A stretch of 64,000 bases of DNA from Rubellimicrobium rubrum (GTDB taxonomy: Bacteria; Pseudomonadota; Alphaproteobacteria; Rhodobacterales; Rhodobacteraceae), in contig NZ_VDFU01000020.1 of the NCBI RefSeq assembly GCF_006152115.1, forward strand, positions 1-64,000, read 5' to 3'. Below the pieces are notes generated by a model. The model did no database searches, was not told where the DNA came from, and saw only the letters and a program-made list of their open reading frames with translations. Positions 1-64,000 of the stretch are shown piece after piece (the stretch's first letter is position 1; each line of letters begins with the position of its first letter). The translations under genes and the position numbers were made by a program.

Positions 1-69
1 GCCCACCTGGGCGCCGTACAGGTCCACCGAAGACCGGCCAATGGTGATGACGTCAAGCGGCTTGGTCAT
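1..69 (-). CDS. iolC: 5-dehydro-2-deoxygluconokinase, N-terminal fragment
   Basis: Only the first 23 codons are inside the window; the gene continues beyond position 1. The visible N-terminus reads MTKPLDVITIGRSSVDLYG, the characteristic opening of IolC, a PfkB-family kinase that phosphorylates 2-deoxy-5-keto-gluconate in myo-inositol breakdown. It lies 13 bp downstream of iolG on the same strand, so both are probably cotranscribed with the sugar importer. The family call rests on this short stretch plus the neighbouring iolG; the rest of the kinase cannot be assessed. Confidence 0.8.
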   Translation of the reverse strand, partial: MTKPLDVITIGRSSVDLYGAQVG

Positions 70-82
70 GGGGTCGTCTCCT

Positions 83-1087
83 TCAACCGAGGATCTCGGA
101 AACCTTGACGGCGCGGCCTTCCTGAACCGACTTCAGCGCCGCGTCCGCGAGGGCAAGCGCCTGGAGCCCGTCCTCTCCGGTCGTTGGCGTCACGCCCTTG
201 GAGTTCACGGCCCGGATGAAGCCCGCGATCTCGTTGGCATAGGCCGCGATGTACCGGGTCATGAAGAAATTGAGAAGGGGCGGACGCGTGAAGCCCTGTT
301 CGGTCGCGACCTCGATGTTGGCCTCGCGCATGTTCTCGGCCGACACCGCGCCCTTGGACCCCAAAACCTCGATGCGCTGGTCGTAGCCGTAGGTGGCACG
401 GCGCGAGTTGGTGATGACGGCCTGACGGCCCGAGGCGGTGCGCAGGATGACGTTGACGGAGTCGAAGTCGCCCAAGGTGCCGATTTCCGGGTCGGTGAGG
501 ACGGAGGCCTGCGCGACGACGGTCTCGGGCTCCTCGCCCAGGAGCCAGCGGGCCATGTCGAAGTCGTGGATCGTCATGTCGCGGAAGATGCCGCCCGAGC
601 GCTTGATGTAGTCGGCCGGGGGCGCGCCGGGGTCGCGGGAGGAGATGGTGACCATCTCCACGTCGCCGATATGGCCTTCGTCGATGGCGGCTTTCACGGC
701 CATGAAGTCAGGGTCGAACCGGCGATTGAAGCCCACCATCAGGGTCGCGCCCGTGTCCTTGACGACCTTCAGGCAGTCCTGCACGCGCTGCACGGACAGA
801 TCGACCGGCTTTTCGCAGAACACGGCCTTGCCGGCGCGGGCGAAGCGCTCGATCAGGTCGGCATGGGTGTCGGTTGGGGTGCAGATGACCACGGCGTCGA
901 TGTCGGAGGACTGCTCGATCTGGTCGATGGTCCGGATGTCGCAACCATAGTCGCGGGCCAGCGATTCGGCGGCGGCGGGGATGGCATCCGCCACGGCCAC
1001 GAGCTCGGCATTGGCGTCGGAGCGGATGGCCCGCGCATGCACCTTGCCGATACGGCCCGCGCCCAGAAGCCCGAATTTCACTGTCAT
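83..1087 (-). CDS. iolG: Inositol 2-dehydrogenase
   Basis: A 334-residue Gfo/Idh/MocA-family oxidoreductase, the normal length for IolG, which oxidises myo-inositol to scyllo-inosose with NAD. The Rossmann motif GAGRIGKVHA is at residues 9-18, the EKP motif puts the catalytic lysine at about residue 93, and DMTIHDFD near residue 170 supplies the Asp and His spaced as in Bacillus IolG (D170, H174). It sits between the sugar ABC importer and iolC on the minus strand, so import and the first oxidation are linked. Specificity for myo- rather than scyllo-inositol cannot be read from the sequence. Confidence 0.9.
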   Translation of the reverse strand: MTVKFGLLGAGRIGKVHARAIRSDANAELVAVADAIPAAAESLARDYGCDIRTIDQIEQSSDIDAVVICTPTDTHADLIERFARAGKAVFCEKPVDLSVQRVQDCLKVVKDTGATLMVGFNRRFDPDFMAVKAAIDEGHIGDVEMVTISSRDPGAPPADYIKRSGGIFRDMTIHDFDMARWLLGEEPETVVAQASVLTDPEIGTLGDFDSVNVILRTASGRQAVITNSRRATYGYDQRIEVLGSKGAVSAENMREANIEVATEQGFTRPPLLNFFMTRYIAAYANEIAGFIRAVNSKGVTPTTGEDGLQALALADAALKSVQEGRAVKVSEILG

Positions 1088-1110
1088 GATAGATCCTTGT
1101 TAATGATCGA

Positions 1111-1128
1111 CCCCCGCTTGCGCGGGGG
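1111..1128. other. Intergenic stem-loop between ABC ATPase gene and iolG
   Basis: A perfect 7-bp GC stem (CCCCCGC / GCGGGGG) with a 4-nt loop lies in the 87-bp gap between the ATPase stop and the iolG start. No clear U-run follows on the minus strand, so it looks more like an mRNA processing or stability element than a strong terminator. Confidence 0.45.
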
Positions 1129-1174
1129 CCAACGCTTCTTGCAGGCCAGGGCCCATGACGGCCCAGGCGAGGGG

Positions 1175-1945
1175 TCACATCAGGGCGGCGGCTACGTTCT
1201 GCGTCTTTACGCCCGTGATGTAGGCCACGATGTCGTTGCCGTCGGTCTCGTCCTTGCGGAGGTTGGCGACGATATGCCCCCGGCGGAAGACCACGATCCG
1301 GTCCACGAGGTCGAAGACCTGCCGCAGGTTGTGGCTGATGAGGACGAGCGCGATCCCGCGTGCCTTGAGCGTGCGGATGATGTTCTCGACTTGCGCGGTT
1401 TCCTGGACACCAAGGGCGGCCGTGGGTTCGTCCATGATGATCATCTTGGACGCGAAGGTCGCCGAACGGGCGATGGCCACCCCCTGCCGCTGCCCGCCGG
1501 ACATGCGGCGGATGGCGTAGTCGAGCCGCGGGATGCGGACTCCGGTCGCCTTGAGCCCGTCCTCGGTCGCCTTGCGCATGCCGCGCCGGTCCAGGATCGA
1601 GAACGGCCCGAGGTTGAGCAGAATCTTCTCGCGGCCCAGGAACAGGTTCGCGGGTACGTCGAGGTCATCGGCCAGCGCGAGGTTTTGGAACACGCATTCC
1701 ATCCCGGCCTCGCGGGCGTCGAGCGGCCCCGCGAAGGTCACCTCGTTGCCGTCGAACCAGATGCGGCCAGCGGTGCGCTGCTCCACGCCCGTGATCTGGC
1801 GGACGAAGGTCGACTTGCCGGCGCCGTTGTCGCCCACGATGGCGACGTGCTCGCCTTCCTTGACCTCGAAATCCGCGTCCACGAGGGCCTGGATGCCACC
1901 GTAGTGCTTTGTGAGACCTTCGGTCTTGAGAACGGTTTTGACCAT
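1175..1945 (-). CDS. Sugar (probably inositol) ABC importer, ATP-binding protein
   Basis: A 256-residue single-domain ATPase of the sugar ABC family. It has Walker A GDNGAGKS, signature MSGGQRQG and Walker B MIIMDEPTAAL. Being single-domain, it is about half the length of RbsA/MglA, which are tandem duplications, and resembles the short ATPases paired with inositol or ribose-type binding proteins in alphaproteobacteria. The start at MVKTVLKTEG is chosen over an upstream in-frame Met because similarity begins there. It is 10 bp downstream of the permease gene. The substrate is inferred from the adjacent iolG and iolC. Confidence 0.88.
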   Translation of the reverse strand: MVKTVLKTEGLTKHYGGIQALVDADFEVKEGEHVAIVGDNGAGKSTFVRQITGVEQRTAGRIWFDGNEVTFAGPLDAREAGMECVFQNLALADDLDVPANLFLGREKILLNLGPFSILDRRGMRKATEDGLKATGVRIPRLDYAIRRMSGGQRQGVAIARSATFASKMIIMDEPTAALGVQETAQVENIIRTLKARGIALVLISHNLRQVFDLVDRIVVFRRGHIVANLRKDETDGNDIVAYITGVKTQNVAAALM

Positions 1946-1955
1946 GTTGGTTTCC

Positions 1956-3002
1956 TCAGTCCACAATGCCGCGGCGCTTCTGCCGGTAGATGTCGGCCAC
2001 GACGGCGGCCACGATGATGAAACCCTTGATCATCTCCTGATAGTAGGCATCCACGCGCAGGAAGGTGAAGCCCGAGATGATCACGCCAAAGATCAGCATG
2101 CCGATGAAGGTTCCGATGATGGAGCCCCGGCCGCCGATCAGCGACACGCCCCCGATCACCGCCATGGCGATGGCGTCGAGTTCGTACATGACGCCCATGC
2201 CCGCCTGAGCGGTCAGGGCCCGCGATCCGGCCACGAGGCCGGCGACGGCGGACAGCATGCCCGCTATGGCATAAACCGTGACGAGGTGACGTTCCACGTT
2301 GATGCCGGCCATGCGGGCGGCCGCCGCGTTCGAGCCGATCGCATAGGTATGGCGACCATAAAGCGTGTAGGTCAGCACCAGCTGGAACAGGATGGCGATG
2401 CCGGCGAAGATAATGACCGGCATCATGCCCGCGCCGATGGCCGCGAAATCGGCGGTCGGGTTCGACACCGCCTGCCCTTCGGTCCACCATTTGGCCACCC
2501 CCCGGGCCGTCACCATCATGCCGAGCGTCGCGATGAACGGCGGGATCTTGGTGTAGGCGATCACGGCGCCGTTGATGAGGCCGGCGAGCAGGCCGAGAAA
2601 CAGGCCGACGATGATCGGCATGAAAACCGGCAGGTCGACCCAGCCCTGGTTCCAGAACACCGCGTCGGTGAAGTCCTGGCCGTTCCGGGTGCCCATCTGG
2701 GCAAAGCTCATGGCGATGATCGCGGTGGCTCCGACGATGGAGCCCGAGGACAGGTCGATACCGCCCGTGATGATCACCTGGGTCACGCCCACGGCGATGA
2801 TCCCAATGACGGACACCTGCAGGATCATGATCGACAGGCGGGACCAGTTGAAGAGAAAGCTGTCGCCACGGACCATCCACCCGGCGATCTCGAAGATCAG
2901 GGCGATGGCGACGAGGCCCAGAAGTGCGTTGAGTTCCATGGGCCAGTTGCGGCGCCGCTGCGGCGCGGCGGCTCGGCCGGGATTGATTGCGAGTTCGGCC
3001 AT
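1956..3002 (-). CDS. Sugar (probably inositol) ABC importer, permease
   Basis: A 348-residue hydrophobic protein with about ten predicted membrane segments. It belongs to the RbsC/AraH-type permease family; the segment GGIDLSSGSIVGATAI is the family's conserved region. Only one permease gene is present, as in ribose-type importers that work as a homodimer. It is separated from the upstream binding-protein gene by 100 bp containing two strong stem-loops, which would let the binding protein be made in excess. Confidence 0.9.
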   Translation of the reverse strand: MAELAINPGRAAAPQRRRNWPMELNALLGLVAIALIFEIAGWMVRGDSFLFNWSRLSIMILQVSVIGIIAVGVTQVIITGGIDLSSGSIVGATAIIAMSFAQMGTRNGQDFTDAVFWNQGWVDLPVFMPIIVGLFLGLLAGLINGAVIAYTKIPPFIATLGMMVTARGVAKWWTEGQAVSNPTADFAAIGAGMMPVIIFAGIAILFQLVLTYTLYGRHTYAIGSNAAAARMAGINVERHLVTVYAIAGMLSAVAGLVAGSRALTAQAGMGVMYELDAIAMAVIGGVSLIGGRGSIIGTFIGMLIFGVIISGFTFLRVDAYYQEMIKGFIIVAAVVADIYRQKRRGIVD

Positions 3003-3037
3003 GGGGATCTGCTCCTGCCGGTTTGGGGTTGTGCGGC

Positions 3038-3095
3038 GGGGCGACCTAGGGGCCGCCCCACTTCTCCGGGCGCCCTCGGGGGCCCGGGCTTGGAG
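3038..3095. other. Two consecutive stem-loops between binding-protein and permease genes
   Basis: The first (3038-3059) pairs GGGGCG with CGCCCC. The second (3064-3095) pairs CTCC and CCGGG arms with CCCGG and GGAG. They fill the gap between the binding-protein stop and the permease start on the minus strand. Such structures commonly lower expression downstream of a periplasmic binding-protein gene; that function is inferred here. Confidence 0.5.
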
Positions 3096-3102
3096 AACGG
3101 CC

Positions 3103-4068
3103 TCAGTTCGCCGTCATGTAATCCTGCAGGTTCTCGGGCGTGACGAGCTGGAAGGGGATGTAGACCTTCTGCTCGACCGCTTCCCCGCCGGCCAGCGCGA
3201 GCGCAGCGTTGACAGCCCCCCGGCCCTGCCCCGCTGCGTCCTGGAACACCGTCACGTCGAGGTCGCCGGCCTGCATGGCCGCAAGCGCGTCCTGGGTGGC
3301 GTCGATGCCGGCGACGACGACGGAGTCCATCGCGATGCCCGCCGACTTGAGAGCTTGGATCGCGCCGATCGCCATCTCGTCGTTGTTGGCGACTACGGCG
3401 TCATACTCCACGCCCGCCGTGATCCAGTTCGCCATGAGGTCGGCGCCCTGCTGACGCTGCCAGTTACCCGTCTGCTCCTCGACGATCTTCATGAACGAAC
3501 AGTCGGGGGTGGCGGCGGTGTCATGGATCATCTGGGTCCGCACCACGGCGCCCTGGTTCGACAGCTCGCCCTGCAGGACCAGCAGGTTGGCTTGCGGCGC
3601 GCCGTTCTCCTTCAACAAGCGGCAGACCTCGGTGGCCTGCAGCGTGCCGGCTTCGGTCTCGTCGGAGGCGACGAAAGCCTGGTTGTCGGGCAGCGTGTCG
3701 ATGTTGATGGGCTGGCGGTTGACGTAGACGAGCGGAATGCCAGCGGCGGCAGCGGCGTCGGAGATGGCCTGGGTGGCCGAGGTATCCACGGCGTTGACGA
3801 CGATGGCATCCACGCCAGCTGCGATGAAGTTCTCGATCTGGTTGAGCTGCTTGCCGACGTCATCCTCGGCGTCTTCGATCTGGAGGTCCACACCGTCCAG
3901 CGTTTCGGCATGCTCGACCATGCCGTTGCGCAGCACGGTCAGGAAGTTGTCGTCGAACGCGGACATCGAGACGCCGACGGTCTTGGTGCCGCCGGCCGAG
4001 GACATGACGCCGACGAATCCCGCGGTCACGCCGACGACTCCCGCGGCCAAGAGGATCTTCTTATTCAC
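3103..4068 (-). CDS. Sugar (probably inositol) ABC importer, periplasmic binding protein
   Basis: A 321-residue periplasmic binding protein of the RbsB-like (peripla_BP_4) family. It has a hydrophobic export signal over about residues 5-25, then the opening TVGVSMSAFDDNF and the hinge-region signatures VVANNDEMAIGA and VVVAGIDATQDAL. The start codon is GTG, preceded by a GGAGGT Shine-Dalgarno six bases upstream. It is the first gene of the importer on the minus strand. The ligand is inferred to be an inositol from the adjacent iolG; ribose-type sugars are the alternative. Confidence 0.88.
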   Translation of the reverse strand: MNKKILLAAGVVGVTAGFVGVMSSAGGTKTVGVSMSAFDDNFLTVLRNGMVEHAETLDGVDLQIEDAEDDVGKQLNQIENFIAAGVDAIVVNAVDTSATQAISDAAAAAGIPLVYVNRQPINIDTLPDNQAFVASDETEAGTLQATEVCRLLKENGAPQANLLVLQGELSNQGAVVRTQMIHDTAATPDCSFMKIVEEQTGNWQRQQGADLMANWITAGVEYDAVVANNDEMAIGAIQALKSAGIAMDSVVVAGIDATQDALAAMQAGDLDVTVFQDAAGQGRGAVNAALALAGGEAVEQKVYIPFQLVTPENLQDYMTAN

Positions 4069-4123
4069 TGCTGGACCTCCAAATGCGGCGCCCGGCTACG
4101 CCGCCTGTCGTATGTGGGCCGGA

Positions 4124-4144
4124 AGGTCCCCTGGGCGGGGACCT
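4124..4144. terminator. Stem-loop after the TIM-barrel gene
   Basis: A perfect 8-bp stem (AGGTCCCC / GGGGACCT) with a 5-nt loop lies 19 bp beyond the stop of the TIM-barrel gene and upstream of the binding-protein gene on the minus strand. The U-run is poor, so it may be only a partial terminator. Confidence 0.45.
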
Positions 4145-4162
4145 CAATGCGTGCGGCCCGGC

Positions 4163-4981
4163 TCAGGCCGCTTGGGCGGAGAGCCGGGCGGCGATGATGT
4201 CCATGGAGCGGCGCAGTGCGCCGACCGGGTCGGCCGCAGCATGGACCTCGGGGGCGAAGCACTCGAAGCTGACGGGTCCCCGCCAGCCCGCAGCCTGAAG
4301 CGCCGCCAGTTGATCGAGGTTGCCGAGCCGGTCCGCGCCGTCCACCAGGACCCGATGCCGGTCGGCCATATCCTCCACGGCAAGGCCGGGCTCGACCACG
4401 CCAAAGACATGCACGACGCCCGTATGGGCGGGCCAGAGCGGACCACCCCCGGCCAGGTGGTGGTGGAAGGTGTCGTGCACCAGCCGGAAGCGCCCGGTGG
4501 CGTCCAGCGCCTCGATCGCCTCAACGGCCTCGGCCTTGTGCCGCAGCGCGCAGATCGGAAAGCCCAGCGGCTCCACCAGCCCGATCAGGTCGTGATCCTC
4601 GAGCATGGGCTTGAGTTCGAGCAGCGCGAGACGCAGGTTGGCCTGCCTTTCGCCGTTGCCCATCCCGCCATTGTCGTTGCGCGGGATGAGGGCCACGGCC
4701 TCGGCCCCGCAGGCACGCGCGGCACGCATCAACGCTTCCGCTTCGGCCCGCCGCTCAGGGCCCCAGTCGTTGAAGCGCTTGACCTCGGCCAGGGCCAGGA
4801 TGCGGAGGCCCTTCTCCTTGGCAAGGTCGCCCGCCGCTTCGGGTGCGAGGCCGTCGAACAGGGGGCCGGGAAGGTCGTTGCGGACCTCCACCCCGATGCA
4901 GCCCAGGGCCTTGGCCGTATCCAGAAGGCCCAGATAGGGCATCCGTGCCAGCGTCATGTGGTTAATAGCGAAATCAGGCAT
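4163..4981 (-). CDS. Sugar phosphate isomerase/epimerase-like TIM-barrel protein
   Basis: A 272-residue protein of the xylose-isomerase-like TIM-barrel superfamily, which includes IolE, IolI and hydroxypyruvate isomerase. Candidate metal ligands are the Glu in LVEPLGF, the HDTFHHH cluster, the His in VHVFGV and the Glu in SFECFAP. The start MPDFAINHMTL is chosen because similarity begins there; an upstream in-frame Met would add 32 unconserved residues. It lies between lacI and the importer, so it probably acts on the imported cyclitol or a derivative. I cannot tell an IolE-type dehydratase from an IolI-type isomerase. Confidence 0.75.
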   Translation of the reverse strand: MPDFAINHMTLARMPYLGLLDTAKALGCIGVEVRNDLPGPLFDGLAPEAAGDLAKEKGLRILALAEVKRFNDWGPERRAEAEALMRAARACGAEAVALIPRNDNGGMGNGERQANLRLALLELKPMLEDHDLIGLVEPLGFPICALRHKAEAVEAIEALDATGRFRLVHDTFHHHLAGGGPLWPAHTGVVHVFGVVEPGLAVEDMADRHRVLVDGADRLGNLDQLAALQAAGWRGPVSFECFAPEVHAAADPVGALRRSMDIIAARLSAQAA

Positions 4982-5141
4982 TCCGATCACGCTCCCGCGC
5001 GGCGGCACCGTTGATCGGCGCCCCTTTTCCGGCGTCGGTCCAAGGGTCCCCTGAAGCCGAATGATGCGGACCGCCAACTCGGAGCGCGGTCGAATGCGAC
5101 ATCCCTGCTATGTTGGCCCTCAGGCTCATGACATGATCCCA

Positions 5142-6173
5142 TCAAACAGACTCGGGCAGGATCAACTCCGGTCGGAGGAAGTGCTGCCCCGCCACCTCCG
5201 AGGGTCCGGCCTTTGCCGCTTCTGCCATGAGACGAACCAGATCGTCGCAGAGCTGGGGAAGCGGCGTGGCGATAACCATTGTTACGAACCCGTCAACCAA
5301 TCCACCTCGGGATTGGGGCGTGAGTTCGTTCACAACAAGGCAAACCTCGCTTGGCTTGCGAACTTCCCGCACGGCGGCGATGGTGCCCTCCATCCTGCCG
5401 CCCGCCACGTAGATCCCCCGCAACTCCGGGTGGCGGGCAAGCAGGTCGAGCGTGGCCTCATAGGTGAGCTGACGGGTCTCAAGGTTCGCCAATGTATCGA
5501 GAATCTGAAACCGGGGGGCGTATTCCCGGAACCAGCTTCGGAAACCAGCCTCGCGCAGTTCGTGCCCATGCCAGCGGTGCCCGCCGACGAAGACCGCGAC
5601 CTTGCCCGGCCCGCGCGCAGCCATCCCTATCAGCGATGCCGCGATCCGGCCGACCTTGAGGTTGTTCAGCCCAAGGTAGTTCTGCCGCACTCCCGGTGCG
5701 AAGTCGTTAAGAAGTGCGAAGGTCGGAATGCCCTCGGCCTTGAGAGTCGCCACGACGTCCGTGACATCCGGATGCGTGACGGCACTCGCCGCAATGACAT
5801 CGGCCCGTCCTCTCATTCCTTGCATCAGCGCGACGAAGTCGGCCGGCGACTGTGAAGTAGCGAACTCGATGACAGGCTTGACCCGGAGGCCCGTCGCGCG
5901 GGCCGCTGCGGCCTCCAGCTCTGCAGCGAGGTTCTGATAAAAGACCTCACGTTCCTTGTGCAGAACCACCCCCATCCGCAGCACGGGAAGGTCGGCCTGC
6001 AACCTTTGAGCGTTAAGGGGCGCTGCGTGGTAGCCGATCCGGCGCGCGGCATCGTAGACGCGACGAGCCGTTTCCTCCCGCACCTGCTCGCGGCCATTGA
6101 GAACGCGGTCAACGGTCGCCTGGCTGACTCCGGCGGCCTTGGCCACATCCTGTATTGTCGGGCGACGCGCCAT
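5142..6173 (-). CDS. LacI-family transcriptional regulator
   Basis: A 343-residue regulator with an N-terminal LacI helix-turn-helix (TIQDVAKAAGVSQATVDRVL, about residues 6-25) and a periplasmic-binding-protein-like effector domain from about residue 65. It is encoded upstream of the TIM-barrel and importer genes and divergently from the broken MocD/MocE/PanB-like genes, so it probably controls both directions in response to a cyclitol (inference). I could not pick out a convincing operator in the 154-bp divergent gap. Confidence 0.88.
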   Translation of the reverse strand: MARRPTIQDVAKAAGVSQATVDRVLNGREQVREETARRVYDAARRIGYHAAPLNAQRLQADLPVLRMGVVLHKEREVFYQNLAAELEAAAARATGLRVKPVIEFATSQSPADFVALMQGMRGRADVIAASAVTHPDVTDVVATLKAEGIPTFALLNDFAPGVRQNYLGLNNLKVGRIAASLIGMAARGPGKVAVFVGGHRWHGHELREAGFRSWFREYAPRFQILDTLANLETRQLTYEATLDLLARHPELRGIYVAGGRMEGTIAAVREVRKPSEVCLVVNELTPQSRGGLVDGFVTMVIATPLPQLCDDLVRLMAEAAKAGPSEVAGQHFLRPELILPESV

Positions 6174-6327
6174 GAACTGGGCCCCCTGATGTGTTTACCT
6201 CATCCTAGCATCGAATCTGCGAGGTCCGCTGACGAATTGTCGAGCAGGATCGTTGGAGAGCCCCGAATCGTCCGGCAAAGCAACCGCACTGGATCGGTGG
6301 GCAGCCGTGGGCAGAAGGAGGAGAGGC

Positions 6328-7422
6328 ATGGCGAAGCGGAACTACAGTCTGCTCGGACCCGATGGGCAGCGGGCAGTCGAAAGCGGATTAGCCGCTGCGG
6401 AGCGGTACCACACCGAGGTTCCGCGCAAGGCCATGAAGGAGCTGATGCAGCGCAGGGACGGCCCAGCCCTTCGGGACACGGCGATTTGGCTGGGCAGCAT
6501 GATCGCTCTGGCCGGAGTTGCCATCGCGCTTTGGGTGGACGGGCACCCCTGGCCGTCCGTGCCGTTCTGGCTGGCCTATGGCGTCCTTTAAGGGTCGGCG
6601 TCGGATTTGCGCTGGCACGAGACGCAGCACGGGACGGCCTTCAAGACCCCCTGGATGAACGAGTGGGTGTACCAGATCGCCTGCTTCATGATCGTGCGGA
6701 ACCCGCATTCCTGGCGTTCGTCCCATGCGAGTCACCACACCGACACCTACATCGTCGGGCGTGACCCCGAGATCGCGATCATGCGCCCGCCCGAGATGGC
6801 CAAGCTGGTGGCGAGTTTCTTCGGCCTCCTCGATGCCTGGAACGGCTGGGGCCGCATGCTGCTGAACGCGACCGGCCGCCTCCATCCCGAGGAGGCCACC
6901 TACATCCCCGAATCCGAGAAGCCCAAGGTCGTCCGAGTCGCCCACATCTGGGTCGTCCTATAGGCTGGGACCATCGCGCTCGCGCTGGCGACCGGTTCGA
7001 TCCTGCCGCTCCTCGTTGTGGGCCTGCCCCGCTTTTATGGCGCCTGGCATCACGTCATGACGGGGTTGCTGCAGCACGGCGGGCTGGCGGATAACGTCAT
7101 CGACCATCGGCTGAACTCGCGGTCCGTGTACATGAACCCGATCAGTCGGTTCATCTACTGGAACATGAACTACCACGTGGAGCATCACATGTTTCCCATG
7201 GTGCCTTATCACGCCCTGCCCCGGCTCCACGAGATCATCAAGCACGACATGCCCGCGCCGAACCGGTCCATCGCCGAGGCGTTCCGCGAGGTGTGGCCGG
7301 CCCTGAAGGGGCAACTTCGCTACGAGGACCATTTCATCAAGCGCGAGCTGCCGGCGACGGTCAAACCCTACCGCCAGGATTTCCACGTCAGTGCGCTCGG
7401 TGGCGCGGTCGCCGCGGAATGA
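6328..7422 (+). pseudogene. MocD-like fatty-acid-desaturase-fold oxygenase, interrupted by two in-frame stops
   Basis: One continuous frame encodes a membrane desaturase-fold protein but carries TAA at 6589-6591 and TAG at 6961-6963. Similarity continues past each stop in the same frame. The histidine boxes are visible in order: RWHETQHG after the first stop, SHASHHTDTY near 6721, and YHVEHHMFP near 7171. The start at 6328 has a strong AAGGAGGAGA ribosome site. Intact relatives pair with a MocE ferredoxin and act as oxygenases in rhizopine-type pathways. Unless the stops are read through, no full-length protein is made, and the first box also looks altered. An assembly error is a less likely alternative. 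Confidence 0.8.
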
Positions 7423-7519
7423 CGGACGGCACGGTCGCCTGCCCCGCACTGGAACACAACGCCGGCCGGGTCCCGCGCCTGGCCGAACCAAGAGACGCCC
7501 ACCAAGAAAGGGATCAGAG

Positions 7520-7825
7520 ATGCCACAGTAGATCGACGCGTACGCGACCGACGACGAGGACGTGATGCGCTGGGATCACGGCGGCAAGACCTATGCCCTG
7601 TACCAAAGCCCCGACGGCGAGTTCTTCTGCACGGACGGTCTATGCACTCACGAGAACGTCCACCTCGCGGGCGGGTTGGTGATGGATTACGTGATCGAGT
7701 GCCCCAAGCACAACGGGCAGTTCGACTATCGCACCGGGCAGGCCAAGCGTGCACCCGTCTGCGTGAACCTGCGGACCTATCCCGCCCGCGCCGAGGGCGG
7801 GCGCGTGCTCGTGCAGGTGGATTGA
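7520..7825 (+). pseudogene. MocE-family Rieske 2Fe-2S ferredoxin with TAG at codon 4
   Basis: The frame starts MPQ, hits TAG at 7529-7531, and continues as a complete Rieske ferredoxin domain with the CTHENVHL and CPKHNGQFD ligand motifs. MocE homologues have Trp where the stop lies, so TGG to TAG is the likely change. A GTG at 7562 is in frame after the stop and could still start a slightly shortened domain, so function may survive. It follows the interrupted oxygenase, for which it would be electron donor. Its stop overlaps the next start by one base, implying an operon. Confidence 0.75.
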
Positions 7826-8630
7826 TGGGGCCATCGCAGCGCTGGACAGTCGCGGACCTGTGCGCCGCGAGAGGGCGGCACAAGTTCGTCATGCTGCGCG
7901 TGGAAACGATGGACGAGGCCGAGGCGGCGGAGAAGGCAGGCGTGGAACTGCTATCTGTACCGCCATCGATGATCATGGACCGGCGTTTCAGCGAAGTGGC
8001 GCCCAAGACTTTCGCTATTCCGGGGGACAATTTCTACAAGATCGGGGACACCTCAGATTTGCTGCGATGGGCGTTCCCGCTTTACCGCGACGGCGCGGAC
8101 GCAGTCTACTGTTCGGGGTCGCTCAGGACTGTGCGGGCGCTCAGCGAGAACGACATCGCGGTCTGCGGGCATGTCGGCCTCGTGCCGTCCAAGCGGACCT
8201 AGACGGGCGGCTTCAAGGCCTTGGGCAAGACGCTCGACAGCGCCAAGCTGCTCTCGGAGCAGTGCAAGGTCCACGAGGACGCAGGGGCGTTCGCCAAGGA
8301 GATCGAAGTGGTGCCCCAGCAGATCACCGAAGCCATCGCGGAACGGACGAGCCTGTTCATGATCTCGATGTGCGGGGGAGCCAAGGGGCACGCGCAATAC
8401 CTGTTCACGGACGACGTGCTGGGGCAGACAGCAGGCAAGGTGCCGCGTCATGCCAAGGTTTGTGCCGACTTCCGCTCGGAGCAGGAACGGCTGCAAACCA
8501 TGCGGATCGAAGCCATGCGCGCCTTTGCCGATGACGTGCATGGCGGCGCTATCCGTCCGACAGCTACGTGGTGGGCGCCGAGACCGAGGTCGTAGCGAAA
8601 CTTCGCGACTGGCTCGGGTCGAACGGCTAG
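7825..8630 (+). pseudogene. PanB-like (ketopantoate hydroxymethyltransferase family) protein with a stop and a frameshift
   Basis: The frame encodes a PanB-superfamily TIM barrel: CGHVGLVPSKRT precedes an in-frame TAG (8200-8202), then TGGFKALGKTL continues without shift. Near 8546 the reading changes frame: after DDVHGG the sensible continuation YPSDSYVVGAETEV is in the next frame, as if one G had been lost, and it ends at 8630. PanB-like genes are regular neighbours of MocE in inositol-linked clusters, and this one probably does not make pantothenate. The end overlaps the convergent fumarylacetoacetase gene by 4 bp. Two lesions make full function unlikely. Confidence 0.72.
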
Positions 8631-9274
8631 GCGATCCGCAGCGTCACGGGGGGCACGCCGTCCAGCATGCCCTCCAGACGGTCACCGGGCACCACCGGGC
8701 CGACCCCGGCGGGCGTGCCGGTCATGATCAGGTCGCCAGGCCCTGGGCTGTAGAGGCCCCGAACATGGCCGAGCAGGGCATCGATGCCATGCACCATCTG
8801 GGACAGAGGAGCCTCTTGCCGCGTCACTCCGTTCACCGTCAGGGCCAGCACCGCCTGGGGGTCGGGTCGTCCCCGCACGAGCGGCCCCACGATGGCCGAG
8901 CCCTCGAAATCCTTGGCGGTGTCCCAAGGCTTTCCCGCGGCCTTGGCCTTGGCCTGCAGGTCGCGCCGGGTCATGTCGAGGCCCACGCCGAAACCCCATA
9001 CGTCGCCCCCCTCACCCAGAGCGAGCACGAGCTCGACTTCGTGATGCAGGTCCTGCGTGCCCGGAGGATAGGGCAGGATGCCGTCCGAGGGGATCAGCGC
9101 GAAGGCGGACTTGGTGAACCAGAACGGCGCCTCGCGGTCCACTTGGTTGCCCATCTCGGCCGCATGGGCCTCGTAGTTGCGACCCACGCAGAAGATGCGG
9201 GCGACGGGGTAGACCAGATCCGAGCCGGTCACCGGCAAGACCGGAAGCAGGCGCGGCGGGAATGCGTGTGTCAT
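8627..9274 (-). CDS. Fumarylacetoacetate hydrolase-family protein
   Basis: A 215-residue member of the FAH fold, the compact form typical of acylpyruvases and oxaloacetate decarboxylases rather than the long true fumarylacetoacetase. It contains IFCVGRNYEAHAAEMG near residue 27, metal-binding EVELVLALG, and the C-terminal signature IMTGTPAGVGPV. The start MTHAFPPRL is used because an upstream in-frame Met would add 89 unconserved residues. It ends tail-to-tail with the PanB-like pseudogene and precedes the Pqi genes. The substrate is not predictable. Confidence 0.85.
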   Translation of the reverse strand: MTHAFPPRLLPVLPVTGSDLVYPVARIFCVGRNYEAHAAEMGNQVDREAPFWFTKSAFALIPSDGILPYPPGTQDLHHEVELVLALGEGGDVWGFGVGLDMTRRDLQAKAKAAGKPWDTAKDFEGSAIVGPLVRGRPDPQAVLALTVNGVTRQEAPLSQMVHGIDALLGHVRGLYSPGPGDLIMTGTPAGVGPVVPGDRLEGMLDGVPPVTLRIA

Positions 9275-9320
9275 GGCACCATCCTTGTCCAACCTGAGTT
9301 CCCCACGACGCTTTTCCCGA

Positions 9321-9884
9321 TCAGCGCAGGCCGTTGGCCGCGATCTCCTGCGCGAGTGCCAGGGTCGCCTGTCCGCGCGCGGCGGCGATGGCGGCCGGTC
9401 CGGCCTCGGGCGGCAGAGGGATGCTGACCCGGAACTCCCGCGCACGGTCGCGCCCCGAGCCGTCCTGCGAGGCCACGAAGAACTGCCCGCGCATGAGGAA
9501 GACGCCCGACGCGTCGGCCACGATCTCGGCCACGCGCACATCGACCTGAGCCTCGGCTGGCTCCTCGAAGGGCCAGGGCTCGGGTGCCACGCGGGCCCCG
9601 GTCACCGCGCCCAGCGCACGGGCGAGGTCCAGCGTCACGGCGCGCGCCGGATCGTCAGCCCACTGGGCGCGAGCCACCTGGGTCAGCGCGTTTCCGGGCA
9701 CCTGAACGAAGATCTCGGCGCCCTCGGCATATTCCGGGAGGGAGACGTCCAGCAGTTCCACAGTGGAAAAGGCGATACCGATCCGCTCCTGCGGGACAGC
9801 AAGCGGCACGGTGAAGCGCAAGGGCCGCGGACCGCAGGCCGCCAGGAGAGCGAAGGTCACCAGGACCAAGGGACGGAGCGTCAT
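9321..9884 (-). CDS. pqiC: PqiC/YmbA-type lipoprotein of the intermembrane transport system
   Basis: A 187-residue lipoprotein: the N-terminal hydrophobic stretch ends in the lipobox LLAAC at about residues 14-18, so Cys18 would be lipidated. The rest resembles the ABC-type transport auxiliary lipoprotein family (PqiC/YmbA), which forms the outer-membrane dock for PqiB. It starts 1 bp after the pqiB stop on the same strand, so translation is coupled and the set forms a pqiA-A-B-C operon. The start was set at MTLRPLV so that the signal is N-terminal. Confidence 0.8.
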   Translation of the reverse strand: MTLRPLVLVTFALLAACGPRPLRFTVPLAVPQERIGIAFSTVELLDVSLPEYAEGAEIFVQVPGNALTQVARAQWADDPARAVTLDLARALGAVTGARVAPEPWPFEEPAEAQVDVRVAEIVADASGVFLMRGQFFVASQDGSGRDRAREFRVSIPLPPEAGPAAIAAARGQATLALAQEIAANGLR

Positions 9885-9885
9885 G

Positions 9886-12264
9886 TCAGTCTCCGAAGAT
9901 GAGGGAGTTGGGGTCGCGTTCGATTGCTTGCGCGAGGTCGGCGATGGCACCGGCCGCTTCCGCCACATCGCGGATGGCAGCCTGGGCCTCGCGCACGATG
10001 CCTGACGACTGGTCGAAGCCCTGGAGCGTCACGGCGGCTTGATCGAGCAACCCGCTTGCCCGTTCGACAAGAGCGGGAAGGCTGTCGGCGGCGCGGCGGG
10101 CTGCTTCGAGGGTGGCGTTGGCGTTGGTCACAACCCCGCCTTCGCGTACCTCGCGGAGGATGGCCTCGACTTCCGACAGGGCGGCCGAGAGATCGGCGGG
10201 AAGCGCCTGGGTGCTGTCAGATGAGACCAGGGTGTTGGCGCTGTCCGCCAGCGTCGTCAACTCGGCCACGAGCGCCTCGACCGGCAGGTCGTTCGCCTTG
10301 GCTACAAGAGCGTCGATCCGTTCGACGATTTGCGGCAGCCCCTCGGCGGAGGTCTGGATGGAGCGTGCGGCCCCTTCGGCGGCCGTGATCGCCGAAGACA
10401 GCCGAAGCCCGAGTTCCCCTTCGTCAAGATCGGCAAGGATCGCGCGCGCCTGGGACAGGGTGGCTCCGGCCTCCTCGGTCAGGGTGCCAAGCTGGGTGGG
10501 CAGGCTCTGGAGGCCGGGCTGCGCCAGCAGCGCCCGAGCGTCCGTCGAGAGGCCGGTGACCTCGGCCAGCAGTTCCTCGACCGGCAGGTTCTCGGCCTTG
10601 GCGGCCACGGCTTCGAGCCGCGTCACGAGTTGGGGCACGCCCTCCGTCGCCTCGCTGACGCGCTGAAGAGCCAGGTTGGCCGAGTCGACGGCAGCCAGGA
10701 CGCGGTTCGTGACGTTCTGCTCGCGCAGGCTTGTCAGGAGCGTGCTCAGCTCCGTGACCGCGGTGTTGATCTCGCCCAGCGTCTCCCCCAGCTGCTCTGG
10801 CAACTCCTGGACTTCGGGCGAGTTGGTCACGTTGCGCAGATCGCCCAGCAGCGCACCGACTTGCCCGGGGACGGCCTGCGTCTCGGGCGAACCTACGAGA
10901 AGAGAGGCGTTGTCGAGGAAGCCTATGGCCGAGTCGAGCAGCTGCTCAATGGGCAGGTTCGCCACGCGGGTCAGGACGTCCTGCGCCTGGCCGGCAACGT
11001 CCGAGATGTCGGCCTCGATGGACGGCACCTGCGGATAGGGCAAGGCCGCGATGTCGATCTCGGCCGGCGGAGCGTCCGCCACGGTGACGAGCTGGACCTT
11101 GAGGCCACCAAGCAGGCTTGCGGTCGCGAGCTGCGCGCGCAACCCTTCGGTGACCCGCTGCTGGAGCGCGCCCAGCACCTCGTTCCGCCCTTCCTCGCCC
11201 TCAAGGCCGAGGCGGGCCGGCTGGATGGCGACGACCGCCTGGAGATGCACCTCATCGTCGCCGAACCGCTCGGGGTCGAGGAGGCCGTCCACGTCCGTCA
11301 CTTCCCCGATCCGGAAGCCGTCGAGCTCCACGGGAGCGCCAACCGTCAGGCCTGCGATGTTCCCCGAGAAAACAACCAGCAACTCGAGCACCGGAGAGTT
11401 CGGGTCGGTGTAGATCGAATCACGGGCATAGGACTCGTACAGGAAGGCCTCGAACACGTCGCCATCTTTGGCCGGCAGGGCCCCGGACACGAAGGTGTCG
11501 AAGGCAAGCCCGCCGACGATCAGGGACGACAGGCTGTCGAAGTCCACCTCGGCCCCGGCTGAACCCACCGACAGCGAGAAACCCGAGGCATCCCAGAACA
11601 CCGTGGCCTCGGTCACGAGGCGGTCGTAGGGCTCGAAGATCACCGCGGGCGCGGTGACGGAGATTCCGTCCTCTCCGACGACGGGATCACCCACCTGCCC
11701 CACGGTCACGCCTTTGTAGATGAGAGGCGACGCGGAGGTCAGCGTCCCGTCGGTGGAACGGAGCGTGAATTCAAGCCCTTCCTGCCCCGCGGCCAAGAGC
11801 GGCGGGTTGCTCTGCCCCTGGTAGCGCTCCTGCGGCTGGCCGCGCTGGTTGTCCCAACGGCCTTCGATGAAGACGCCCGACAAGACCGTCTCGAGCCCGG
11901 TGATCCGCTGGGTCGTGATCTCGGGCCGCACGACCCAGAACTGCGCGTTCTCGTCGACATACGGCGCCACGTCGGGGTCGATGCGCACGGACACGAGCAC
12001 CCGGTCCAGGTCGGTGGTGAACTGCACCCGCTCCACGAGGCCGACGGTCACGTTGCGGAACCGTAGCTCGGTCTCGCGGGCGACCACGCCGGCGGCGTCG
12101 TCGAACTCGATCTGGATGAGGGGACCCTGGTCGACGAAGTTCTGCCACGCCACCCCCACCGCAATGGCAAGGGCGGCAAGCGGAACCAGCCAGATGACCG
12201 ACACGCGTTCCCAAAGGCTTCTCCGGGTGGAGGTCACGGGGATCGGGGGAGCCTGATCGGTCAT
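9886..12264 (-). CDS. pqiB: PqiB-type multi-MCE intermembrane lipid transport protein with extended coiled tail
   Basis: A 792-residue protein with one N-terminal membrane anchor (about residues 22-42) followed by MCE domains over about residues 45-400, starting with GPLIQIEFDDAAGV and then EGLEFTLRSTDG. From about residue 420 it is long, Ala/Leu-rich and helical, with degenerate repeats of roughly 85-125 residues keyed by NLPIEQLL, NLPVEELL and DLPVEALV. E. coli PqiB is about 546 residues, so the extra length is almost all in this needle-forming region. It likely bridges the periplasm to PqiC. It overlaps the upstream pqiA-like gene by 4 bp. Confidence 0.88.
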   Translation of the reverse strand: MTDQAPPIPVTSTRRSLWERVSVIWLVPLAALAIAVGVAWQNFVDQGPLIQIEFDDAAGVVARETELRFRNVTVGLVERVQFTTDLDRVLVSVRIDPDVAPYVDENAQFWVVRPEITTQRITGLETVLSGVFIEGRWDNQRGQPQERYQGQSNPPLLAAGQEGLEFTLRSTDGTLTSASPLIYKGVTVGQVGDPVVGEDGISVTAPAVIFEPYDRLVTEATVFWDASGFSLSVGSAGAEVDFDSLSSLIVGGLAFDTFVSGALPAKDGDVFEAFLYESYARDSIYTDPNSPVLELLVVFSGNIAGLTVGAPVELDGFRIGEVTDVDGLLDPERFGDDEVHLQAVVAIQPARLGLEGEEGRNEVLGALQQRVTEGLRAQLATASLLGGLKVQLVTVADAPPAEIDIAALPYPQVPSIEADISDVAGQAQDVLTRVANLPIEQLLDSAIGFLDNASLLVGSPETQAVPGQVGALLGDLRNVTNSPEVQELPEQLGETLGEINTAVTELSTLLTSLREQNVTNRVLAAVDSANLALQRVSEATEGVPQLVTRLEAVAAKAENLPVEELLAEVTGLSTDARALLAQPGLQSLPTQLGTLTEEAGATLSQARAILADLDEGELGLRLSSAITAAEGAARSIQTSAEGLPQIVERIDALVAKANDLPVEALVAELTTLADSANTLVSSDSTQALPADLSAALSEVEAILREVREGGVVTNANATLEAARRAADSLPALVERASGLLDQAAVTLQGFDQSSGIVREAQAAIRDVAEAAGAIADLAQAIERDPNSLIFGD

Positions 12265-12914
12265 GCGTGCGTGCGGGCTTCGGCCTCAATGCCGTCCCAG
12301 ATCATGCGGGGGTCGAAAGCCTGGGCCGAGAGCATCGTGAAGATCACCGAAAGCGCGAAGGCGAGAGAGGCGGAGCCAGGGTCTATGTTGGCCACCACGT
12401 TGAGTTGCACCAGCGACGCGAGGATCGCAACCACGAACACGTCGATCATGGACCAGCGCCCGATGTATTCGACGATCTCGTAAAGCCGCATCCGCAATTC
12501 CGGCGATGTCCGCGAACCACCGCGGACCGACATCGCCAGAAACGCGATGCAGACGAACTTGGCGATGGGGATGCCGACGCTCGCCACCAGGATGATGATG
12601 GAGATGCCCACATTGCCGTCGAGCAGCAGCTCCACCGCGCCGCCGATGATCGTGCTTTCCTGCACGGTGAAGAGCGTGCGGGTGTTGAGCATGGGCCAGA
12701 CATTCGCGGGAATGTAGGCCATGACGCCCAGGGCCCACCACGCCCAGACCCGGCTGATGCTCTTGGGATCGCGGGACACCAGACGACTGCCGCAGCGCCC
12801 GCAGCGCGGCGTTCCCATGGTCCAGACTCGGGCGCAGCGGCGGCAGGCCACAAGACCCGCATCGCGAGCGGTGAGACGGGTTAGTTCGGGCTGATGGATC
12901 GCCACACCGACCAC
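12261..12914 (-). CDS. pqiA: PqiA-like inner-membrane protein, second copy
   Basis: A 217-residue protein equivalent to one half of E. coli PqiA. It has a zinc-ribbon-like pair (CRRC near residue 24 and CGRC near residue 37), then about four membrane segments with the conserved MAYIPANVWPML. The start is taken as GTG at 12914, overlapping the preceding pqiA-like gene by 34 bp; a second GTG three codons later is possible. It presumably forms the inner-membrane base of the PqiB tunnel with the other half. Confidence 0.82.
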   Translation of the reverse strand: MVGVAIHQPELTRLTARDAGLVACRRCARVWTMGTPRCGRCGSRLVSRDPKSISRVWAWWALGVMAYIPANVWPMLNTRTLFTVQESTIIGGAVELLLDGNVGISIIILVASVGIPIAKFVCIAFLAMSVRGGSRTSPELRMRLYEIVEYIGRWSMIDVFVVAILASLVQLNVVANIDPGSASLAFALSVIFTMLSAQAFDPRMIWDGIEAEARTHA

Positions 12915-13519
12915 CGGTCAACGAGTTGGTCCTGCGCGACCGTGACGACCACGAGCCCGGCGAACATCCAGAACGCCGCACCCAGGGTCACCTGCGCGAG
13001 ATCGGCAATCTTCACGAGGCTCACGGCACAGCCGATGGCAAAGATCTCGGCCATGGACCAGGGACGCATGGCCTCGGCCAGCCGGAAGGCGCGGCCGGCC
13101 AGGGGACGCGGCGGGCGGTCGAAGACGATGGGCACAAGCGTGTAGAGCGTGAGCATCGCCCGGAGCAGCGGCAGGACCACGATGGCCACCGTCACGGCCA
13201 GCGAGACGACGACCAACGGCCCTCCGACAAAGCTTGTGGCGACGTTCCACAGCGTCGCCTCCTGCCAAAGGCCGCGCGCCTCGATCCGCAGGAACGGGAA
13301 CCAGAGCGCGCCGATCACCAGGACCACCGCCGTCAAGGCCAAGGCGATGATCGCCATCCCTGCGTGGCGGCGAGGCGAGATCAGCACGGTATGGCAGCGT
13401 GCACAGGCCGCGCGCTGCCCTGGCGGCACCTCGGCCGCACGGTAAAGCGCATCGCATTCGGGGCAGGCGATCAGCCCGTCCAGCGTTGTCCCGGCGATGA
13501 GGATGGTCCCGTCCGGCAT
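12881..13519 (-). CDS. pqiA: PqiA-like inner-membrane protein, first copy
   Basis: A 212-residue protein corresponding to the other half of PqiA. CPEC (near residue 18) and CARC (near residue 36) form a zinc-ribbon-like site, followed by about four membrane segments including LWFPFLRIEARG. The start at MPDGTILIAG places the CxxC pair close to the N-terminus; the open frame runs further upstream without conserved sequence. Two separate half-size PqiA proteins replace the single tandem protein known from E. coli. Confidence 0.82.
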   Translation of the reverse strand: MPDGTILIAGTTLDGLIACPECDALYRAAEVPPGQRAACARCHTVLISPRRHAGMAIIALALTAVVLVIGALWFPFLRIEARGLWQEATLWNVATSFVGGPLVVVSLAVTVAIVVLPLLRAMLTLYTLVPIVFDRPPRPLAGRAFRLAEAMRPWSMAEIFAIGCAVSLVKIADLAQVTLGAAFWMFAGLVVVTVAQDQLVDRWSVWRSISPN

Positions 13520-13584
13520 GGCCCTGCCCTGGTTGCTGCTGTCAGCACTTAAGTCCTCGGACGCCCAAGGCCAAGCGGAACGCG

Positions 13585-14511
13585 TCACGCCTCTGGCAAA
13601 GCCTCGCGGCGATGGCGGCGCGGACCAAAGGCGGCGGCGAGGAGGAGACCCAGGCCCGAGACCACCGCGATCATGCCCGCGGCGCTGACCGAGTGCTGCC
13701 CGCCCAGCCACAACGGGCCGTAGCCCGCCAGAACATAACCCAGAATGGCCGCCAGCGCGGCGATCACCGCACTGAGGCCAACCTGCGTCCAGAGACGGTC
13801 GGTCAAGAGGCGCGCGGTGGCTGGCGGGACGACGAACATCGCGATGACGATGATCGCACCCACGGCCTGGAAGGCGGTGACGGCCGAGGCGGCCGAGAGA
13901 GCCACGAGCCCCAGACTCAACAATGACGGCCGCTGCCCGGTCGCGCGGGCAAACCCCTCGTCGAAGGTCGAGGCGACCAAGGGACGACGCAGGACGGCAA
14001 GGAACAGGATGGCGGCCGTCATGGCTAGCGCCATTCGAAACAGTTCGGGCGGCAGCGCCGCAAGCGCCGCGGGGTCGAGCAACGAGCCCCAACCCGTCGC
14101 GTCGAACCAGATGAGGGACTCCAGGTTGCCCATCAGAGCATGCTCCACGTCGAGGTGGACGCCCGACGCGCCCGTCGTCTCGAGGAGGAGCACGCCGGCC
14201 GCGAACATCGAGGTGAAGACCGTTCCCATCGCGGCCCCCGGCTCGACCCGGCCGAGGCGACGGACGGTCTCGATGAGAAGGACGGCGAGGAGAGCGGAGG
14301 CCATGGCCCCCAGCATCATCGGGCCGGCAGACACGGTGCCGGTGAGGAGGAAGCCCACCACGATCCCGGGCAGGACGACATGGGATACCGCGTCGCCCAG
14401 TAGGGCCTGCCTGCGAAGGAGCAGGAAGTTCCCCGGCAGCGCGCAGGCGACCGCGGCGCAGATTCCGATCAGGATCGGAGAAAGCGAAAGCTGGACAAAC
14501 TCGGTTCCCAT
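13585..14511 (-). CDS. Mn/Zn/Fe ABC importer, second permease
   Basis: A 308-residue permease of the ABC-3 (ZnuB/SitD/TroD) family with about eight to nine membrane segments. It carries LLRRQALLGDAVSHVVLPG near residue 30 and the conserved FDEGFARATG in the cytoplasmic loop. It starts 13 bp after the first permease, so the importer uses a permease heterodimer as in Tro/Sit systems. The start is set at MGTEFVQLSL; an in-frame upstream Met would overlap the previous gene. Confidence 0.88.
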   Translation of the reverse strand: MGTEFVQLSLSPILIGICAAVACALPGNFLLLRRQALLGDAVSHVVLPGIVVGFLLTGTVSAGPMMLGAMASALLAVLLIETVRRLGRVEPGAAMGTVFTSMFAAGVLLLETTGASGVHLDVEHALMGNLESLIWFDATGWGSLLDPAALAALPPELFRMALAMTAAILFLAVLRRPLVASTFDEGFARATGQRPSLLSLGLVALSAASAVTAFQAVGAIIVIAMFVVPPATARLLTDRLWTQVGLSAVIAALAAILGYVLAGYGPLWLGGQHSVSAAGMIAVVSGLGLLLAAAFGPRRHRREALPEA

Positions 14512-14524
14512 CAGCCTGGCCCCA

Positions 14525-15577
14525 TCAGACTGGTCCCCGATCCAGTGCAGCCAGCCGGTCGGGCGGCAAAAGCGCGGACAGCGGCGTGCGGCCGTCATCT
14601 TCGTCTATGAGGGGCGAGGTCGGCTCCATGTGTCGGAGGGCAATCCACCGCGCTGCCTCGGAGGGATCGAGCCGACCGGATGAGGAGCGGGCGGCAACTG
14701 CGCGAGCCACGACTCCGCGTCGGGGCGCCAGAAAGAGGGACAGGGCGAAAATGGTCGCCGCCACCAACACCACGAGCGGCCCGGCCGGCAGGCCGGGCGC
14801 TGCGGCCGACAGGGCCGTCCCGAGCCAGCCCGACAATCCCCCAATCAGCGCCGCGACCCAGAACATAACGCTCGTCCGGTCCGTCCAGAAGCGCGCGGCG
14901 ACCGCCGGAATGATCAGGAGAGCCACGACCAGGACGATCCCCACGATCCTGAGCCCGGCGACGGTCACGAACAGCACCAGAATCATTCCGATGCGGTCCA
15001 CGCGAACGACATCGATGCCGGTGGCCGTCGCGAAGCCTTCATCGAAGGCGACGATGGTCATGGGCCGGCGCAGGACCCAGATCACGGCCCCGGCGACCAG
15101 CCCTCCGGCTGCAATGGTCAGCGCATCCGCCCGGAGCATCCCGGCGGTGGAGCCAAGCAGGAAACCCTCGAGCCCCGCCTGCTGGCCGGCGGACATGGTT
15201 TGGATCACCGTCAGAAGCACGACCCCCGCCCCGAACGTCACCGACAGGACAGCGCCGATGGCTGCATCCTCGGGCAGGCGCGTGCGAGCAGTGAGCCGGT
15301 CCACGGCCAGAAGCCCGAGCAGCGCCGTTCCCGCCGCCCCGACCATCAGCCCCCAGAGCGCCCGCCCTTCCCCGCCGAGCCCTACCATCGCCAGGAAAGC
15401 CAGGGCGACGCCCGGCAGAGTCGCATGGGCCATCGCATCAGCCACCAGGGCCCGCTTGCGCAACACCATGAAGGTGCCCGCGGCCCCGGCTGCGAGACCA
15501 AGGAGCATGGCCCCGACCGACACGAGCGCGGCGTTATAGCCGGTCCGCAGGAGCAGCGCGTCGAGGAAGGCGCTCAT
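14525..15577 (-). CDS. Mn/Zn/Fe ABC importer, first permease
   Basis: A 350-residue ABC-3 family permease. It has LRKRALVADAMAHATLPG near residue 40 and FDEGFATATGIDV in the conserved loop, plus a C-terminal cytoplasmic extension of about 60 residues after the last membrane segment that its partner lacks. The start overlaps the ATPase stop by 4 bp, indicating translational coupling. Confidence 0.88.
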   Translation of the reverse strand: MSAFLDALLLRTGYNAALVSVGAMLLGLAAGAAGTFMVLRKRALVADAMAHATLPGVALAFLAMVGLGGEGRALWGLMVGAAGTALLGLLAVDRLTARTRLPEDAAIGAVLSVTFGAGVVLLTVIQTMSAGQQAGLEGFLLGSTAGMLRADALTIAAGGLVAGAVIWVLRRPMTIVAFDEGFATATGIDVVRVDRIGMILVLFVTVAGLRIVGIVLVVALLIIPAVAARFWTDRTSVMFWVAALIGGLSGWLGTALSAAAPGLPAGPLVVLVAATIFALSLFLAPRRGVVARAVAARSSSGRLDPSEAARWIALRHMEPTSPLIDEDDGRTPLSALLPPDRLAALDRGPV

Positions 15578-16356
15578 CGGATGGCGGCAAGTTGCGCCAC
15601 CGACAGGCGGCCGCCGTAGGTTGCCTGGAGATTCCGGTCGGTGAGGACGAGGTCCACCGGCCCCTCGGCCAGCACGCGGCGGTTCAGAAGCAGGAGCCGG
15701 TCGAAGTAGTCGGCCACCGTGGACAGATCGTGGTGAACGCAGACCACGGACTTTCCTTCGTCCCGAAGCGACTTGAGAACGCTCATGATCGTGGCTTCGG
15801 TGGCCGCATCCACACCGGCGAAAGGCTCGTCCAATAGGAACAGGTCGGCCCCCTGCGCCAACGCGCGGGCCAGGAACACCCGTTGCTGCTGGCCGCCGGA
15901 GAGTTGCCCGATCTGGCGCCGCGCGAGGTCGAGCGTCCCGGTGCGATCGAGCGCGGCTTCGGCACGGGCGCGGTGGTGCGGCCTCACGCGGCCCAGCAGT
16001 CCCAGTTCGCGATGCAGGCCCATCATCGCCACATCCAGCACGCGCACAGGAAAATCCCAGTCCACGGAGGCCCGCTGCGGCACATAGGCCAGGCGGTGCC
16101 GCATCCGCGTCAGCGGCTGGCCGAAGACGGTCACGTCACCGGTCTGCCTGGGGACCAGGCCCAGCACCGCCTTCATCAGGGTGGACTTGCCAGCGCCGTT
16201 CGGCCCTACGATGGCCGAGAGCGTGCCGGGCACGATCGTGACGTCCGCGTCGATGACGGCCGGCTTGCCGCCATAGCTTGCGGAGAGCCCGCGCACGGCC
16301 AAGGGGCTGTCCGCCAGGGCGGGCAAGGATTCGGGAAAGCGGCCGACGGCGTTCAT
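15574..16356 (-). CDS. Mn/Zn/Fe ABC importer, ATP-binding protein
   Basis: A 260-residue ATPase with Walker A GPNGAGKST, signature QLSGGQQQRVFLARAL and Walker B LFLLDEPFAGVD. The adjoining YVPQRASVDWDFPV is typical of manganese/zinc importer ATPases (SitB/TroB/ZnuC type). It overlaps both the binding-protein gene and the first permease gene by 4 bp. Confidence 0.9.
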   Translation of the reverse strand: MNAVGRFPESLPALADSPLAVRGLSASYGGKPAVIDADVTIVPGTLSAIVGPNGAGKSTLMKAVLGLVPRQTGDVTVFGQPLTRMRHRLAYVPQRASVDWDFPVRVLDVAMMGLHRELGLLGRVRPHHRARAEAALDRTGTLDLARRQIGQLSGGQQQRVFLARALAQGADLFLLDEPFAGVDAATEATIMSVLKSLRDEGKSVVCVHHDLSTVADYFDRLLLLNRRVLAEGPVDLVLTDRNLQATYGGRLSVAQLAAIR

Positions 16357-17315
16357 GACTGTGCTCCGAGTTGCCCGATCCGCCCGCCCTGTGGCGCAGT
16401 GCCGCCTAGGGCGCGGGCGACAAGCGTCACGTTATGGTCGATCATCCCGAGATAGGTGCCCTCGTAAGTTCCGGCCTCCCCCATCGCGTCCGAGAAGAGC
16501 TGACCGCCGATGACCACCTCGTGCCCTCGGGCGGCGGCACCTTCGAGCAGGGCGCGCAGTCCGCGGTCGGACACGGAGCTTTCGACGAAGACCGCCCGGA
16601 TTCGCCGTTCCACCAACAGGTTCACGAGCGCCTCGATGCGGGCCACTCCGGCCTCGCTTTCGGTGGAGATGCCCTGGATACCTTGAACCTCGAAGTCGAA
16701 GGCGCGGCCGAAATACTTGAAGGCATCGTGGGCGGTCACGAGCACCCTTTGCTCTGCCGGGACGGTGGCGAGCACCTCTTGCGCATAGGCGCCAAGTGCC
16801 GCGAGTTCCAACTGCCAGGGGCCAAGGGCAGCCTCGACGGCGGCGCCGGCCCCGTTGGCCAGCAGGGCCTCCGCGATGGTGTCGGACACGATGGACCAAA
16901 GGCTCGGGTCCATCCACACATGGGGATCGAACCGGTCGGGATACTGGTCGTGCCCAAGGAGCCGGTCGTGAGGCAGCGAGTCCGCCACGGCAACCACCGG
17001 CTTTCGGGAGGCCAGATCGCCGAAGAAGTCCTCCATCTGAGCCTCGAGGAACAGGCCGTGCCAGAGGGTCAGGTCGGCGTTGATCAAGGCCACGATGTCC
17101 GACCGGGTCTGCCGATAGGAATGCGGATCGACCCCCGGCCCCATCAAGGCCCGGACGGCAACGCTCTCGGCGCCAAGGACCCGCGTGGTGTCGGCAATCA
17201 TCCCGGTCGTCGCCACGACATCCCGCACGGCCTGCGCATGGGCCAGGCGAGGCGCGAGAGGAACGGTCGCGAGGCCCATGAGCACGGACCTGCGACGCAA
17301 CGGGGCGGGCGGCAT
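16353..17315 (-). CDS. Mn/Zn/Fe ABC importer, periplasmic metal-binding protein
   Basis: A 320-residue cluster A-I binding protein (TroA/SitA/MntA type) with an export signal over about residues 1-28 that contains a twin arginine (LRRRSVL). Metal ligands are recognisable: the His in GVDPHSY near residue 63, the His in DPHVWMDP near residue 130, a Glu in GISTESEAGV, and an Asp near the C-terminus. It lacks the His-rich loop of ZnuA, which favours Mn or Fe over Zn, but this is only suggestive. It is the first gene of a tightly overlapping four-gene operon. Confidence 0.88.
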   Translation of the reverse strand: MPPAPLRRRSVLMGLATVPLAPRLAHAQAVRDVVATTGMIADTTRVLGAESVAVRALMGPGVDPHSYRQTRSDIVALINADLTLWHGLFLEAQMEDFFGDLASRKPVVAVADSLPHDRLLGHDQYPDRFDPHVWMDPSLWSIVSDTIAEALLANGAGAAVEAALGPWQLELAALGAYAQEVLATVPAEQRVLVTAHDAFKYFGRAFDFEVQGIQGISTESEAGVARIEALVNLLVERRIRAVFVESSVSDRGLRALLEGAAARGHEVVIGGQLFSDAMGEAGTYEGTYLGMIDHNVTLVARALGGTAPQGGRIGQLGAQS

Positions 17316-17345
17316 CCTGTCACCTCATACTATCCTGCCATGATA

Positions 17346-17392
17346 TTGAGACTTAGTCGCAACAATTCAAGTGGATTGAGAATAGTTCGCAA
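17346..17392. promoter_or_regulatory. Two tandem 17-bp dyads, probable metalloregulator operators
   Basis: The two sites are TTGAGACTTAGTCGCAA (17346-17362) and TTGAGAATAGTTCGCAA (17376-17392). Each is a 7-3-7 inverted repeat with a single mismatched pair at the same place, and their centres are exactly 30 bp apart. They lie 31-77 bp upstream of the metal-importer start, where a Fur/Mur/Irr or MntR-type repressor would act. Which regulator binds is not determinable here. Confidence 0.6.
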
Positions 17393-17402
17393 AGATCGCA
17401 GG

Positions 17403-18593
17403 TCATGCGGATGCGATGGCTGCCGGCGTCAACCGGTCGGCCAGCTTGAACATGAATGGATTGATAGCGATCGACAGGAGGGCGGCCGCGAGCACAAGAT
17501 CATGCGTGCCGGTCGACAGAACGCCCAGGCTGGTGCCCAGTCCCGCCAGGATGAAGGTGAACTCCCCTGCTTGGGCGAGGCTTGCCGCCACGATAAGGCC
17601 CGTGCGCCAGTCCTGCCGGAAGGCCCAGGTGATGAGCAGCGCGGCGACCGCCTTGCCGAAGACTACTATGCCCAGAAGACAGATCACGGCGACCGGCCTC
17701 TCGATCAGGATGCCCGGATCGAACAGCATCCCCACCGACACGAAGAACAGGACGGAGAACGCATCCCGAAGCGGCAAGGATCGTTCGGCCGCGCTGTGGC
17801 CCAGGGGCGAGGCCGCAAGGACCAGCCCCGCCACGAAAGCGCCCAATGCGAAGGAGGCGGCGAACACGGCGTAGGCCAGCCACGCGATGCCCATGGCGAT
17901 CGCGAGGACGCCCAGCGTGAACAACTCGCGCGAGCGTTCGTGCGCGATGAGGATCAGCGCCCCGGGCAGAACCCGTGTGCCTACCACGGCCATCAGCAGC
18001 ACGAACGCCGCCACCTTGAGCAGCACCGCCCCGGCCGGCACCAAGAGGCCGGCCAAGCCCCCGTCCCCCTCGGCCGCGGCGACGATGGGGAGGAGGACCA
18101 GCGCCAGGACCATCACCAGATCCTCGACGATCAGCCAGCCTACGGCCAAGCGGCCGGTCGGGCTTCGGACCTGCTGGCGTTCGTCGAGCGCCCGGATGAG
18201 CACTACCGTCGATGCGACCGATACCGAGAACCCCATCAGCAGGGCCTCTGCGTGATCCAGCCCGAAGCCCAGGCCCAAAAGCCAGCCGAGCCCCGTCGCC
18301 GCCGCGATCTGGCTGATCGCTCCGGGCAGGGCGACGGTGCGGACGGCCAGAAGGTCCTTGGGCGAAAAGTGCAGCCCGACGCCGAACATCAGGAGGATCA
18401 CGCCGATCTCGGCCAGTTGGGGCGCGAGATGGACGTCGGCCACGAAGCCCGGCGTGAATGGCCCGACGACGACCCCGGCGAGAATGTAGCCCACAAGCGG
18501 GGCGAGCCGGAGGCGGTTGGCCACGAGTCCCAGTACGAAGGCCAGAACGAACCCCGTGACAAGCAGGGTGATCAGGCTGTGGCCTTCATCCAT
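17403..18593 (-). CDS. CPA2-family cation:proton antiporter, membrane domain only
   Basis: A 396-residue protein with about twelve membrane segments, related to KefB/YbaL. Conserved pieces are GYILAGVVVGP near residue 36, GVGLHFSPKDL near residue 76 and GWLIVEDLVMVLAL near residue 150, whose Glu-Asp pair is typical of these exchangers. YbaL and KefB have about 150 more residues with a nucleotide-binding TrkA-N domain; here the protein ends right after the membrane domain. It precedes the metal importer by 87 bp, which contains the operator dyads. Na+ or K+ exchange with H+ is the general role. Confidence 0.85.
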   Translation of the reverse strand: MDEGHSLITLLVTGFVLAFVLGLVANRLRLAPLVGYILAGVVVGPFTPGFVADVHLAPQLAEIGVILLMFGVGLHFSPKDLLAVRTVALPGAISQIAAATGLGWLLGLGFGLDHAEALLMGFSVSVASTVVLIRALDERQQVRSPTGRLAVGWLIVEDLVMVLALVLLPIVAAAEGDGGLAGLLVPAGAVLLKVAAFVLLMAVVGTRVLPGALILIAHERSRELFTLGVLAIAMGIAWLAYAVFAASFALGAFVAGLVLAASPLGHSAAERSLPLRDAFSVLFFVSVGMLFDPGILIERPVAVICLLGIVVFGKAVAALLITWAFRQDWRTGLIVAASLAQAGEFTFILAGLGTSLGVLSTGTHDLVLAAALLSIAINPFMFKLADRLTPAAIASA

Positions 18594-18687
18594 CGGTCAC
18601 CCGGCATGCGTGTGGAGCGTATGCGCCATGTGCGGCACCGGAGCGGGCCGACGCAAGGGCGCACTCCGCAGGAGGGATGCTCCCGCG

Positions 18688-19617
18688 TCAGGACGGCCGG
18701 GAGAGAAGCGCCTCGATCTCGGCCCGCATGGGCATGGCTGGAGCCGTCCCCGGCCGGGTGACCGAGATCCCTGCCGTAGCGATGCCGAACCTCACCGCAT
18801 CGGCTGGCGAGCGTCCTTCCGACAGAGCCACCGCGAAACCACCGTTGAAGGCGTCGCCCGCGCCTGTCGTTTCCACGACCGGCCCGACGTGGATCGCGGG
18901 CAGGTGCAGGGCGGCTCCATCGCCCGGCACGAGCACGGCGCCTTGGGCTCCCAGCGTCACGACCGCGCCCCCCGCTCCCATGAGGATCAGCATCCGTCCC
19001 GCCGCTTCGGCTGTGATAGGGTCATGGACAAGGAGCCCGGTCAGCGCCTCGGCCTCGCTCTCGTTGGGAGTGACCCAATCGCACAATGCGAGCATGCCGT
19101 CCGGCAAGGGCGCAGCAGGGGCCGGGTTCAGGATGGTGACGACCCCGGCTTCCTTGGCCAGTTGGAGGCCCCGGATCGCGGCCGGAAGAGGCTGCTCCAA
19201 CTGGGTGACGAACACGGACGCCCGGCGGATAAGGTCCGCCCGAGCGTCGATGTCCTCTTCGGAGATGTCGCCTGCCACGCCGGGCGACACGATGATGGCG
19301 TTGTTGCCGGTTCCGGCTTCCAGAAAGATATAGGCGGCTCCGGTATAGCCTTGCTCGCTGAAGGCCACCTCGGGGGTCACGCCTGCCTCGGACCAGGTTC
19401 TGAGCGCGAGGTCGCCGAACGCGTCCCTGGCCAGCCGGGACAGGAAATGGACCTTGCCCCCTGCCTTGGCGGCCGCGACGGCCTGGTTCGACCCTTTTCC
19501 ACCGGGTCCGAGCGCAAAAGAATCGCCCATGACGGTTTCGCCCAGCCGCGGCTGGCGGGCCGCGCGGTATGCGGTGTCGGCGACGAAGACGCCAAGAATT
19601 ACGATGGGGCCCAGCAT
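18688..19617 (-). CDS. rbsK: Ribokinase-family sugar kinase
   Basis: A 309-residue PfkB-family kinase. The substrate-binding GPGGKGSNQAVAAAKAGG is near residue 38, NPAPAAPLP and WVTPNESEAEALTG lie in the middle, and the catalytic ETTGAGDAFNGGFAVAL, with Asp as the base, is near residue 247. This matches ribokinase in length and layout. It begins 4 bp after the mutarotase gene, which with the adjacent ABC system points to uptake and phosphorylation of one sugar such as ribose; the exact sugar is inferred. Confidence 0.88.
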   Translation of the reverse strand: MLGPIVILGVFVADTAYRAARQPRLGETVMGDSFALGPGGKGSNQAVAAAKAGGKVHFLSRLARDAFGDLALRTWSEAGVTPEVAFSEQGYTGAAYIFLEAGTGNNAIIVSPGVAGDISEEDIDARADLIRRASVFVTQLEQPLPAAIRGLQLAKEAGVVTILNPAPAAPLPDGMLALCDWVTPNESEAEALTGLLVHDPITAEAAGRMLILMGAGGAVVTLGAQGAVLVPGDGAALHLPAIHVGPVVETTGAGDAFNGGFAVALSEGRSPADAVRFGIATAGISVTRPGTAPAMPMRAEIEALLSRPS

Positions 19618-19621
19618 CGGA

Positions 19622-20074
19622 TCAGTTCTCCGGGGGGATCACGCCCTTGCGGAGCATGAAGCATCCGTAGAAGCGGCGCTCGCCGGTCTGGATCACTGCA
19701 TAGGCGGTCCGCGCCTTGTCGTAGAACGCGAAGCGCTCGATGCTCACCATCCGCTCCTTGCGGCCGTCGGCGGCATCGATGGCGTTCTGGACCTCCATCT
19801 GGACCGGTGGAATAGTGGAGGGCTCGCCCACCACCTCCATCCGGCCCGCGAAATCGTCCACGAAGGTGTCGAGAGGCAGGACGGAAAGGATGGCCTCGAT
19901 GGCCTCGGCCGCGCGAAGGTTTTCCATGTGCAGAAGTTCGCCCAGCACCGTCTCGCGGGCGATGCTGTCGGCCGGAAAGTTGGTGTCGCAGATGACCAGC
20001 AGATCCCCGTGTCCCATGGCGCGAAGCGCATAAAGCACGTCGGCGTTGAGCCGGTTATCGATCCCCTTGAGCAT
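19622..20074 (-). CDS. RbsD/FucU-family sugar mutarotase
   Basis: A 150-residue protein of the RbsD/FucU family. It shows the conserved MGHGDLLVICDTNFPA near residue 20, whose His is the likely catalytic residue, and the C-terminal AVIQTGERRFYGCFMLRKG. These enzymes interconvert anomers of ribose or fucose, making the form used by the kinase. The length and the GERRFYGC motif favour FucU over RbsD, while the neighbouring kinase favours ribose, so the substrate stays open. Confidence 0.85.
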   Translation of the reverse strand: MLKGIDNRLNADVLYALRAMGHGDLLVICDTNFPADSIARETVLGELLHMENLRAAEAIEAILSVLPLDTFVDDFAGRMEVVGEPSTIPPVQMEVQNAIDAADGRKERMVSIERFAFYDKARTAYAVIQTGERRFYGCFMLRKGVIPPEN

Positions 20075-20083
20075 GTCGTCCCC

Positions 20084-21136
20084 TTAGTTGATGCGCTCGC
20101 CCGTTCCGGCATCGAACAGATGCGCGCGGTTCGGGTTTGCCTGCAAGCGAATGCGGTCGCCGGGCTTCACGCCCAGCCGGTCGCGCGACACGGCAACGAC
20201 TTCGTTGCCCCCCAGGTCCGCCACGAGGTGGGTTTCTGAGCCCGTGGGCTCCACGACCTTGATCATCGCCTCGACGCCGGGCCGTTCGATGCTGCCGCCG
20301 AGTTCGAAATGCTCGGGCCGGATGCCGTAGATGATCTTGCGCCCCTCAGCAGCCGGGGCGGGCATCCGCATCCCGCCAATGTCCACGAAACCGCCCTGCC
20401 CCACGCCTTCGATCAGGTTCATGGCAGGCGATCCGATGAAGCCCGCGACGAAGGTGTTCACCGGACGGTCGTACAGGTCGAGCGGAGCGCCCGCCTGCAC
20501 GATATGCCCGTCGCGCATGACTACGATCCGGTCGGCCATGGTCATGGCCTCGATCTGGTCATGCGTGACATAGACGGTGGTGGTCTTGAGGCGCAGGTGC
20601 AGGGCCCGGATCTCGGTCCGCATCTGGACGCGCAGCTTGGCGTCGAGGTTGGACAACGGCTCGTCGAACAGAAAGACCTTGGGATCGCGCACGATGGCCC
20701 GGCCCATAGCGACCCGCTGCCGCTGTCCGCCCGACAGCGCGCGCGGGTATCGGTTCAGATAGGGCACCAGCCCGAGGATGTCGGCCGCGCGGCCGACCCG
20801 CTGCGCGATCTCCTCCTTGGGCATCCGCGCCATCTTCAGCGCGAAGCCCATGTTCGCGGCCACGGTCTTGTGGGGGTAGAGGGCATAGTTCTGGAACACC
20901 ATGGCGATGTCCCGTTCGGAAGGCGGCAGGTTGTTCACGACCCTGTCGCCGATCCGGATCTGGCCCGAGGTGATCCCCTCGAGCCCCGCGATCATCCGCA
21001 GGAGGGTGGACTTGCCGCAGCCCGACGGGCCCACAAGCACCACGAACTGCCCGTCCGGAATGTCGAGATCGACGCCATGGATGACCTCGAGCCCCCCGTA
21101 GGTCTTGCGCAGGTCACGGATCGCGACGTCGGCCAT
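20084..21136 (-). CDS. Sugar ABC importer ATP-binding protein (MalK/UgpC type)
   Basis: A 350-residue ATPase with Walker [10 protein letters not shown], signature [17 protein letters not shown] and Walker [16 protein letters not shown]-terminal regulatory TOBE/OB region from about residue 240 is the mark of MalK/UgpC-type ATPases. The start [15 protein letters not shown] is chosen as the family start. It heads a minus-strand unit with the mutarotase and ribokinase and is divergent from the binding-protein and permease genes that must complete the transporter. Confidence 0.9.
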
Positions 21137-21203
21137 CACCCCTCCTCGGTGTCCTTTTCCCAAAGTCGTATCGAAGCCAGCCGAGCCTGTCCATCGACCC
21201 TTT

Positions 21204-21215
21204 CATACTAGCATG
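21204..21215. promoter_or_regulatory. GntR-like palindrome in the divergent gap
   Basis: CATACTAGCATG is a 12-bp palindrome with one mismatched pair, resembling ATACTAGTAT-type operators of FadR-subfamily GntR regulators. It lies in the 236-bp gap (21137-21372) between the ATPase and binding-protein genes, well placed to control both units. No GntR gene is nearby. I see no other convincing signal in this gap. Confidence 0.4.
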
Positions 21216-21372
21216 TCAGGTTGCTTGACTTGGGAACGGAACATGGGAAGGGTCTGACCATCCGGCGATGCCCGGACCGGACGGCCCACCGCCACAAGAC
21301 CCCTCAAGGGGCGGGGCAAGGGCGCGGAAACGACCGGTTCGAAAGCGGCCGAGACCAAGGGGAGACGACCAC

Positions 21373-23025
21373 ATGAAGCCGAATATGTTCGAACTTGCCG
21401 TGCGATCCGCGGTGTCGCGGCGCGGCTTGCTCAAGGGGGCGGCCGGTCTGGGCGCGCTGAGCGTCATGGGCCTGCCGCGTGGCGCATCGGCCCAGGACGC
21501 CGCCGCTCTGCGGGCGCAGATCCTGGCCATTCCGGGCGTGGGCATGGGCAGCCCGACTGACGCACATTTCCAGCAGGTCGGGGAACTCTGCCTCGGCCCC
21601 ACCCGCGCCAACGTCGCCGAAGGAGAGTTCGCAGGCGTTGAGCTGACCTTCATGGGGCTCAACAACCAGAACCTGCACAACATCCTGTTCCGTGGCTTCC
21701 TGAAATCCTGGGAGGACTACACCGGAGCCAAGATCAACTGGATCGATTTGGCGCAGGCCGACTACAACCCGCGCCTTCAGCAGGCCATCGCCACCGGCAC
21801 GGTGGATTTCGACATCGTGGAGATGGGCGCACCCTTCGAGGGCGACACGGCCGGACGGGGGCTGCTCGACGAGATGCCCGACTGGGTCAAGGAGCAGATC
21901 GACATGGCCGACTACGTGGGCTACCTGCAGCCCCCCGTCGGCACCTGGGACGGCAAGACCTATCGCATCACCATCGACGGCGACTGCCACACCTTTGCCT
22001 ACCGCAAGGACTATTTCACCGATCCAGCGATCACTGCCGCGACCGGCATGACCGAGCCGCCGACCCTGTGGTCGCAGGTCAACGACTTCTCGGTCAAGGT
22101 GAAGGGCCAAATGGACCCGCTCACCGGCATCGAGGCCTATGGCTTCCTCGATCCGCTCAAGTACCAATGGGGCGGCTTCGGCTTCTACTTCCTCGCGGAC
22201 CGTGCGACCGCTTATGCCAAGCACCCGGACGACGCGGCTTGGCTGTTCGACCCCGACACAATGAAGCCGCGCATCAACAACCCGGCCTGGGTGCGCGCGA
22301 TCCAGGACGTGATGGACCTGCAGGCCGCCGGGGTCTATCCGCCCGATCAGATCAACGCCGATCCGAACACGACCGCCTTCTCACAGTTCCTGGGCGGCAC
22401 GGGCGGAATGCTTACTTGGTGGGGCGATGTGGGCTCGAACGCGCGCACCTCGGACACATCGGTGGTTGGCGACGTGGTTGGCTTCTCCATCAACCCGGGA
22501 AGCGAGGACGTCTACAACGCTGCGACAGGCCAGTGGGATAAGCCCGAGGGCGGCAACTTCGCCCCGAACCTCGCCTATCTCGGTTGGGGCATCTACGTCA
22601 CCAACCGCGTCTCGGGCGATGAGCTCAAGCGTAAGGCGGCTTGGTCGGCGGCGGCGCATCTGGGCGGCCGCGACATCTCGCTCTGGATGGCGACCTACCC
22701 GTCAGGCTTCCAAGCCTACCGCAACTCCCACTTCCAGTACGATGAATGGGAGGCCGCGGGCTACGATCGGGCCTTCGTCGAGGATTACCTCGGGTCGAAC
22801 CAGGACAGCTACAACCACCCGAACGGCGCCATCGAGCCACGCATCCCCGGCATCTTCCAGTACTACTCAATCGCCGAGGACGAGTTGGTGAAAGGACTGT
22901 CGGGCCAGTATGCCAGCGCGCAGGAGACGGCGGACGCCATCGCCGCCGCCTGGGAAAAGATCACCGACCAGATCGGTCGCGACAACCAGATCGCGCTCTA
23001 CAAGGCATCGCTGGGCATGAACTGA
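21373..23025 (+). CDS. Sugar ABC importer, Tat-exported periplasmic binding protein
   Basis: A 550-residue extracellular solute-binding protein (family 1 type), longer than the usual 420-450. A twin-arginine signal SRRGLLKGAAGLGALSV is at about residues 15-31, with likely cleavage after GASA, so it is exported folded. The start at MKPNMFELAV follows a GGGGAGA ribosome site. The mature part includes YNPRLQQAIATGTVDFD and many aromatic residues typical of oligosaccharide or polyol binders. It is first in a plus-strand unit with two permeases. Confidence 0.85.
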   Translation: MKPNMFELAVRSAVSRRGLLKGAAGLGALSVMGLPRGASAQDAAALRAQILAIPGVGMGSPTDAHFQQVGELCLGPTRANVAEGEFAGVELTFMGLNNQNLHNILFRGFLKSWEDYTGAKINWIDLAQADYNPRLQQAIATGTVDFDIVEMGAPFEGDTAGRGLLDEMPDWVKEQIDMADYVGYLQPPVGTWDGKTYRITIDGDCHTFAYRKDYFTDPAITAATGMTEPPTLWSQVNDFSVKVKGQMDPLTGIEAYGFLDPLKYQWGGFGFYFLADRATAYAKHPDDAAWLFDPDTMKPRINNPAWVRAIQDVMDLQAAGVYPPDQINADPNTTAFSQFLGGTGGMLTWWGDVGSNARTSDTSVVGDVVGFSINPGSEDVYNAATGQWDKPEGGNFAPNLAYLGWGIYVTNRVSGDELKRKAAWSAAAHLGGRDISLWMATYPSGFQAYRNSHFQYDEWEAAGYDRAFVEDYLGSNQDSYNHPNGAIEPRIPGIFQYYSIAEDELVKGLSGQYASAQETADAIAAAWEKITDQIGRDNQIALYKASLGMN

Positions 23026-23032
23026 GCCCTCG

Positions 23033-23053
23033 GGCGCCCCGCCCCGGGGCGCC
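23033..23053. other. Stem-loop between binding-protein and permease genes
   Basis: A perfect 8-bp stem GGCGCCCC / GGGGCGCC with a 5-nt loop lies 8 bp after the binding-protein stop and just before the permease gene. There is no U-run. It parallels the stem-loops in the inositol importer and probably reduces permease expression or protects the 3' end of the binding-protein mRNA. Confidence 0.5.
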
Positions 23054-23062
23054 TCCTTCACC

Positions 23063-24220
23063 ATGCGGGCGGGAGGGCGTGACGCCCATCCGCCCCTCTC
23101 GACGGGGATCAGGTTGAGCACCACCGGCGACCTCCTTCATGTCGTAACGGCCGACGACCTGCCGCCCGGCCGGATCGCGTTTGGGCGCGGGCTCATGTGG
23201 GGCACGGGCCTGCTGCTCTGCCTCGCGGCGGCCCTGCAGACCGCGCAGGCCATGGGGGTGATAGACCTCGGCCTGGAGACCTGGAGACCCACGCTTTATG
23301 CCTTCATCACCTGGGCCATAGCCCTGTGCTGGGGGCAGGTCCTGACCCGGGGGGAGCAGGGCAAGCGGGCGCTGTTCGTGCTGCCGGCCGTGCTGTTCGT
23401 CGTGGCCCTGACGGTGTTCCCCCTCCTGTTCGGCCTTCTGATCGCCCTGTCGGACTGGAACCTGAGCTCGCCCACCGGGCGGCAGTTCAACGGGCTGGAC
23501 AACATCCGACAGATGTGGACGGACCCGTTCTACTGGAACGCGCTGGGCAACATGGGGTGGTATTGCCTCGCCATCGTGGTGGAGTACGCCATCGCGTTCG
23601 GCTTGGCTCTCCTCCTCAACGCCGAGATCCGGGCCCGGAAGTTCTTTCGCGTGGCCTTTCTGCTGCCCCTGATGCTGTCGCCGGTCGCGGTGTCCTGGAT
23701 GATCGGCAAGTCCATGCTCGAGCCGCGCTTCGGTCCCCTGGCCCGCTTGGGGCGTGCGCTGGGCTGGGACACCCCGTCCTTCTTCGGCGACCCCCTCGTG
23801 GCCAAGCTGACCATCATGGCCATGGACGCCTGGACCTACATTCCTTTCATGATGATCATGCTGCTCGCGGGTCTTCAGGCGATCCCGAAGGAAGTGCAGG
23901 AGGCCGCTCGGGTCGATGGAGCGTCCGGCTGGCGCGGGTTCTGGGAAGTGACTTTCCCGCTGATGCTCCCTGTGTCGCTGACCGCGATCCTGATCCGCAT
24001 CATCTTCAAGCTGAAGCTTGCGGACATCGTCATCAGCGTGACATCGGGGGGCCCGGGCGGCGCGACCGATACGGTGACCAGCTTCATCTTCCGCGAATAC
24101 CGCGACCGGTCCAACGTGGGTTACGGCACGCTGCTCGCCATGGTGTACCTGGTCGTGATTGTGATCGCGATGACCATCCTGATGAAGATCGCGGACCGCT
24201 TCACGCGGCCAAGGACCTGA
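23063..24220 (+). CDS. Sugar ABC importer, permease (MalF type)
   Basis: A permease of up to 385 residues. It has two N-terminal membrane segments, then the family core FRVAFLLPLMLSPVAVSWM near residue 195 and the ATPase-docking EAA loop EVQEAARVDGASGWRGFWEV. The start is uncertain: the ATG at 23063 lacks a ribosome site, while the in-frame TTG at 23114 has GGGGAT a few bases upstream and would give 368 residues. It pairs with the next permease. Confidence 0.85.
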   Translation: MRAGGRDAHPPLSTGIRLSTTGDLLHVVTADDLPPGRIAFGRGLMWGTGLLLCLAAALQTAQAMGVIDLGLETWRPTLYAFITWAIALCWGQVLTRGEQGKRALFVLPAVLFVVALTVFPLLFGLLIALSDWNLSSPTGRQFNGLDNIRQMWTDPFYWNALGNMGWYCLAIVVEYAIAFGLALLLNAEIRARKFFRVAFLLPLMLSPVAVSWMIGKSMLEPRFGPLARLGRALGWDTPSFFGDPLVAKLTIMAMDAWTYIPFMMIMLLAGLQAIPKEVQEAARVDGASGWRGFWEVTFPLMLPVSLTAILIRIIFKLKLADIVISVTSGGPGGATDTVTSFIFREYRDRSNVGYGTLLAMVYLVVIVIAMTILMKIADRFTRPRT

Positions 24221-24230
24221 GGCGCCGACG

Positions 24231-25163
24231 ATGACCTTGCAGACCGCCGAAGCCCCGATCTTTCGCGATAGCGAGACCGACCTGCGGCATCGGGCCCAGT
24301 GGTGGACCGGGAGTCTCGCTGTCTATAGCGCGCTGATCCTTTGGGCGCTCATCTGCCTTTTCCCGATCTATTGGACGATCACCACGAGCTTCAAGATGGC
24401 CCCGAATGTGATGCAGGGCCACCTAGTCCCGTTCGTGGACTACCAGCCGTCTTGGCTGGGCTGGCGGTCCCTAGGAATGTCACCGGACACAATCGGCACC
24501 GAATCCTCGCCCCGGGCCGAGTTCATGAAGCGGTTCATGAACAGCCTGATCGTGTCGGTCACGGCTTCCACCCTCGCCGTCATCCTGGGAAGTCTCGCGG
24601 CCTACGGGCTCTCGCGGTTCTCGTACCGCTGGGCTTGGATGCGGAACCCGGACATCTCGTTCTTCTTCCTGAGCCAGCTGATCCTGCCGCCGGTCGTGCT
24701 CGCCCTGCCCTTTCTGGTGCTCTACAAGGCCCTGGGCCTTCTGGACACGCGCATCGGACTCATCCTGCTTTATACCCTGATGGTTCTGCCCATCGTGATC
24801 TGGATCATGCGGGACCAGTTTGCCGGGATCCCCACCGAACTGGAGGAGGCCGCGCTGGTCGATGGCCTGACCATCTGGGGCGCCTTCGCGACCATCATCC
24901 TGCCCATCGCGCTGCCAGGCATGGTCGCGGCCTTCATCCTGAGCCTCGTTCTAACCTGGAACGAATACTTCTTCGCAGCGCTCCTGACCTCGACCCACGC
25001 CAACACGCTGCCGGTGATGGTGGCATCGCAGACGGGTTCGCAAGGTATCAACTGGTGGGCGATGGCGGCGCTGTCGACGGCCGCCATCCTGCCGCTCGTG
25101 GTGATCGGCATCATCCTGGAACGGTTCATCATCAAGGGGATGGCAGCCGGCGCGTTGAAGTGA
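24231..25163 (+). CDS. Sugar ABC importer, permease (MalG type)
   Basis: A 310-residue permease with six predicted membrane segments. It has the EAA-loop sequence ELEEAALVDGLTIWGAFATI near residue 205 and the C-terminal ILERFIIKGMAAGALK typical of MalG-type partners. It begins 10 bp after the first permease. It completes the importer whose ATPase is encoded on the opposite strand. Confidence 0.9.
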   Translation: MTLQTAEAPIFRDSETDLRHRAQWWTGSLAVYSALILWALICLFPIYWTITTSFKMAPNVMQGHLVPFVDYQPSWLGWRSLGMSPDTIGTESSPRAEFMKRFMNSLIVSVTASTLAVILGSLAAYGLSRFSYRWAWMRNPDISFFFLSQLILPPVVLALPFLVLYKALGLLDTRIGLILLYTLMVLPIVIWIMRDQFAGIPTELEEAALVDGLTIWGAFATIILPIALPGMVAAFILSLVLTWNEYFFAALLTSTHANTLPVMVASQTGSQGINWWAMAALSTAAILPLVVIGIILERFIIKGMAAGALK

Positions 25164-25216
25164 GCGTACGCCTGTTCGTGACCCTCAACCGGACGGCTTG
25201 ACGGTTCCGCACGCGC

Positions 25217-25231
25217 CCCCTGGACCAGGGG
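25217..25231. terminator. Hairpin between convergent permease and RAM-domain genes
   Basis: CCCCT / AGGGG flanks a 5-nt GGACC segment that can extend the pairing. It lies in the 75-bp convergent gap, where a bidirectional terminator is expected. No U-run is present. Confidence 0.4.
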
Positions 25232-25238
25232 CCCGAGT

Positions 25239-25478
25239 TCAGAAGGCCTTGAACGTAAGTGTCGTGAGCGATCGCTCGATGTCGGGAATGTCGAGCAGCT
25301 GCTCGTTGATGAAGTGGCCGATATCGGCATCCTCCGGGACATAAAGCTTCATCAGCAGGTCCCAGTCGCCGCTCGTCGAGTAAAGCTCGGAGTGGATCTC
25401 CTTGAGGGCGATGGCTTCTGCGACCCGATAGGTCGAGCCGGGGCGGCAGCGAATCTGGACAAAGACGCAAGGCGACAT
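25239..25478 (-). CDS. Stand-alone Lrp/AsnC ligand-binding (RAM) domain protein
   Basis: A 79-residue protein corresponding to the C-terminal regulatory (RAM) domain of Lrp/AsnC regulators, without the DNA-binding helix-turn-helix. It has the alternating pattern FVQIRCRPGSTYRVAEAI, then SGDWDLLMKLYV and a C-terminal TLTTLTFKAF-like strand. Such stand-alone proteins form Lrp-like oligomers and bind amino acids. It is transcribed alone or from the downstream direction of the pseudo-receiver gene. Its ligand is unknown. Confidence 0.8.
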   Translation of the reverse strand: MSPCVFVQIRCRPGSTYRVAEAIALKEIHSELYSTSGDWDLLMKLYVPEDADIGHFINEQLLDIPDIERSLTTLTFKAF

Positions 25479-25554
25479 GCGGGGCCTCTGAGGGAGTCAG
25501 GTCGACTGGGAGCGTCGCACGGCGTCCGGCCGGGGGACAACCCGGCTTGCGCAG

Positions 25555-26457
25555 TCAGGCGAGATGGAGGCGCCGCCCGCCTCCGGCGATCCGCGCGGGC
25601 GGTTCGGGGCGGCTGACCGGCGGCAGGGGCTCGAAGGCCGGGAGAGTGGCAGCCGGCGTGACCGCGGGAGGTGCCGATGCCTCGGCTGGCGGCTGCTGGG
25701 GAGCCGGGGCCGGCCCTCCCAAGCCAGGCCGCTGCTCGTTCATGGTCGCATAACGCCGAGCCAGGTCGGACAGGAGGCCGCGGGTCTCGGCCGCGCTGAG
25801 AACCGTGCTTGCGGGATCGGAGACCGACGCAGGTTTGAGCGCCGGTTCTTCCCGAGACTCCGACCGTGCCCCGGCGAGCATCTGTCCGGGCATCAGGTCC
25901 AGGGGCGCCGGAGCAGGCGCGACAGGATCCGAGACGGAGGCCGTTCGTGCCGGGCAGGCGGGCGACGGAACCATCCGATCGGCAGGGTTCTGCGGTCCCG
26001 GAACGACGCCCACCGTGGCTGGATCTTCGGCCATGTCAGCGAGATCGTCCTCAAGTTCGTCCGCCAGATCCGGCTCGGGGCTCCGATGACGCCGGGATCG
26101 GGACCGGACCGCCGACAAGGCAAGCTGGGCCAGGGTGCGGGGGTCCGTCTGGCGGCCAAGGACCGCTTGGAGCGAAGGGATCAGTTCGAACAGCTCGTCA
26201 AACTCGGTTCCCTGGCGGTCGGACAGGAGAATCGCCCCTAGGCCTGGGTTGCGCCACTCGGCCAGGAGCGCGACATCATGGGCCAGCCGGCCGTCCACGG
26301 CTTCGCCCAGCACCAGGACGTCCACGATGGCGAGGCGGGCCGCGTCCTTGGCGGGCTGGACGCGCCCGAAGGAAAGCACGTCGAAGCCCTCATGCGTGAG
26401 GGCCGCCGCGATCTGCGTCCGGAGAGCCGGATCCTCGTCCAGAATCATGACCTGCAT
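25555..26457 (-). CDS. Degenerate response-regulator receiver protein with Pro/Ala-rich tail
   Basis: A 300-residue protein. Residues 1-115 resemble a CheY-like receiver ([20 protein letters not shown]), but the phosphoacceptor position reads [10 protein letters not shown], with Gly where Asp is expected, and the conserved Lys site reads GRQTDP. It is therefore probably a pseudo-receiver. Residues 150-300 are Pro/Ala-rich, acidic then disordered, with one helical island ([16 protein letters not shown]). No output domain is visible. It is divergent from hisB. I do not recognise its function. Confidence 0.6.
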
Positions 26458-26585
26458 CGCGCTCTCCTTCTGAAGGCGTCGAGGCAAGGCTAGGCGCGGT
26501 TGGTTTAACGAGTCCTGAATCCTGCGGCCTTGACGGTTCGACCCGCGCGGGCCATGCGATCGGGACCACAGCAAGAGGACGGGGC

Positions 26586-27173
26586 ATGCGGCAAGCCACC
26601 ATCACGCGCACGACGCGCGAGACCGACATCACCGTGACCGTGAACCTTGATGGAACGGGTCGGTCGGACTGCCTGACAGGCGTGGGCTTCTTTGACCACA
26701 TGCTGGACCAACTTTCCAAGCATTCGCTGATCGACATGGAGGTCCGGGCCAAGGGCGACCTGCATATCGACGACCACCACACCGTCGAGGATGTGGGCAT
26801 CGCACTGGGGCAGGCCCTGGTTCGCGCCCTAGGCGACAAGCGGGGAATCCGACGCTACGGCCACTTCGCTCTCGTGATGGACGACGCCCGTATCGAGGCC
26901 GCGCTGGACCTGTCCGCTCGTCCATGGCTGGCCTTTGAGGTGGAGTTTCCGACCCACAAGATCGGAACATTCGACACCGAACTGGTCCGGGAGTTCTTCC
27001 AGGCGCTCTCGACCCATGGAGGCATCACCTTGCACGTGGACAAGGTCCGTGGCGTCAACAGCCACCATATCGCCGAGGCGGCGTTCAAGGCCCTTGCAAA
27101 GGCGCTTCGAATGGCTGTGGAGTTCGACAGCCGAGCGCAGGACGCCCTGCCTTCAACCAAGGGTGCGCTGTGA
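26586..27173 (+). CDS. hisB: Imidazoleglycerol-phosphate dehydratase
   Basis: A 195-residue monofunctional dehydratase, the usual size for alphaproteobacteria; the phosphatase half of E. coli HisB is absent. It has the metal-binding motifs GFFDHMLDQ near residue 35, [11 protein letters not shown] near residue 60, and a second His cluster [14 protein letters not shown] near residue 157. It catalyses the sixth step of histidine synthesis in the cytosol and overlaps hisH by 4 bp. Confidence 0.95.
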
Positions 27174-27796
27174 CCGTCGCCTTGATTGATATCGGGGTCG
27201 GGAACCTACATTCGGCCGAGAAGGCCTTTGTCCGCATGGCGAAAGGACAGCCGATCCACGTCACGGACGATCCGGAGGTCGTTCGCCGCGCCGACCGTAT
27301 CGTGCTTCCAGGTGACGGAGCCTTCCCTCATTGCCGCCGCGCTCTGGCCGGGGTGCCGGGGCTCGAAGAGGCCATTCTGGAAGCGGTCCGGGCGGGCAAG
27401 CCGCTGTTCGGAATCTGCGTCGGGATGCAACTCCTCGCCTCCGTGGGCCACGAGTTCGAGACGGTCTCCGGCCTGGGGCTCATTCCGGGCGAGGTGGTGC
27501 GGATCGAGCCTGCGGATCCATCATTGAAGGTTCCGCACATGGGGTGGAACGACCTTGTCGTGACGGGTGCCCATCCGGTGCTCGACGGGATCGCCACGGG
27601 CGATCACGCCTACTTCGTCCATAGCTGGCAGATGAAGGTGTCGGATCCGGCGCACCGTCTGGCCCATGTCGACTACAGCGGGGACGTCACCGCCATCGTG
27701 GGCCGCGACACCGTGGTCGCGACCCAGTTCCATCCGGAGAAGAGCCAAGCCACCGGCCTGCGGCTGATCCAGAACTTTCTCGAATGGACCCCCTAA
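27170..27796 (+). CDS. hisH: Imidazole glycerol phosphate synthase, glutaminase subunit
   Basis: A 208-residue class I glutamine amidotransferase with the nucleophile Cys in [11 protein letters not shown] near residue 83 and the His/Glu pair in FHPEKSQ near residue 186. It starts at GTG overlapping the hisB stop (GTGA), so translation is coupled. It supplies ammonia to HisF, encoded 2.2 kb downstream. Confidence 0.95.
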
Positions 27797-27809
27797 GGGG
27801 GGACGCCAC

Positions 27810-28628
27810 TCAGGCCAAGAAGTCGAGCAAATCCTGCGTGGCTCGTTCGGCATGGGTCGCCAGGAAACCGTGCGGCGCGCCGTCGTACTCGATCAGCTTG
27901 GCTTGCGGTATGATTTTTGCTGCGGCCCGACCTGTCGGATCGATGGGAACGATGGCATCGGACGTTCCGTGGATGACCAGCGTCGGCACGTCGAAGGCTG
28001 CCAGGTCGACGCGGAAATCCTCCTGCCACGCATCGATGCAGGCGATGGTGGCCCTCGGGCTTGCCAGCAGGGCCATGTGCAGCGACCAATGCAGGACGCC
28101 TTCGCTCACGCCGGACAGCAGACCCTGACCGTAGAAGCTCTTGAAGAACCCTTTCAGGAACTCGGGCCGGTCCTTCACGAGGGCGGCCTGCATGCCCTGC
28201 AGCGTGTCCTTCGGCACACCGTCGGGATTGTCTGTGGCCTGCACAAGGTAAGGGGCGATAGAGCCCAGGAGTGCCGCCTTGCGGACGTTCCGGCCCTGAT
28301 GCCGGGACATGTAGCGGCTCACCTCTCCCCCTCCCATGGAGAAGCCGACGATGGCCGCATCCTGAAGGCCCAGGGCGTCGATCACGCTGGCAAGGTCGTC
28401 GGACAAGGTGTCGTAGTCGTAGCCCGCCCAGGGTTGCTCGGACCGACCGAAACCGCGTCGATCATAGGCTACCACGCGGTGGCCTGCCTTCGCGAGATGG
28501 TAAGCCTGATGCTCCCACGAATCCGCGTTGAGCGGCCAGCCGTGGATCAGCACGACCGGGCGGCCCTGCCCCCAATCCTTGACGTAAAGAGCGGTGCCGT
28601 CGGCGGCCTCGATGCGGGGCATGTCCAT
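27810..28628 (-). CDS. Alpha/beta hydrolase (non-haem chloroperoxidase/esterase type)
   Basis: A 272-residue hydrolase with oxyanion HGWPLNADSW near residue 29, nucleophile elbow GFSMGGGEVSRYM (Ser about 97), acid in VIHGTSDAIVP and His in GAPHGFLATH. It matches the arylesterase/cofactor-free perhydrolase group. It lies on the minus strand between hisH and hisA and is unlikely to act in histidine synthesis. No signal peptide is visible, so it is cytoplasmic. Confidence 0.87.
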   Translation of the reverse strand: MDMPRIEAADGTALYVKDWGQGRPVVLIHGWPLNADSWEHQAYHLAKAGHRVVAYDRRGFGRSEQPWAGYDYDTLSDDLASVIDALGLQDAAIVGFSMGGGEVSRYMSRHQGRNVRKAALLGSIAPYLVQATDNPDGVPKDTLQGMQAALVKDRPEFLKGFFKSFYGQGLLSGVSEGVLHWSLHMALLASPRATIACIDAWQEDFRVDLAAFDVPTLVIHGTSDAIVPIDPTGRAAAKIIPQAKLIEYDGAPHGFLATHAERATQDLLDFLA

Positions 28629-28763
28629 CCTCCCTGTTGCGCGGGGGCGATAACGCTAGGGCAAGCGAGCAGTTCCCCTAAGCCAGCCCAAGGCAGGGGG
28701 GCGCATTGAACTCCCCGCCCCCACGTGCGAGATCAGGGGCCCGTCCTGCGCCCGAGTTCTCCC

Positions 28764-29483
28764 ATGATCCTATATCCCGCCATCGATCTGAAGAACGGTC
28801 AAGCCGTGCGCCTCCTCCGGGGCGAGATGGACGCGGCGACGGTCTTCAACGACGATCCCGCATCCCAGGCCCGCACCTTTGTGGACGGCGGAGCCGAATG
28901 GCTGCATCTCGTGGATCTAGATGGGGCCTTCGCAGGGGAGCCGCGCAATGCAAGGGCCGTGGAATCGATTCTGGCCGCTTGCCCTGTCCCCACTCAACTG
29001 GGCGGCGGCATCCGCGATCGCGCGACGGTGGAGCGCTGGTTGTCGGCGGGTCTCCGGCGCGTGATCCTCGGCACTGCGGCCGTGGAGAACCCCAACTTCG
29101 TGCGCGAGGTGGCCCGGGCCTATCCAGGGCAGGTGGCCGTGGGCCTCGATGCGCGGGGAGGCAAGATCGCGACGCGCGGTTGGGCTCTCGAGACCGAGGC
29201 CACGGTCACCGACCTTGCACGGGCCTATGAGGATGCCGGCATCGCAGCCCTCATTTACACGGACATCTCGCGGGACGGCGCGATGCAGGGTCCGAACGTC
29301 GAGGCCACGGCCGATCTCGCTCGGAGCGTGTCCATCCCCGTGATCGCCAGCGGCGGCGTCTCCTCGCTCGATGATCTGGCGCGGCTCAAGGCGACCGGTG
29401 TCATTGCAGGCGCCATCGTTGGACGGGCGCTCTATGACGGCGCCGTGGACCTGCGAACCGCACTCGGGTTGCTTCGCGACTGA
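28764..29483 (+). CDS. hisA: ProFAR isomerase
   Basis: A 239-residue half-barrel-repeat TIM protein. It opens [17 protein letters not shown], with the catalytic Asp at about residue 8; the second catalytic Asp is in [14 protein letters not shown] near residue 170. Two phosphate-binding halves are visible (LGGGIRD and ASGGVSS). The start at 28764 is chosen over an upstream Met because the first strand begins there. Its stop overlaps the next gene's start by one base. Confidence 0.94.
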
Positions 29484-29935
29484 TGGCCATTCGCTGGCAG
29501 GAAATCGTCGTCATCCCCGAGATCGAGGAGGACGTGATCTGCGACTGCTGCGGCCAGCCCGCATGCAGCGCGGAAGGACGGCTCGTCCACAACGAGGCGC
29601 CGCTTGGACGCTTCTCGGTTCGCTGGCGGCCCGGAGAGCCGGATCACCCCGCGCGGCATGTGCTGTATCTCGGGGACTGGAACCGCAAGGGCGGGATGGA
29701 CGACGGCCCTGCCGTGGCCGCTGCCGACTATCGCGGGGGGGAGAACCACGGCTTCTACCTGCGCGATGATGCTGCCCAGCTTCTTCAGATGCTCCGGCCT
29801 TGGCGCCCGCATTTCATCCGCCGGGCCGATGCGATCGGCCAGCCCCTTGGCGAGGTCCTGTTCGCCATGCTGGATGCCATCCACGTCAAGGATCCCCGCC
29901 TCCAGGATATCCGGAGCTGGGCCATCACGCCCTGA
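29483..29935 (+). CDS. Conserved-looking protein of unknown function in the his cluster
   Basis: A 150-residue soluble protein I do not recognise. It opens [19 protein letters not shown] and carries a cysteine cluster CDCCGQPAC at about residues 20-28, which could bind a metal. The remainder is rich in Arg, Asp and Trp with no membrane segment. It starts inside the hisA stop (TGATG), so it is translationally coupled to hisA and precedes hisF by 99 bp. That position suggests a link to histidine synthesis or its regulation, but this is inference. Confidence 0.75.
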   Translation: MAIRWQEIVVIPEIEEDVICDCCGQPACSAEGRLVHNEAPLGRFSVRWRPGEPDHPARHVLYLGDWNRKGGMDDGPAVAAADYRGGENHGFYLRDDAAQLLQMLRPWRPHFIRRADAIGQPLGEVLFAMLDAIHVKDPRLQDIRSWAITP

Positions 29936-30034
29936 CACGCTCAGACGGCGGCTCTCCGGTTGCCTTTCACGGGAAGAGTCGGACGGGCCGGGCCGGGCTG
30001 GTCGAAGCCAATAGGGCCGTGTATCAGGGCCATC

Positions 30035-30796
30035 ATGCTCAAGACCCGCATCATTCCTTGCCTCGACGTCGCTGACGGACGCGTCGTCAAAGGCGTCAAC
30101 TTCGTGTCGCTCGTGGATGCGGGCGACCCGGTCGCGGCAGCCAAGGCCTATGACGCGGCCGGGGCGGACGAGCTCTGCTTCTTGGACATCCATGCCACGC
30201 ACGAGAACCGGGGCACCATGTTCGACCTCGTGACGCGCACCGCTGAAAGCTGCTTCATGCCGCTCACGGTCGGGGGTGGTGTCCGCACGCCCGACGATGT
30301 GCGCGCCCTCCTACTCGCCGGGGCTGACAAGGTGAGCTTCAATTCCGCGGCGGTGGCCGATCCCGACGTGGTCGCCCGCTCTGCTGATCGTTTCGGCAGC
30401 CAGTGCATCGTGGTGGCGATCGACGCCAAGACCGTGGAGCCCGGCCGGTGGGAAATCTTCACCCATGGCGGCCGCAAGCCGACCGGCATCGATGCCGTGG
30501 CCTTTGCGCGGACGGTGGCCGCCAAGGGTGCTGGGGAGATCCTGCTGACATCCATGGACCGGGACGGGACCAAGTCGGGGTTCAACATCCCCCTCACCCG
30601 TGCGGTCGCCGACGCGGTGGACATTCCGGTCATCGCTTCGGGAGGCGTGGGCCTGCTGGATCATCTAGTCGAAGGTGTTACCGAGGGCCACGCGAGCGCG
30701 GTTCTCGCGGCATCCATCTTCCACTTCGGCACATTCTCGATTCCGGAAGCCAAGGCTCACCTGGCTGCGGCAGGGATCCCGGTGCGCCTGTCATGA
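30035..30796 (+). CDS. hisF: Imidazole glycerol phosphate synthase, cyclase subunit
   Basis: A 253-residue TIM barrel starting [20 protein letters not shown] with the catalytic Asp at about residue 11. The second catalytic Asp is in [12 protein letters not shown] near residue 176, and GGGVRTPDD and ASGGVGLLD form the phosphate sites. It works with HisH. The start at 30035 is chosen because it fits the conserved N-terminus. It overlaps hisE by 4 bp (ATGA). Confidence 0.95.
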
Positions 30797-31101
30797 GCCT
30801 GCAATCGCTTGCCGCCACCATCGAGGCCCGCAAAGGGGCCGACCCCGAGTCCTCCTGGACAGCCAAGCTGCTGGCCAAGGGGCCGGAAAAGGCCGCTCAG
30901 AAGTTCGGGGAAGAGGCGATTGAGGCGATCGTTGAGGCGATCAAAGGTGACCGTGCGCGCCTGATCTCGGAAGCGGCAGACACCCTCTATCATCTGCTGG
31001 TCATGTGCGCGGCGCGGGACGTGACCTTGGGGGATATCGAGGCCGAGCTCGAACGGCGCGAGGGTCGCTCAGGACTTGATGAGAAAGCCGCGCGGAGCTG
31101 A
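30793..31101 (+). CDS. hisE: Phosphoribosyl-ATP pyrophosphatase
   Basis: A 102-residue all-alpha MazG-like pyrophosphatase containing [20 protein letters not shown] near residue 23, then [10 protein letters not shown] and [18 protein letters not shown], the conserved acidic metal-binding helices. It is a separate gene rather than fused to HisI, and it catalyses the second step of histidine synthesis. Translation is coupled to hisF, and it is followed by a hairpin terminator. Confidence 0.93.
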
Positions 31102-31146
31102 GGCTTCGCCATCTTGTTGACACATTTTAGGCGAAGACTCGGACCC

Positions 31147-31166
31147 GAAGCCCATCAGCGGGCTTC
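31147..31166. terminator. Hairpin terminator between hisE and the CoA-binding protein gene
   Basis: A perfect 7-bp stem GAAGCCC / GGGCTTC with a 6-nt loop sits in the 81-bp convergent gap. Another possible stem, CTTCGCC / GGCGAAG, lies at 31104-31136. Either could end the hisF-hisE transcript. Confidence 0.5.
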
Positions 31167-31182
31167 ATGATGAATGCTGTCC

Positions 31183-31611
31183 TCAGGACTCCCCGATTCG
31201 AAGGCGGGGGATCTCGATGGCGGGGCAGCGGTCCTGAATGACTCGTACGCCTCGCTGACGCGCCTCCTCTGCTGCTGCATCATCACGCACGCCAAGCTGG
31301 GTCCAGATCACATAGGGCAGAGGACTTAGGGCGAGCGCCTGTTTCGTCACCCCTGCCACCTCTTCGCTTCGGCGGAAAACATCGACCATGTCCACTGGCT
31401 CGCTGATTTCCGCCAACGAGCCGTGCACCTTTTCGCCCAGCCATGTCTGTCCAGCCAAGCCCGGGTTGACCGGAATCACGCGATAGCCTCTGGTCTGGAG
31501 GAACCTCGCAACGCCGTGACTGGGACGACCCGGGTTCGCGGAAAAGCCAACAACGGCGATGGTCCGAACATGCCCGAGTACGTCTCGGATAAGATCATCG
31601 TCAGGGGTCAT
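31183..31611 (-). CDS. CoA-binding domain protein (YccU type)
   Basis: A 142-residue Rossmann-like CoA-binding protein. It shows VGFSANPGRPSHGVARFL near residue 21, VIPVNPGLAGQTWLGE near residue 45 and the closing IQDRCPAIEIPRL, all typical of the YccU/YneT family. The start MTPDDDLIRDVL is used; an upstream in-frame Met would run into the terminator region. These small proteins bind CoA but have no settled biological role. Confidence 0.85.
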   Translation of the reverse strand: MTPDDDLIRDVLGHVRTIAVVGFSANPGRPSHGVARFLQTRGYRVIPVNPGLAGQTWLGEKVHGSLAEISEPVDMVDVFRRSEEVAGVTKQALALSPLPYVIWTQLGVRDDAAAEEARQRGVRVIQDRCPAIEIPRLRIGES

Positions 31612-31625
31612 GGACAGGGCCCTCC

Positions 31626-31655
31626 AAAAAAAACGCCCAGGCAAAGGCCCGGGCG
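31626..31655 (-). terminator. Rho-independent terminator downstream of the TrmH-family methylase gene
   Basis: On the minus strand a 9-bp stem (CGCCCGGGC / GCCTGGGCG, one G-U pair) with a CTTT loop is followed directly by eight T residues (31633 down to 31626). This is the cleanest intrinsic terminator in the window. It lies about 125 bp beyond the methylase stop, after a second hairpin (ACGCACA / TGTGCGT, 31687-31709). Confidence 0.75.
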
Positions 31656-31778
31656 CGAGGTGTGGAACGAGGGACAGTGAAGCGAAACGCACAGGTTCCA
31701 GATGTGCGTCATGATCAAGACGCGCCAGCGCGGGATTTGTTCCTCATCAACTCAACTTTTTTCATCACGCCTTCGTGA

Positions 31779-32582
31779 TCAGGGCGAAGTCGTGGAAATG
31801 ACTGACTCGGAAGAAGCGGCGTAGAGCGCCACGGCCGCAGCGTTCGAGACGTTAAGCGACCCGAAGCTTCCCGCCGCACTGATCCGCACCAGTTCATCGC
31901 AGGTTGCGCTGGTCTTCTCCCGCAGTCCCGGACCCTCGGCACCCAGCACGAGTGCGACTGATCTATCGCGGCGGCCGTGCAGGGCGGCCCCAATGGTCCG
32001 CTCGCCTTCGCCAGCTAGGCCAAGCAGCAGGAAGCCCATGTCCCGCAGCTCCTCCATGGCGTCGGCCAAGTTGCGGACACGGATATAGGGCTGCCGCTCC
32101 AGCGCGCCCGACGCCGATTTGGCGAGCGAGCCTGTCTCCGGGGCAGCATGCCGGTCGACGCCCACGACGGCACGGGCGCCGAACACCTCGGCCGAGCGGA
32201 GGATCGCGCCGACGTTGTGGGGGTCTGTGACCCTGTCGAGGAGGACCATCCGGGCCGGCCCCGGTCCCTCGGCCAAAGCAGCGTCTCGCAGGGAGCCCCA
32301 GTCGAGCGGCTTCACTTCGAGCGCCGCGCCTTGATGCACCGACTCGGGGTCGAGGGGCGCGGCGAACTTACGAGGGTCGCTGAACTCGGGTACCATCCCG
32401 CTCGCCGCGATAGCGTCGCCCAGCTTCTCGGCCGCGTTCGGCGTCAGGATCAGCCGCAGGCGGTTGCGACGCGGATTCAGCAAGGCATCCCGGACGGCAT
32501 GAAGGCCGAACAGCCAGATCGTTTCCTGGGCAGAGGCGCGGCGGGCGCGCTCCTTCTCGATCACCCATTGGGGTTTCTTCAT
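31779..32582 (-). CDS. rlmB: TrmH/RlmB-family RNA 2'-O-ribose methyltransferase
   Basis: A 267-residue SPOUT methyltransferase with an N-terminal substrate-binding domain (WLFGLHAVRDALLNPRRNR near residue 20). The three knot motifs are NVGAILRSAEVFGA, LVLGAEGPGLREKT and SLNVSNAAAVALYA. This is the layout of RlmB, which methylates G2251 of 23S rRNA; a tRNA target is the alternative. The start at MKKPQWVIEK has GGAGGC seven bases upstream. It is divergent from the RMF-like gene and tRNA-Tyr. Confidence 0.87.
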   Translation of the reverse strand: MKKPQWVIEKERARRASAQETIWLFGLHAVRDALLNPRRNRLRLILTPNAAEKLGDAIAASGMVPEFSDPRKFAAPLDPESVHQGAALEVKPLDWGSLRDAALAEGPGPARMVLLDRVTDPHNVGAILRSAEVFGARAVVGVDRHAAPETGSLAKSASGALERQPYIRVRNLADAMEELRDMGFLLLGLAGEGERTIGAALHGRRDRSVALVLGAEGPGLREKTSATCDELVRISAAGSFGSLNVSNAAAVALYAASSESVISTTSP

Positions 32583-32708
32583 GGGCGCCTCCATTGGCCG
32601 GGCCTGACCGTCCTTGCCGCGTGACGCGACTGCGCGCAAGGCGCTCCGGACTGTCCAGACGCCTCTCGGCACCTATGGTTCCCATCAGCGAAACAGGTCG
32701 GTGACAGC

Positions 32709-32894
32709 ATGGACGACGACACGACGACCGCAGCCTGGCGACTGGGCCATGAGGCCGGCCGAAAGCGGCAGGCCCTGCAAAGCAACCCCTATCCGGCCGG
32801 CACGGAGCAGTTCCGCGTCTGGCAGGCCGGATGGCGCGAAGGGGAAGGCCTGGGACGCACAGGCGACGGGCCACCCTCGCCCGGACTGCCATGA
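32709..32894 (+). CDS. RMF-like small basic protein
   Basis: A 61-residue protein whose core resembles ribosome modulation factor. An early AWRLGHEAGRKRQAL is followed by NPYPAGTEQFRVWQAGWREG, with the NPYP ... W..GWREG spacing of RMF (CPY ... W..GWREA). RMF dimerises 70S ribosomes in stationary phase in gammaproteobacteria; function here is inferred. It lies between the TrmH-family methylase and tRNA-Tyr. The gene is short, so the similarity needs a profile search. Confidence 0.65.
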   Translation: MDDDTTTAAWRLGHEAGRKRQALQSNPYPAGTEQFRVWQAGWREGEGLGRTGDGPPSPGLP

Positions 32895-32976
32895 TGAAGG
32901 GGTAGAACAACCGGTTCGGGACCCACGGAATCCGGTTGACCCCCCCGCACGGTGCGGCTATCTCCCGCCTCGCGTC

Positions 32977-33060
32977 GGGCGACGAGCTGCAAGGTGCGGC
33001 AGCGGACTGTAACTCCGCCGGGGAGACCCACGCCTGGTTCGATTCCAGGGTCGCCCACCA
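32977..33060 (+). tRNA. tRNA-Tyr (anticodon GTA)
   Basis: The 84-nt cloverleaf is complete. Acceptor GGGCGAC pairs with GTCGCCC, followed by discriminator A and an encoded CCA. The D-arm is GCTG/CGGC with a short 7-nt loop. The anticodon stem is GCGGA/TCCGC around loop CTGTAAC, giving anticodon GTA at 33009-33011. A long variable arm (CGGGGAGACCCACG), as expected for tRNA-Tyr, precedes the T-arm CCTGG-TTCGATT-CCAGG. Confidence 0.93.
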
Positions 33061-33147
33061 TTCCCCTTTGGATGGTGATCGATGACGCCCGTCCGAGTGG
33101 GTTGCCGCAATAGGGCGCCTTTGATTGGACAGTTGCCGTCGTCTAAG

Positions 33148-33163
33148 CTCCTTCCTAAAGGAG
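33148..33163 (+). promoter_or_regulatory. Hairpin hiding the ribosome site of the sulfhydrylase gene
   Basis: CTCCTT pairs perfectly with AAGGAG across a 4-nt loop. The 3' arm AAGGAG is the only good Shine-Dalgarno sequence, seven bases before the ATG at 33171. Folding would block translation, so this could be a translational switch. I could not match the upstream leader to a known SAM riboswitch class. Confidence 0.5.
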
Positions 33164-33170
33164 AACCACG

Positions 33171-34451
33171 ATGGCCGATAAACCGCTTCACTTCGATACC
33201 TTGCAAGTCCACGCGGGCACCGCGCCCGATCCGGCGACCGGGGCACGTCAGGTGCCGATCTACCAGACGACGGCGTATGTCTTTCGCGACGCGGAGCATG
33301 CGGCCAAGCTCTTCGACCTTCAGGAGGTCGGCTACATCTACTCCCGCCTGACCAACCCGACGGTGATGGCGCTGGCTAACCGCATTGCGGCATTGGAGGG
33401 TGGCGCGGGCGCGGTCTGCTGTTCGTCCGGCCATGCCGCGCAGATCATGGCGTTCTACCCTTTGATGCAGCCCGGCTGCAACGTCGTGGCGTCCACACGC
33501 CTTTACGGAGGTACGGTCACCCAGCTCACACAGGTCTTCCGCAAGTTCGGCTGGGAGGCGAAGTTCGTCGATATCGATGACGAGGCGGCGATCCGCGCCG
33601 CGATCGACGACAAGACTCGGGCAGTGTATTGCGAGTCGATCACCAATCCGGGCGGGCACATCACGGACCTTCCCATGGTGGCCCGCGCAGCCCGCAGTGC
33701 TGGGGTGCCCCTGATCGTCGACAACACCTCGGCCAGCCCTTACCTCTGCCGCCCCATCGAGCACGGCGCGACGATCGTCGTCCATTCGACCACGAAGTAT
33801 CTGACCGGGAACGGCACCGTCACTGGCGGCTGTGTGGTGGACTCGGGCCAGTTCGACTGGTCGGCCTCGGACCGGTTCCCTTCGCTCGCGCAGCCCGAGC
33901 CGGCCTATCATGGCCTCAAGTTCCACGAGACCTTCGGACCGATGGCCTTCACCTTTCATGGCATTGCCATCGGCCTGCGTGACCTTGGCATGACTATGAA
34001 CCCGCAAGGCGCCCATTACACTCTGATGGGCATTGAGACGCTGAGCCTGCGGATGGAGAAGCATGTAAAGAACGCGATGGCGGTGGCACGGTGGCTCGAA
34101 TCCGACCCGCGGGTGGAAGCCGTCACCTATGCCGGCCTCGAGTCCTCTCCGTACTTTGCGCGGGCGGCCCGGATCTGCCCCAAGGGCGCTGGGGCGATCT
34201 TCACCGTGCAGCTCAAGGCTGGCTACGAGGGCTGCGTTCGCTTCGTGAACACGCTCAAGTTGTTCTCACACGTCGCCAACCTTGGGGATGCGCGAAGCCT
34301 TGTGATCCACCCGGCATCGACCACGCACCGCCAGCTTTCGGCGGATCAGCAACATGCGGCTGGAGTGTTGCCCGATGCCGTCCGCCTCAGCATCGGGATC
34401 GAGGACTCGCGCGACCTGATCGCCGATCTGGACCAGGCTCTCAACGCCTGA
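33171..34451 (+). CDS. metY: O-acetylhomoserine (or O-succinylhomoserine) sulfhydrylase
   Basis: A 426-residue PLP enzyme of the Cys/Met-metabolism family, close to the usual MetY length. The PLP Lys is in VVHSTTKYLTGNG at about residue 209; SRLTNPT near residue 58 and VDNTSASPYLCRP near residue 183 are family signatures. It makes homocysteine (or methionine) from an activated homoserine and sulfide. It follows tRNA-Tyr by 110 bp and has a hairpin over its ribosome site, suggesting regulated translation. The acyl group preferred is not certain. Confidence 0.92.
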   Translation: MADKPLHFDTLQVHAGTAPDPATGARQVPIYQTTAYVFRDAEHAAKLFDLQEVGYIYSRLTNPTVMALANRIAALEGGAGAVCCSSGHAAQIMAFYPLMQPGCNVVASTRLYGGTVTQLTQVFRKFGWEAKFVDIDDEAAIRAAIDDKTRAVYCESITNPGGHITDLPMVARAARSAGVPLIVDNTSASPYLCRPIEHGATIVVHSTTKYLTGNGTVTGGCVVDSGQFDWSASDRFPSLAQPEPAYHGLKFHETFGPMAFTFHGIAIGLRDLGMTMNPQGAHYTLMGIETLSLRMEKHVKNAMAVARWLESDPRVEAVTYAGLESSPYFARAARICPKGAGAIFTVQLKAGYEGCVRFVNTLKLFSHVANLGDARSLVIHPASTTHRQLSADQQHAAGVLPDAVRLSIGIEDSRDLIADLDQALNA

Positions 34452-34454
34452 GAA

Positions 34455-34485
34455 GCGGGCCGGGGGCTTCGAGCTCCCGGCCCGC
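34455..34485. terminator. Strong bidirectional hairpin terminator
   Basis: GCGGGCCGGG pairs with CCCGGCCCGC around a TTCGAG-containing loop, immediately after the sulfhydrylase stop and 5 bp before the end of the convergent SIMPL gene. It serves both transcripts. There is no long U-run on either side. Confidence 0.65.
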
Positions 34486-34490
34486 TACAC

Positions 34491-35213
34491 TCATTCGGCA
34501 ATGGCGTAGGTGACGGTGACGTTCGTCATCAGGCTCAGCGATCCGGGCGCGACGGGGACAGCCTCGGCCCCCGCGCCGGCGACGCCACGGGCGTCATACA
34601 TCGGCATGGGGGGCGAATAGACCGTCGACTCGCTGATCGTCACCACCTCGCCCAAAGCGACCCCGGCCGCATCGGCGTAGAGCGCCGCTCTGTCCCGGGC
34701 ATCGGTGACGGCATCGCGGCGCGCCTCGTCGGTTGCGGCCCGGGGATCGGCCACGTCAAAGGAGACGCCGTTCACGCGGTTCGCTCCGTCGGTGACCACC
34801 GCGTCCAGCACCTCTCCCAGCTTGCCGATGTCGCGCACCGTCACGTCCAGCATCTGCGTCGCGACAAAGCCCGTCATCTCCGGGTTTCCGTCAGGGGTGT
34901 TGTAGTTATAGGACGGCTCGAGCATCAGCTGGCCCGTCTGGATGTCGTTCTGCGATATGCCTTCCGTACCGAGCCGCGCCAGCACAGCCGAAGTGCCCTG
35001 GGCCATCGCGTCCATCGCCTCGCCTGCCGTCTTGGCCTGATGCGATACCCCGAGCGAGATCCGGGCCATGTCCGGGGCCGTGCTGGCACGCCCTTCGCCC
35101 ACCACCTGAATGGTGCGGGCGGGGAAGCCAGCCGTCACCTGCTGCGCCGTCAGCGTCAGGGGCATGACGGCCAGAACCATTGCAGGCAGAGCGGCCTTGA
35201 GGATCGAGGGCAT
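34491..35213 (-). CDS. SIMPL-domain periplasmic protein
   Basis: A 240-residue protein with an export signal over about residues 1-24 followed by the SIMPL (DUF541, BP26-like) domain: IQVVGEGRASTAPDMARISLGV near the start of the mature part and TNVTVTYAIAE at the end. The start MPSILKAAL has AAGGAG upstream. These proteins form ring-like periplasmic or outer-membrane assemblies and are linked to oxidative stress in some bacteria. The role here is unknown. Confidence 0.85.
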   Translation of the reverse strand: MPSILKAALPAMVLAVMPLTLTAQQVTAGFPARTIQVVGEGRASTAPDMARISLGVSHQAKTAGEAMDAMAQGTSAVLARLGTEGISQNDIQTGQLMLEPSYNYNTPDGNPEMTGFVATQMLDVTVRDIGKLGEVLDAVVTDGANRVNGVSFDVADPRAATDEARRDAVTDARDRAALYADAAGVALGEVVTISESTVYSPPMPMYDARGVAGAGAEAVPVAPGSLSLMTNVTVTYAIAE

Positions 35214-35385
35214 GAAGGACTCCTTTTGCTTGATGCCATGCATCCGATCCTATGACGCAGCCCGCAAGTCGATCCTTGGCGAGCGAAACATGACTTTCGT
35301 CTCGAAATGCGCGGGAAGCTGCTGTAGCAGAGTGACGCATCCCAAAGTTGTTCCGCCCTTCGTCGAGCGATGCTAAGGCCCGGCC

Positions 35386-38370
35386 ATGACCCCAGATTTC
35401 GCCCTTTCCCTGTCGTTCGACGGGATCCGCCTTCTGCACCGCAGCCCCGACGGCTGGGCTCTGCTGGGTGAAGTGCCGTTGGATTCTTGCGACTTGGCAG
35501 GCGAGCTTGCTGCGCTGCGCCGGGCCGGCCTTGCCGTAGGAGCGCCTTGGGACGGGACAAAGATCGTCCTCCCCGACGAGCAGATCCGCTATCTGACCCT
35601 GGACAACCCCCAGGCGAGCCGATCGGACGTGCTGGCCGCGCTGGACGGGGCCACGCCTTATGCGGTGAGCGATCTCGTCGTGGACCACGCCAGCGACGGC
35701 ACCCGGACCTATGTGGCCGCAGTCGCCCGCGAAACCCTGGAGGAGGCCGAGGCGTTCGCTGCCGAGCACGGATTCCAGCCGCTCTGCTTTGCAGCTCTGG
35801 CCCCCGAAGGTAAGTTCGACGGAGAAGTTTTCTTCGGACCGACCAGGCTGGCCGCGAGCATCCTGGGCGACCAGCCCGTGACGCGCGACACGACGCCCGA
35901 CCCTGTTCCCTCGGCAGCTCTGGCCCCTGCGGAGCTGGAAGAGGAGACGGCCGCATCTCCCCCGGATCTCCTGCCATCAACGCCACGCGTTGAGACGGTG
36001 ACATCCGAAGTCCTCCCGGATGATCCGTCGAGTGATGATGATACCCCGCAGATCGCCCGGCCGTCGGATCGGGTTCTGGACGTTCCGGCACCTGCCCCGG
36101 AACCGGCTTCGCTTATCATGACAACGGAGCCGGAAGACGATCCTGCAGGGCCCCCGCCCGAGAGGCCGGCGCCTCAGGAAGCTCCGCCCACGGTCGCGAT
36201 GACGGCGCCGCCCGCTCCGCTGTCCGCCACGGGCGTGCCACAGCCGATCTTTGCGTCTCGCGCAAAGCCTTCCCCCCGGGAGGGGCGAGAGGGCGACGCG
36301 CCGGCACTGGGTGGCTCGACCGAGACCCGTCGGGTCGGTCCGGCCGACAAGCGTCCCCTGCCCCCACCGCTTCAGGGCCCCCAAGGGTTGATCAAGGCCC
36401 CGGAAGGCGGGTGGGCGCTCAGCGCACCCTCGCCCGCTGCCCGCAGGGACCCAAGGGTGCCTCCGGCGGCTCCATCGATGGCTGCTCCTGCCCGACGAGA
36501 ACCTCCCGTCGCTCCTGCCCCGGTTCGCGCACAAGAGGATGTGGGCTCACGCCCCCCGATCGCGAGCGCGCCAATGGTGACCCGTCGGGACGCCGCGTCT
36601 GGCCAGGCCGCCGGCTCGGCGACCTCCGAAGCGGCGCGCATGACCGTATTTGGCGCGCGGAAGCCTGAACCTGCGGACCGCCCGAACGGAAGACCTCGGT
36701 TCCTCGCGCTCATTCTGACGGTCATCCTGCTGATCGCGATGGCTGCCGTCGCTGTACTGGCCTCGGTCTCCGAGCAGGGGCTGGCTGGCCTGTTGCGGCG
36801 CGACTCATCCGACACGGGTCAGGCCGCCACTACGGCCGCGGAGCCTCCTCAGGAGACGGCTGACGCGCCCAAGTTGGACAGCGACACGCCGGCTCAGCAG
36901 GACACGGCCGAGGCAGGACCAGTCGAGCAGTCCACGGCTCCCGCCGTGCAGCCCAGCGCTGCGGCCAACCAAGCCGCAGCCGCTGCGGTCGCTGCCGCCA
37001 TCGCAGAGTTGCCGGGGGATGCCGACACGGCGGGCGCGGCCGAAGGCGCCACCGCGTTCCCTGCGGAGGCCCCGAGCGCTACAGCACCCTCCGGGGTCGG
37101 ATCGGCCGCTCCAAGTCTGCCGTCGATGCCGGTGCTCGGTGACTCGCCTGTGAGCACCATTCCATCCGACGGGTCCGTGGTCACGCGGGCAGGCCAGCTT
37201 CCCGCCTTGGCGGCCATTGCTCCGGATCCGTCGTTCATCCCGCTAGCGGACATTCCTCCGGCAACTGGAGCGCCCGACACCGCTGTGGCCGAGGCAGCAC
37301 CCGCGCCTACGCAAAACCCCGACGCCTCGTCTGACGCTCGCGTCGTGGTGGAAGCCCCCGCCCCCGAGCCGCAACCGTCCTCCCAGCCCGACACTCCTCC
37401 CGCCGCGTCGCGCTGGGTCAACGCCATGGCCGACGCCCCGTCGGTCCAGCCTCGCCTGCGCCCCGAGCGTCCTCTGGATCCGGGTGAGGCCTTCGTGGCC
37501 CTGACACCGGAAGCGGTTGACGGCGCGATGGCAGCCGAAGACGACGCTCCTGCCACTCCTGCGAAGGACGCCGCGACCGTCGCCCCCGGCTCAGTCAGCT
37601 TGGTCGGGCTGCGTCCACTCCCCCGGCCCAAGGACCTTGCGCCCGAGGCACCAGCCGAGGAAGCTCTGGCCGCTTTCGACGGACCAGTGCCCGACCCGCG
37701 CCCCGAAGGCCTCGTTCCGGACCTGCCAGCTTCGCCGGACGTGACGGATGCCGTGGCTCAGGCCCTGGCTGCAGGCGCAACCGAGCCTGATGCCTCGCCT
37801 CCCGCTGAGGCACCGGCCGAAGCTCCGGCTCCGGACATCCAGTCCACGCTGGCCACTATCGTCGCCAACGCGCCCGACCCTCTCGCCGGCGCGACGGGCC
37901 GCGCCGTGGCCGCGGCTCGCGTTCCGGGCACGCGTCCCCAGAACTTCGACCGTGTCGTGCGAAACCAAAGGGAGGTGGCGTCCCGAGCGGCAGCGCCCCG
38001 GCAGCAGGCAGCGGAACAAGCGTCCGCAGGCGGCGTGGGCACCCGCAACCTGCAATCCAATGAGCAGGCTGAAAGCGGAGAGCCCGAAGTGGCCAGTTCC
38101 GCAGCCGCCGTACCCTCGGGCCCCACAGCTGCTTCGGTGGCCCAGGCCGCGACCTACGCCGATGCGATGGCGCTGCGCGAAATGAACCTGATCGGGGTTT
38201 ATGGCCAGCCCAACGCCCGGCGCGCCCTGGTTCGCCTGGGCAACGGCCGTTACCTGCGGGTCGGGGTGGGCGATAGCCTGGACGGTGGTCAGGTGACCGC
38301 CATCGGGGAGAACGCCCTGAACTACGTGCGGCGGGGCCGGACCGAGGTCCTGGTCATTCCCGGAAGCTGA
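35386..38370 (+). CDS. Large Pro/Ala-rich single-pass membrane protein, PilM/GspL-like start and PilP/GspC-like end
   Basis: A 994-residue protein. Residues 1-150 form a compact domain (FALSLSFDGIRLLHRSPDGW, then TPYAVSDLVVDHASDGTRTY) resembling the actin-like start of PilM/GspL proteins. Residues 190-430 are Pro-rich and disordered. A membrane segment lies at about 438-462 (LALILTVILLIAMAAVAVLA). A second Pro/Ala/Glu-rich stretch runs to about 920. The last 70 residues (LIGVYGQPNARRALVRLGNG) resemble PilP/GspC-type domains. The layout suggests cytoplasm-to-periplasm linkage. No pilus or secretion genes are nearby, so function is unknown. Confidence 0.75.
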   Translation: MTPDFALSLSFDGIRLLHRSPDGWALLGEVPLDSCDLAGELAALRRAGLAVGAPWDGTKIVLPDEQIRYLTLDNPQASRSDVLAALDGATPYAVSDLVVDHASDGTRTYVAAVARETLEEAEAFAAEHGFQPLCFAALAPEGKFDGEVFFGPTRLAASILGDQPVTRDTTPDPVPSAALAPAELEEETAASPPDLLPSTPRVETVTSEVLPDDPSSDDDTPQIARPSDRVLDVPAPAPEPASLIMTTEPEDDPAGPPPERPAPQEAPPTVAMTAPPAPLSATGVPQPIFASRAKPSPREGREGDAPALGGSTETRRVGPADKRPLPPPLQGPQGLIKAPEGGWALSAPSPAARRDPRVPPAAPSMAAPARREPPVAPAPVRAQEDVGSRPPIASAPMVTRRDAASGQAAGSATSEAARMTVFGARKPEPADRPNGRPRFLALILTVILLIAMAAVAVLASVSEQGLAGLLRRDSSDTGQAATTAAEPPQETADAPKLDSDTPAQQDTAEAGPVEQSTAPAVQPSAAANQAAAAAVAAAIAELPGDADTAGAAEGATAFPAEAPSATAPSGVGSAAPSLPSMPVLGDSPVSTIPSDGSVVTRAGQLPALAAIAPDPSFIPLADIPPATGAPDTAVAEAAPAPTQNPDASSDARVVVEAPAPEPQPSSQPDTPPAASRWVNAMADAPSVQPRLRPERPLDPGEAFVALTPEAVDGAMAAEDDAPATPAKDAATVAPGSVSLVGLRPLPRPKDLAPEAPAEEALAAFDGPVPDPRPEGLVPDLPASPDVTDAVAQALAAGATEPDASPPAEAPAEAPAPDIQSTLATIVANAPDPLAGATGRAVAAARVPGTRPQNFDRVVRNQREVASRAAAPRQQAAEQASAGGVGTRNLQSNEQAESGEPEVASSAAAVPSGPTAASVAQAATYADAMALREMNLIGVYGQPNARRALVRLGNGRYLRVGVGDSLDGGQVTAIGENALNYVRRGRTEVLVIPGS

Positions 38371-38413
38371 TCCGCCCAGGCCGTCCACCTGCTCTCGGCG
38401 CTTCCATGAATGG

Positions 38414-38445
38414 GGGCGGTGTCGCTGTTCAGGCGACTGCCGCCC
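38414..38445. terminator. Hairpin between the large membrane protein gene and cobT
   Basis: GGGCGG and GTCGC pair with GCGAC and CCGCCC, with a small internal mismatch, in the 92-bp convergent gap. It probably ends one or both transcripts; there is no U-run. Confidence 0.45.
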
Positions 38446-38462
38446 AGGCCGTGGTCGTGTTG

Positions 38463-39476
38463 TCAGCCGGTGACGCCTGCCTCGTCGAAGCTGGCCATCC
38501 CAGATTGGCAGGCCACCGCCGCGCGGACCACGGAGATGGCAACAGCGGCTCCCGACCCTTCGCCCAATCGCATCCCCAAGGTCAGCAACGGGTCCAGCTC
38601 CAGCCGCAGCAGCATGTTGCGGTGCGCGGCCTCGGCGCTCTGATGGCCGGCCTGCACGTGATCGAGCGCGCCCGGAACAGCGCGTGCCAGCACGGCCGCC
38701 GCCGCGGTGCAGATAAAGCCGTCGAGGATCACGGGGATGGAGTCCACGCGGGCTCGGGCGATCGATCCCGCCATGGCCGCGATCTCCCGGCCGCCCAAGC
38801 AGCGCAGGGCCTCCAGGGCATTCGTGCGTGCGCCCGGATTGACGGCCAGCCCGGCTTCGACCGCCTCGACCTTTCGGAGCAGGCCCGACTCGTCTACGCC
38901 GGTCCCACGCCCCACCCAGTCGCATGGTGATCCGCCGAACAGGGCCGTGGCGATGGCCGCCGCTGCCGTGGTGTTGCCGATCCCCATCTCGCCCGCGACG
39001 AACAGATCGGTCCCGTCCTCCACGGCCTTCCAGCCGATCTGCAGGGCTGACACGCACTCCTCCTCGGTCATGGCAGGGCCTTGGGTGAAGTCGGCCGTCG
39101 GCCGATGGAGGTCGATGGCATGGACCGTTAGGCGGGCCCCGACGCTGCGGGCGATCTGGTTGATCGCCGCGCCGCCAGCCTGGAAGTTGAGCACCATCTG
39201 TTCGGTGACTTCCGCCGGATAGGCCGAGACCGCCCGAGCCGTCGTCACGCCGTGATTGCCGGCAAAGATCGCGATCTGCGGCCGGTCGACGGTCGGCTTG
39301 GGCGTGCGCTGCCATCCGGCCATCCAGATTGCCAGATCGTCGAGGCGTCCCAATGCTCGCAAGGGCTTGGTCAGTCGTTCGTTGCGCGCCTCGGCTTGGT
39401 CGCGGGCGAACTGATCGCTGCCGGGGGCAGCGGCAAGAACCTCGCGAAATTCGGCGAGGGTCGTGAAGGGGGCCAT
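38463..39476 (-). CDS. cobT: Nicotinate-nucleotide-dimethylbenzimidazole phosphoribosyltransferase
   Basis: A 337-residue enzyme that makes alpha-ribazole phosphate for the lower ligand of cobalamin. Signatures are [17 protein letters not shown] near residue 70, [19 protein letters not shown] near residue 162 and the C-terminal [17 protein letters not shown]. The start is the ATG at 39476, with GAGGAC just upstream; a TTG seven codons earlier is unlikely. It is divergent from cobS across 65 bp, so both share a promoter region. Confidence 0.93.
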
Positions 39477-39541
39477 GGGCGTCCTCGTTGCGTTCAAATC
39501 CCTCCATGCCTAGAGCTTCGCCAAGCGAAGGGAAGTCAGGG

Positions 39542-40291
39542 ATGCCCTACTCGGAACTAGTTCGCCGGTCCGATGTGGCCGAGGCGCTCATGCTGCTGAG
39601 CCGCCTGCCGGCGCCATGGCAGATCCAGCCCCGAGGAGCAGCGTCGGCCTGGGCCTGGCCCGTCGTCGGCGGCCTCATGGGCCTGCTGTCCGCTGGCGTG
39701 GCCATCGGCTCCGTCCGGGCCGGGCTCCCGACGGGCGCGGCGGCCGGGCTCGCCCTGGCGGCGCAAGCCATCCTCACAGGGGGCCTGCACGAGGACGGGC
39801 TGGCTGACAGCGCGGACGGGCTTTGGGGCGGAGGCACGACCGAGCGTCGGCTGGAGATCATGAAGGACAGCCGGATCGGCAGCTACGGCGCGCTTGCTCT
39901 CATCCTGTCGGTGCTTCTTCGCTGGAGCGCGCTGTCGGCGATCCTGGCAAGCGGCTCGGCCTGGGGCCCGATCATCGCAATCGGAGCCCTGAGCCGGTGG
40001 CCCATGGTCGCGATGCTTTGGGCGCTCCCGGCAGCGCGCGAGGGCGGGTTGTCGCGGCTGGTCGGACGTCCCAACGGGACCACCCTCGCCTTGACCGCAG
40101 CCGTGGCCCTCGGTCTTGCTGGCGCCGCGCAAGGCGGCGCACTGAAGGCGGCGCTAACGATCCTGATCGTGACGGTCGTGTGGACGTTGATCGTGCGGAG
40201 GCGCTTGGGCGGCCAGACGGGCGACACCTGCGGCGCCGCTCAGCAACTGGCAGAGGCCGCGGCGCTCCTCGCGCTCGCGGCCCAGGGGTGA
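39542..40291 (+). CDS. cobS: Adenosylcobinamide-GDP ribazoletransferase
   Basis: A 249-residue integral membrane enzyme with about six hydrophobic segments. It has the family motifs ILTGGLHEDGLADSADGLWGG near residue 78 and KDSRIGSYGALAL near residue 108, whose Asp residues bind Mg2+. It joins adenosylcobinamide-GDP to alpha-ribazole, the step after CobT. The start at 39542 has GGGAAGTCAGGG upstream. It ends 2 bp before the convergent ferredoxin stop. Confidence 0.93.
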   Translation: MPYSELVRRSDVAEALMLLSRLPAPWQIQPRGAASAWAWPVVGGLMGLLSAGVAIGSVRAGLPTGAAAGLALAAQAILTGGLHEDGLADSADGLWGGGTTERRLEIMKDSRIGSYGALALILSVLLRWSALSAILASGSAWGPIIAIGALSRWPMVAMLWALPAAREGGLSRLVGRPNGTTLALTAAVALGLAGAAQGGALKAALTILIVTVVWTLIVRRRLGGQTGDTCGAAQQLAEAAALLALAAQG

Positions 40292-40293
40292 TC

Positions 40294-43022
<2,729 letters not shown>

Positions 43023-43168
43023 GAGCGGCTCCTTGAATGGCGGCGCGTTGCCGCCGAATTGAGGCGATCCGGATCGTTGTCCGGCCATCGTTGGAGACGA
43101 ACATCGGGCCTGCCCCGGCTTTTCGCAACGCAAACTCCTATCGCGCGGCGTCAAGACGATGTGAGGAA

Positions 43169-43372
43169 TTATGACGGAAAGACGCCAAGGCTTCGCCCCG
43201 CCCAGACAAGTGCGAGGCCAAGGGCGATGGCTGCCAGCCCGGCGAGCCGACGCTCATCAAGCGTCAGCTCCCGCAACGCGGCCAGGAGCTGCTCCACGAT
43301 GTGCGGAGCAAGCGCCCAGACCAGACCTTCGACGACGAGCGCCAAGCCCGTCGCCACCAGCACCCAGGCCAT
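43169..43372 (-). CDS. DUF2065 small membrane protein (YjeT type)
   Basis: A 67-residue protein with two hydrophobic segments (WVLVATGLALVVEGLVWAL and LAGLAAIALGLALVWAG) around a short loop ERR. This is the DUF2065/YjeT family, usually encoded next to hflKC. The start is taken as ATG at 43372, overlapping the hflC stop by one base (TGATG). It may be a small partner of HflKC; its biochemical role is unknown. Confidence 0.85.
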   Translation of the reverse strand: MAWVLVATGLALVVEGLVWALAPHIVEQLLAALRELTLDERRLAGLAAIALGLALVWAGRSLGVFPS

Positions 43373-44424
43373 CAAGGCGTGGCAGGCTGCGCGGCCGGAT
43401 CGGCCTCGCCCGCGATGGCGGCCCCGGAGGCGGGCTCGCCCAGCGTTACCGTCACCCCGTCCGCTCCTGCGGCTTCATCCACAGGTGTCGCGGCTGCATT
43501 CTCGGCGGAGCCGGGCTGCGCTGCCGCGGGATCCTCCGAAGACCCCTCGGGTCGACCCCCGTCGAAGAAGTAGTTGAAGAAGTCGTTGTCGGGAGTCAGC
43601 ACCATGGTCGAGTTCGAGCCCCGCAGAGCGGCTTGGTAGGCCTGCATGGAGCGGTAGAACTGGAAGAACTCGGGGTCGGCCCCATAGGCTTCGGCGAAGA
43701 CGCGGTTGGCCTCGGCGTCGGACTCGCCTCGGGTCACCTGCGCATCGCGCTCGGCCTCGGAAAGCGTCTCGACGACAGTCCGGTCCGCAGTTGCCCGTAC
43801 GCGCTGGGCCGCTTCGTTGCCGCGTGCCCGTTCGTCGGCAGCCTCGCGCTCCCGCTCGGACCGCATCCGGGCAAAGGTCGCGTCGAGGTTCTGGGCCGGC
43901 AGGCTCGTCTGCTTGAGCCGCACGTCGACCACATCGAGCCCAAGGCTTTCAGCCCGCGCCTGGGCGCCGTCACGGATACGATTCATGAGCTCCCGGCGAT
44001 CGGCCGACAGGATGGTGTCGGAGGTCACCTGATCGGCACCGAGGACTTCACCGATCTGAGCCTGAAGGATGCCGGACAGACGATCCTGCGCGGTGGCGAT
44101 GCCACCCACGCCGACGGCCTGGCGGAAGCGCACCACGTCGGCGATCCGGTAACGCGCAAAGGCATCGACCACGAGACGGCGGTCGTCCGAGGGGGTGACC
44201 TCGATCGTCTCCGTGTCCAGCGACAGGATCACGTCGGGATACTTTACCACGTCCTGGATGAAGGGGATCTTGAAGCCGAGGCCCGGCTCCTCGCGGACCT
44301 GCTTGATCTGGCCGAACTGGAGAACCAGGGCCTTCTCTCGCTCGTCCACGACAAAGACCGATGACAGGAGGAGCACCAGGGCAACGCCCAGCGCGACCAT
44401 AATGGCGGTGGCGGATTGGCGCAT
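43372..44424 (-). CDS. hflC: HflC, membrane protease regulator (SPFH family)
   Basis: A 350-residue SPFH/band-7 protein: one N-terminal membrane anchor (about 7-27), the conserved VDEREKALVLQFGQIKQV, the SPFH domain to about residue 200, and a long helical region ending with FNYFFDGG. The final 65 residues are Ala/Pro-rich and acidic, longer than in E. coli HflC. With HflK it forms a cage around FtsH facing the periplasm. It begins 1 bp after the hflK stop. Confidence 0.93.
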   Translation of the reverse strand: MRQSATAIMVALGVALVLLLSSVFVVDEREKALVLQFGQIKQVREEPGLGFKIPFIQDVVKYPDVILSLDTETIEVTPSDDRRLVVDAFARYRIADVVRFRQAVGVGGIATAQDRLSGILQAQIGEVLGADQVTSDTILSADRRELMNRIRDGAQARAESLGLDVVDVRLKQTSLPAQNLDATFARMRSEREREAADERARGNEAAQRVRATADRTVVETLSEAERDAQVTRGESDAEANRVFAEAYGADPEFFQFYRSMQAYQAALRGSNSTMVLTPDNDFFNYFFDGGRPEGSSEDPAAAQPGSAENAAATPVDEAAGADGVTVTLGEPASGAAIAGEADPAAQPATP

Positions 44425-44425
44425 G

Positions 44426-45667
44426 TCAGTTCCCCGTAACAGCGGTGGCGGCATTGGCAGCGGGCGCAACCGAGGTGGTTGCCGGCGGCGGAGCGTTCGT
44501 GGCGGCCTGTGCCTGACCTGCCGTGGCCCCCGGCCGCATCAACTGGTCCAAGGGGAGGAAGGGCACGACGCCCTGGCCTCCCTCACCTCCCGCGATGGCG
44601 GGATCCAGGATAATCTTGTTCACGTCGCCCAGCACGTCCTGCATCGTCTCGATGTAGATACGCTCGCGGGTGACGTCCTCCGCGTTGCGGTATTCCTCCA
44701 GGACGGCGGAGAAGCGAGAAGCCTGGCCCAGCGCATTGTTGACGGTCTGGGCACGATATGCCTCGGCCTGCTCGACGATCTGGGCTGCCTGTCCACGCGC
44801 CTCGGCCAGGGCACGGTTGGCATAGGCGTCGGCCTGACGCTGCAACGTATCACGCTCCTGCTCGGCCGCCTGCACGTCGCGGTAGGCGTCGATCACCTCG
44901 GTCGGCGGTGCGGCACGCTCGAGGTTGACGCGAACGACGTTGATCCCGCTGTTGTACGAATCGAGCGTGGCCTGGATCTCCTCCATGGCATTGCGCGCGA
45001 TTTCGGCACGATCCCTGTTGAGGATGGGAGCCAGGGTGGAGGCCGCGATGATCTCGCGCATCACGGACTCGGATACCGCACGCACCGTAGCCTCGGGATC
45101 GGAGATGCTGAACAGGAGCTTGGCCGGATCGCTCACGTTCCAGACCACCTGAAAGCCGATGTCGACGATGTTGGCGTCGGTGGTGAGCATGAGGCCGTCG
45201 CCAGCTTGGGAGGCGCTGCCGTTGGTCGCGGATGCGCCGATCGGTTCCGTACGCTCGGTCGTGGTCGAGACCACCTCATAGCTCACGAAGGGCCACGGCG
45301 CGAAGTTGAGACCGGGGCTGCCGGTCTCGGCATAGCGACCAAGGAACAGTTCGACCGACTGTTCCTGCGGCTGGACCGTGTAGAAGGACATGAAACCCCA
45401 AAGTGCGACAAGAGCAGCGCCCCCCAAAAGGAGCGTGCCGCGAGTCAGACGTGGGCCTTCGCTCCGGCCCGGAGGCGGCGCGCCGTTGCGGCCACCCATG
45501 AGGACGCGGAGCTGCTCTCGCCCGCGATTCACGAGCTGATCGATTTCGGGGATTTGAGCGCCCCCATTTGGCCGGCGAGGGGGCCGTCTGTCCTCGGGAC
45601 GCTGGTCGTCGTCTCCCCCGCCGTTGCCGCCACCTCGGTTGCCGCCCCACGGGCCTCCGTTCGCCAT
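44426..45667 (-). CDS. hflK: HflK, membrane protease regulator (SPFH family)
   Basis: A 413-residue SPFH protein. Residues 1-40 are Gly/Arg/Pro-rich and cytoplasmic (MANGGPWGGNRGGG), a membrane segment follows at about 75-97, then the SPFH domain and a coiled helix with VQAAEQERDTLQRQADAYA. The C-terminus is Ala/Pro-rich. It is the first gene of the hflK-hflC-DUF2065 unit and probably cotranscribed with them. Confidence 0.93.
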   Translation of the reverse strand: MANGGPWGGNRGGGNGGGDDDQRPEDRRPPRRPNGGAQIPEIDQLVNRGREQLRVLMGGRNGAPPPGRSEGPRLTRGTLLLGGAALVALWGFMSFYTVQPQEQSVELFLGRYAETGSPGLNFAPWPFVSYEVVSTTTERTEPIGASATNGSASQAGDGLMLTTDANIVDIGFQVVWNVSDPAKLLFSISDPEATVRAVSESVMREIIAASTLAPILNRDRAEIARNAMEEIQATLDSYNSGINVVRVNLERAAPPTEVIDAYRDVQAAEQERDTLQRQADAYANRALAEARGQAAQIVEQAEAYRAQTVNNALGQASRFSAVLEEYRNAEDVTRERIYIETMQDVLGDVNKIILDPAIAGGEGGQGVVPFLPLDQLMRPGATAGQAQAATNAPPPATTSVAPAANAATAVTGN

Positions 45668-45736
45668 CGTCCGATATCCCCTCGAATTGCTCGTGTCCTA
45701 GCTGGTCATGCAGAGGCGAAAAGACAAGCCCGATGA

Positions 45737-45767
45737 CCGGGCACCATCCCGAGAGGGGCGGTGCCGG
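45737..45767. terminator. Hairpin between glutathione reductase and hflK genes
   Basis: CCGG and CACC pair with GGTG and CCGG, with one bulged G; an inner CCC/GGG pairing is possible. It lies in the 131-bp gap after the glutathione reductase stop and upstream of hflK on the minus strand, so it may separate the two transcripts. Confidence 0.4.
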
Positions 45768-45798
45768 CGCTTGCCGCTGTATCCGTTCCCCGGGCGCG

Positions 45799-47214
45799 TC
45801 ATCCCCTACGAACGGAGGTGCGCAGTGTCACGATCTCTTCGGCCATGGTGGGATGGACGGCGACGGTGCGGTCGAAGTCCTCCTTGGTGGCCCCCATCCT
45901 GATCGCGACGGCGGCGAGCTGGATCATCTCGCCCGCTTCAGGCGCGACGATGTGGCACCCCAGGATCCGCCGCGTGGCCTGGCTGACGATCAGCTTCATC
46001 AGAACCCTGTCGGGCCGTCCGGCAAAGGCGGTGCGCATGGGCCGGAACGAGGTCGCATACACCTCGATGGGCTCCTGGCTGCGCGCTTGTTCCTCGGTCA
46101 GGCCGACTGCGCCGTATTCGGGCTGGGTGAAGATCGCGGACGGGATCATCTGGTGATCGATAGGGGTCGGCGTCCCCTCGAAGACCGTGCGGGCAAAGGC
46201 CATGGCATCCCGGATCGCAACGGGCGTCAGCGCGGGCCGGCCTGTCACGTCGCCGATCGCGTAGATCGACGGCACCTTGGTCTGGGAATATTCGTCGACC
46301 GGTACGTGTCCGCCGCGGCCCAGTTCGATCCCCAGCTGCTCAAGGCCCAGGCCCGCGGTGTTGGGCTCCCGGCCCGTCGCGAACAACACGGCGTCGAAGA
46401 CTTTCTCCCCGCCCATCGTGGTCTTGACCTTGACCGGCCCGCCCGCGCCGACGTTGGCGGCTTGCACCATGGGCTCGCCTGCTGGCAGGTCGAAGTCGGT
46501 CTCAGGCGGACCCATCAGCTTGATGTCGGTGCCGGTATGGAGGTCGATGCCTTTCTCGCGGATCGACTCGGCCACGAGGCCCCGCGCCTCGTCGTCGAAG
46601 CCGCGCAGGATCTGGGCGCCCCGGTAGATCTGCGTGACCTCGACCCCGAGCCCGTTCAGGATGCAGGCCATCTCGCAGGCGATGTAGCCGCCGCCAACGA
46701 TCAGAATGGACCGGGGCAGATCCTCCATCAGGAACACGTCGTCCGAGACCATGCCTATCTCGGCACAGGGGATTTCGGGGCGGATGGGGCGTCCGCCCGT
46801 GGCGATCAACAGATGCGCTGCGCTGACCGTCTCGCCCGATGACAGCCGGACCCTGTGCGGATCCTCTACCGTGGCATGCGCGTCGTGGATGGCCACACCG
46901 GCCCCGTCGAGAAGCTTGCGGTAGATGCCCTCGAGCCGGTCCAGTTCGGAATGAAGATGGGTTCGGAACGACGGCCAGTCGAAGGTCCCTTCGCCAAAGG
47001 TCCAGCCATAGCGGGCCGCCACCTCGTGCGTGTCCGAGAATTGCGAGGCGAAAACCATGAGCTTCTTGGGCACGCAGCCCCGAATGACGCAGGTGCCGCC
47101 CATGCGGCTCTGCTCGGCCAGGCCCACGCGCGCGCCGGTCGCGGCGGCCATGCGCGCAGCCCGGACCCCGCCGGAACCACCGCCGATGACGAACAGGTCG
47201 TAGTCGAATGCCAT
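45799..47214 (-). CDS. gor: Glutathione-disulfide reductase
   Basis: A 471-residue pyridine nucleotide-disulfide oxidoreductase. FAD motif GGGSGGVRAARM is near residue 11, the redox pair is Cys42/Cys47 in GGTCVIRGCVPKK, the NADPH-site GGGYIACEMACILNGLG is near residue 173, and the C-terminal catalytic AVHPTMAEEIVTL is near residue 455. This fits bacterial Gor. It regenerates GSH using NADPH in the cytosol. The start at MAFDYDLFVIGG is 1 bp after the rpiA stop. Confidence 0.92.
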   Translation of the reverse strand: MAFDYDLFVIGGGSGGVRAARMAAATGARVGLAEQSRMGGTCVIRGCVPKKLMVFASQFSDTHEVAARYGWTFGEGTFDWPSFRTHLHSELDRLEGIYRKLLDGAGVAIHDAHATVEDPHRVRLSSGETVSAAHLLIATGGRPIRPEIPCAEIGMVSDDVFLMEDLPRSILIVGGGYIACEMACILNGLGVEVTQIYRGAQILRGFDDEARGLVAESIREKGIDLHTGTDIKLMGPPETDFDLPAGEPMVQAANVGAGGPVKVKTTMGGEKVFDAVLFATGREPNTAGLGLEQLGIELGRGGHVPVDEYSQTKVPSIYAIGDVTGRPALTPVAIRDAMAFARTVFEGTPTPIDHQMIPSAIFTQPEYGAVGLTEEQARSQEPIEVYATSFRPMRTAFAGRPDRVLMKLIVSQATRRILGCHIVAPEAGEMIQLAAVAIRMGATKEDFDRTVAVHPTMAEEIVTLRTSVRRG

Positions 47215-47215
47215 G

Positions 47216-47992
47216 TCAGTCCACGACCTCTGTGAAGATGTTGTCCGTCCCCGCGAAGGGAACGCCGTCCGCTTGCGACATGTCCACCACCTCGGCTCCG
47301 CCATCAGGGCGGCCTACGACCAGAGTGTCGGCTATGCCGAGAAACAGGCCGTTCTCAACGACGCCGGGGATCTGGTTGAGGCCAAGGGAAAGCTGGCGCG
47401 CATTCCCGATCCGCTCCAAACGTAGGTCCAGGATGTGATTGCCTTCGTCCGTGACGAAAGGGCGTCCGTCCCGCAGGCGAAGCTCGACTTGGCGGGCGCC
47501 GACATCGGCCCCAGCAAGCAGGTCCTCGACAAGTCGGCGCGTGGCGCCGAGCCCAAAGGGGATGACCTCCACGGGCAAGGGAAAGGCGCCGAGCGTGCCC
47601 ACGCGCTTGCCAGCATCCGCGATGATGACCACCCTCTCCGAGGCCGTGGCCACGATCTTTTCGCGCAAGAGCGCGCCGCCGCCGCCCTTGATGAGGTCAA
47701 GCCGGCCGTCCACCTCGTCCGCGCCATCGATGGTGATGTCGAGCCAGCCGACCTCCTCCAACGTCGTGACCTCGATGCCCTCGGCCTGGGCCAGATCGGC
47801 AGTGCGGGCCGAAGTCGGCACCCCGCGGATGCGGAGGCCTTCGCTCCGCAACCGCTCGCCCAACCGCTGGACGAGGAAGGCCGCCGTGGAGCCGGTGCCC
47901 AGGCCCACGCGCATTCCCGGCTCCACGAACTCGGCGGCCCGGAGCGCGCTCGCGCGCTTGGCGATGTCGGAAGGGGACAGGGCATCGGTCAT
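47216..47992 (-). CDS. rpiA: Ribose-5-phosphate isomerase A
   Basis: A 258-residue isomerase with [19 protein letters not shown] near residue 30, the catalytic-site [19 protein letters not shown] near residue 88, and [15 protein letters not shown]. It interconverts ribose-5-phosphate and ribulose-5-phosphate, linking ribose use and NADPH supply with the adjacent glutathione reductase, to which it is translationally coupled. The start [14 protein letters not shown] is chosen over a Met ten codons upstream. Confidence 0.93.
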
Positions 47993-48104
47993 GCAAGGGT
48001 CTTTCCAAGAGGTCATCGCCAAAGGTATAGGCCGTGACGTCTGCAGGAGCGAGTCCTGGGCCGTTCAGGGCCAGCAAACGTCGGTTTCGCTCGCGCAGGG
48101 CAGC

Positions 48105-48172
48105 TGGGAAGATGCAGGTTGGGACGACGATGTCGCACCAGCCATTCAGGTCGCCCATGTCTGCACTTCCCA
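48105..48172. other. Long imperfect hairpin in the 399-bp rpiA-sdaA gap
   Basis: The gap 47993-48391 holds no credible gene. TGGGAAG and TGCAG (48105-48117, one bulged A) pair with CTGCA and CTTCCCA (48161-48172). Inside it GGTTGG can pair with CCAGCC and CGAC with GTCG, so nearly the whole 68 nt folds. Flanking GGGCC-rich repeats (48056-48074) can also pair. It could be a structured RNA on either strand or a leader of one neighbour. I could not assign it to a known RNA family. Confidence 0.35.
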
Positions 48173-48364
48173 CACGCGCCCAGCGATCCTGGCAAAGCGG
48201 CCTCCGGTCCATTGGCGTTCTGCGGAATCGTTCCTCCGCGGTCTCGCTGCACGTCCGCGCCCTGCCCGTGCGAGGGAGAGTTGATGCCCTTGCGGCGCCG
48301 GCTGTGGGAGGACTAGGCATGAGCCCGGATGTCAGGTGCGTACATCCGCCCTTTTTCAAAGGAG

Positions 48365-48382
48365 CCTCGCTGAAAGGCGAGG
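48365..48382 (+). promoter_or_regulatory. Leader hairpin before sdaA
   Basis: CCTCGC pairs with GCGAGG around a TGAAAG loop. The 3' arm, GCGAGGG, is the nearest Shine-Dalgarno-like sequence to the ATG at 48392. A stronger AAAGGAG lies just 5' of the hairpin, about 28 bases from the start, and would be brought closer when the hairpin folds. Confidence 0.35.
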
Positions 48383-48391
48383 GCAGATCAC

Positions 48392-49765
48392 ATGTTCCTT
48401 TCCGTGTTCGATATGTTCAAGCTCGGGATCGGCCCATCGTCCTCGCACACGATGGGGCCGATGGTGGCGGGGGCACGATTTCTTGACCTCCTGCGCCGCC
48501 AGCCGTTCCAGGTGGCTGGCCTACGGGCGTCGCTGCACGGGTCTCTGGCCTTTACGGGCGTGGGACATGCCACAGATCGGGCGACCATTCTCGGGCTCGC
48601 CGGCTTTACGCCGTCCGACTACGACGCCGAGAAGGCCGAGGCCGCCCTGGAACGGATCCGGTCCGAACGTCTGGTGACACCGGAGGGACTTCCTCCCTTG
48701 CGTTTTGATCCGGCGCGCGACCTCGTCTTCGACTATGGACCCCCACTGCCAGGCCATGCGAATGGCCTGATCCTGCGCGGCACCGACCCGCAGGGCGATG
48801 TCATCGTGGAGGAGACCTACTATTCCGTGGGCGGAGGCTTTGTCCTGACGGCCGCAGAACTGGCGCAAGGCAAGGCTACGGACGACGGACCGCCGGTGCC
48901 CTATCCCTTCGACACGGCTGCAGCGATGCTGCGGATGGCGCATGAATCAGGGCTCTCCATCGCGCAGATGAAACGCGCCAACGAGCTTTCGCGTATCGAA
49001 GCAAGCCATCTCGATGCCGGGCTGCGGCGCATTTGGGATGTGATGGTCGCCTGCATCGACAGAGGCCTTGCCGCCGATGGCATTCTGCCGGGCGGCCTCA
49101 AGGTCAAACGCCGCGCCGCAGGGATCCACCGGTCGCTGCTGGCGGAACGCGGGTTCAATCTCTCCGCGCCGCATACCATCAACGACTGGATGTCCGCCTA
49201 TGCCATGGCGGTGAACGAGGAGAACGCCGCCGGGGGTCAGGTCGTCACCGCCCCTACCAACGGCGCTGCGGGGGTGGTCCCGGCGACGATCCGTTACTGG
49301 CTCGACCATGTTCCGGGCGCCTCGGTCAGGCAGGTGCCCGAGTTCCTGCTGACCGCCGCCGCCGTCGGCGGGCTCATCAAGTACAACGCCTCCATCTCCG
49401 GAGCCGAGTGCGGCTGCCAAGCCGAAGTCGGCTCGGCCTCGGCCATGGCGGCGGCCGGCCTGTGCGCCGTCCTGGGCGGCACCCCCATGCAGGTCGAGAA
49501 CGCCGCCGAAATCGCGCTGGAGCATCATCTGGGAATGACCTGCGATCCGGTCCGGGGCCTCGTTCAGGTGCCCTGCATCGAGAGGAACGGACTGGGCGCC
49601 ATCAAGGCGGTGTCTGCGGCCAGCCTCAGCCTGCGCGGCGATGGAACCCACCTCGTTCCCTTGGACGCCGCCATCGAGACGATGCGTCAGACCGGGCGGG
49701 ACATGCACGAGAAGTACAAGGAAACGTCGCTGGGCGGCCTCGCGGTGAACGTGCCCAACTGTTAG
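48392..49765 (+). CDS. sdaA: L-serine ammonia-lyase (single-chain, iron-sulfur)
   Basis: A 457-residue single-polypeptide L-serine dehydratase. It opens [20 protein letters not shown], the substrate-binding beta-domain signature. The alpha-domain holds Cys ligands for the 4Fe-4S cluster in [15 protein letters not shown] near residue 335 and in [19 protein letters not shown] near residue 383. It converts L-serine to pyruvate and ammonia. It ends in a 4-bp overlap with the convergent hydrolase gene. Confidence 0.93.
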
Positions 49766-50733
49766 GGCACGGCTGACGGGTTGCCATGCTCATCGAAATG
49801 CGCCGTGATCTCCCTCAAGACTCGGGACTGGATGGCGGGCGTTTCCATCAGAAGTTCGTGGCGTGCGGTCGGGATCGTGAGCAGACGCGCCCTGGCCCAG
49901 GTCGCCACCCGCCGCCGGATCCGCGCCGGGTCCACGATGGCCTCCTCGGTCCCGAGAAGCACCAGCGCGGGCGTCGGAGGCAGACGCGCCGACATCAGGC
50001 GCCACATTTCGCGCAACGCCTCATTCAGCCAGTGCAAGGACGGGCCGCCCAGCGCAAGGTCAGGCTCGGCCGTGACCTGGGACCGCAACCATTCGAAGGT
50101 TTCCCGATCCGAAGTCAGGGTGTTGTCCGAGAAATCGCAGCGCGTGACATAGCAAAAGGGCTCCTGCCCCGGCGTAAGGAGATGTCCCAAGCCCAGTTGG
50201 CGGCCCATCTCCGAAACCGACCAGGCCACCGGCTTGAGGGCGCTGGCCATCTGGATCCCCCACATGGGGGCCGAGAAGACGGCGGCCCGGACCTCCAGTC
50301 CTTGTATCAGGGCGCGAAGTCCGATGGCGCCACCCATGGAGTGCGCGAGCATGAACCAAGGCTGGGGCAGGCTGAGGTCGCGCGCATGGGCGACCATCGC
50401 CGCCACATCAAGTTGGTAGTCGGTGAACTTGTCGACGTGGCCCAGGGCTCGGTCGCTGCGGACGCGGTCGGACAGGCCCTGCCCTCGCCAGTCGACCGTC
50501 ACGACGGCATAGCCCAGGCGACCGAGCCCTGCCGACAGACGACCATACTTCTCGGCATATTCGGTGCGTCCGGTGAACAGGAGGACCGTCCCGCGGGTGG
50601 CCGAACGGTTCCAGTGCACGGCGCGCAGGCGCACGCCGTCGGTGGCGGTCACCCAATGGGCGGCCACCTCCCTCGGCCCGGACGCCAGGAAAGCATGAAA
50701 GGGGGCCGTTCCGTTCGACAGTTGGTCAAGCAA
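49762..50733 (-). CDS. Alpha/beta hydrolase (lysophospholipase L2/PldB type)
   Basis: A 323-residue hydrolase with TVDWRGQGLSDR near residue 98, nucleophile elbow LAHSMGGAIGLRAL near residue 148 and a C-terminal His in TARHELLMETP. This fits the PldB/monoglyceride-lipase group, which acts on lysophospholipids or monoglycerides. No export signal is evident. The start codon appears to be TTG at 50733, overlapping the SCP2 gene by 8 bp; no in-frame ATG lies near the N-terminus. Confidence 0.83.
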   Translation of the reverse strand: MLDQLSNGTAPFHAFLASGPREVAAHWVTATDGVRLRAVHWNRSATRGTVLLFTGRTEYAEKYGRLSAGLGRLGYAVVTVDWRGQGLSDRVRSDRALGHVDKFTDYQLDVAAMVAHARDLSLPQPWFMLAHSMGGAIGLRALIQGLEVRAAVFSAPMWGIQMASALKPVAWSVSEMGRQLGLGHLLTPGQEPFCYVTRCDFSDNTLTSDRETFEWLRSQVTAEPDLALGGPSLHWLNEALREMWRLMSARLPPTPALVLLGTEEAIVDPARIRRRVATWARARLLTIPTARHELLMETPAIQSRVLREITAHFDEHGNPSAVP

Positions 50734-51016
50734 GGACGGAGGCGAGTTTCATCGCCGCGCCCATGTCCCCATCGAGCGCGAGTCTGCCGGTCATGAAGGC
50801 GCTGGTCGGATCGAGGTTGCCCTGAAGGATGTCGAGGAACGTCTCGGGCGACGCCGTCAGGGTCACCTCGGCCGGTCCCTCGCCTTTCCGGGCCTCGCCG
50901 CCGTCGACGAAGATGCTGCCCTCTCCCGTCAGCACGAACATCGCGGTACCCTCGAAGGAGCGCCCCGCCATGCGCCGATTCAATTCAGTGACCGCCTGAT
51001 CCACAACAGCGCTCAT
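50726..51016 (-). CDS. SCP2 sterol-binding domain protein
   Basis: A 96-residue protein of the SCP2 lipid-binding fold, ending FMTGRLALDGDMGAAMKLASVL, the conserved closing helix. The core has SIFVDGGEARKGEGPAEVTL. Such small proteins bind acyl chains or lipids. The overlap with the lysophospholipase-like gene suggests a shared lipid role (inference). Confidence 0.85.
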   Translation of the reverse strand: MSAVVDQAVTELNRRMAGRSFEGTAMFVLTGEGSIFVDGGEARKGEGPAEVTLTASPETFLDILQGNLDPTSAFMTGRLALDGDMGAAMKLASVLA

Positions 51017-51084
51017 GCCGATTCCTTTCCATGATGTGATGCCCGTCCTCTGGCATTCGCCGAAGGAAGAGCTACACCGGAGTT

Positions 51085-51657
51085 ATGGGATCGAGCCCCC
51101 TCCTGATCAAATCTGTCGTCGCGGCACTCCTGGTCGCAGTCTGCTTTTCCAGCCCGGTCACTGCGCAGCAGACCGACGTGGAGCGAGAGGCCGACCTTCT
51201 GCGGCAACTCGCACAGGCCGAGTCGCCCGAGGATGCCGTGAAGGTGGACGCGGAGTTGAAGGCTCTCTGGTCCCGCAGCGGCTCGGCCGCGATCGACCTT
51301 CTGCTGAGGCGGGGGCGGGACGCCCTGGAGGCTGGCACTCCCGAGATCGCCGTGGAGCATTTCACAGCGGCCATCGACCACGCCCCCGACTTCGCCGAAG
51401 CCTATGTGGGCCGGGCGTCCGCGTATTACCTGACCAGTCGCGCTGGTCCTGCCATCGATGATCTGCGCCATGCATTGGTTCTCAATCCCAGTCATTGGGA
51501 AGCGCTGCAGGGCTTCGCCATCATCCTCGAAGAGGTGGACCGCCCCGAGGACGCCCTTGAAGTGTGGCGCCAGGTGCACGAGATGCATCCCCAGAACCCC
51601 GAGGCCGTAGCCGCGGTCGATCGCCTTGAGCGCGAGCTTCAGGGCCGTACCCTCTGA
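51085..51657 (+). CDS. Exported tetratricopeptide-repeat protein
   Basis: A 190-residue protein with an export signal (about residues 1-27, cleavage near VTAQQ). About three TPR units follow over residues 75-180: EIAVEHFTAAIDHAPDFAEA, AIDDLRHALVLNPSHWEA and EDALEVWRQVHEMHPQNPEA. TPRs mediate protein contacts; the partner is unknown. It is 27 bp upstream of the helicase gene and probably cotranscribed. Confidence 0.85.
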   Translation: MGSSPLLIKSVVAALLVAVCFSSPVTAQQTDVEREADLLRQLAQAESPEDAVKVDAELKALWSRSGSAAIDLLLRRGRDALEAGTPEIAVEHFTAAIDHAPDFAEAYVGRASAYYLTSRAGPAIDDLRHALVLNPSHWEALQGFAIILEEVDRPEDALEVWRQVHEMHPQNPEAVAAVDRLERELQGRTL

Positions 51658-51684
51658 CATTCCGCCCGGAAGGCGCGTGCCCCC

Positions 51685-54600
51685 ATGACTCCCTCCCGTG
51701 TCACGGCCGTTCTGGGCCCGACCAATACAGGTAAGACCCATTACGCCATCGAGCGAATGCTGGCGCACAGGACCGGCATCATCGGCTTGCCGCTCCGCCT
51801 TCTCGCCCGCGAGGTCTACGACCGCGTCGTCAAGCTGCGCGGTCCGTCCGTCGTCGCGCTGGTGACGGGCGAGGAACGGATCGTTCCAGACCGCGCCGCC
51901 TATTGGGTCTGCACCGTCGAGGCGATGCCCGAAGGAATGGGTGCCGATTTCGTCGCTGTAGATGAGATCCAGCTTTGCGCCGATCCCGAGCGCGGCCACA
52001 TCTTCACGGACCGCTTGCTCAACACGCGCGGACTGCACGAGACCCTGTTCCTGGGCTCGCTCACGATGCGCAACGCCATCGCGGCCCTCGTTCCCGGCGT
52101 GCAGTTCATGACGCGCGAGCGGTTCTCGACCCTCACCTACACCGGTCCCAAGAAGATCAGCCGGATGCCGGAGCGGGCGGCCATCGTCGGGTTCTCCGTC
52201 GAGAACGTTTATGCCATCGCCGAGTTCATCCGCCGCACGCGCGGCGGTGCGGCCGTGGTCATGGGCGCGCTGTCCCCCCGCACCCGCAACGCGCAGGTGG
52301 AGCTTTACCAGAACGGCGACGTGGACTTCCTGGTCGCCACGGACGCCATCGGCATGGGCCTGAACCTCGACATCACCCATGTCGCCTTTTCGGGCCTTCT
52401 CAAGTTCGATGGCCACCGCATGCGCGAACTGGCCCCCGACGAGCTCGCTCAGATCGCGGGACGCGCCGGTCGGCACACCCAGAACGGCACCTTCGGCGTC
52501 ACCGGAGAGGCCCCTGACCTCGACCCCGAGGTCGTCGAGCAGATCGAGAACCACCAGTTCCGCCCGGTGACGCGGCTGATGTGGCGCAACTCGCGCCTGC
52601 AGTTCGGCTCGGTCAAGCGGCTGATCCAGACGCTCGAGGAGCGGACCGACAATCCCTGGCTGGGCCGGGTGCGGGAGTCCGACGACCTGGGCGCTCTGCG
52701 TGCCCTCTTCGCCGATGCCGAGGTCATGGCACGGGCGAACGATGGCCCTGGCGTGAGGCTCCTGTGGGATGTCTGCCGCATCCCCGACTTCCGCGGCATC
52801 TCCAAGGGCGAGCACGCCCAGTTGCTAGGCCAGATCTTCAACTTCCTGCACGAGAAAGGCCGCGTCCCCTCCGAATGGCTGGGCGAGGCCGTGCGACGGA
52901 TCGACCGCACCGATGGCGACATCGACACCTTGTCGAAACGTCTGGCTTATATCCGCACTTGGACCTATGTGGCCCAACGCAAGAGTTGGGTCGATGACGA
53001 GGGTTATTGGCGCGAGGAGACCCGTCGGGTAGAAGATCGCCTGTCGGACGCGCTGCACCAGGCTCTGACGGAACGTTTCGTGGACCGGCGGACGAGCACC
53101 CTCGCCCGGCGGCTCAGACAAAGGGAGGTCCTCGTGGCCGAAGTCGATGACAAGGGCGCCGTGACGGTCGAAGGACATTCCGTCGGGCGGCTCGAAGGGT
53201 TCCGCTTCCGGGCGGAGCGGGCCGACAATCCGGACGAGGCGAGGACCCTGCGCCAAGCCGCGGCCCAGGCCCTGGCGCCGCAGTTCCACCTCCGGGCGGA
53301 CCGCTTCTACAACGCTCCGGACACGGAGATCGACTTCACCGAGCAAGGCGGCCTCATGTGGGGCGAGCATGCGGTAGGGCGCTTGGCCAAAGGCACCGAC
53401 CCTCTCCGCCCCGAGGTCGTGGCCTTCGTGGACGAGGAAGCCGGTCCCGAGGTGATGCAAAAGGTGCAGCGCCGCCTCCAGCACTTCATGGATCGTCGGA
53501 TCGCCGCTGCCATGGAGCCCCTGCTGAACCTCCAGCGGGACGAGACGCTGACCGGCCTCGCCAAGGGCTTTGCATACCGTCTGGTCGAGAACCTGGGGAT
53601 CATCCCGCGCGGTGACATCGCCGAGGAGGTCAAGCAACTCGACCCCGAGGCTCGAACCGCACTCCGCAAGCACGGCGTCCGCCTGGGCCAGTTCACGATC
53701 TTCCTCCCCGCGCTGCTCAAGCCCGCACCGACCCGGCTGCGGCTCGTGCTGTGGTCGCTGTCCAGGGGTTTGGACGAGTTCCCCTCCGCCCCGCCCCCGG
53801 GCCATGTGACGGTCCCCGCACAGGAGGGGGCTCCCCAGGGCTTCTGGGCGATGGCCGGCTATCGCGCTGCTGGAGAGCGTGCCGTTCGGATCGACATGCT
53901 CGAAAGGCTGGCCGACATGCTGCGCGACAAGGATTCCCGTAAAGGCTTCGAAGCCGCCCCCGAGATGCTGTCCATCACCGGACTGTCGCTCGATGCGTTT
54001 GCCAAGCTGATGGAAGGCCTGGGGTACCGGGCCGAGAAGGCCGAGAGGCCCAAGCTGCGCGCGCCCAAGGCAGCCGCTCCCGCGACACCCAGCGAAACGC
54101 CCGATGCTCCGCCGGTGGAAGAACCGCCGACTACCCCGGACGAGACGCCGGCTCCAGCCGAGGATCCCTCGCCTACGCCCGACATCCAGCCCGGTGAGCC
54201 CGCCGAGGTTCCCCAGCCCGACCTGCCCGACCCCGCCGAGACGCCGCCAGCCACGCCGAGCGAAGTTCCGGTAGAGGAGCCGGCCGAAGCGCCGGATCTT
54301 CCGCCTACGGAACTGCCAGGGGACACTCCGTCGGATGTTCCGGACATCACGCCCACAGAGATGCCGGGCGACATGCCTATGGAAATGCCCATGGAATCTC
54401 CCATAGAGATGCCGGGTAGTCCTTATGCCGCGGCCCAGCCCGTCGAGATGGAGTCCTTCTTCACCTTTACTTGGGCCGGCCGCGCCCAGCGCCGCGGGCA
54501 GCAGGAGCGTGGAGCCCGCCCCGAGGGTCGGAACCCACGGCGTGAGCAGCAGCCCCGCGGCGAGCGTCCACAAGGCGATCGGCGCCCGCGTGCGGCCAAC

Positions 54601-54870
54601 GCCGCAGAGCCCGCCCAGCCCACCCCGACCGAGCCTGTCAACCGGGAGGCCCGGCCCGAGCGCGAGGTCCGTTCGGATCGGCCGCGATTCGATAAGGGCA
54701 AGCCGCGTGGCGACCGGCCTGATCGGGGCCCCCGGTCTGACCGCCCGGACCGTGGTAGCCGTGCCCAGAACTTCGAATCCCATCCGCCTCGGGAGGAGAA
54801 CAAGAGTCGGGCAAGGATCGACCCTGACAATCCCTTTGCCGCTGCGCTCGCGGGGTTCAAGCCCAAGTGA
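51685..54870 (+). CDS. Suv3-like superfamily 2 helicase with Pro/Met-rich segment and basic tail
   Basis: A 1061-residue protein. Walker A GPTNTGKT is at residues 11-18, motif II is VDEIQ at about 92-96 (not DEAD/DEAH), and motif VI is QIAGRAGRH near residue 258, as in mitochondrial Suv3 RNA helicases. A helical middle region runs to about residue 790. Residues 795-930 are Pro/Glu/Thr-rich and end in a Met-rich stretch (MPGDMPMEMPMESPIEMPG). The last 110 residues are Arg/Gly-rich, likely RNA-binding. The role is probably RNA turnover. The next gene, an S4-domain protein, overlaps by 4 bp. Confidence 0.85.
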   Translation: MTPSRVTAVLGPTNTGKTHYAIERMLAHRTGIIGLPLRLLAREVYDRVVKLRGPSVVALVTGEERIVPDRAAYWVCTVEAMPEGMGADFVAVDEIQLCADPERGHIFTDRLLNTRGLHETLFLGSLTMRNAIAALVPGVQFMTRERFSTLTYTGPKKISRMPERAAIVGFSVENVYAIAEFIRRTRGGAAVVMGALSPRTRNAQVELYQNGDVDFLVATDAIGMGLNLDITHVAFSGLLKFDGHRMRELAPDELAQIAGRAGRHTQNGTFGVTGEAPDLDPEVVEQIENHQFRPVTRLMWRNSRLQFGSVKRLIQTLEERTDNPWLGRVRESDDLGALRALFADAEVMARANDGPGVRLLWDVCRIPDFRGISKGEHAQLLGQIFNFLHEKGRVPSEWLGEAVRRIDRTDGDIDTLSKRLAYIRTWTYVAQRKSWVDDEGYWREETRRVEDRLSDALHQALTERFVDRRTSTLARRLRQREVLVAEVDDKGAVTVEGHSVGRLEGFRFRAERADNPDEARTLRQAAAQALAPQFHLRADRFYNAPDTEIDFTEQGGLMWGEHAVGRLAKGTDPLRPEVVAFVDEEAGPEVMQKVQRRLQHFMDRRIAAAMEPLLNLQRDETLTGLAKGFAYRLVENLGIIPRGDIAEEVKQLDPEARTALRKHGVRLGQFTIFLPALLKPAPTRLRLVLWSLSRGLDEFPSAPPPGHVTVPAQEGAPQGFWAMAGYRAAGERAVRIDMLERLADMLRDKDSRKGFEAAPEMLSITGLSLDAFAKLMEGLGYRAEKAERPKLRAPKAAAPATPSETPDAPPVEEPPTTPDETPAPAEDPSPTPDIQPGEPAEVPQPDLPDPAETPPATPSEVPVEEPAEAPDLPPTELPGDTPSDVPDITPTEMPGDMPMEMPMESPIEMPGSPYAAAQPVEMESFFTFTWAGRAQRRGQQERGARPEGRNPRREQQPRGERPQGDRRPRAANAAEPAQPTPTEPVNREARPEREVRSDRPRFDKGKPRGDRPDRGPRSDRPDRGSRAQNFESHPPREENKSRARIDPDNPFAAALAGFKPK

Positions 54871-55175
54871 GCGAACCGTCGGAAGGTCTTCGCCCGACCA
54901 TCCGTCTCGACAAGTGGCTCTGGCATGCGCGCTTTCTCAAGTCGCGCAGCCTCGCATCGGACTTGGTGGCCGAAGGGCGGCTACGGGTAAACGGACAGCA
55001 CACGGAGAAGCCCGCCCGCGCTGTCGGACCCGGTGACGTGCTCACGTTTACCCTGCACGGCGAGGTGCGGGTCGTTCGCATCCTCGGGCTCGGGGCGCGG
55101 CGTGGTCCTGCGCCCGAGGCCCGGGAACTCTACGAGGATCTGGCGCCGGCTTCGCCGCCCCCTCCGCTTGAATGA
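54867..55175 (+). CDS. S4-domain RNA-binding protein (Hsp15 type)
   Basis: A 102-residue protein consisting mainly of an S4 RNA-binding domain: [20 protein letters not shown] near residue 11, then [12 protein letters not shown] and VGPGDVLTF. This matches Hsp15-like proteins, which bind the 50S subunit carrying stalled nascent chains. It starts at GTG inside the helicase stop (GTGA), so the two are translationally coupled. Confidence 0.87.
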
Positions 55176-55224
55176 TCCGGGGCCGCAGGTTAGGTCACGC
55201 GACGACCAGGAGACCTCAAGCCCT

Positions 55225-55560
55225 ATGACCTACATCGTCACCGAGAACTGCATCGCCTGCAAATACACGGATTGCGTGGAGGTGTGCCCTGTCGATTGCT
55301 TCTACGAGGGCGAGAACTTCCTGGTGATTCATCCGGACGAATGCATCGACTGCGGCGTCTGCGAGCCCGAGTGCCCGGCCGACGCGATTCGCCCCGATAC
55401 GGAACCGGACATGGCCAAGTGGGTGGAGTTCAACCGGAAGTACGCCGAGCGGTGGCCTGTGATCACTCTGAAGAAAGATCCGCTGCCCACGGCCGAAGAG
55501 ATGGACGGCAAGCCTGGCAAGATGGAGCTGTTCAGCGAAGCACCCGGCGAGGGCTCCTGA
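55225..55560 (+). CDS. fdxA: Seven-iron ferredoxin FdxA
   Basis: A 111-residue ferredoxin beginning [20 protein letters not shown]. The first cluster motif is C-x7-C-x3-CP around residues 9-21, likely 3Fe-4S with one extra Cys; the second is [12 protein letters not shown] near residue 39, a 4Fe-4S site. The C-terminal tail with [12 protein letters not shown] is standard for FdxA. It is a cytosolic electron carrier. CarD follows 214 bp downstream, a common arrangement in alphaproteobacteria. Confidence 0.93.
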
Positions 55561-55612
55561 GCACACCTGCTTCAGGGATGGCTGCACCTAGGCCGGACGC
55601 CGCGCGGCACCC

Positions 55613-55641
55613 TTTCAGGTGTCGCGAAATTGTGCTATGGT
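55613..55641 (+). promoter_or_regulatory. Candidate promoter in the fdxA-carD gap
   Basis: TTTCAG and TATGGT are separated by 17 bp, and the -10 is preceded by TGC, an extended -10 feature. It would drive a short RNA of about 75 nt ending at the terminator at 55693-55723, or the carD message through that terminator. The -35 is weak. Confidence 0.35.
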
Positions 55642-55692
55642 CTGGGCTAAATGGCAAACCCATCCCCTTGACCCGGTAGTCACGAAGGCCCA

Positions 55693-55723
55693 CCTGACGG
55701 GAACGCGTTTTCCGTCGGGTTTT
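55693..55723 (+). terminator. Rho-independent terminator in the fdxA-carD gap
   Basis: CCTGACGGGAA pairs with TTTTCCGTCGGG (G-U pairs at two places), loop about 5 nt, followed by TTTT. It ends the fdxA transcript or a small RNA starting near 55648. Confidence 0.65.
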
Positions 55724-55774
55724 CGTATTGCTGCCAGCCGTCCCGCCTTGGCGCCCTGAATCGGAAGGACCCCC

Positions 55775-56284
55775 ATGACCAAGACCAAAAAGAACGAGTT
55801 CCGCCCGGACGATTTCGTTGTCTACCCCGCCCATGGAGTAGGCAAGATCGTTTCCATTGAAGAGCAGGAAGTCGCGGGTTTCAAGCTGGAGTTGTTCGTC
55901 ATCTCCTTCGAGAAGGACAAGATGACGCTGCGCGTGCCTACGAACAAGGCAACCGAAGCGGGACTTCGCGCCTTGGCTTCGGCCGACACGGTCGCTCATG
56001 CCATGAAGACCCTCAAGGGCAAGGCCAAGGTCAAGAAGGCCATGTGGTCGCGCCGGGCCCAGGAATATGAGCAGAAGATCAATTCAGGCGATCTGATCGC
56101 CATTGCCGAGGTGGTCCGCGACCTTCATCGGGCCGACGACCAGCGAGAGCAGTCCTATTCCGAACGCCAGCTCTATGAGGCCGCCCTTGAGCGCCTGACC
56201 CGCGAATACGCCGCCGTGTCGGGCCGGGACGAACGCGTTGCGGGCAAGGAGATCGAGGACGTGCTCGTCGGCCGTGCTGCGTGA
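55775..56284 (+). CDS. carD: CarD-family transcription regulator
   Basis: A 169-residue regulator. The N-terminal RNA-polymerase-interacting (Tudor-like) domain spans about residues 8-65 (DDFVVYPAHGVGKIVSIEEQ), and the helical DNA-binding C-terminal domain includes AMWSRRAQEYEQKINSGD near residue 88. CarD stabilises open promoter complexes, notably at rRNA and housekeeping promoters in alphaproteobacteria that lack a T at -7. It has a GGAAGGA ribosome site and its own terminator. Confidence 0.93.
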   Translation: MTKTKKNEFRPDDFVVYPAHGVGKIVSIEEQEVAGFKLELFVISFEKDKMTLRVPTNKATEAGLRALASADTVAHAMKTLKGKAKVKKAMWSRRAQEYEQKINSGDLIAIAEVVRDLHRADDQREQSYSERQLYEAALERLTREYAAVSGRDERVAGKEIEDVLVGRAA

Positions 56285-56310
56285 TCTGACGATCGGTTCC
56301 TGACAGGAGG

Positions 56311-56332
56311 GCCGCGTCCGATCGGGCGCGGC
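56311..56332 (+). terminator. Terminator downstream of carD
   Basis: GCCGCG-T-CCG pairs with CGG-G-CGCGGC around an AT turn, about 10 bp in total, followed by TCTTGTGTTT. It lies 27 bp after the carD stop. Confidence 0.6.
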
Positions 56333-56406
56333 TCTTGTGTTTCCAAGACAGGCTGCGAGACTCGGGCTGCCCTACAAAAGACGGTGCATCGTCCTACCGT
56401 TCAGGC

Positions 56407-57456
56407 ATGAGCGTACTGACCTTTACCGATCGAGGCATCTACTGCCCCGCTGGCGACTTCTACGTCGATCCATGGCGACCGGTGCCCCGCGCGCTCATCA
56501 CCCATGGCCATTCCGATCACGCTCGCAACGGGATGGGTCATTATCTGTCCACCGATTTGGCGGCCCCGGTGATGCGCCACCGCTTGGGCGACATCGACCT
56601 TGAGGTCGTGGCCTATGCGGAAACACGGCAGATCGGTGGAGCCCGCGTGTCGTTCCATCCGGCGGGGCACGTTCCGGGCTCGGCCCAGATCCGGATCGAG
56701 GTGGGTGGCGAAGTCTGGGTCGTGTCAGGCGACTACAAGGTGGTGGATGACGGCCTGTCCACCCCGTGGGAACCGGTCCGCTGCCATGCCTTCATCAGCG
56801 AGTGCACGTTTGGTCTTCCGGTCTTCCGGTGGACACCGCAGGACGAACTGCGGGAACAGATCAATAGCTGGTGGGCCGGGAACGCCGCAGACGGTCGATT
56901 CAGCCTTCTTGGTGCTTACTCGTTGGGGAAGGCACAACGCGTGATGCACCTACTGGACCCAGCAACCGGCCCGATCCTGACCCACGGGGCCGCGGAGGCC
57001 GTCACTCAGGTCCTGCGCGACCAAGGCCTGCCCCTGCCGCCCACGATCCGTGTCACGCCCGACCTCGACCTCAAGGCGCACGCGGGTGCAATGGTTGTCG
57101 CCACGCCCTCCGCTCTCCATTCCACGTGGGCTCGCAAGTTCGGTCCTGCGTCAACGGCCGTCGCGTCGGGCTGGATGGCCTTGCGGGGGATCCGACGGCG
57201 ACGTGGCACCGACCGCGGCTTCGTCATGTCCGATCATGCCGACTGGCCCGGCCTCAATCAGGCGATCCGCGAAACCGGCGCGCAACGGATCTTCGTGACC
57301 CATGGCTACACCGCCGCGTTCCGCCGCTGGCTCGAGGAGCAGGGCTATGATGCGGGGATCGTGTCCACCGATTATGCGGGCGAGGAGGTGTTCTCCCAAG
57401 ACGAGGCCCCAAAGGACATCATCGACGAGGACGCCTTGGACGAGGCGGGCGAATGA
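56407..57456 (+). CDS. Ligase-associated DNA exonuclease (metallo-beta-lactamase fold)
   Basis: A 349-residue nuclease of the beta-CASP/MBL superfamily with the metal motif THGHSDHARNG at about residues 32-42, a second His site in FHPAGHVPGSAQI, and VMSDHADWPGL and FVTHGYTAAF towards the C-terminus. These proteins are encoded with ATP-dependent DNA ligases in many bacteria and are thought to process DNA ends before ligation. The start is the ATG at 56407; an upstream TTG in frame overlaps the carD terminator. It overlaps the ligase gene by 4 bp. Confidence 0.88.
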   Translation: MSVLTFTDRGIYCPAGDFYVDPWRPVPRALITHGHSDHARNGMGHYLSTDLAAPVMRHRLGDIDLEVVAYAETRQIGGARVSFHPAGHVPGSAQIRIEVGGEVWVVSGDYKVVDDGLSTPWEPVRCHAFISECTFGLPVFRWTPQDELREQINSWWAGNAADGRFSLLGAYSLGKAQRVMHLLDPATGPILTHGAAEAVTQVLRDQGLPLPPTIRVTPDLDLKAHAGAMVVATPSALHSTWARKFGPASTAVASGWMALRGIRRRRGTDRGFVMSDHADWPGLNQAIRETGAQRIFVTHGYTAAFRRWLEEQGYDAGIVSTDYAGEEVFSQDEAPKDIIDEDALDEAGE

Positions 57457-59042
57457 GGGACTTCGCCGCCCTTTATGCCCGGCTCGACCAGACCACCCGC
57501 ACCAATGCCAAGGTCGCGGCCTTGGCCGACTATTTTCGGACGGCTCCGGATGCCGACAAGCTCTGGACCGTGGCGCTGTTCTCCGGGCGACGTCCGCGCC
57601 GGACGATCACCGCCACGGCGCTGCGTGACTGGGCCGCCGAGAAGGCCGGTTTGCCGCTCTGGCTGTTTGAGGAAAGCCACGGAATCGTCGGTGACCTGAG
57701 CGAGACCATCTCGCTGATCCTGCCGCCTCCGACCCAGGACAGCGACCAGCCGCTCAGCCACTGGATCGCGCGCCTGCGCGAACTGTCCGCCATGCCCGAG
57801 CCGGAGCGCAAGGCCGGCATCCTCGAGGCTTGGGACTCCCTACCCGGACCGGAGCGCTTTCTGTTCACCAAGCTTCTGACGGGAAGCTTTCGTGTGGGCG
57901 TCAGCCAGACCCTGATGACCAAGGCTCTGGCTCAGGCCACGGAGCAGCCCGAGGCCGAGGTCGCCCACCGCCTGATGGGCAACTGGACCCCCGAAACGAC
58001 GACCTGGGAGGGACTGCTCCACTCCGGCGAGGCGCGTGACGACACCGCCCGCCCCTACCCCTTCTATCTTGCGTATCAGCTTGAGGACCCGGCGGACCTA
58101 GGCGACGCGAAGGACTGGTTTGCGGAACGCAAATGGGATGGCATCCGCGGCCAGCTCATCCTGCGCGAAGGCAAGCACCACCTTTGGAGCCGGGGCGAGG
58201 ACCTGATTACCGACCGATTTCCGGAACTGGCCCGTGCCATCGACTGGCTGCCGTTTGGCACCGTGCTGGACGGAGAGATCTTGGCCTGGGACGGCGAGCG
58301 GCCGATGACCTTCAACGCGCTCCAGCCCCGGATCGGGCGCAAGACCGTGCCCAAGTCGCTGCTGGCCACCGCGCCGGTGGTCCTGATGGCCTACGACATT
58401 CTGGAGCAGGACGGGCATGACATCCGCCTCGCGCCCTTCGCCGAGCGGCGTCGGCGTCTTGAAGCGCTCCTCACCGATCTTCCTGTCGAGGCGCCTCTTC
58501 GCCTGTCGCCCCCCGTGCGCTTCGACACGGTCGATGACTTGCGGGACGAGCGGCTGCGGGCTCGCGAGGAGGGCGCCGAGGGGCTGATGCTCAAGCGCTT
58601 GGCCTCGCCCTATGGGAACGGCCGCAAGAAGGGCGACTGGTGGAAGTGGAAGGTGGACCCGCTGATCATCGACGCGGTGATGATCTATGCGCAATCTGGC
58701 AGCGGGCGCCGGGCGAACCTGTTCACCGACTTCACGTTTGCAGTGAAGAACGGCAATGAGCTCGTGCCCTTCACCAAGGCCTATTCCGGCCTGACCGATG
58801 CCGAGTTCCGCCAGATCACGGCCTGGGTGAACAAGCACACGGTGCAGAAGTTCGGCCCCGTCCGGCAGGTTGAACCCGCCCAGGTCTTCGAGATCGGCTT
58901 TGAAGGGATACAGGCAAGTCCCCGCCACAAGTCCGGCGTAGCGCTGCGCTTTCCCCGGATGCTCCGCTGGCGCAAGGACAAGCCGGTGAACGAGATCAAT
59001 ACGCTCGACGACCTCAAGGAACTTCTCGCCGCTCACGGCTGA
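57453..59042 (+). CDS. ATP-dependent DNA ligase
   Basis: A 529-residue ligase. An N-terminal DNA-binding domain (residues 1-190) precedes the nucleotidyltransferase domain with the AMP-accepting Lys in AERKWDGIRGQL (about Lys227), VLDGEILAWDG, EGLMLKRLASPYGNGRKKG and WWKWKVDP; an OB-fold follows. It seals nicks using ATP and is separate from the NAD-dependent LigA. Overlap with the exonuclease supports a joint repair function. The Lhr-like helicase and PdeM phosphatase that often complete this set are not in the window. Confidence 0.92.
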   Translation: MRDFAALYARLDQTTRTNAKVAALADYFRTAPDADKLWTVALFSGRRPRRTITATALRDWAAEKAGLPLWLFEESHGIVGDLSETISLILPPPTQDSDQPLSHWIARLRELSAMPEPERKAGILEAWDSLPGPERFLFTKLLTGSFRVGVSQTLMTKALAQATEQPEAEVAHRLMGNWTPETTTWEGLLHSGEARDDTARPYPFYLAYQLEDPADLGDAKDWFAERKWDGIRGQLILREGKHHLWSRGEDLITDRFPELARAIDWLPFGTVLDGEILAWDGERPMTFNALQPRIGRKTVPKSLLATAPVVLMAYDILEQDGHDIRLAPFAERRRRLEALLTDLPVEAPLRLSPPVRFDTVDDLRDERLRAREEGAEGLMLKRLASPYGNGRKKGDWWKWKVDPLIIDAVMIYAQSGSGRRANLFTDFTFAVKNGNELVPFTKAYSGLTDAEFRQITAWVNKHTVQKFGPVRQVEPAQVFEIGFEGIQASPRHKSGVALRFPRMLRWRKDKPVNEINTLDDLKELLAAHG

Positions 59043-59113
59043 GTGGGCGCGCACTTCCCACCCGGTGGAGGGGCGACTATCTAGCCCCTAGACCAGTCTG
59101 GAAGGGACATCCC

Positions 59114-60934
59114 ATGCCTACCCCCGTTTACGACGCCGACAGCGGCACCCGCGCGGGCCATAACGAGTTGGGACGGCTTCCCGAATGGAACCTGACGGAT
59201 CTCTACGAGTCACCTGACGCGCCCGAGATCAAGCGCGACATGGATTGGCTGGAGACGGCCTGCACGGATTTCGCACGGGACTACCAGGGCCAGCTAGCGA
59301 CACTGGACGCCCATGGGCTGCTTGACGCCGTGCTCCGCTACGAGCGGATCGAGCAGATCGCGGGTCGGATCATGTCCTATGCGGGCCTGCGCTACTACCA
59401 GATCACCACGGACGGCGAGCGGGCCAAGTTCATGTCCGACTGCCAGGACCGCATCACCACCTATACCACTTCGCTGGTCTTCTGGGGGCTGGAGTTCAAC
59501 CGCCTTGAGGATGACCACCTGAACAGCCTTCTGGGCCAGAGCCAGGATCTGCACCGCTACAAGCCAGTCTTCGATCGGATGCGGGCGATGAAGCCCTACC
59601 AGCTGTCGGACGAGCTGGAGAAGTTCCTCCACGATCAGTCCTCGGTCGGTGCCTCGGCCTGGAACAAGCTGTTTGACGAGACCATCGCCGGCCTCGAGTT
59701 CGAGGTGAATGGCGAGACTCTGAGCATCGAGGGGACGCTGAACCTCCTGACCGAACAGGACCGCAGCCAGCGTGAGGCGGCGTTCCACGGCCTCGCCACG
59801 GTCTTTGGCGCGAACACCCGGACCTTTGCTCGCATCCACAATACGCTTGCCAAGGAGAAGGAGATCGAGGACCGCTGGCGTGGGCTGCCCACGCCCCAGA
59901 CCGGCCGGCACCTCGCCAATCATGTCGAGCCCGAAGTGGTGGAAGCGTTGCGCAACGCCGTGGTGGCCGCCTATCCCCGGCTGTCACACCGTTACTACCG
60001 GCTCAAAGCCAAGTGGCTCGGCCTCGATCGACTGGAGGTTTGGGATCGCAACGCACCCCTCCCCACCAAGGATGACCGTCTTGTCACCTGGGACGAGGCC
60101 GAACGCACGGTGACCGAAGCCTATGCCGCCTTCGACCCCCGCATGGCCGACCTCGCCGGACCATTTTTCGCCAAGGGCTGGATCGATGCGGCCGTGAAGC
60201 CCGGCAAGGCACCCGGCGCGTTCGCGCATCCCACGGTGACCGACGCGCACCCCTATGTGATGCTGAACTACCTTGGCAAGCCACGCGACGTCATGACCCT
60301 GGCGCATGAACTGGGCCATGGCGTTCACCAAGTCTTGGCGGCCGGTCAAGGCGAGCTGCTGTGCTCCACGCCGCTGACGCTGGCCGAGACCGCATCGGTT
60401 TTCGGGGAAATGCTGACCTTCCGCAAGCTTCTCGCAGAAGCCCCGGACCCCAAGGCCCGCAAGGCGCTCCTCGCTGGCAAGGTCGAGGACATGATCAACA
60501 CGGTCGTGCGCCAGATCGCCTTTTACGACTTCGAATCCAAGCTTCACGAAGCCCGGCGGCATGGGGAGCTGACACCCGACGACATCAATGCCCTATGGAT
60601 GTCGATCCAGGCGCAGTCTCTGGGCGACGCCTTCGACTTTGCGCCGGGCTACGAGACCTTCTGGGCCTATATCCCCCACTTCATCCATTCGCCCTTCTAC
60701 GTCTACGCCTACGCCTTCGGCGATGGCCTCGTGAACGCGCTTTATGCAGTTTACGAGGAGGGGGATCCGACCTTCCGCGACAAGTACTTCGACATGCTGA
60801 AGGCCGGCGGCTCCAAGCACCACAAGGACCTGCTCGCCCCCTTTGGCCTCGACGCGAGCGATCCAAAGTTCTGGGACAAGGGCCTGTCGATGATCGAAGG
60901 CTTCATCGATGAACTGGAAGCGATGGAGGCCTGA
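59114..60934 (+). CDS. pepF: Oligoendopeptidase F (M3 family)
   Basis: A 606-residue cytosolic zinc metallopeptidase with the HExxH motif in LAHELGHGVHQVL (His about 398 and 402) and the third ligand Glu in AETASVFGEMLTF near residue 425. Late motifs include FIHSPFYVYAYAFGDGLV. It cleaves short peptides. Its length is normal for the PepF/M3B group. It is preceded by a 71-bp gap with an AAGGGA ribosome site. Confidence 0.92.
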   Translation: MPTPVYDADSGTRAGHNELGRLPEWNLTDLYESPDAPEIKRDMDWLETACTDFARDYQGQLATLDAHGLLDAVLRYERIEQIAGRIMSYAGLRYYQITTDGERAKFMSDCQDRITTYTTSLVFWGLEFNRLEDDHLNSLLGQSQDLHRYKPVFDRMRAMKPYQLSDELEKFLHDQSSVGASAWNKLFDETIAGLEFEVNGETLSIEGTLNLLTEQDRSQREAAFHGLATVFGANTRTFARIHNTLAKEKEIEDRWRGLPTPQTGRHLANHVEPEVVEALRNAVVAAYPRLSHRYYRLKAKWLGLDRLEVWDRNAPLPTKDDRLVTWDEAERTVTEAYAAFDPRMADLAGPFFAKGWIDAAVKPGKAPGAFAHPTVTDAHPYVMLNYLGKPRDVMTLAHELGHGVHQVLAAGQGELLCSTPLTLAETASVFGEMLTFRKLLAEAPDPKARKALLAGKVEDMINTVVRQIAFYDFESKLHEARRHGELTPDDINALWMSIQAQSLGDAFDFAPGYETFWAYIPHFIHSPFYVYAYAFGDGLVNALYAVYEEGDPTFRDKYFDMLKAGGSKHHKDLLAPFGLDASDPKFWDKGLSMIEGFIDELEAMEA

Positions 60935-60940
60935 ACGATC

Positions 60941-61264
60941 CTAATCGAACGGCCGCCACGGCCAGGGTTTTTCCTCCGTGTCGGCCGTAACGTAGCGGGC
61001 GGCCCGGTCGCACCACCGGCCGAGCGATCGACCAAGTTCGGCGATCCGAGGGTTGGGCTGCCGGCGGCTCACCAGCAGCAAGACGAACTGCAGCACCATC
61101 AGCACGCTCAAGACCGTTTGCAGCAGGCTGAATAGGACCGCGATCAGGATCGTGTACAGCAGCTGATAGCCCAGCCCCTCGGACAAGGGCTGCTGGCCGG
61201 GCTCTCGGGCCCGGTTCTCGGGGCTTTCGACAGAGCGTGTGGAAGACAGATCCGCGTCGGACAT
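60941..61264 (-). CDS. DUF4389-like membrane protein
   Basis: A 107-residue protein with one long hydrophobic stretch (LYTILIAVLFSLLQTVLSVLM and on), enough for one or two membrane passes, then RRQPNPRIAELGRSLGRWCD and a short C-terminal tail EEKPWPWRPFD. This matches the DUF4389 family, whose function is unknown. The start MSDADLSSTRSV is used, with a good ribosome site (AGGAGG) upstream. It is convergent with pepF (6-bp gap). Confidence 0.8.
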   Translation of the reverse strand: MSDADLSSTRSVESPENRAREPGQQPLSEGLGYQLLYTILIAVLFSLLQTVLSVLMVLQFVLLLVSRRQPNPRIAELGRSLGRWCDRAARYVTADTEEKPWPWRPFD

Positions 61265-61352
61265 GGCAGGCCTCCTATCCAGGACGATCCTGACATGACA
61301 CGCTCCGAGGGCTGGTGCCTTGATCTGCCTCAAGCCCAGGGCGACCTTTCGT

Positions 61353-62051
61353 TCAGGCCAGCATTTCCAAGATCACCTTGGTCGAGGATTCCTCGAAGTC
61401 CGGCTCATCGCGGGCGATGGCGGGGGTCGCACCGACCCAGGTGCCATTTACCGCACAATCAAGCAGCAAAGCTGCCAGATCGCCGATCCGGGTCCTGATC
61501 AACTCGGAAGGAATGACATCCGGACCGATCCACGGGTCTGGGCTTGGCTCACCTTTCATGAGCCAGCCGGGCCGCACGGCCGTCCAGTCGAGCCCCGAAA
61601 CCCGCAGGACGGCCTCCATACCCTTCATCTGATCGAGCACGCGAGTGAGCGATGGGATCACAGCCGTCCGAAAGAGCAACGGCCCCCGGTCCCGCGCCAC
61701 GACGAAGCTCGCCGAGATCACCACGATGCGGCGCACCTGCTCGGCCTGCATGGCCTGAACGATCCGCGCCGTTCCATCGACATAAAGTGGTGGCGGATCG
61801 AGGAGAGACCGGGGGTCATTCGGTACCCCAAGGCACGAAATCACGGCATCGACGCCTCGGATCACAGGGCAAAGGTCGCTTTCAAGGACATTGGCCGGGA
61901 CAGCCTCCACATCATCGGGGAGCGCCTCGGGAATCTGGAACTCCCTGTCGGACGCCCTCACATGATGCCCCTGAGCCACCGCCTGCCGGACGACCTCGCG
62001 TCCGGTCGCGCCCTCGGCGCCAAAGACCAGGATCCGTTTCGGCTCGCTCAT
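61353..62051 (-). CDS. NAD(P)-binding epimerase-like oxidoreductase
   Basis: A 232-residue atypical short-chain dehydrogenase (NAD(P)-binding, NmrA/BlvrB-like) with FGAEGATGREVVRQAVAQGH at the N-terminus, then VDAVISCLG and a WTAVRPGWLMKGEP near residue 160. It lacks a clear YxxxK catalytic motif, so a redox-sensor or flavin/biliverdin reductase-like role is possible. It is 61 bp downstream of the Gfo/Idh oxidoreductase on the same strand. The substrate is unknown. Confidence 0.8.
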   Translation of the reverse strand: MSEPKRILVFGAEGATGREVVRQAVAQGHHVRASDREFQIPEALPDDVEAVPANVLESDLCPVIRGVDAVISCLGVPNDPRSLLDPPPLYVDGTARIVQAMQAEQVRRIVVISASFVVARDRGPLLFRTAVIPSLTRVLDQMKGMEAVLRVSGLDWTAVRPGWLMKGEPSPDPWIGPDVIPSELIRTRIGDLAALLLDCAVNGTWVGATPAIARDEPDFEESSTKVILEMLA

Positions 62052-62112
62052 CCGCTCACTCCTTTGAAGGGAGGGGAACGGCGGCCAGACGCCCCGGTTC
62101 CTGGGGCAATTC

Positions 62113-63093
62113 TCAGGCAGCCGCTTTCTCGGCCTCGAGCACCATATCGATCATGACCTGCGTGCCCCTGCTGAACTCCAGCGGGCAAGGGTAAGGTGCG
62201 CCCTGCCGAATGCTGCGCCCGAAGTTCTCGACCTGGAGCACATAGTGGTTCAGCCCTGCGAACCGCTCGACCTGCCTTAGGTTGCCGCCGGTCTCCAGGA
62301 TGATCTGGGCCACGTCGTGCACATTCGCGTTGAACGGCGCGTAGGCGACACGGAGGACACCCTTAGTGCCGTGGAACAACACCTCCTGACGGTTGTGCAG
62401 GCGCATCGAAACCATCCCCGAATAGTCGAAGCCCGGAAACTCGGCCATGACTTGGACATAGACGTCCACGCCATTGTCGCGCTGCACGTTCGCAGAACGG
62501 ATGCGGGCAGGCTCCTGCCCCGTCACGAAGCGCGCCGCTCCGAAGATGTAGACCCCAATGTCGCCCAGCGCCCCGCCCCCGGTCTCGGGCTTGTTGCGGA
62601 TGTTTCCCATGTCGGTGAGGTTGAACGAAAACTCGGCCGACACATGCCGAAGCTCTCCGATTGCGCCCGACTGCACCAGTTGCCGCGCGCGGATCCACTG
62701 AGGATGATGGACGATCATGAAGGCTTCGGCCACCAGCAGCCCCGAACCGTCGCGGGCGGCGATCAGCCGGTCGAACTCGGACGCGTGCATGGTGATCGGC
62801 TTCTCGCAGAGCACATGCTTTCCAGCCTCAATGGCCCTGAGCGACCATTCGACATGGAGGTGATTGGGCAGCGGGATGTACACCGCATCCACGTCGGGGT
62901 CGCTTAAAAGGGCATCATAGCCGGAAAGCACCTTTAGTCCGGGCGCGAAGGCTTGAAACGGCTCGGCCTTTTCAGGGCTGGACGTCGCCAGGGCGTAGAA
63001 AGCCGCCCCCTCAGCCGCATGAATCGCGCGCGCCATATGTTCGCGCGCGAAGTTGGCGGCGCCCAGAACGCCCCAACGGACCGGTTTCTGCAT
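62113..63093 (-). CDS. Gfo/Idh/MocA-family oxidoreductase
   Basis: A 326-residue NAD(P)-dependent oxidoreductase with GVLGAANFAREHMARAIHAA near residue 8, YIPLPNHLHVEWSLRAIEAG near residue 70, the catalytic-Lys motif HVLCEKPITMHASE near residue 93 and GGGALGDIGVYIFGAARFVTG near residue 172. The last is typical of the glucose-fructose oxidoreductase or dihydrodiol dehydrogenase branch rather than IolG. The substrate is unknown. It lies downstream of rpoH on the same strand. Confidence 0.87.
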   Translation of the reverse strand: MQKPVRWGVLGAANFAREHMARAIHAAEGAAFYALATSSPEKAEPFQAFAPGLKVLSGYDALLSDPDVDAVYIPLPNHLHVEWSLRAIEAGKHVLCEKPITMHASEFDRLIAARDGSGLLVAEAFMIVHHPQWIRARQLVQSGAIGELRHVSAEFSFNLTDMGNIRNKPETGGGALGDIGVYIFGAARFVTGQEPARIRSANVQRDNGVDVYVQVMAEFPGFDYSGMVSMRLHNRQEVLFHGTKGVLRVAYAPFNANVHDVAQIILETGGNLRQVERFAGLNHYVLQVENFGRSIRQGAPYPCPLEFSRGTQVMIDMVLEAEKAAA

Positions 63094-63156
63094 GGATCGA
63101 GTCCCCCTTGGATCTGCGCCGCGACGCTAGCAGGCCGGGTCGCAGGCGCAATCCGG

Positions 63157-64000
63157 TCAGGCGGTTTCCAGCATGCCCCGTTCGCGCGCGAGGTCGGTCA
63201 TACGCTTCTGCAGCTTCTCGAAGGCGCGAACCTCGATCTGTCGGATCCGCTCCCGCGATACGCCGTAGCGCTCGGACAGTTCCTCGAGCGTCACGACGTT
63301 GTCCTGCAGCCGCCTCTGGATCAGGATGTCCTTCTCGCGGTCGGTGAGCTGATCCATGGCCGCGCTCAGCAACTCGCGCCGCGCCTCGAGTTCGTCACGT
63401 TCCGCGAAAGCGCTGGCCTGATCGGCCTCCTCGTCCTCCAGCCAGTCCTGCCACTGGGCGGTGCTGTCCGAGTCCTGGCCGACCTGTGCGTTAAGGGATG
63501 CGTCGCCCCCCGACAGCCGTCGATTCATGGAGATAACCTCGTCCTCGGTCACACCGAGATCCTCTGCGATCTTCTTGACGTTCTCGGGCCGCAGATCCCC
63601 TTCCTCCAAGGCACCGATGCGGGCCTTGGCCTTTCGTAGATTGAAGAACAGCTTCTTCTGCGCCGACGTGGTGCCGAGTTTCACCAAGCTCCAGGAGCGG
63701 AGGATGTATTCCTGGATGGAGGCACGAATCCACCACATGGCATAGGTGGCCAGCCTGAAGCCCTTTTCGGGATCGAAGCGCTTGACCGCCTGCATCAGGC
63801 CCACATTCGCTTCCGAGATCACCTCGGCCTGCGGCAGACCATAACCGCGGTAGCCCATGGCGATCTTGGCTGCGAGCCGCAGGTGCGAGGTGACCAGTCT
63901 GTGCGCGGCCGACGCGTCCTCATGGTCCACCCAGCGCTTGGCCAGCATGTACTCTTCCTCTGGCTCCAGCATGGGAAACTTACGAATTTCCTGAAGATAA
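63157..64000 (-). CDS. rpoH: RNA polymerase sigma-32 (heat-shock) factor, N-terminus cut by window end
   Basis: 280 residues are visible; the beginning, probably about 17-20 residues, lies beyond 64000. The sequence reads in from the edge as YLQEIRKFPMLEPEEEYML, then region 2 (RLVTSHLRLAAKIAMGYRGY, TYAMWWIRASIQEYIL), the RpoH box AQKKLFFNLRKAK, and region 4 with SERYGVSRERIRQIEVRAFEKL. It directs heat-shock transcription. Alphaproteobacteria often have two RpoH proteins; I cannot say which this is. Confidence 0.93.
   Translation of the reverse strand, partial: YLQEIRKFPMLEPEEEYMLAKRWVDHEDASAAHRLVTSHLRLAAKIAMGYRGYGLPQAEVISEANVGLMQAVKRFDPEKGFRLATYAMWWIRASIQEYILRSWSLVKLGTTSAQKKLFFNLRKAKARIGALEEGDLRPENVKKIAEDLGVTEDEVISMNRRLSGGDASLNAQVGQDSDSTAQWQDWLEDEEADQASAFAERDELEARRELLSAAMDQLTDREKDILIQRRLQDNVVTLEELSERYGVSRERIRQIEVRAFEKLQKRMTDLARERGMLETA

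Follow-up and report, generated by a model that had tools for sequence, protein, structure and literature searches.

A mocD-mocE-PanB-like operon of Rubellimicrobium rubrum has very probably become a set of pseudogenes through ordinary decay

The window analyzed here, a stretch of 64,000 nucleotides, comprises bases 1 to 64000 of contig C12 (NZ_VDFU01000020.1) in the 4.6-Mb draft genome of the soil-type bacterium Rubellimicrobium rubrum and begins at the first base of that contig. Near this end, three interrupted genes on the plus strand stand between open genes on the minus strand:

83..1087, minus strand: inositol 2-dehydrogenase (IolG), open; 424.9 bits on TIGR04380 against a cut-off of 355
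1175-1966, minus strand: ABC ATPase (abcA), open
1956-3002, minus strand: ABC permease (abcP), open
3103..4068, minus strand: sugar ABC transporter substrate-binding protein (sbp), open; Pfam Peripla_BP_4
4163..5077, minus strand: TIM-barrel epimerase/isomerase-like gene (tim), open; Pfam AP_endonuc_2; the true start may be further in
5142..6173, minus strand: LacI-family regulator (lacI), open, divergent from the operon; LacI-type family matches
6328..7422, plus strand: mocD-like pseudogene (oxygenase of the fatty-acid-desaturase type), interrupted by two in-frame stops; two of its three pieces match Pfam FA_desaturase
7520..7825, plus strand: mocE pseudogene (Rieske 2Fe-2S ferredoxin); codon 4 is a stop, and three codons found in homologues are missing
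7825..8630, plus strand: PanB-like pseudogene with one stop and a one-base loss; Pfam Pantoate_transf on both pieces
8627..9274, minus strand: FAA-hydrolase-family gene, convergent, its stop overlapping that of the PanB-like pseudogene; the sequence and the frame list place its start at 9274, and the family match is on the longer frame 8627-9541

In-frame stop codons interrupt mocD at 6589-6591 (TAA) and 6961-6963 (TAG), mocE at 7529-7531 (TAG), and the PanB-like gene at 8200-8202 (TAG), all four at the positions reported in a first-pass annotation made from the letters alone. The one-base loss that it had placed near 8546 was likewise borne out: past approximately 8547, the PanB-like homology resumes one frame over and runs to a TAG at 8628-8630. 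Homology was present across every stop, and the lesions are thus premature stops and a frameshift inside clear homology, the pattern that marks pseudogenes. In a small alignment of relatives, the columns of the stops hold Tyr at 6589 (10 of 10) and 6961 (10 of 10), and Trp at 7529 (9 of 9, although in two of these mocE rows the Trp stands one codon earlier, opposite a gap) and 8200 (7 of 7). The earlier statement that at least two TAGs fall at Trp positions was correct; its corollary, that TGG to TAG is the common change, holds for two stops but not for the other two, which fall at Tyr. The earlier reader missed two further kinds of damage, a 9-base in-frame deletion in mocE, which removes three codons present in relatives, and the missense damage described below. 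The stop codons of the PanB-like pseudogene and of the convergent FAA-hydrolase gene have a CTAG palindrome at 8627-8630 in common.

The further claim that every other full gene in the 64 kb is intact did not conflict with gene calling based on codon usage, although this gene calling chose shadow frames at no fewer than three positions (62-2017, 8053-8541, and 16434-18761). Scanning by codon usage for in-frame stops flanked on either side by coding signal did not discriminate: the window yielded 11 candidates and 22 control stretches yielded 54, and only one of the four known operon stops was flagged.

Comparison with the same operon in relatives, which the first-pass annotation had proposed, yielded open copies in the same gene order. 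The order is kept in R. aerolatum (L024), R. arenae (L028), and R. mesophilum (L039), with the LacI regulator, TIM-barrel enzyme, and ABC transporter on one strand, mocD-mocE-panB on the other, and the FAA-hydrolase gene beyond. Stops inside the best aligned stretch were counted, with frameshifts left uncounted, across a set of 83 loci made up of 80 public contigs, two genus genomes, and the C13 cluster of R. rubrum itself. They occurred in 1 of 83 loci for each of the first two parts of mocD and in 0 of 83 for the third, in 0 of 74 for mocE, and in 0 of 80 for lacI; of the two PanB-like parts, the first had none in 58 loci and the second 1 in 58. Four stops in one operon lie far outside this homologue background.

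Scattered lesions were nevertheless seen among the relatives. The corresponding mocD carries one in-frame TAA in genome G001 (contig C3, L155:8423-8683) and a frameshift in R. mesophilum (L039:6262-6933); these reflect either repeated, independent loss of the gene within the genus or mistakes in assemblies of lower completeness. Single stops were observed in mocD of one Rhodobacterales metagenome bin (L034) and in the PanB-like gene of a Thalassococcus bin (L045). On contig C33 of genome G002 (L201:8046-9434), an extra mocD-like gene with one TAG precedes a mocE match whose middle part is missing; the two look like a further mocDE pair in decay. In two genomes (L155 in G001 and L156 in G005), the corresponding operon consists of mocD and mocE, with no PanB-like match within the 14 kb fetched, and the PanB-like gene seems dispensable to the operon in this part of the genus.

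We next consider replacements at conserved sites, with a near-invariant column defined by at least 98% agreement among the other homologues. The paralogous cluster L157 was excluded, homologue pieces not exceeding 80% of query length were dropped, and L155 and L156 entered only the tests of mocD, mocE, and the neighboring genes. In the window, 13 of 229 near-invariant residues were replaced (mocD, 8 of 135; mocE, 0 of 31; PanB-like gene, 5 of 63), against 3 of 1,143 in the five relatives carrying the complete gene trio (Fisher’s exact test, P = 2e-8) and 6 of 1,473 when L155 and L156 were added (P = 4e-8). The window’s own neighbors (lacI, tim, sbp, abcP, and abcA) showed 5 replacements at 404 sites (P = 0.002 versus the operon), with none at 106 sites in abcP and none at 137 in abcA. 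When the PanB-like count, taken above from a broader set, was repeated with closer homologues, the window departed at 6 of 84 sites and five relatives at 0 of 84 each. Two of the window changes fall in the second histidine box of MocD, where the histidines themselves are kept. Apparently intact genes in relatives also depart from conserved residues, as in abcP (5 of 111 in L023 and 7 of 113 in L156, from a set of only 27 homologues) and tim (3 of 55 in L156).

This damage bears on whether the operon could be intact in the cell, with stops and frameshift introduced by assembly or sequencing error. We regard such an error as very improbable. Completeness of the genome is put at 99.98% and contamination at 0.16%, and the operon combines a whole-codon deletion with its 13 near-invariant replacements, compared with the 5 of 404 in the adjoining genes; random error is an unlikely source of such a pattern, because it would not halt at the operon edges. 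What speaks for error is the position of the locus, 6 to 9 kb from the contig end, together with the two genus relatives with a single mocD lesion, whose assemblies are 88 and 91% complete and in which error is plausible.

Codon models of selection gave different answers according to how sites were treated. A homogeneous branch-omega model indicated no relaxation (0.045 on the window branch versus 0.052 in the background), and a homogeneous two-period model placed the neutral period best at zero. In our opinion, homogeneous models are blind to a short neutral period here, because the branch is too long and its synonymous sites are too saturated. Under a model with three site classes, the three operon genes supported a neutral period of 0.035 substitutions per codon (about 0.007 to 0.07, taken at 1.92 log units; 2ΔlnL = 6.6, with likelihood differences approximate owing to limited optimizer iterations). 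Taken gene by gene, mocD (ΔlnL = 4.0) and the PanB-like gene (ΔlnL = 2.9) favored a neutral period, and mocE alone was best at zero. The sister controls, four only (L023, L025, L028, and L039), were best at zero with 0.02 rejected, as was the window’s own sbp plus abcP, for which a neutral period of 0.02 or more was rejected; the window lacI was best at zero and tim, whose likelihood curve has little slope close to zero, at 0.01, and a value of 0.04 was not rejected for either (ΔlnL = 1.1 and 0.6, respectively).

From these sequence models, we infer that selection was lost late on the window branch, clearly so in mocD and the PanB-like gene. Confinement of the loss to the operon is partly supported: the conserved-site count and sbp plus abcP favor it, but lacI and tim do not. 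The first-pass annotation had offered decay, a local mutation burst, and amber readthrough as alternatives. Decay is the one supported, with purifying selection relaxed on this lineage relative to orthologues and neighbors in mocD and the PanB-like gene, even though the homogeneous models and mocE taken alone were negative.

The number of stops can be compared with that expected from neutral mutation. The best estimate of the site-class model, about 25 neutral mutations in the three genes, predicts 0.9 to 1.5 stops and a probability of 0.01 to 0.06 for four or more; this estimate used stop fractions of 0.035 to 0.06, compared with measured fractions of 0.031 to 0.041, and so leans toward neutrality. 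At the upper bound of the neutral period, the probability of at least four stops rises to 0.10 to 0.34. When the load was sized instead from the conserved-site missense changes, 51 to 54 mutations gave 1.6 to 2.2 expected stops (P = 0.08 to 0.19, at stop fractions of 0.032 to 0.041). All of these probabilities overstate the surprise, because the locus was picked for its stops. Neutral decay suffices: stops and missense changes alike are consistent with a single neutral process, the stops being at most mildly in excess. A local burst, for example through error-prone repair or a targeted mutator that struck the operon beyond neutral decay, would find its support in the slight excess over the best estimate, yet it is not needed once the missense-sized load and the selection of the locus for its stops are considered. 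The nucleotide changes are also of mixed types (39 window changes at the 177 codons for which the genus relatives agree, with C>T the commonest at 11), and conserved-site departures in the neighboring genes are few. We therefore give a burst very little credence.

The predominance of TAG among the stops is likewise expected. From the codons of four relatives, TAG makes up 60 to 70% of the stops reachable in one step, so that three TAGs out of four carry no message. This removes much of the appeal of amber, or more general stop-codon, readthrough, by which full-length proteins would be made across the stops and for which the TAG share and the still readable frames between stops would speak. Amber suppression cannot explain the TAA or the frameshift, and the stops are accompanied by missense damage. 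Release factor 1 (RF1) is intact in the genome, and TAG ends ordinary genes, closing 49 of the 335 gene calls with a recognized stop in 20 control stretches. A suppressor tRNA with a CTA anticodon, for which the first-pass annotation had suggested a search, was absent from the 41 tRNAs read. These comprise 40 genome matches in an Rfam tRNA search, all of which were read by ARAGORN and have ordinary anticodons, and a tRNA-Tyr in the window, also with an ordinary anticodon, whose absence from the Rfam matches shows that those are not exhaustive. Amber recoding was rejected on the grounds of the intact RF1, the lack of a suppressor among these 41 tRNAs, and a TAG share explained by codon content, and we consider readthrough of any kind extremely improbable here. 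TAG-rich stops in such GC-rich genes are what neutral mutation should produce and are no sign of recoding.

Elsewhere in the genome, related genes stand without interruption:

C13:359427-359729: mocE of a second cluster, intact
C13:364703-365779: mocD of the second cluster, intact
C13:365798-366628: PanB-like gene of the second cluster, intact
C27: mocE and PanB-like pair, no stops
C36:229023: canonical panB, intact; 301.7 bits on TIGR00222 against a cut-off of 207.55

The C13 cluster has its own ABC transporter, LacI regulator, and dehydrogenase-like and epimerase-like genes. Its mocD and PanB-like proteins are only about 50 to 65% identical to the pieces of the broken operon, so its substrate may differ. 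Relatives of the C13 mocD, at 73 to 86% identity, occur in six of the seven other genus genomes. Both mocD clusters are present in six of these seven, and the mocD corresponding to the broken one is uninterrupted in four of the six; because such relatives keep both clusters, redundancy alone does not force the loss. It probably allowed it, and losing the first operon was likely cheap, though the substrates of the two clusters may not be the same. Pantothenate synthesis should be unaffected, since the canonical panB is intact.

The ferredoxin gene requires separate treatment. The window mocE belongs to its family by score (152.2 bits on TIGR02377 MocE_fam_FeS against a cut-off of 136.15) and retains the C-x-H and C-x2-H motifs, which we take to be the ligands of the Rieske cluster. 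The intact mocE on C13 is 92% identical to it in DNA over 284 bases, essentially the whole gene (window 7542-7825 versus L157:4179-4462), and the two pair with support of 0.98 and 0.99 in DNA trees but weakly (0.28) in the protein tree. Two other genomes hold similarly alike mocE pairs, each at 99% DNA identity over the gene: G002 (96.6% over 351 bases by blastn, L028:6864-7214 versus L137) and G005 (99.7% over 308 bases, L156:7137-7444 versus L136). Between species, mocE DNA identity is 85 to 91% in the main group and 76 to 82% between G005 and the others. In the three genomes with alike pairs, the stretch of likeness extends hardly beyond the gene and the second copies sit in different surroundings, and gene conversion or repeated re-copying could explain the likeness. 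Only a single mocE scores above the family cut-off in G003, G006, and G007, where both oxygenases may share it. It is conceivable, if somewhat doubtful, that mocE is a shared part of several oxygenase clusters whose copies are repeatedly overwritten or re-copied while the surrounding genes diverge, and that the first operon was free to decay once an intact copy stood in the second cluster. Genomes with a single mocE would then rely on the first-operon copy for both oxygenases. This reading is weakened by the weak protein tree and by the pairs that show no such likeness, namely those of G001 (75%) and G004 (82%) and the C27 copy of R. rubrum itself (80%).

It could also be that mocE alone still works from an internal GTG at 7562, leaving only mocD and the PanB-like gene dead. 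An 87-residue frame that includes the Rieske cluster motif follows this GTG, and mocE shows neither a conserved-site replacement (0 of 31) nor a neutral period. Homologues, in contrast, appear to begin at an upstream ATG, and the C13 cluster supplies an intact, closely similar mocE. Of the 24 differences between the broken mocE and its C13 twin, 11 fall on the broken copy, 2 on the C13 copy, and 11 are ambiguous (11 versus 2, P = 0.02), although the alignment is uncertain next to the deletion, and setting aside the 5 broken-copy differences located there reduces the imbalance to 6 versus 2 (P = 0.29). Five of the 11 changes on the window copy are at first or second codon positions, four of these beside the deletion with the same uncertainty of alignment. 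We judge a working mocE unlikely.

Returning to the operon as a whole, its former function can be sketched from its gene content. The published model of rhizopine catabolism has a ferredoxin oxygenase complex that feeds the inositol pathway (title of a 1998 work cited in PMC10107442). By this model, mocD, a membrane di-iron oxygenase of the fatty-acid-desaturase type, and mocE would in relatives form an oxidative O-demethylase, probably for a methylated inositol-type compound. The PanB-like enzyme, as we see it, probably handles the released one-carbon product. The operon would thus once have stripped methyl groups, probably, from an inositol-like sugar alcohol. The first-pass annotation had named a cyclitol/rhizopine pathway. 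A cyclitol is a fair reading, given that IolG and MocE both pass their family cut-offs, but rhizopine is unsupported: the adjoining substrate-binding protein scores 33.7 bits on the rhizopine-specific model NF052284 (rhzpin_SBP) against 420, and the adjoining regulator matches LacI-type families and not MocR.

Taken together, the evidence makes it very likely that the three genes are one pseudogenized operon, decaying in the ordinary way after the loss of its selective value. That value was most likely lost because the C13 cluster carries intact mocD, mocE, and PanB-like genes, after which stops, a frameshift, a deletion, and missense changes would have gathered at a roughly neutral rate. Pseudogenization was probably fairly recent. 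The locus is a clear case of operon decay in which the adjacent transporter, regulator, and dehydrogenase genes stay open and the genome keeps a second, intact gene set. It suggests that the strain kept the uptake and oxidation of an inositol-type compound and gave up one presumed demethylation route. Among the matches listed in literature searches of partial coverage on rhizopine mocD and mocE, Rubellimicrobium genomes and pseudogenes, and pinitol demethylation, none was seen, by its title or the opening of its abstract, to describe this operon.

Among known systems, the nearest is the rhizopine mocDEF of Sinorhizobium meliloti and Rhizobium leguminosarum. Both have adjacent mocD and mocE genes, the first of the desaturase type and the second encoding a Rieske ferredoxin of the MocE family, with inositol dehydrogenase and sugar ABC transporter genes alongside. 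In the Rubellimicrobium loci that have it, the PanB-like gene directly follows mocE; in many rhizobial loci, it lies about 1.5 kb after the mocE start, with mocF presumably occupying the gap. The divergent regulator here is of the LacI type and not MocR as in the rhizopine system, and, unlike mocDEF, the operon is broken in the R. rubrum genome. With canonical PanB (ketopantoate hydroxymethyltransferase), the third gene has the Pfam Pantoate_transf match in common but falls far below the equivalog cut-off (22.1 and 43.8 bits for its pieces on TIGR00222, and 76 across the stop, against 207.55); the intact PanB-like relative on C13 also falls below it (106.9 bits), and the canonical enzyme is encoded by the separate gene on C36.

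The loss of redundant catabolic operons is a familiar source of bacterial pseudogenes. The present operon resembles this general kind in its stops, frameshift, small deletion, and relaxed constraint, in the open genes that flank it, and in the presence of a second gene set. It differs in that the second-set ferredoxin gene almost duplicates its broken counterpart, whereas the oxygenase and PanB-like genes do not.
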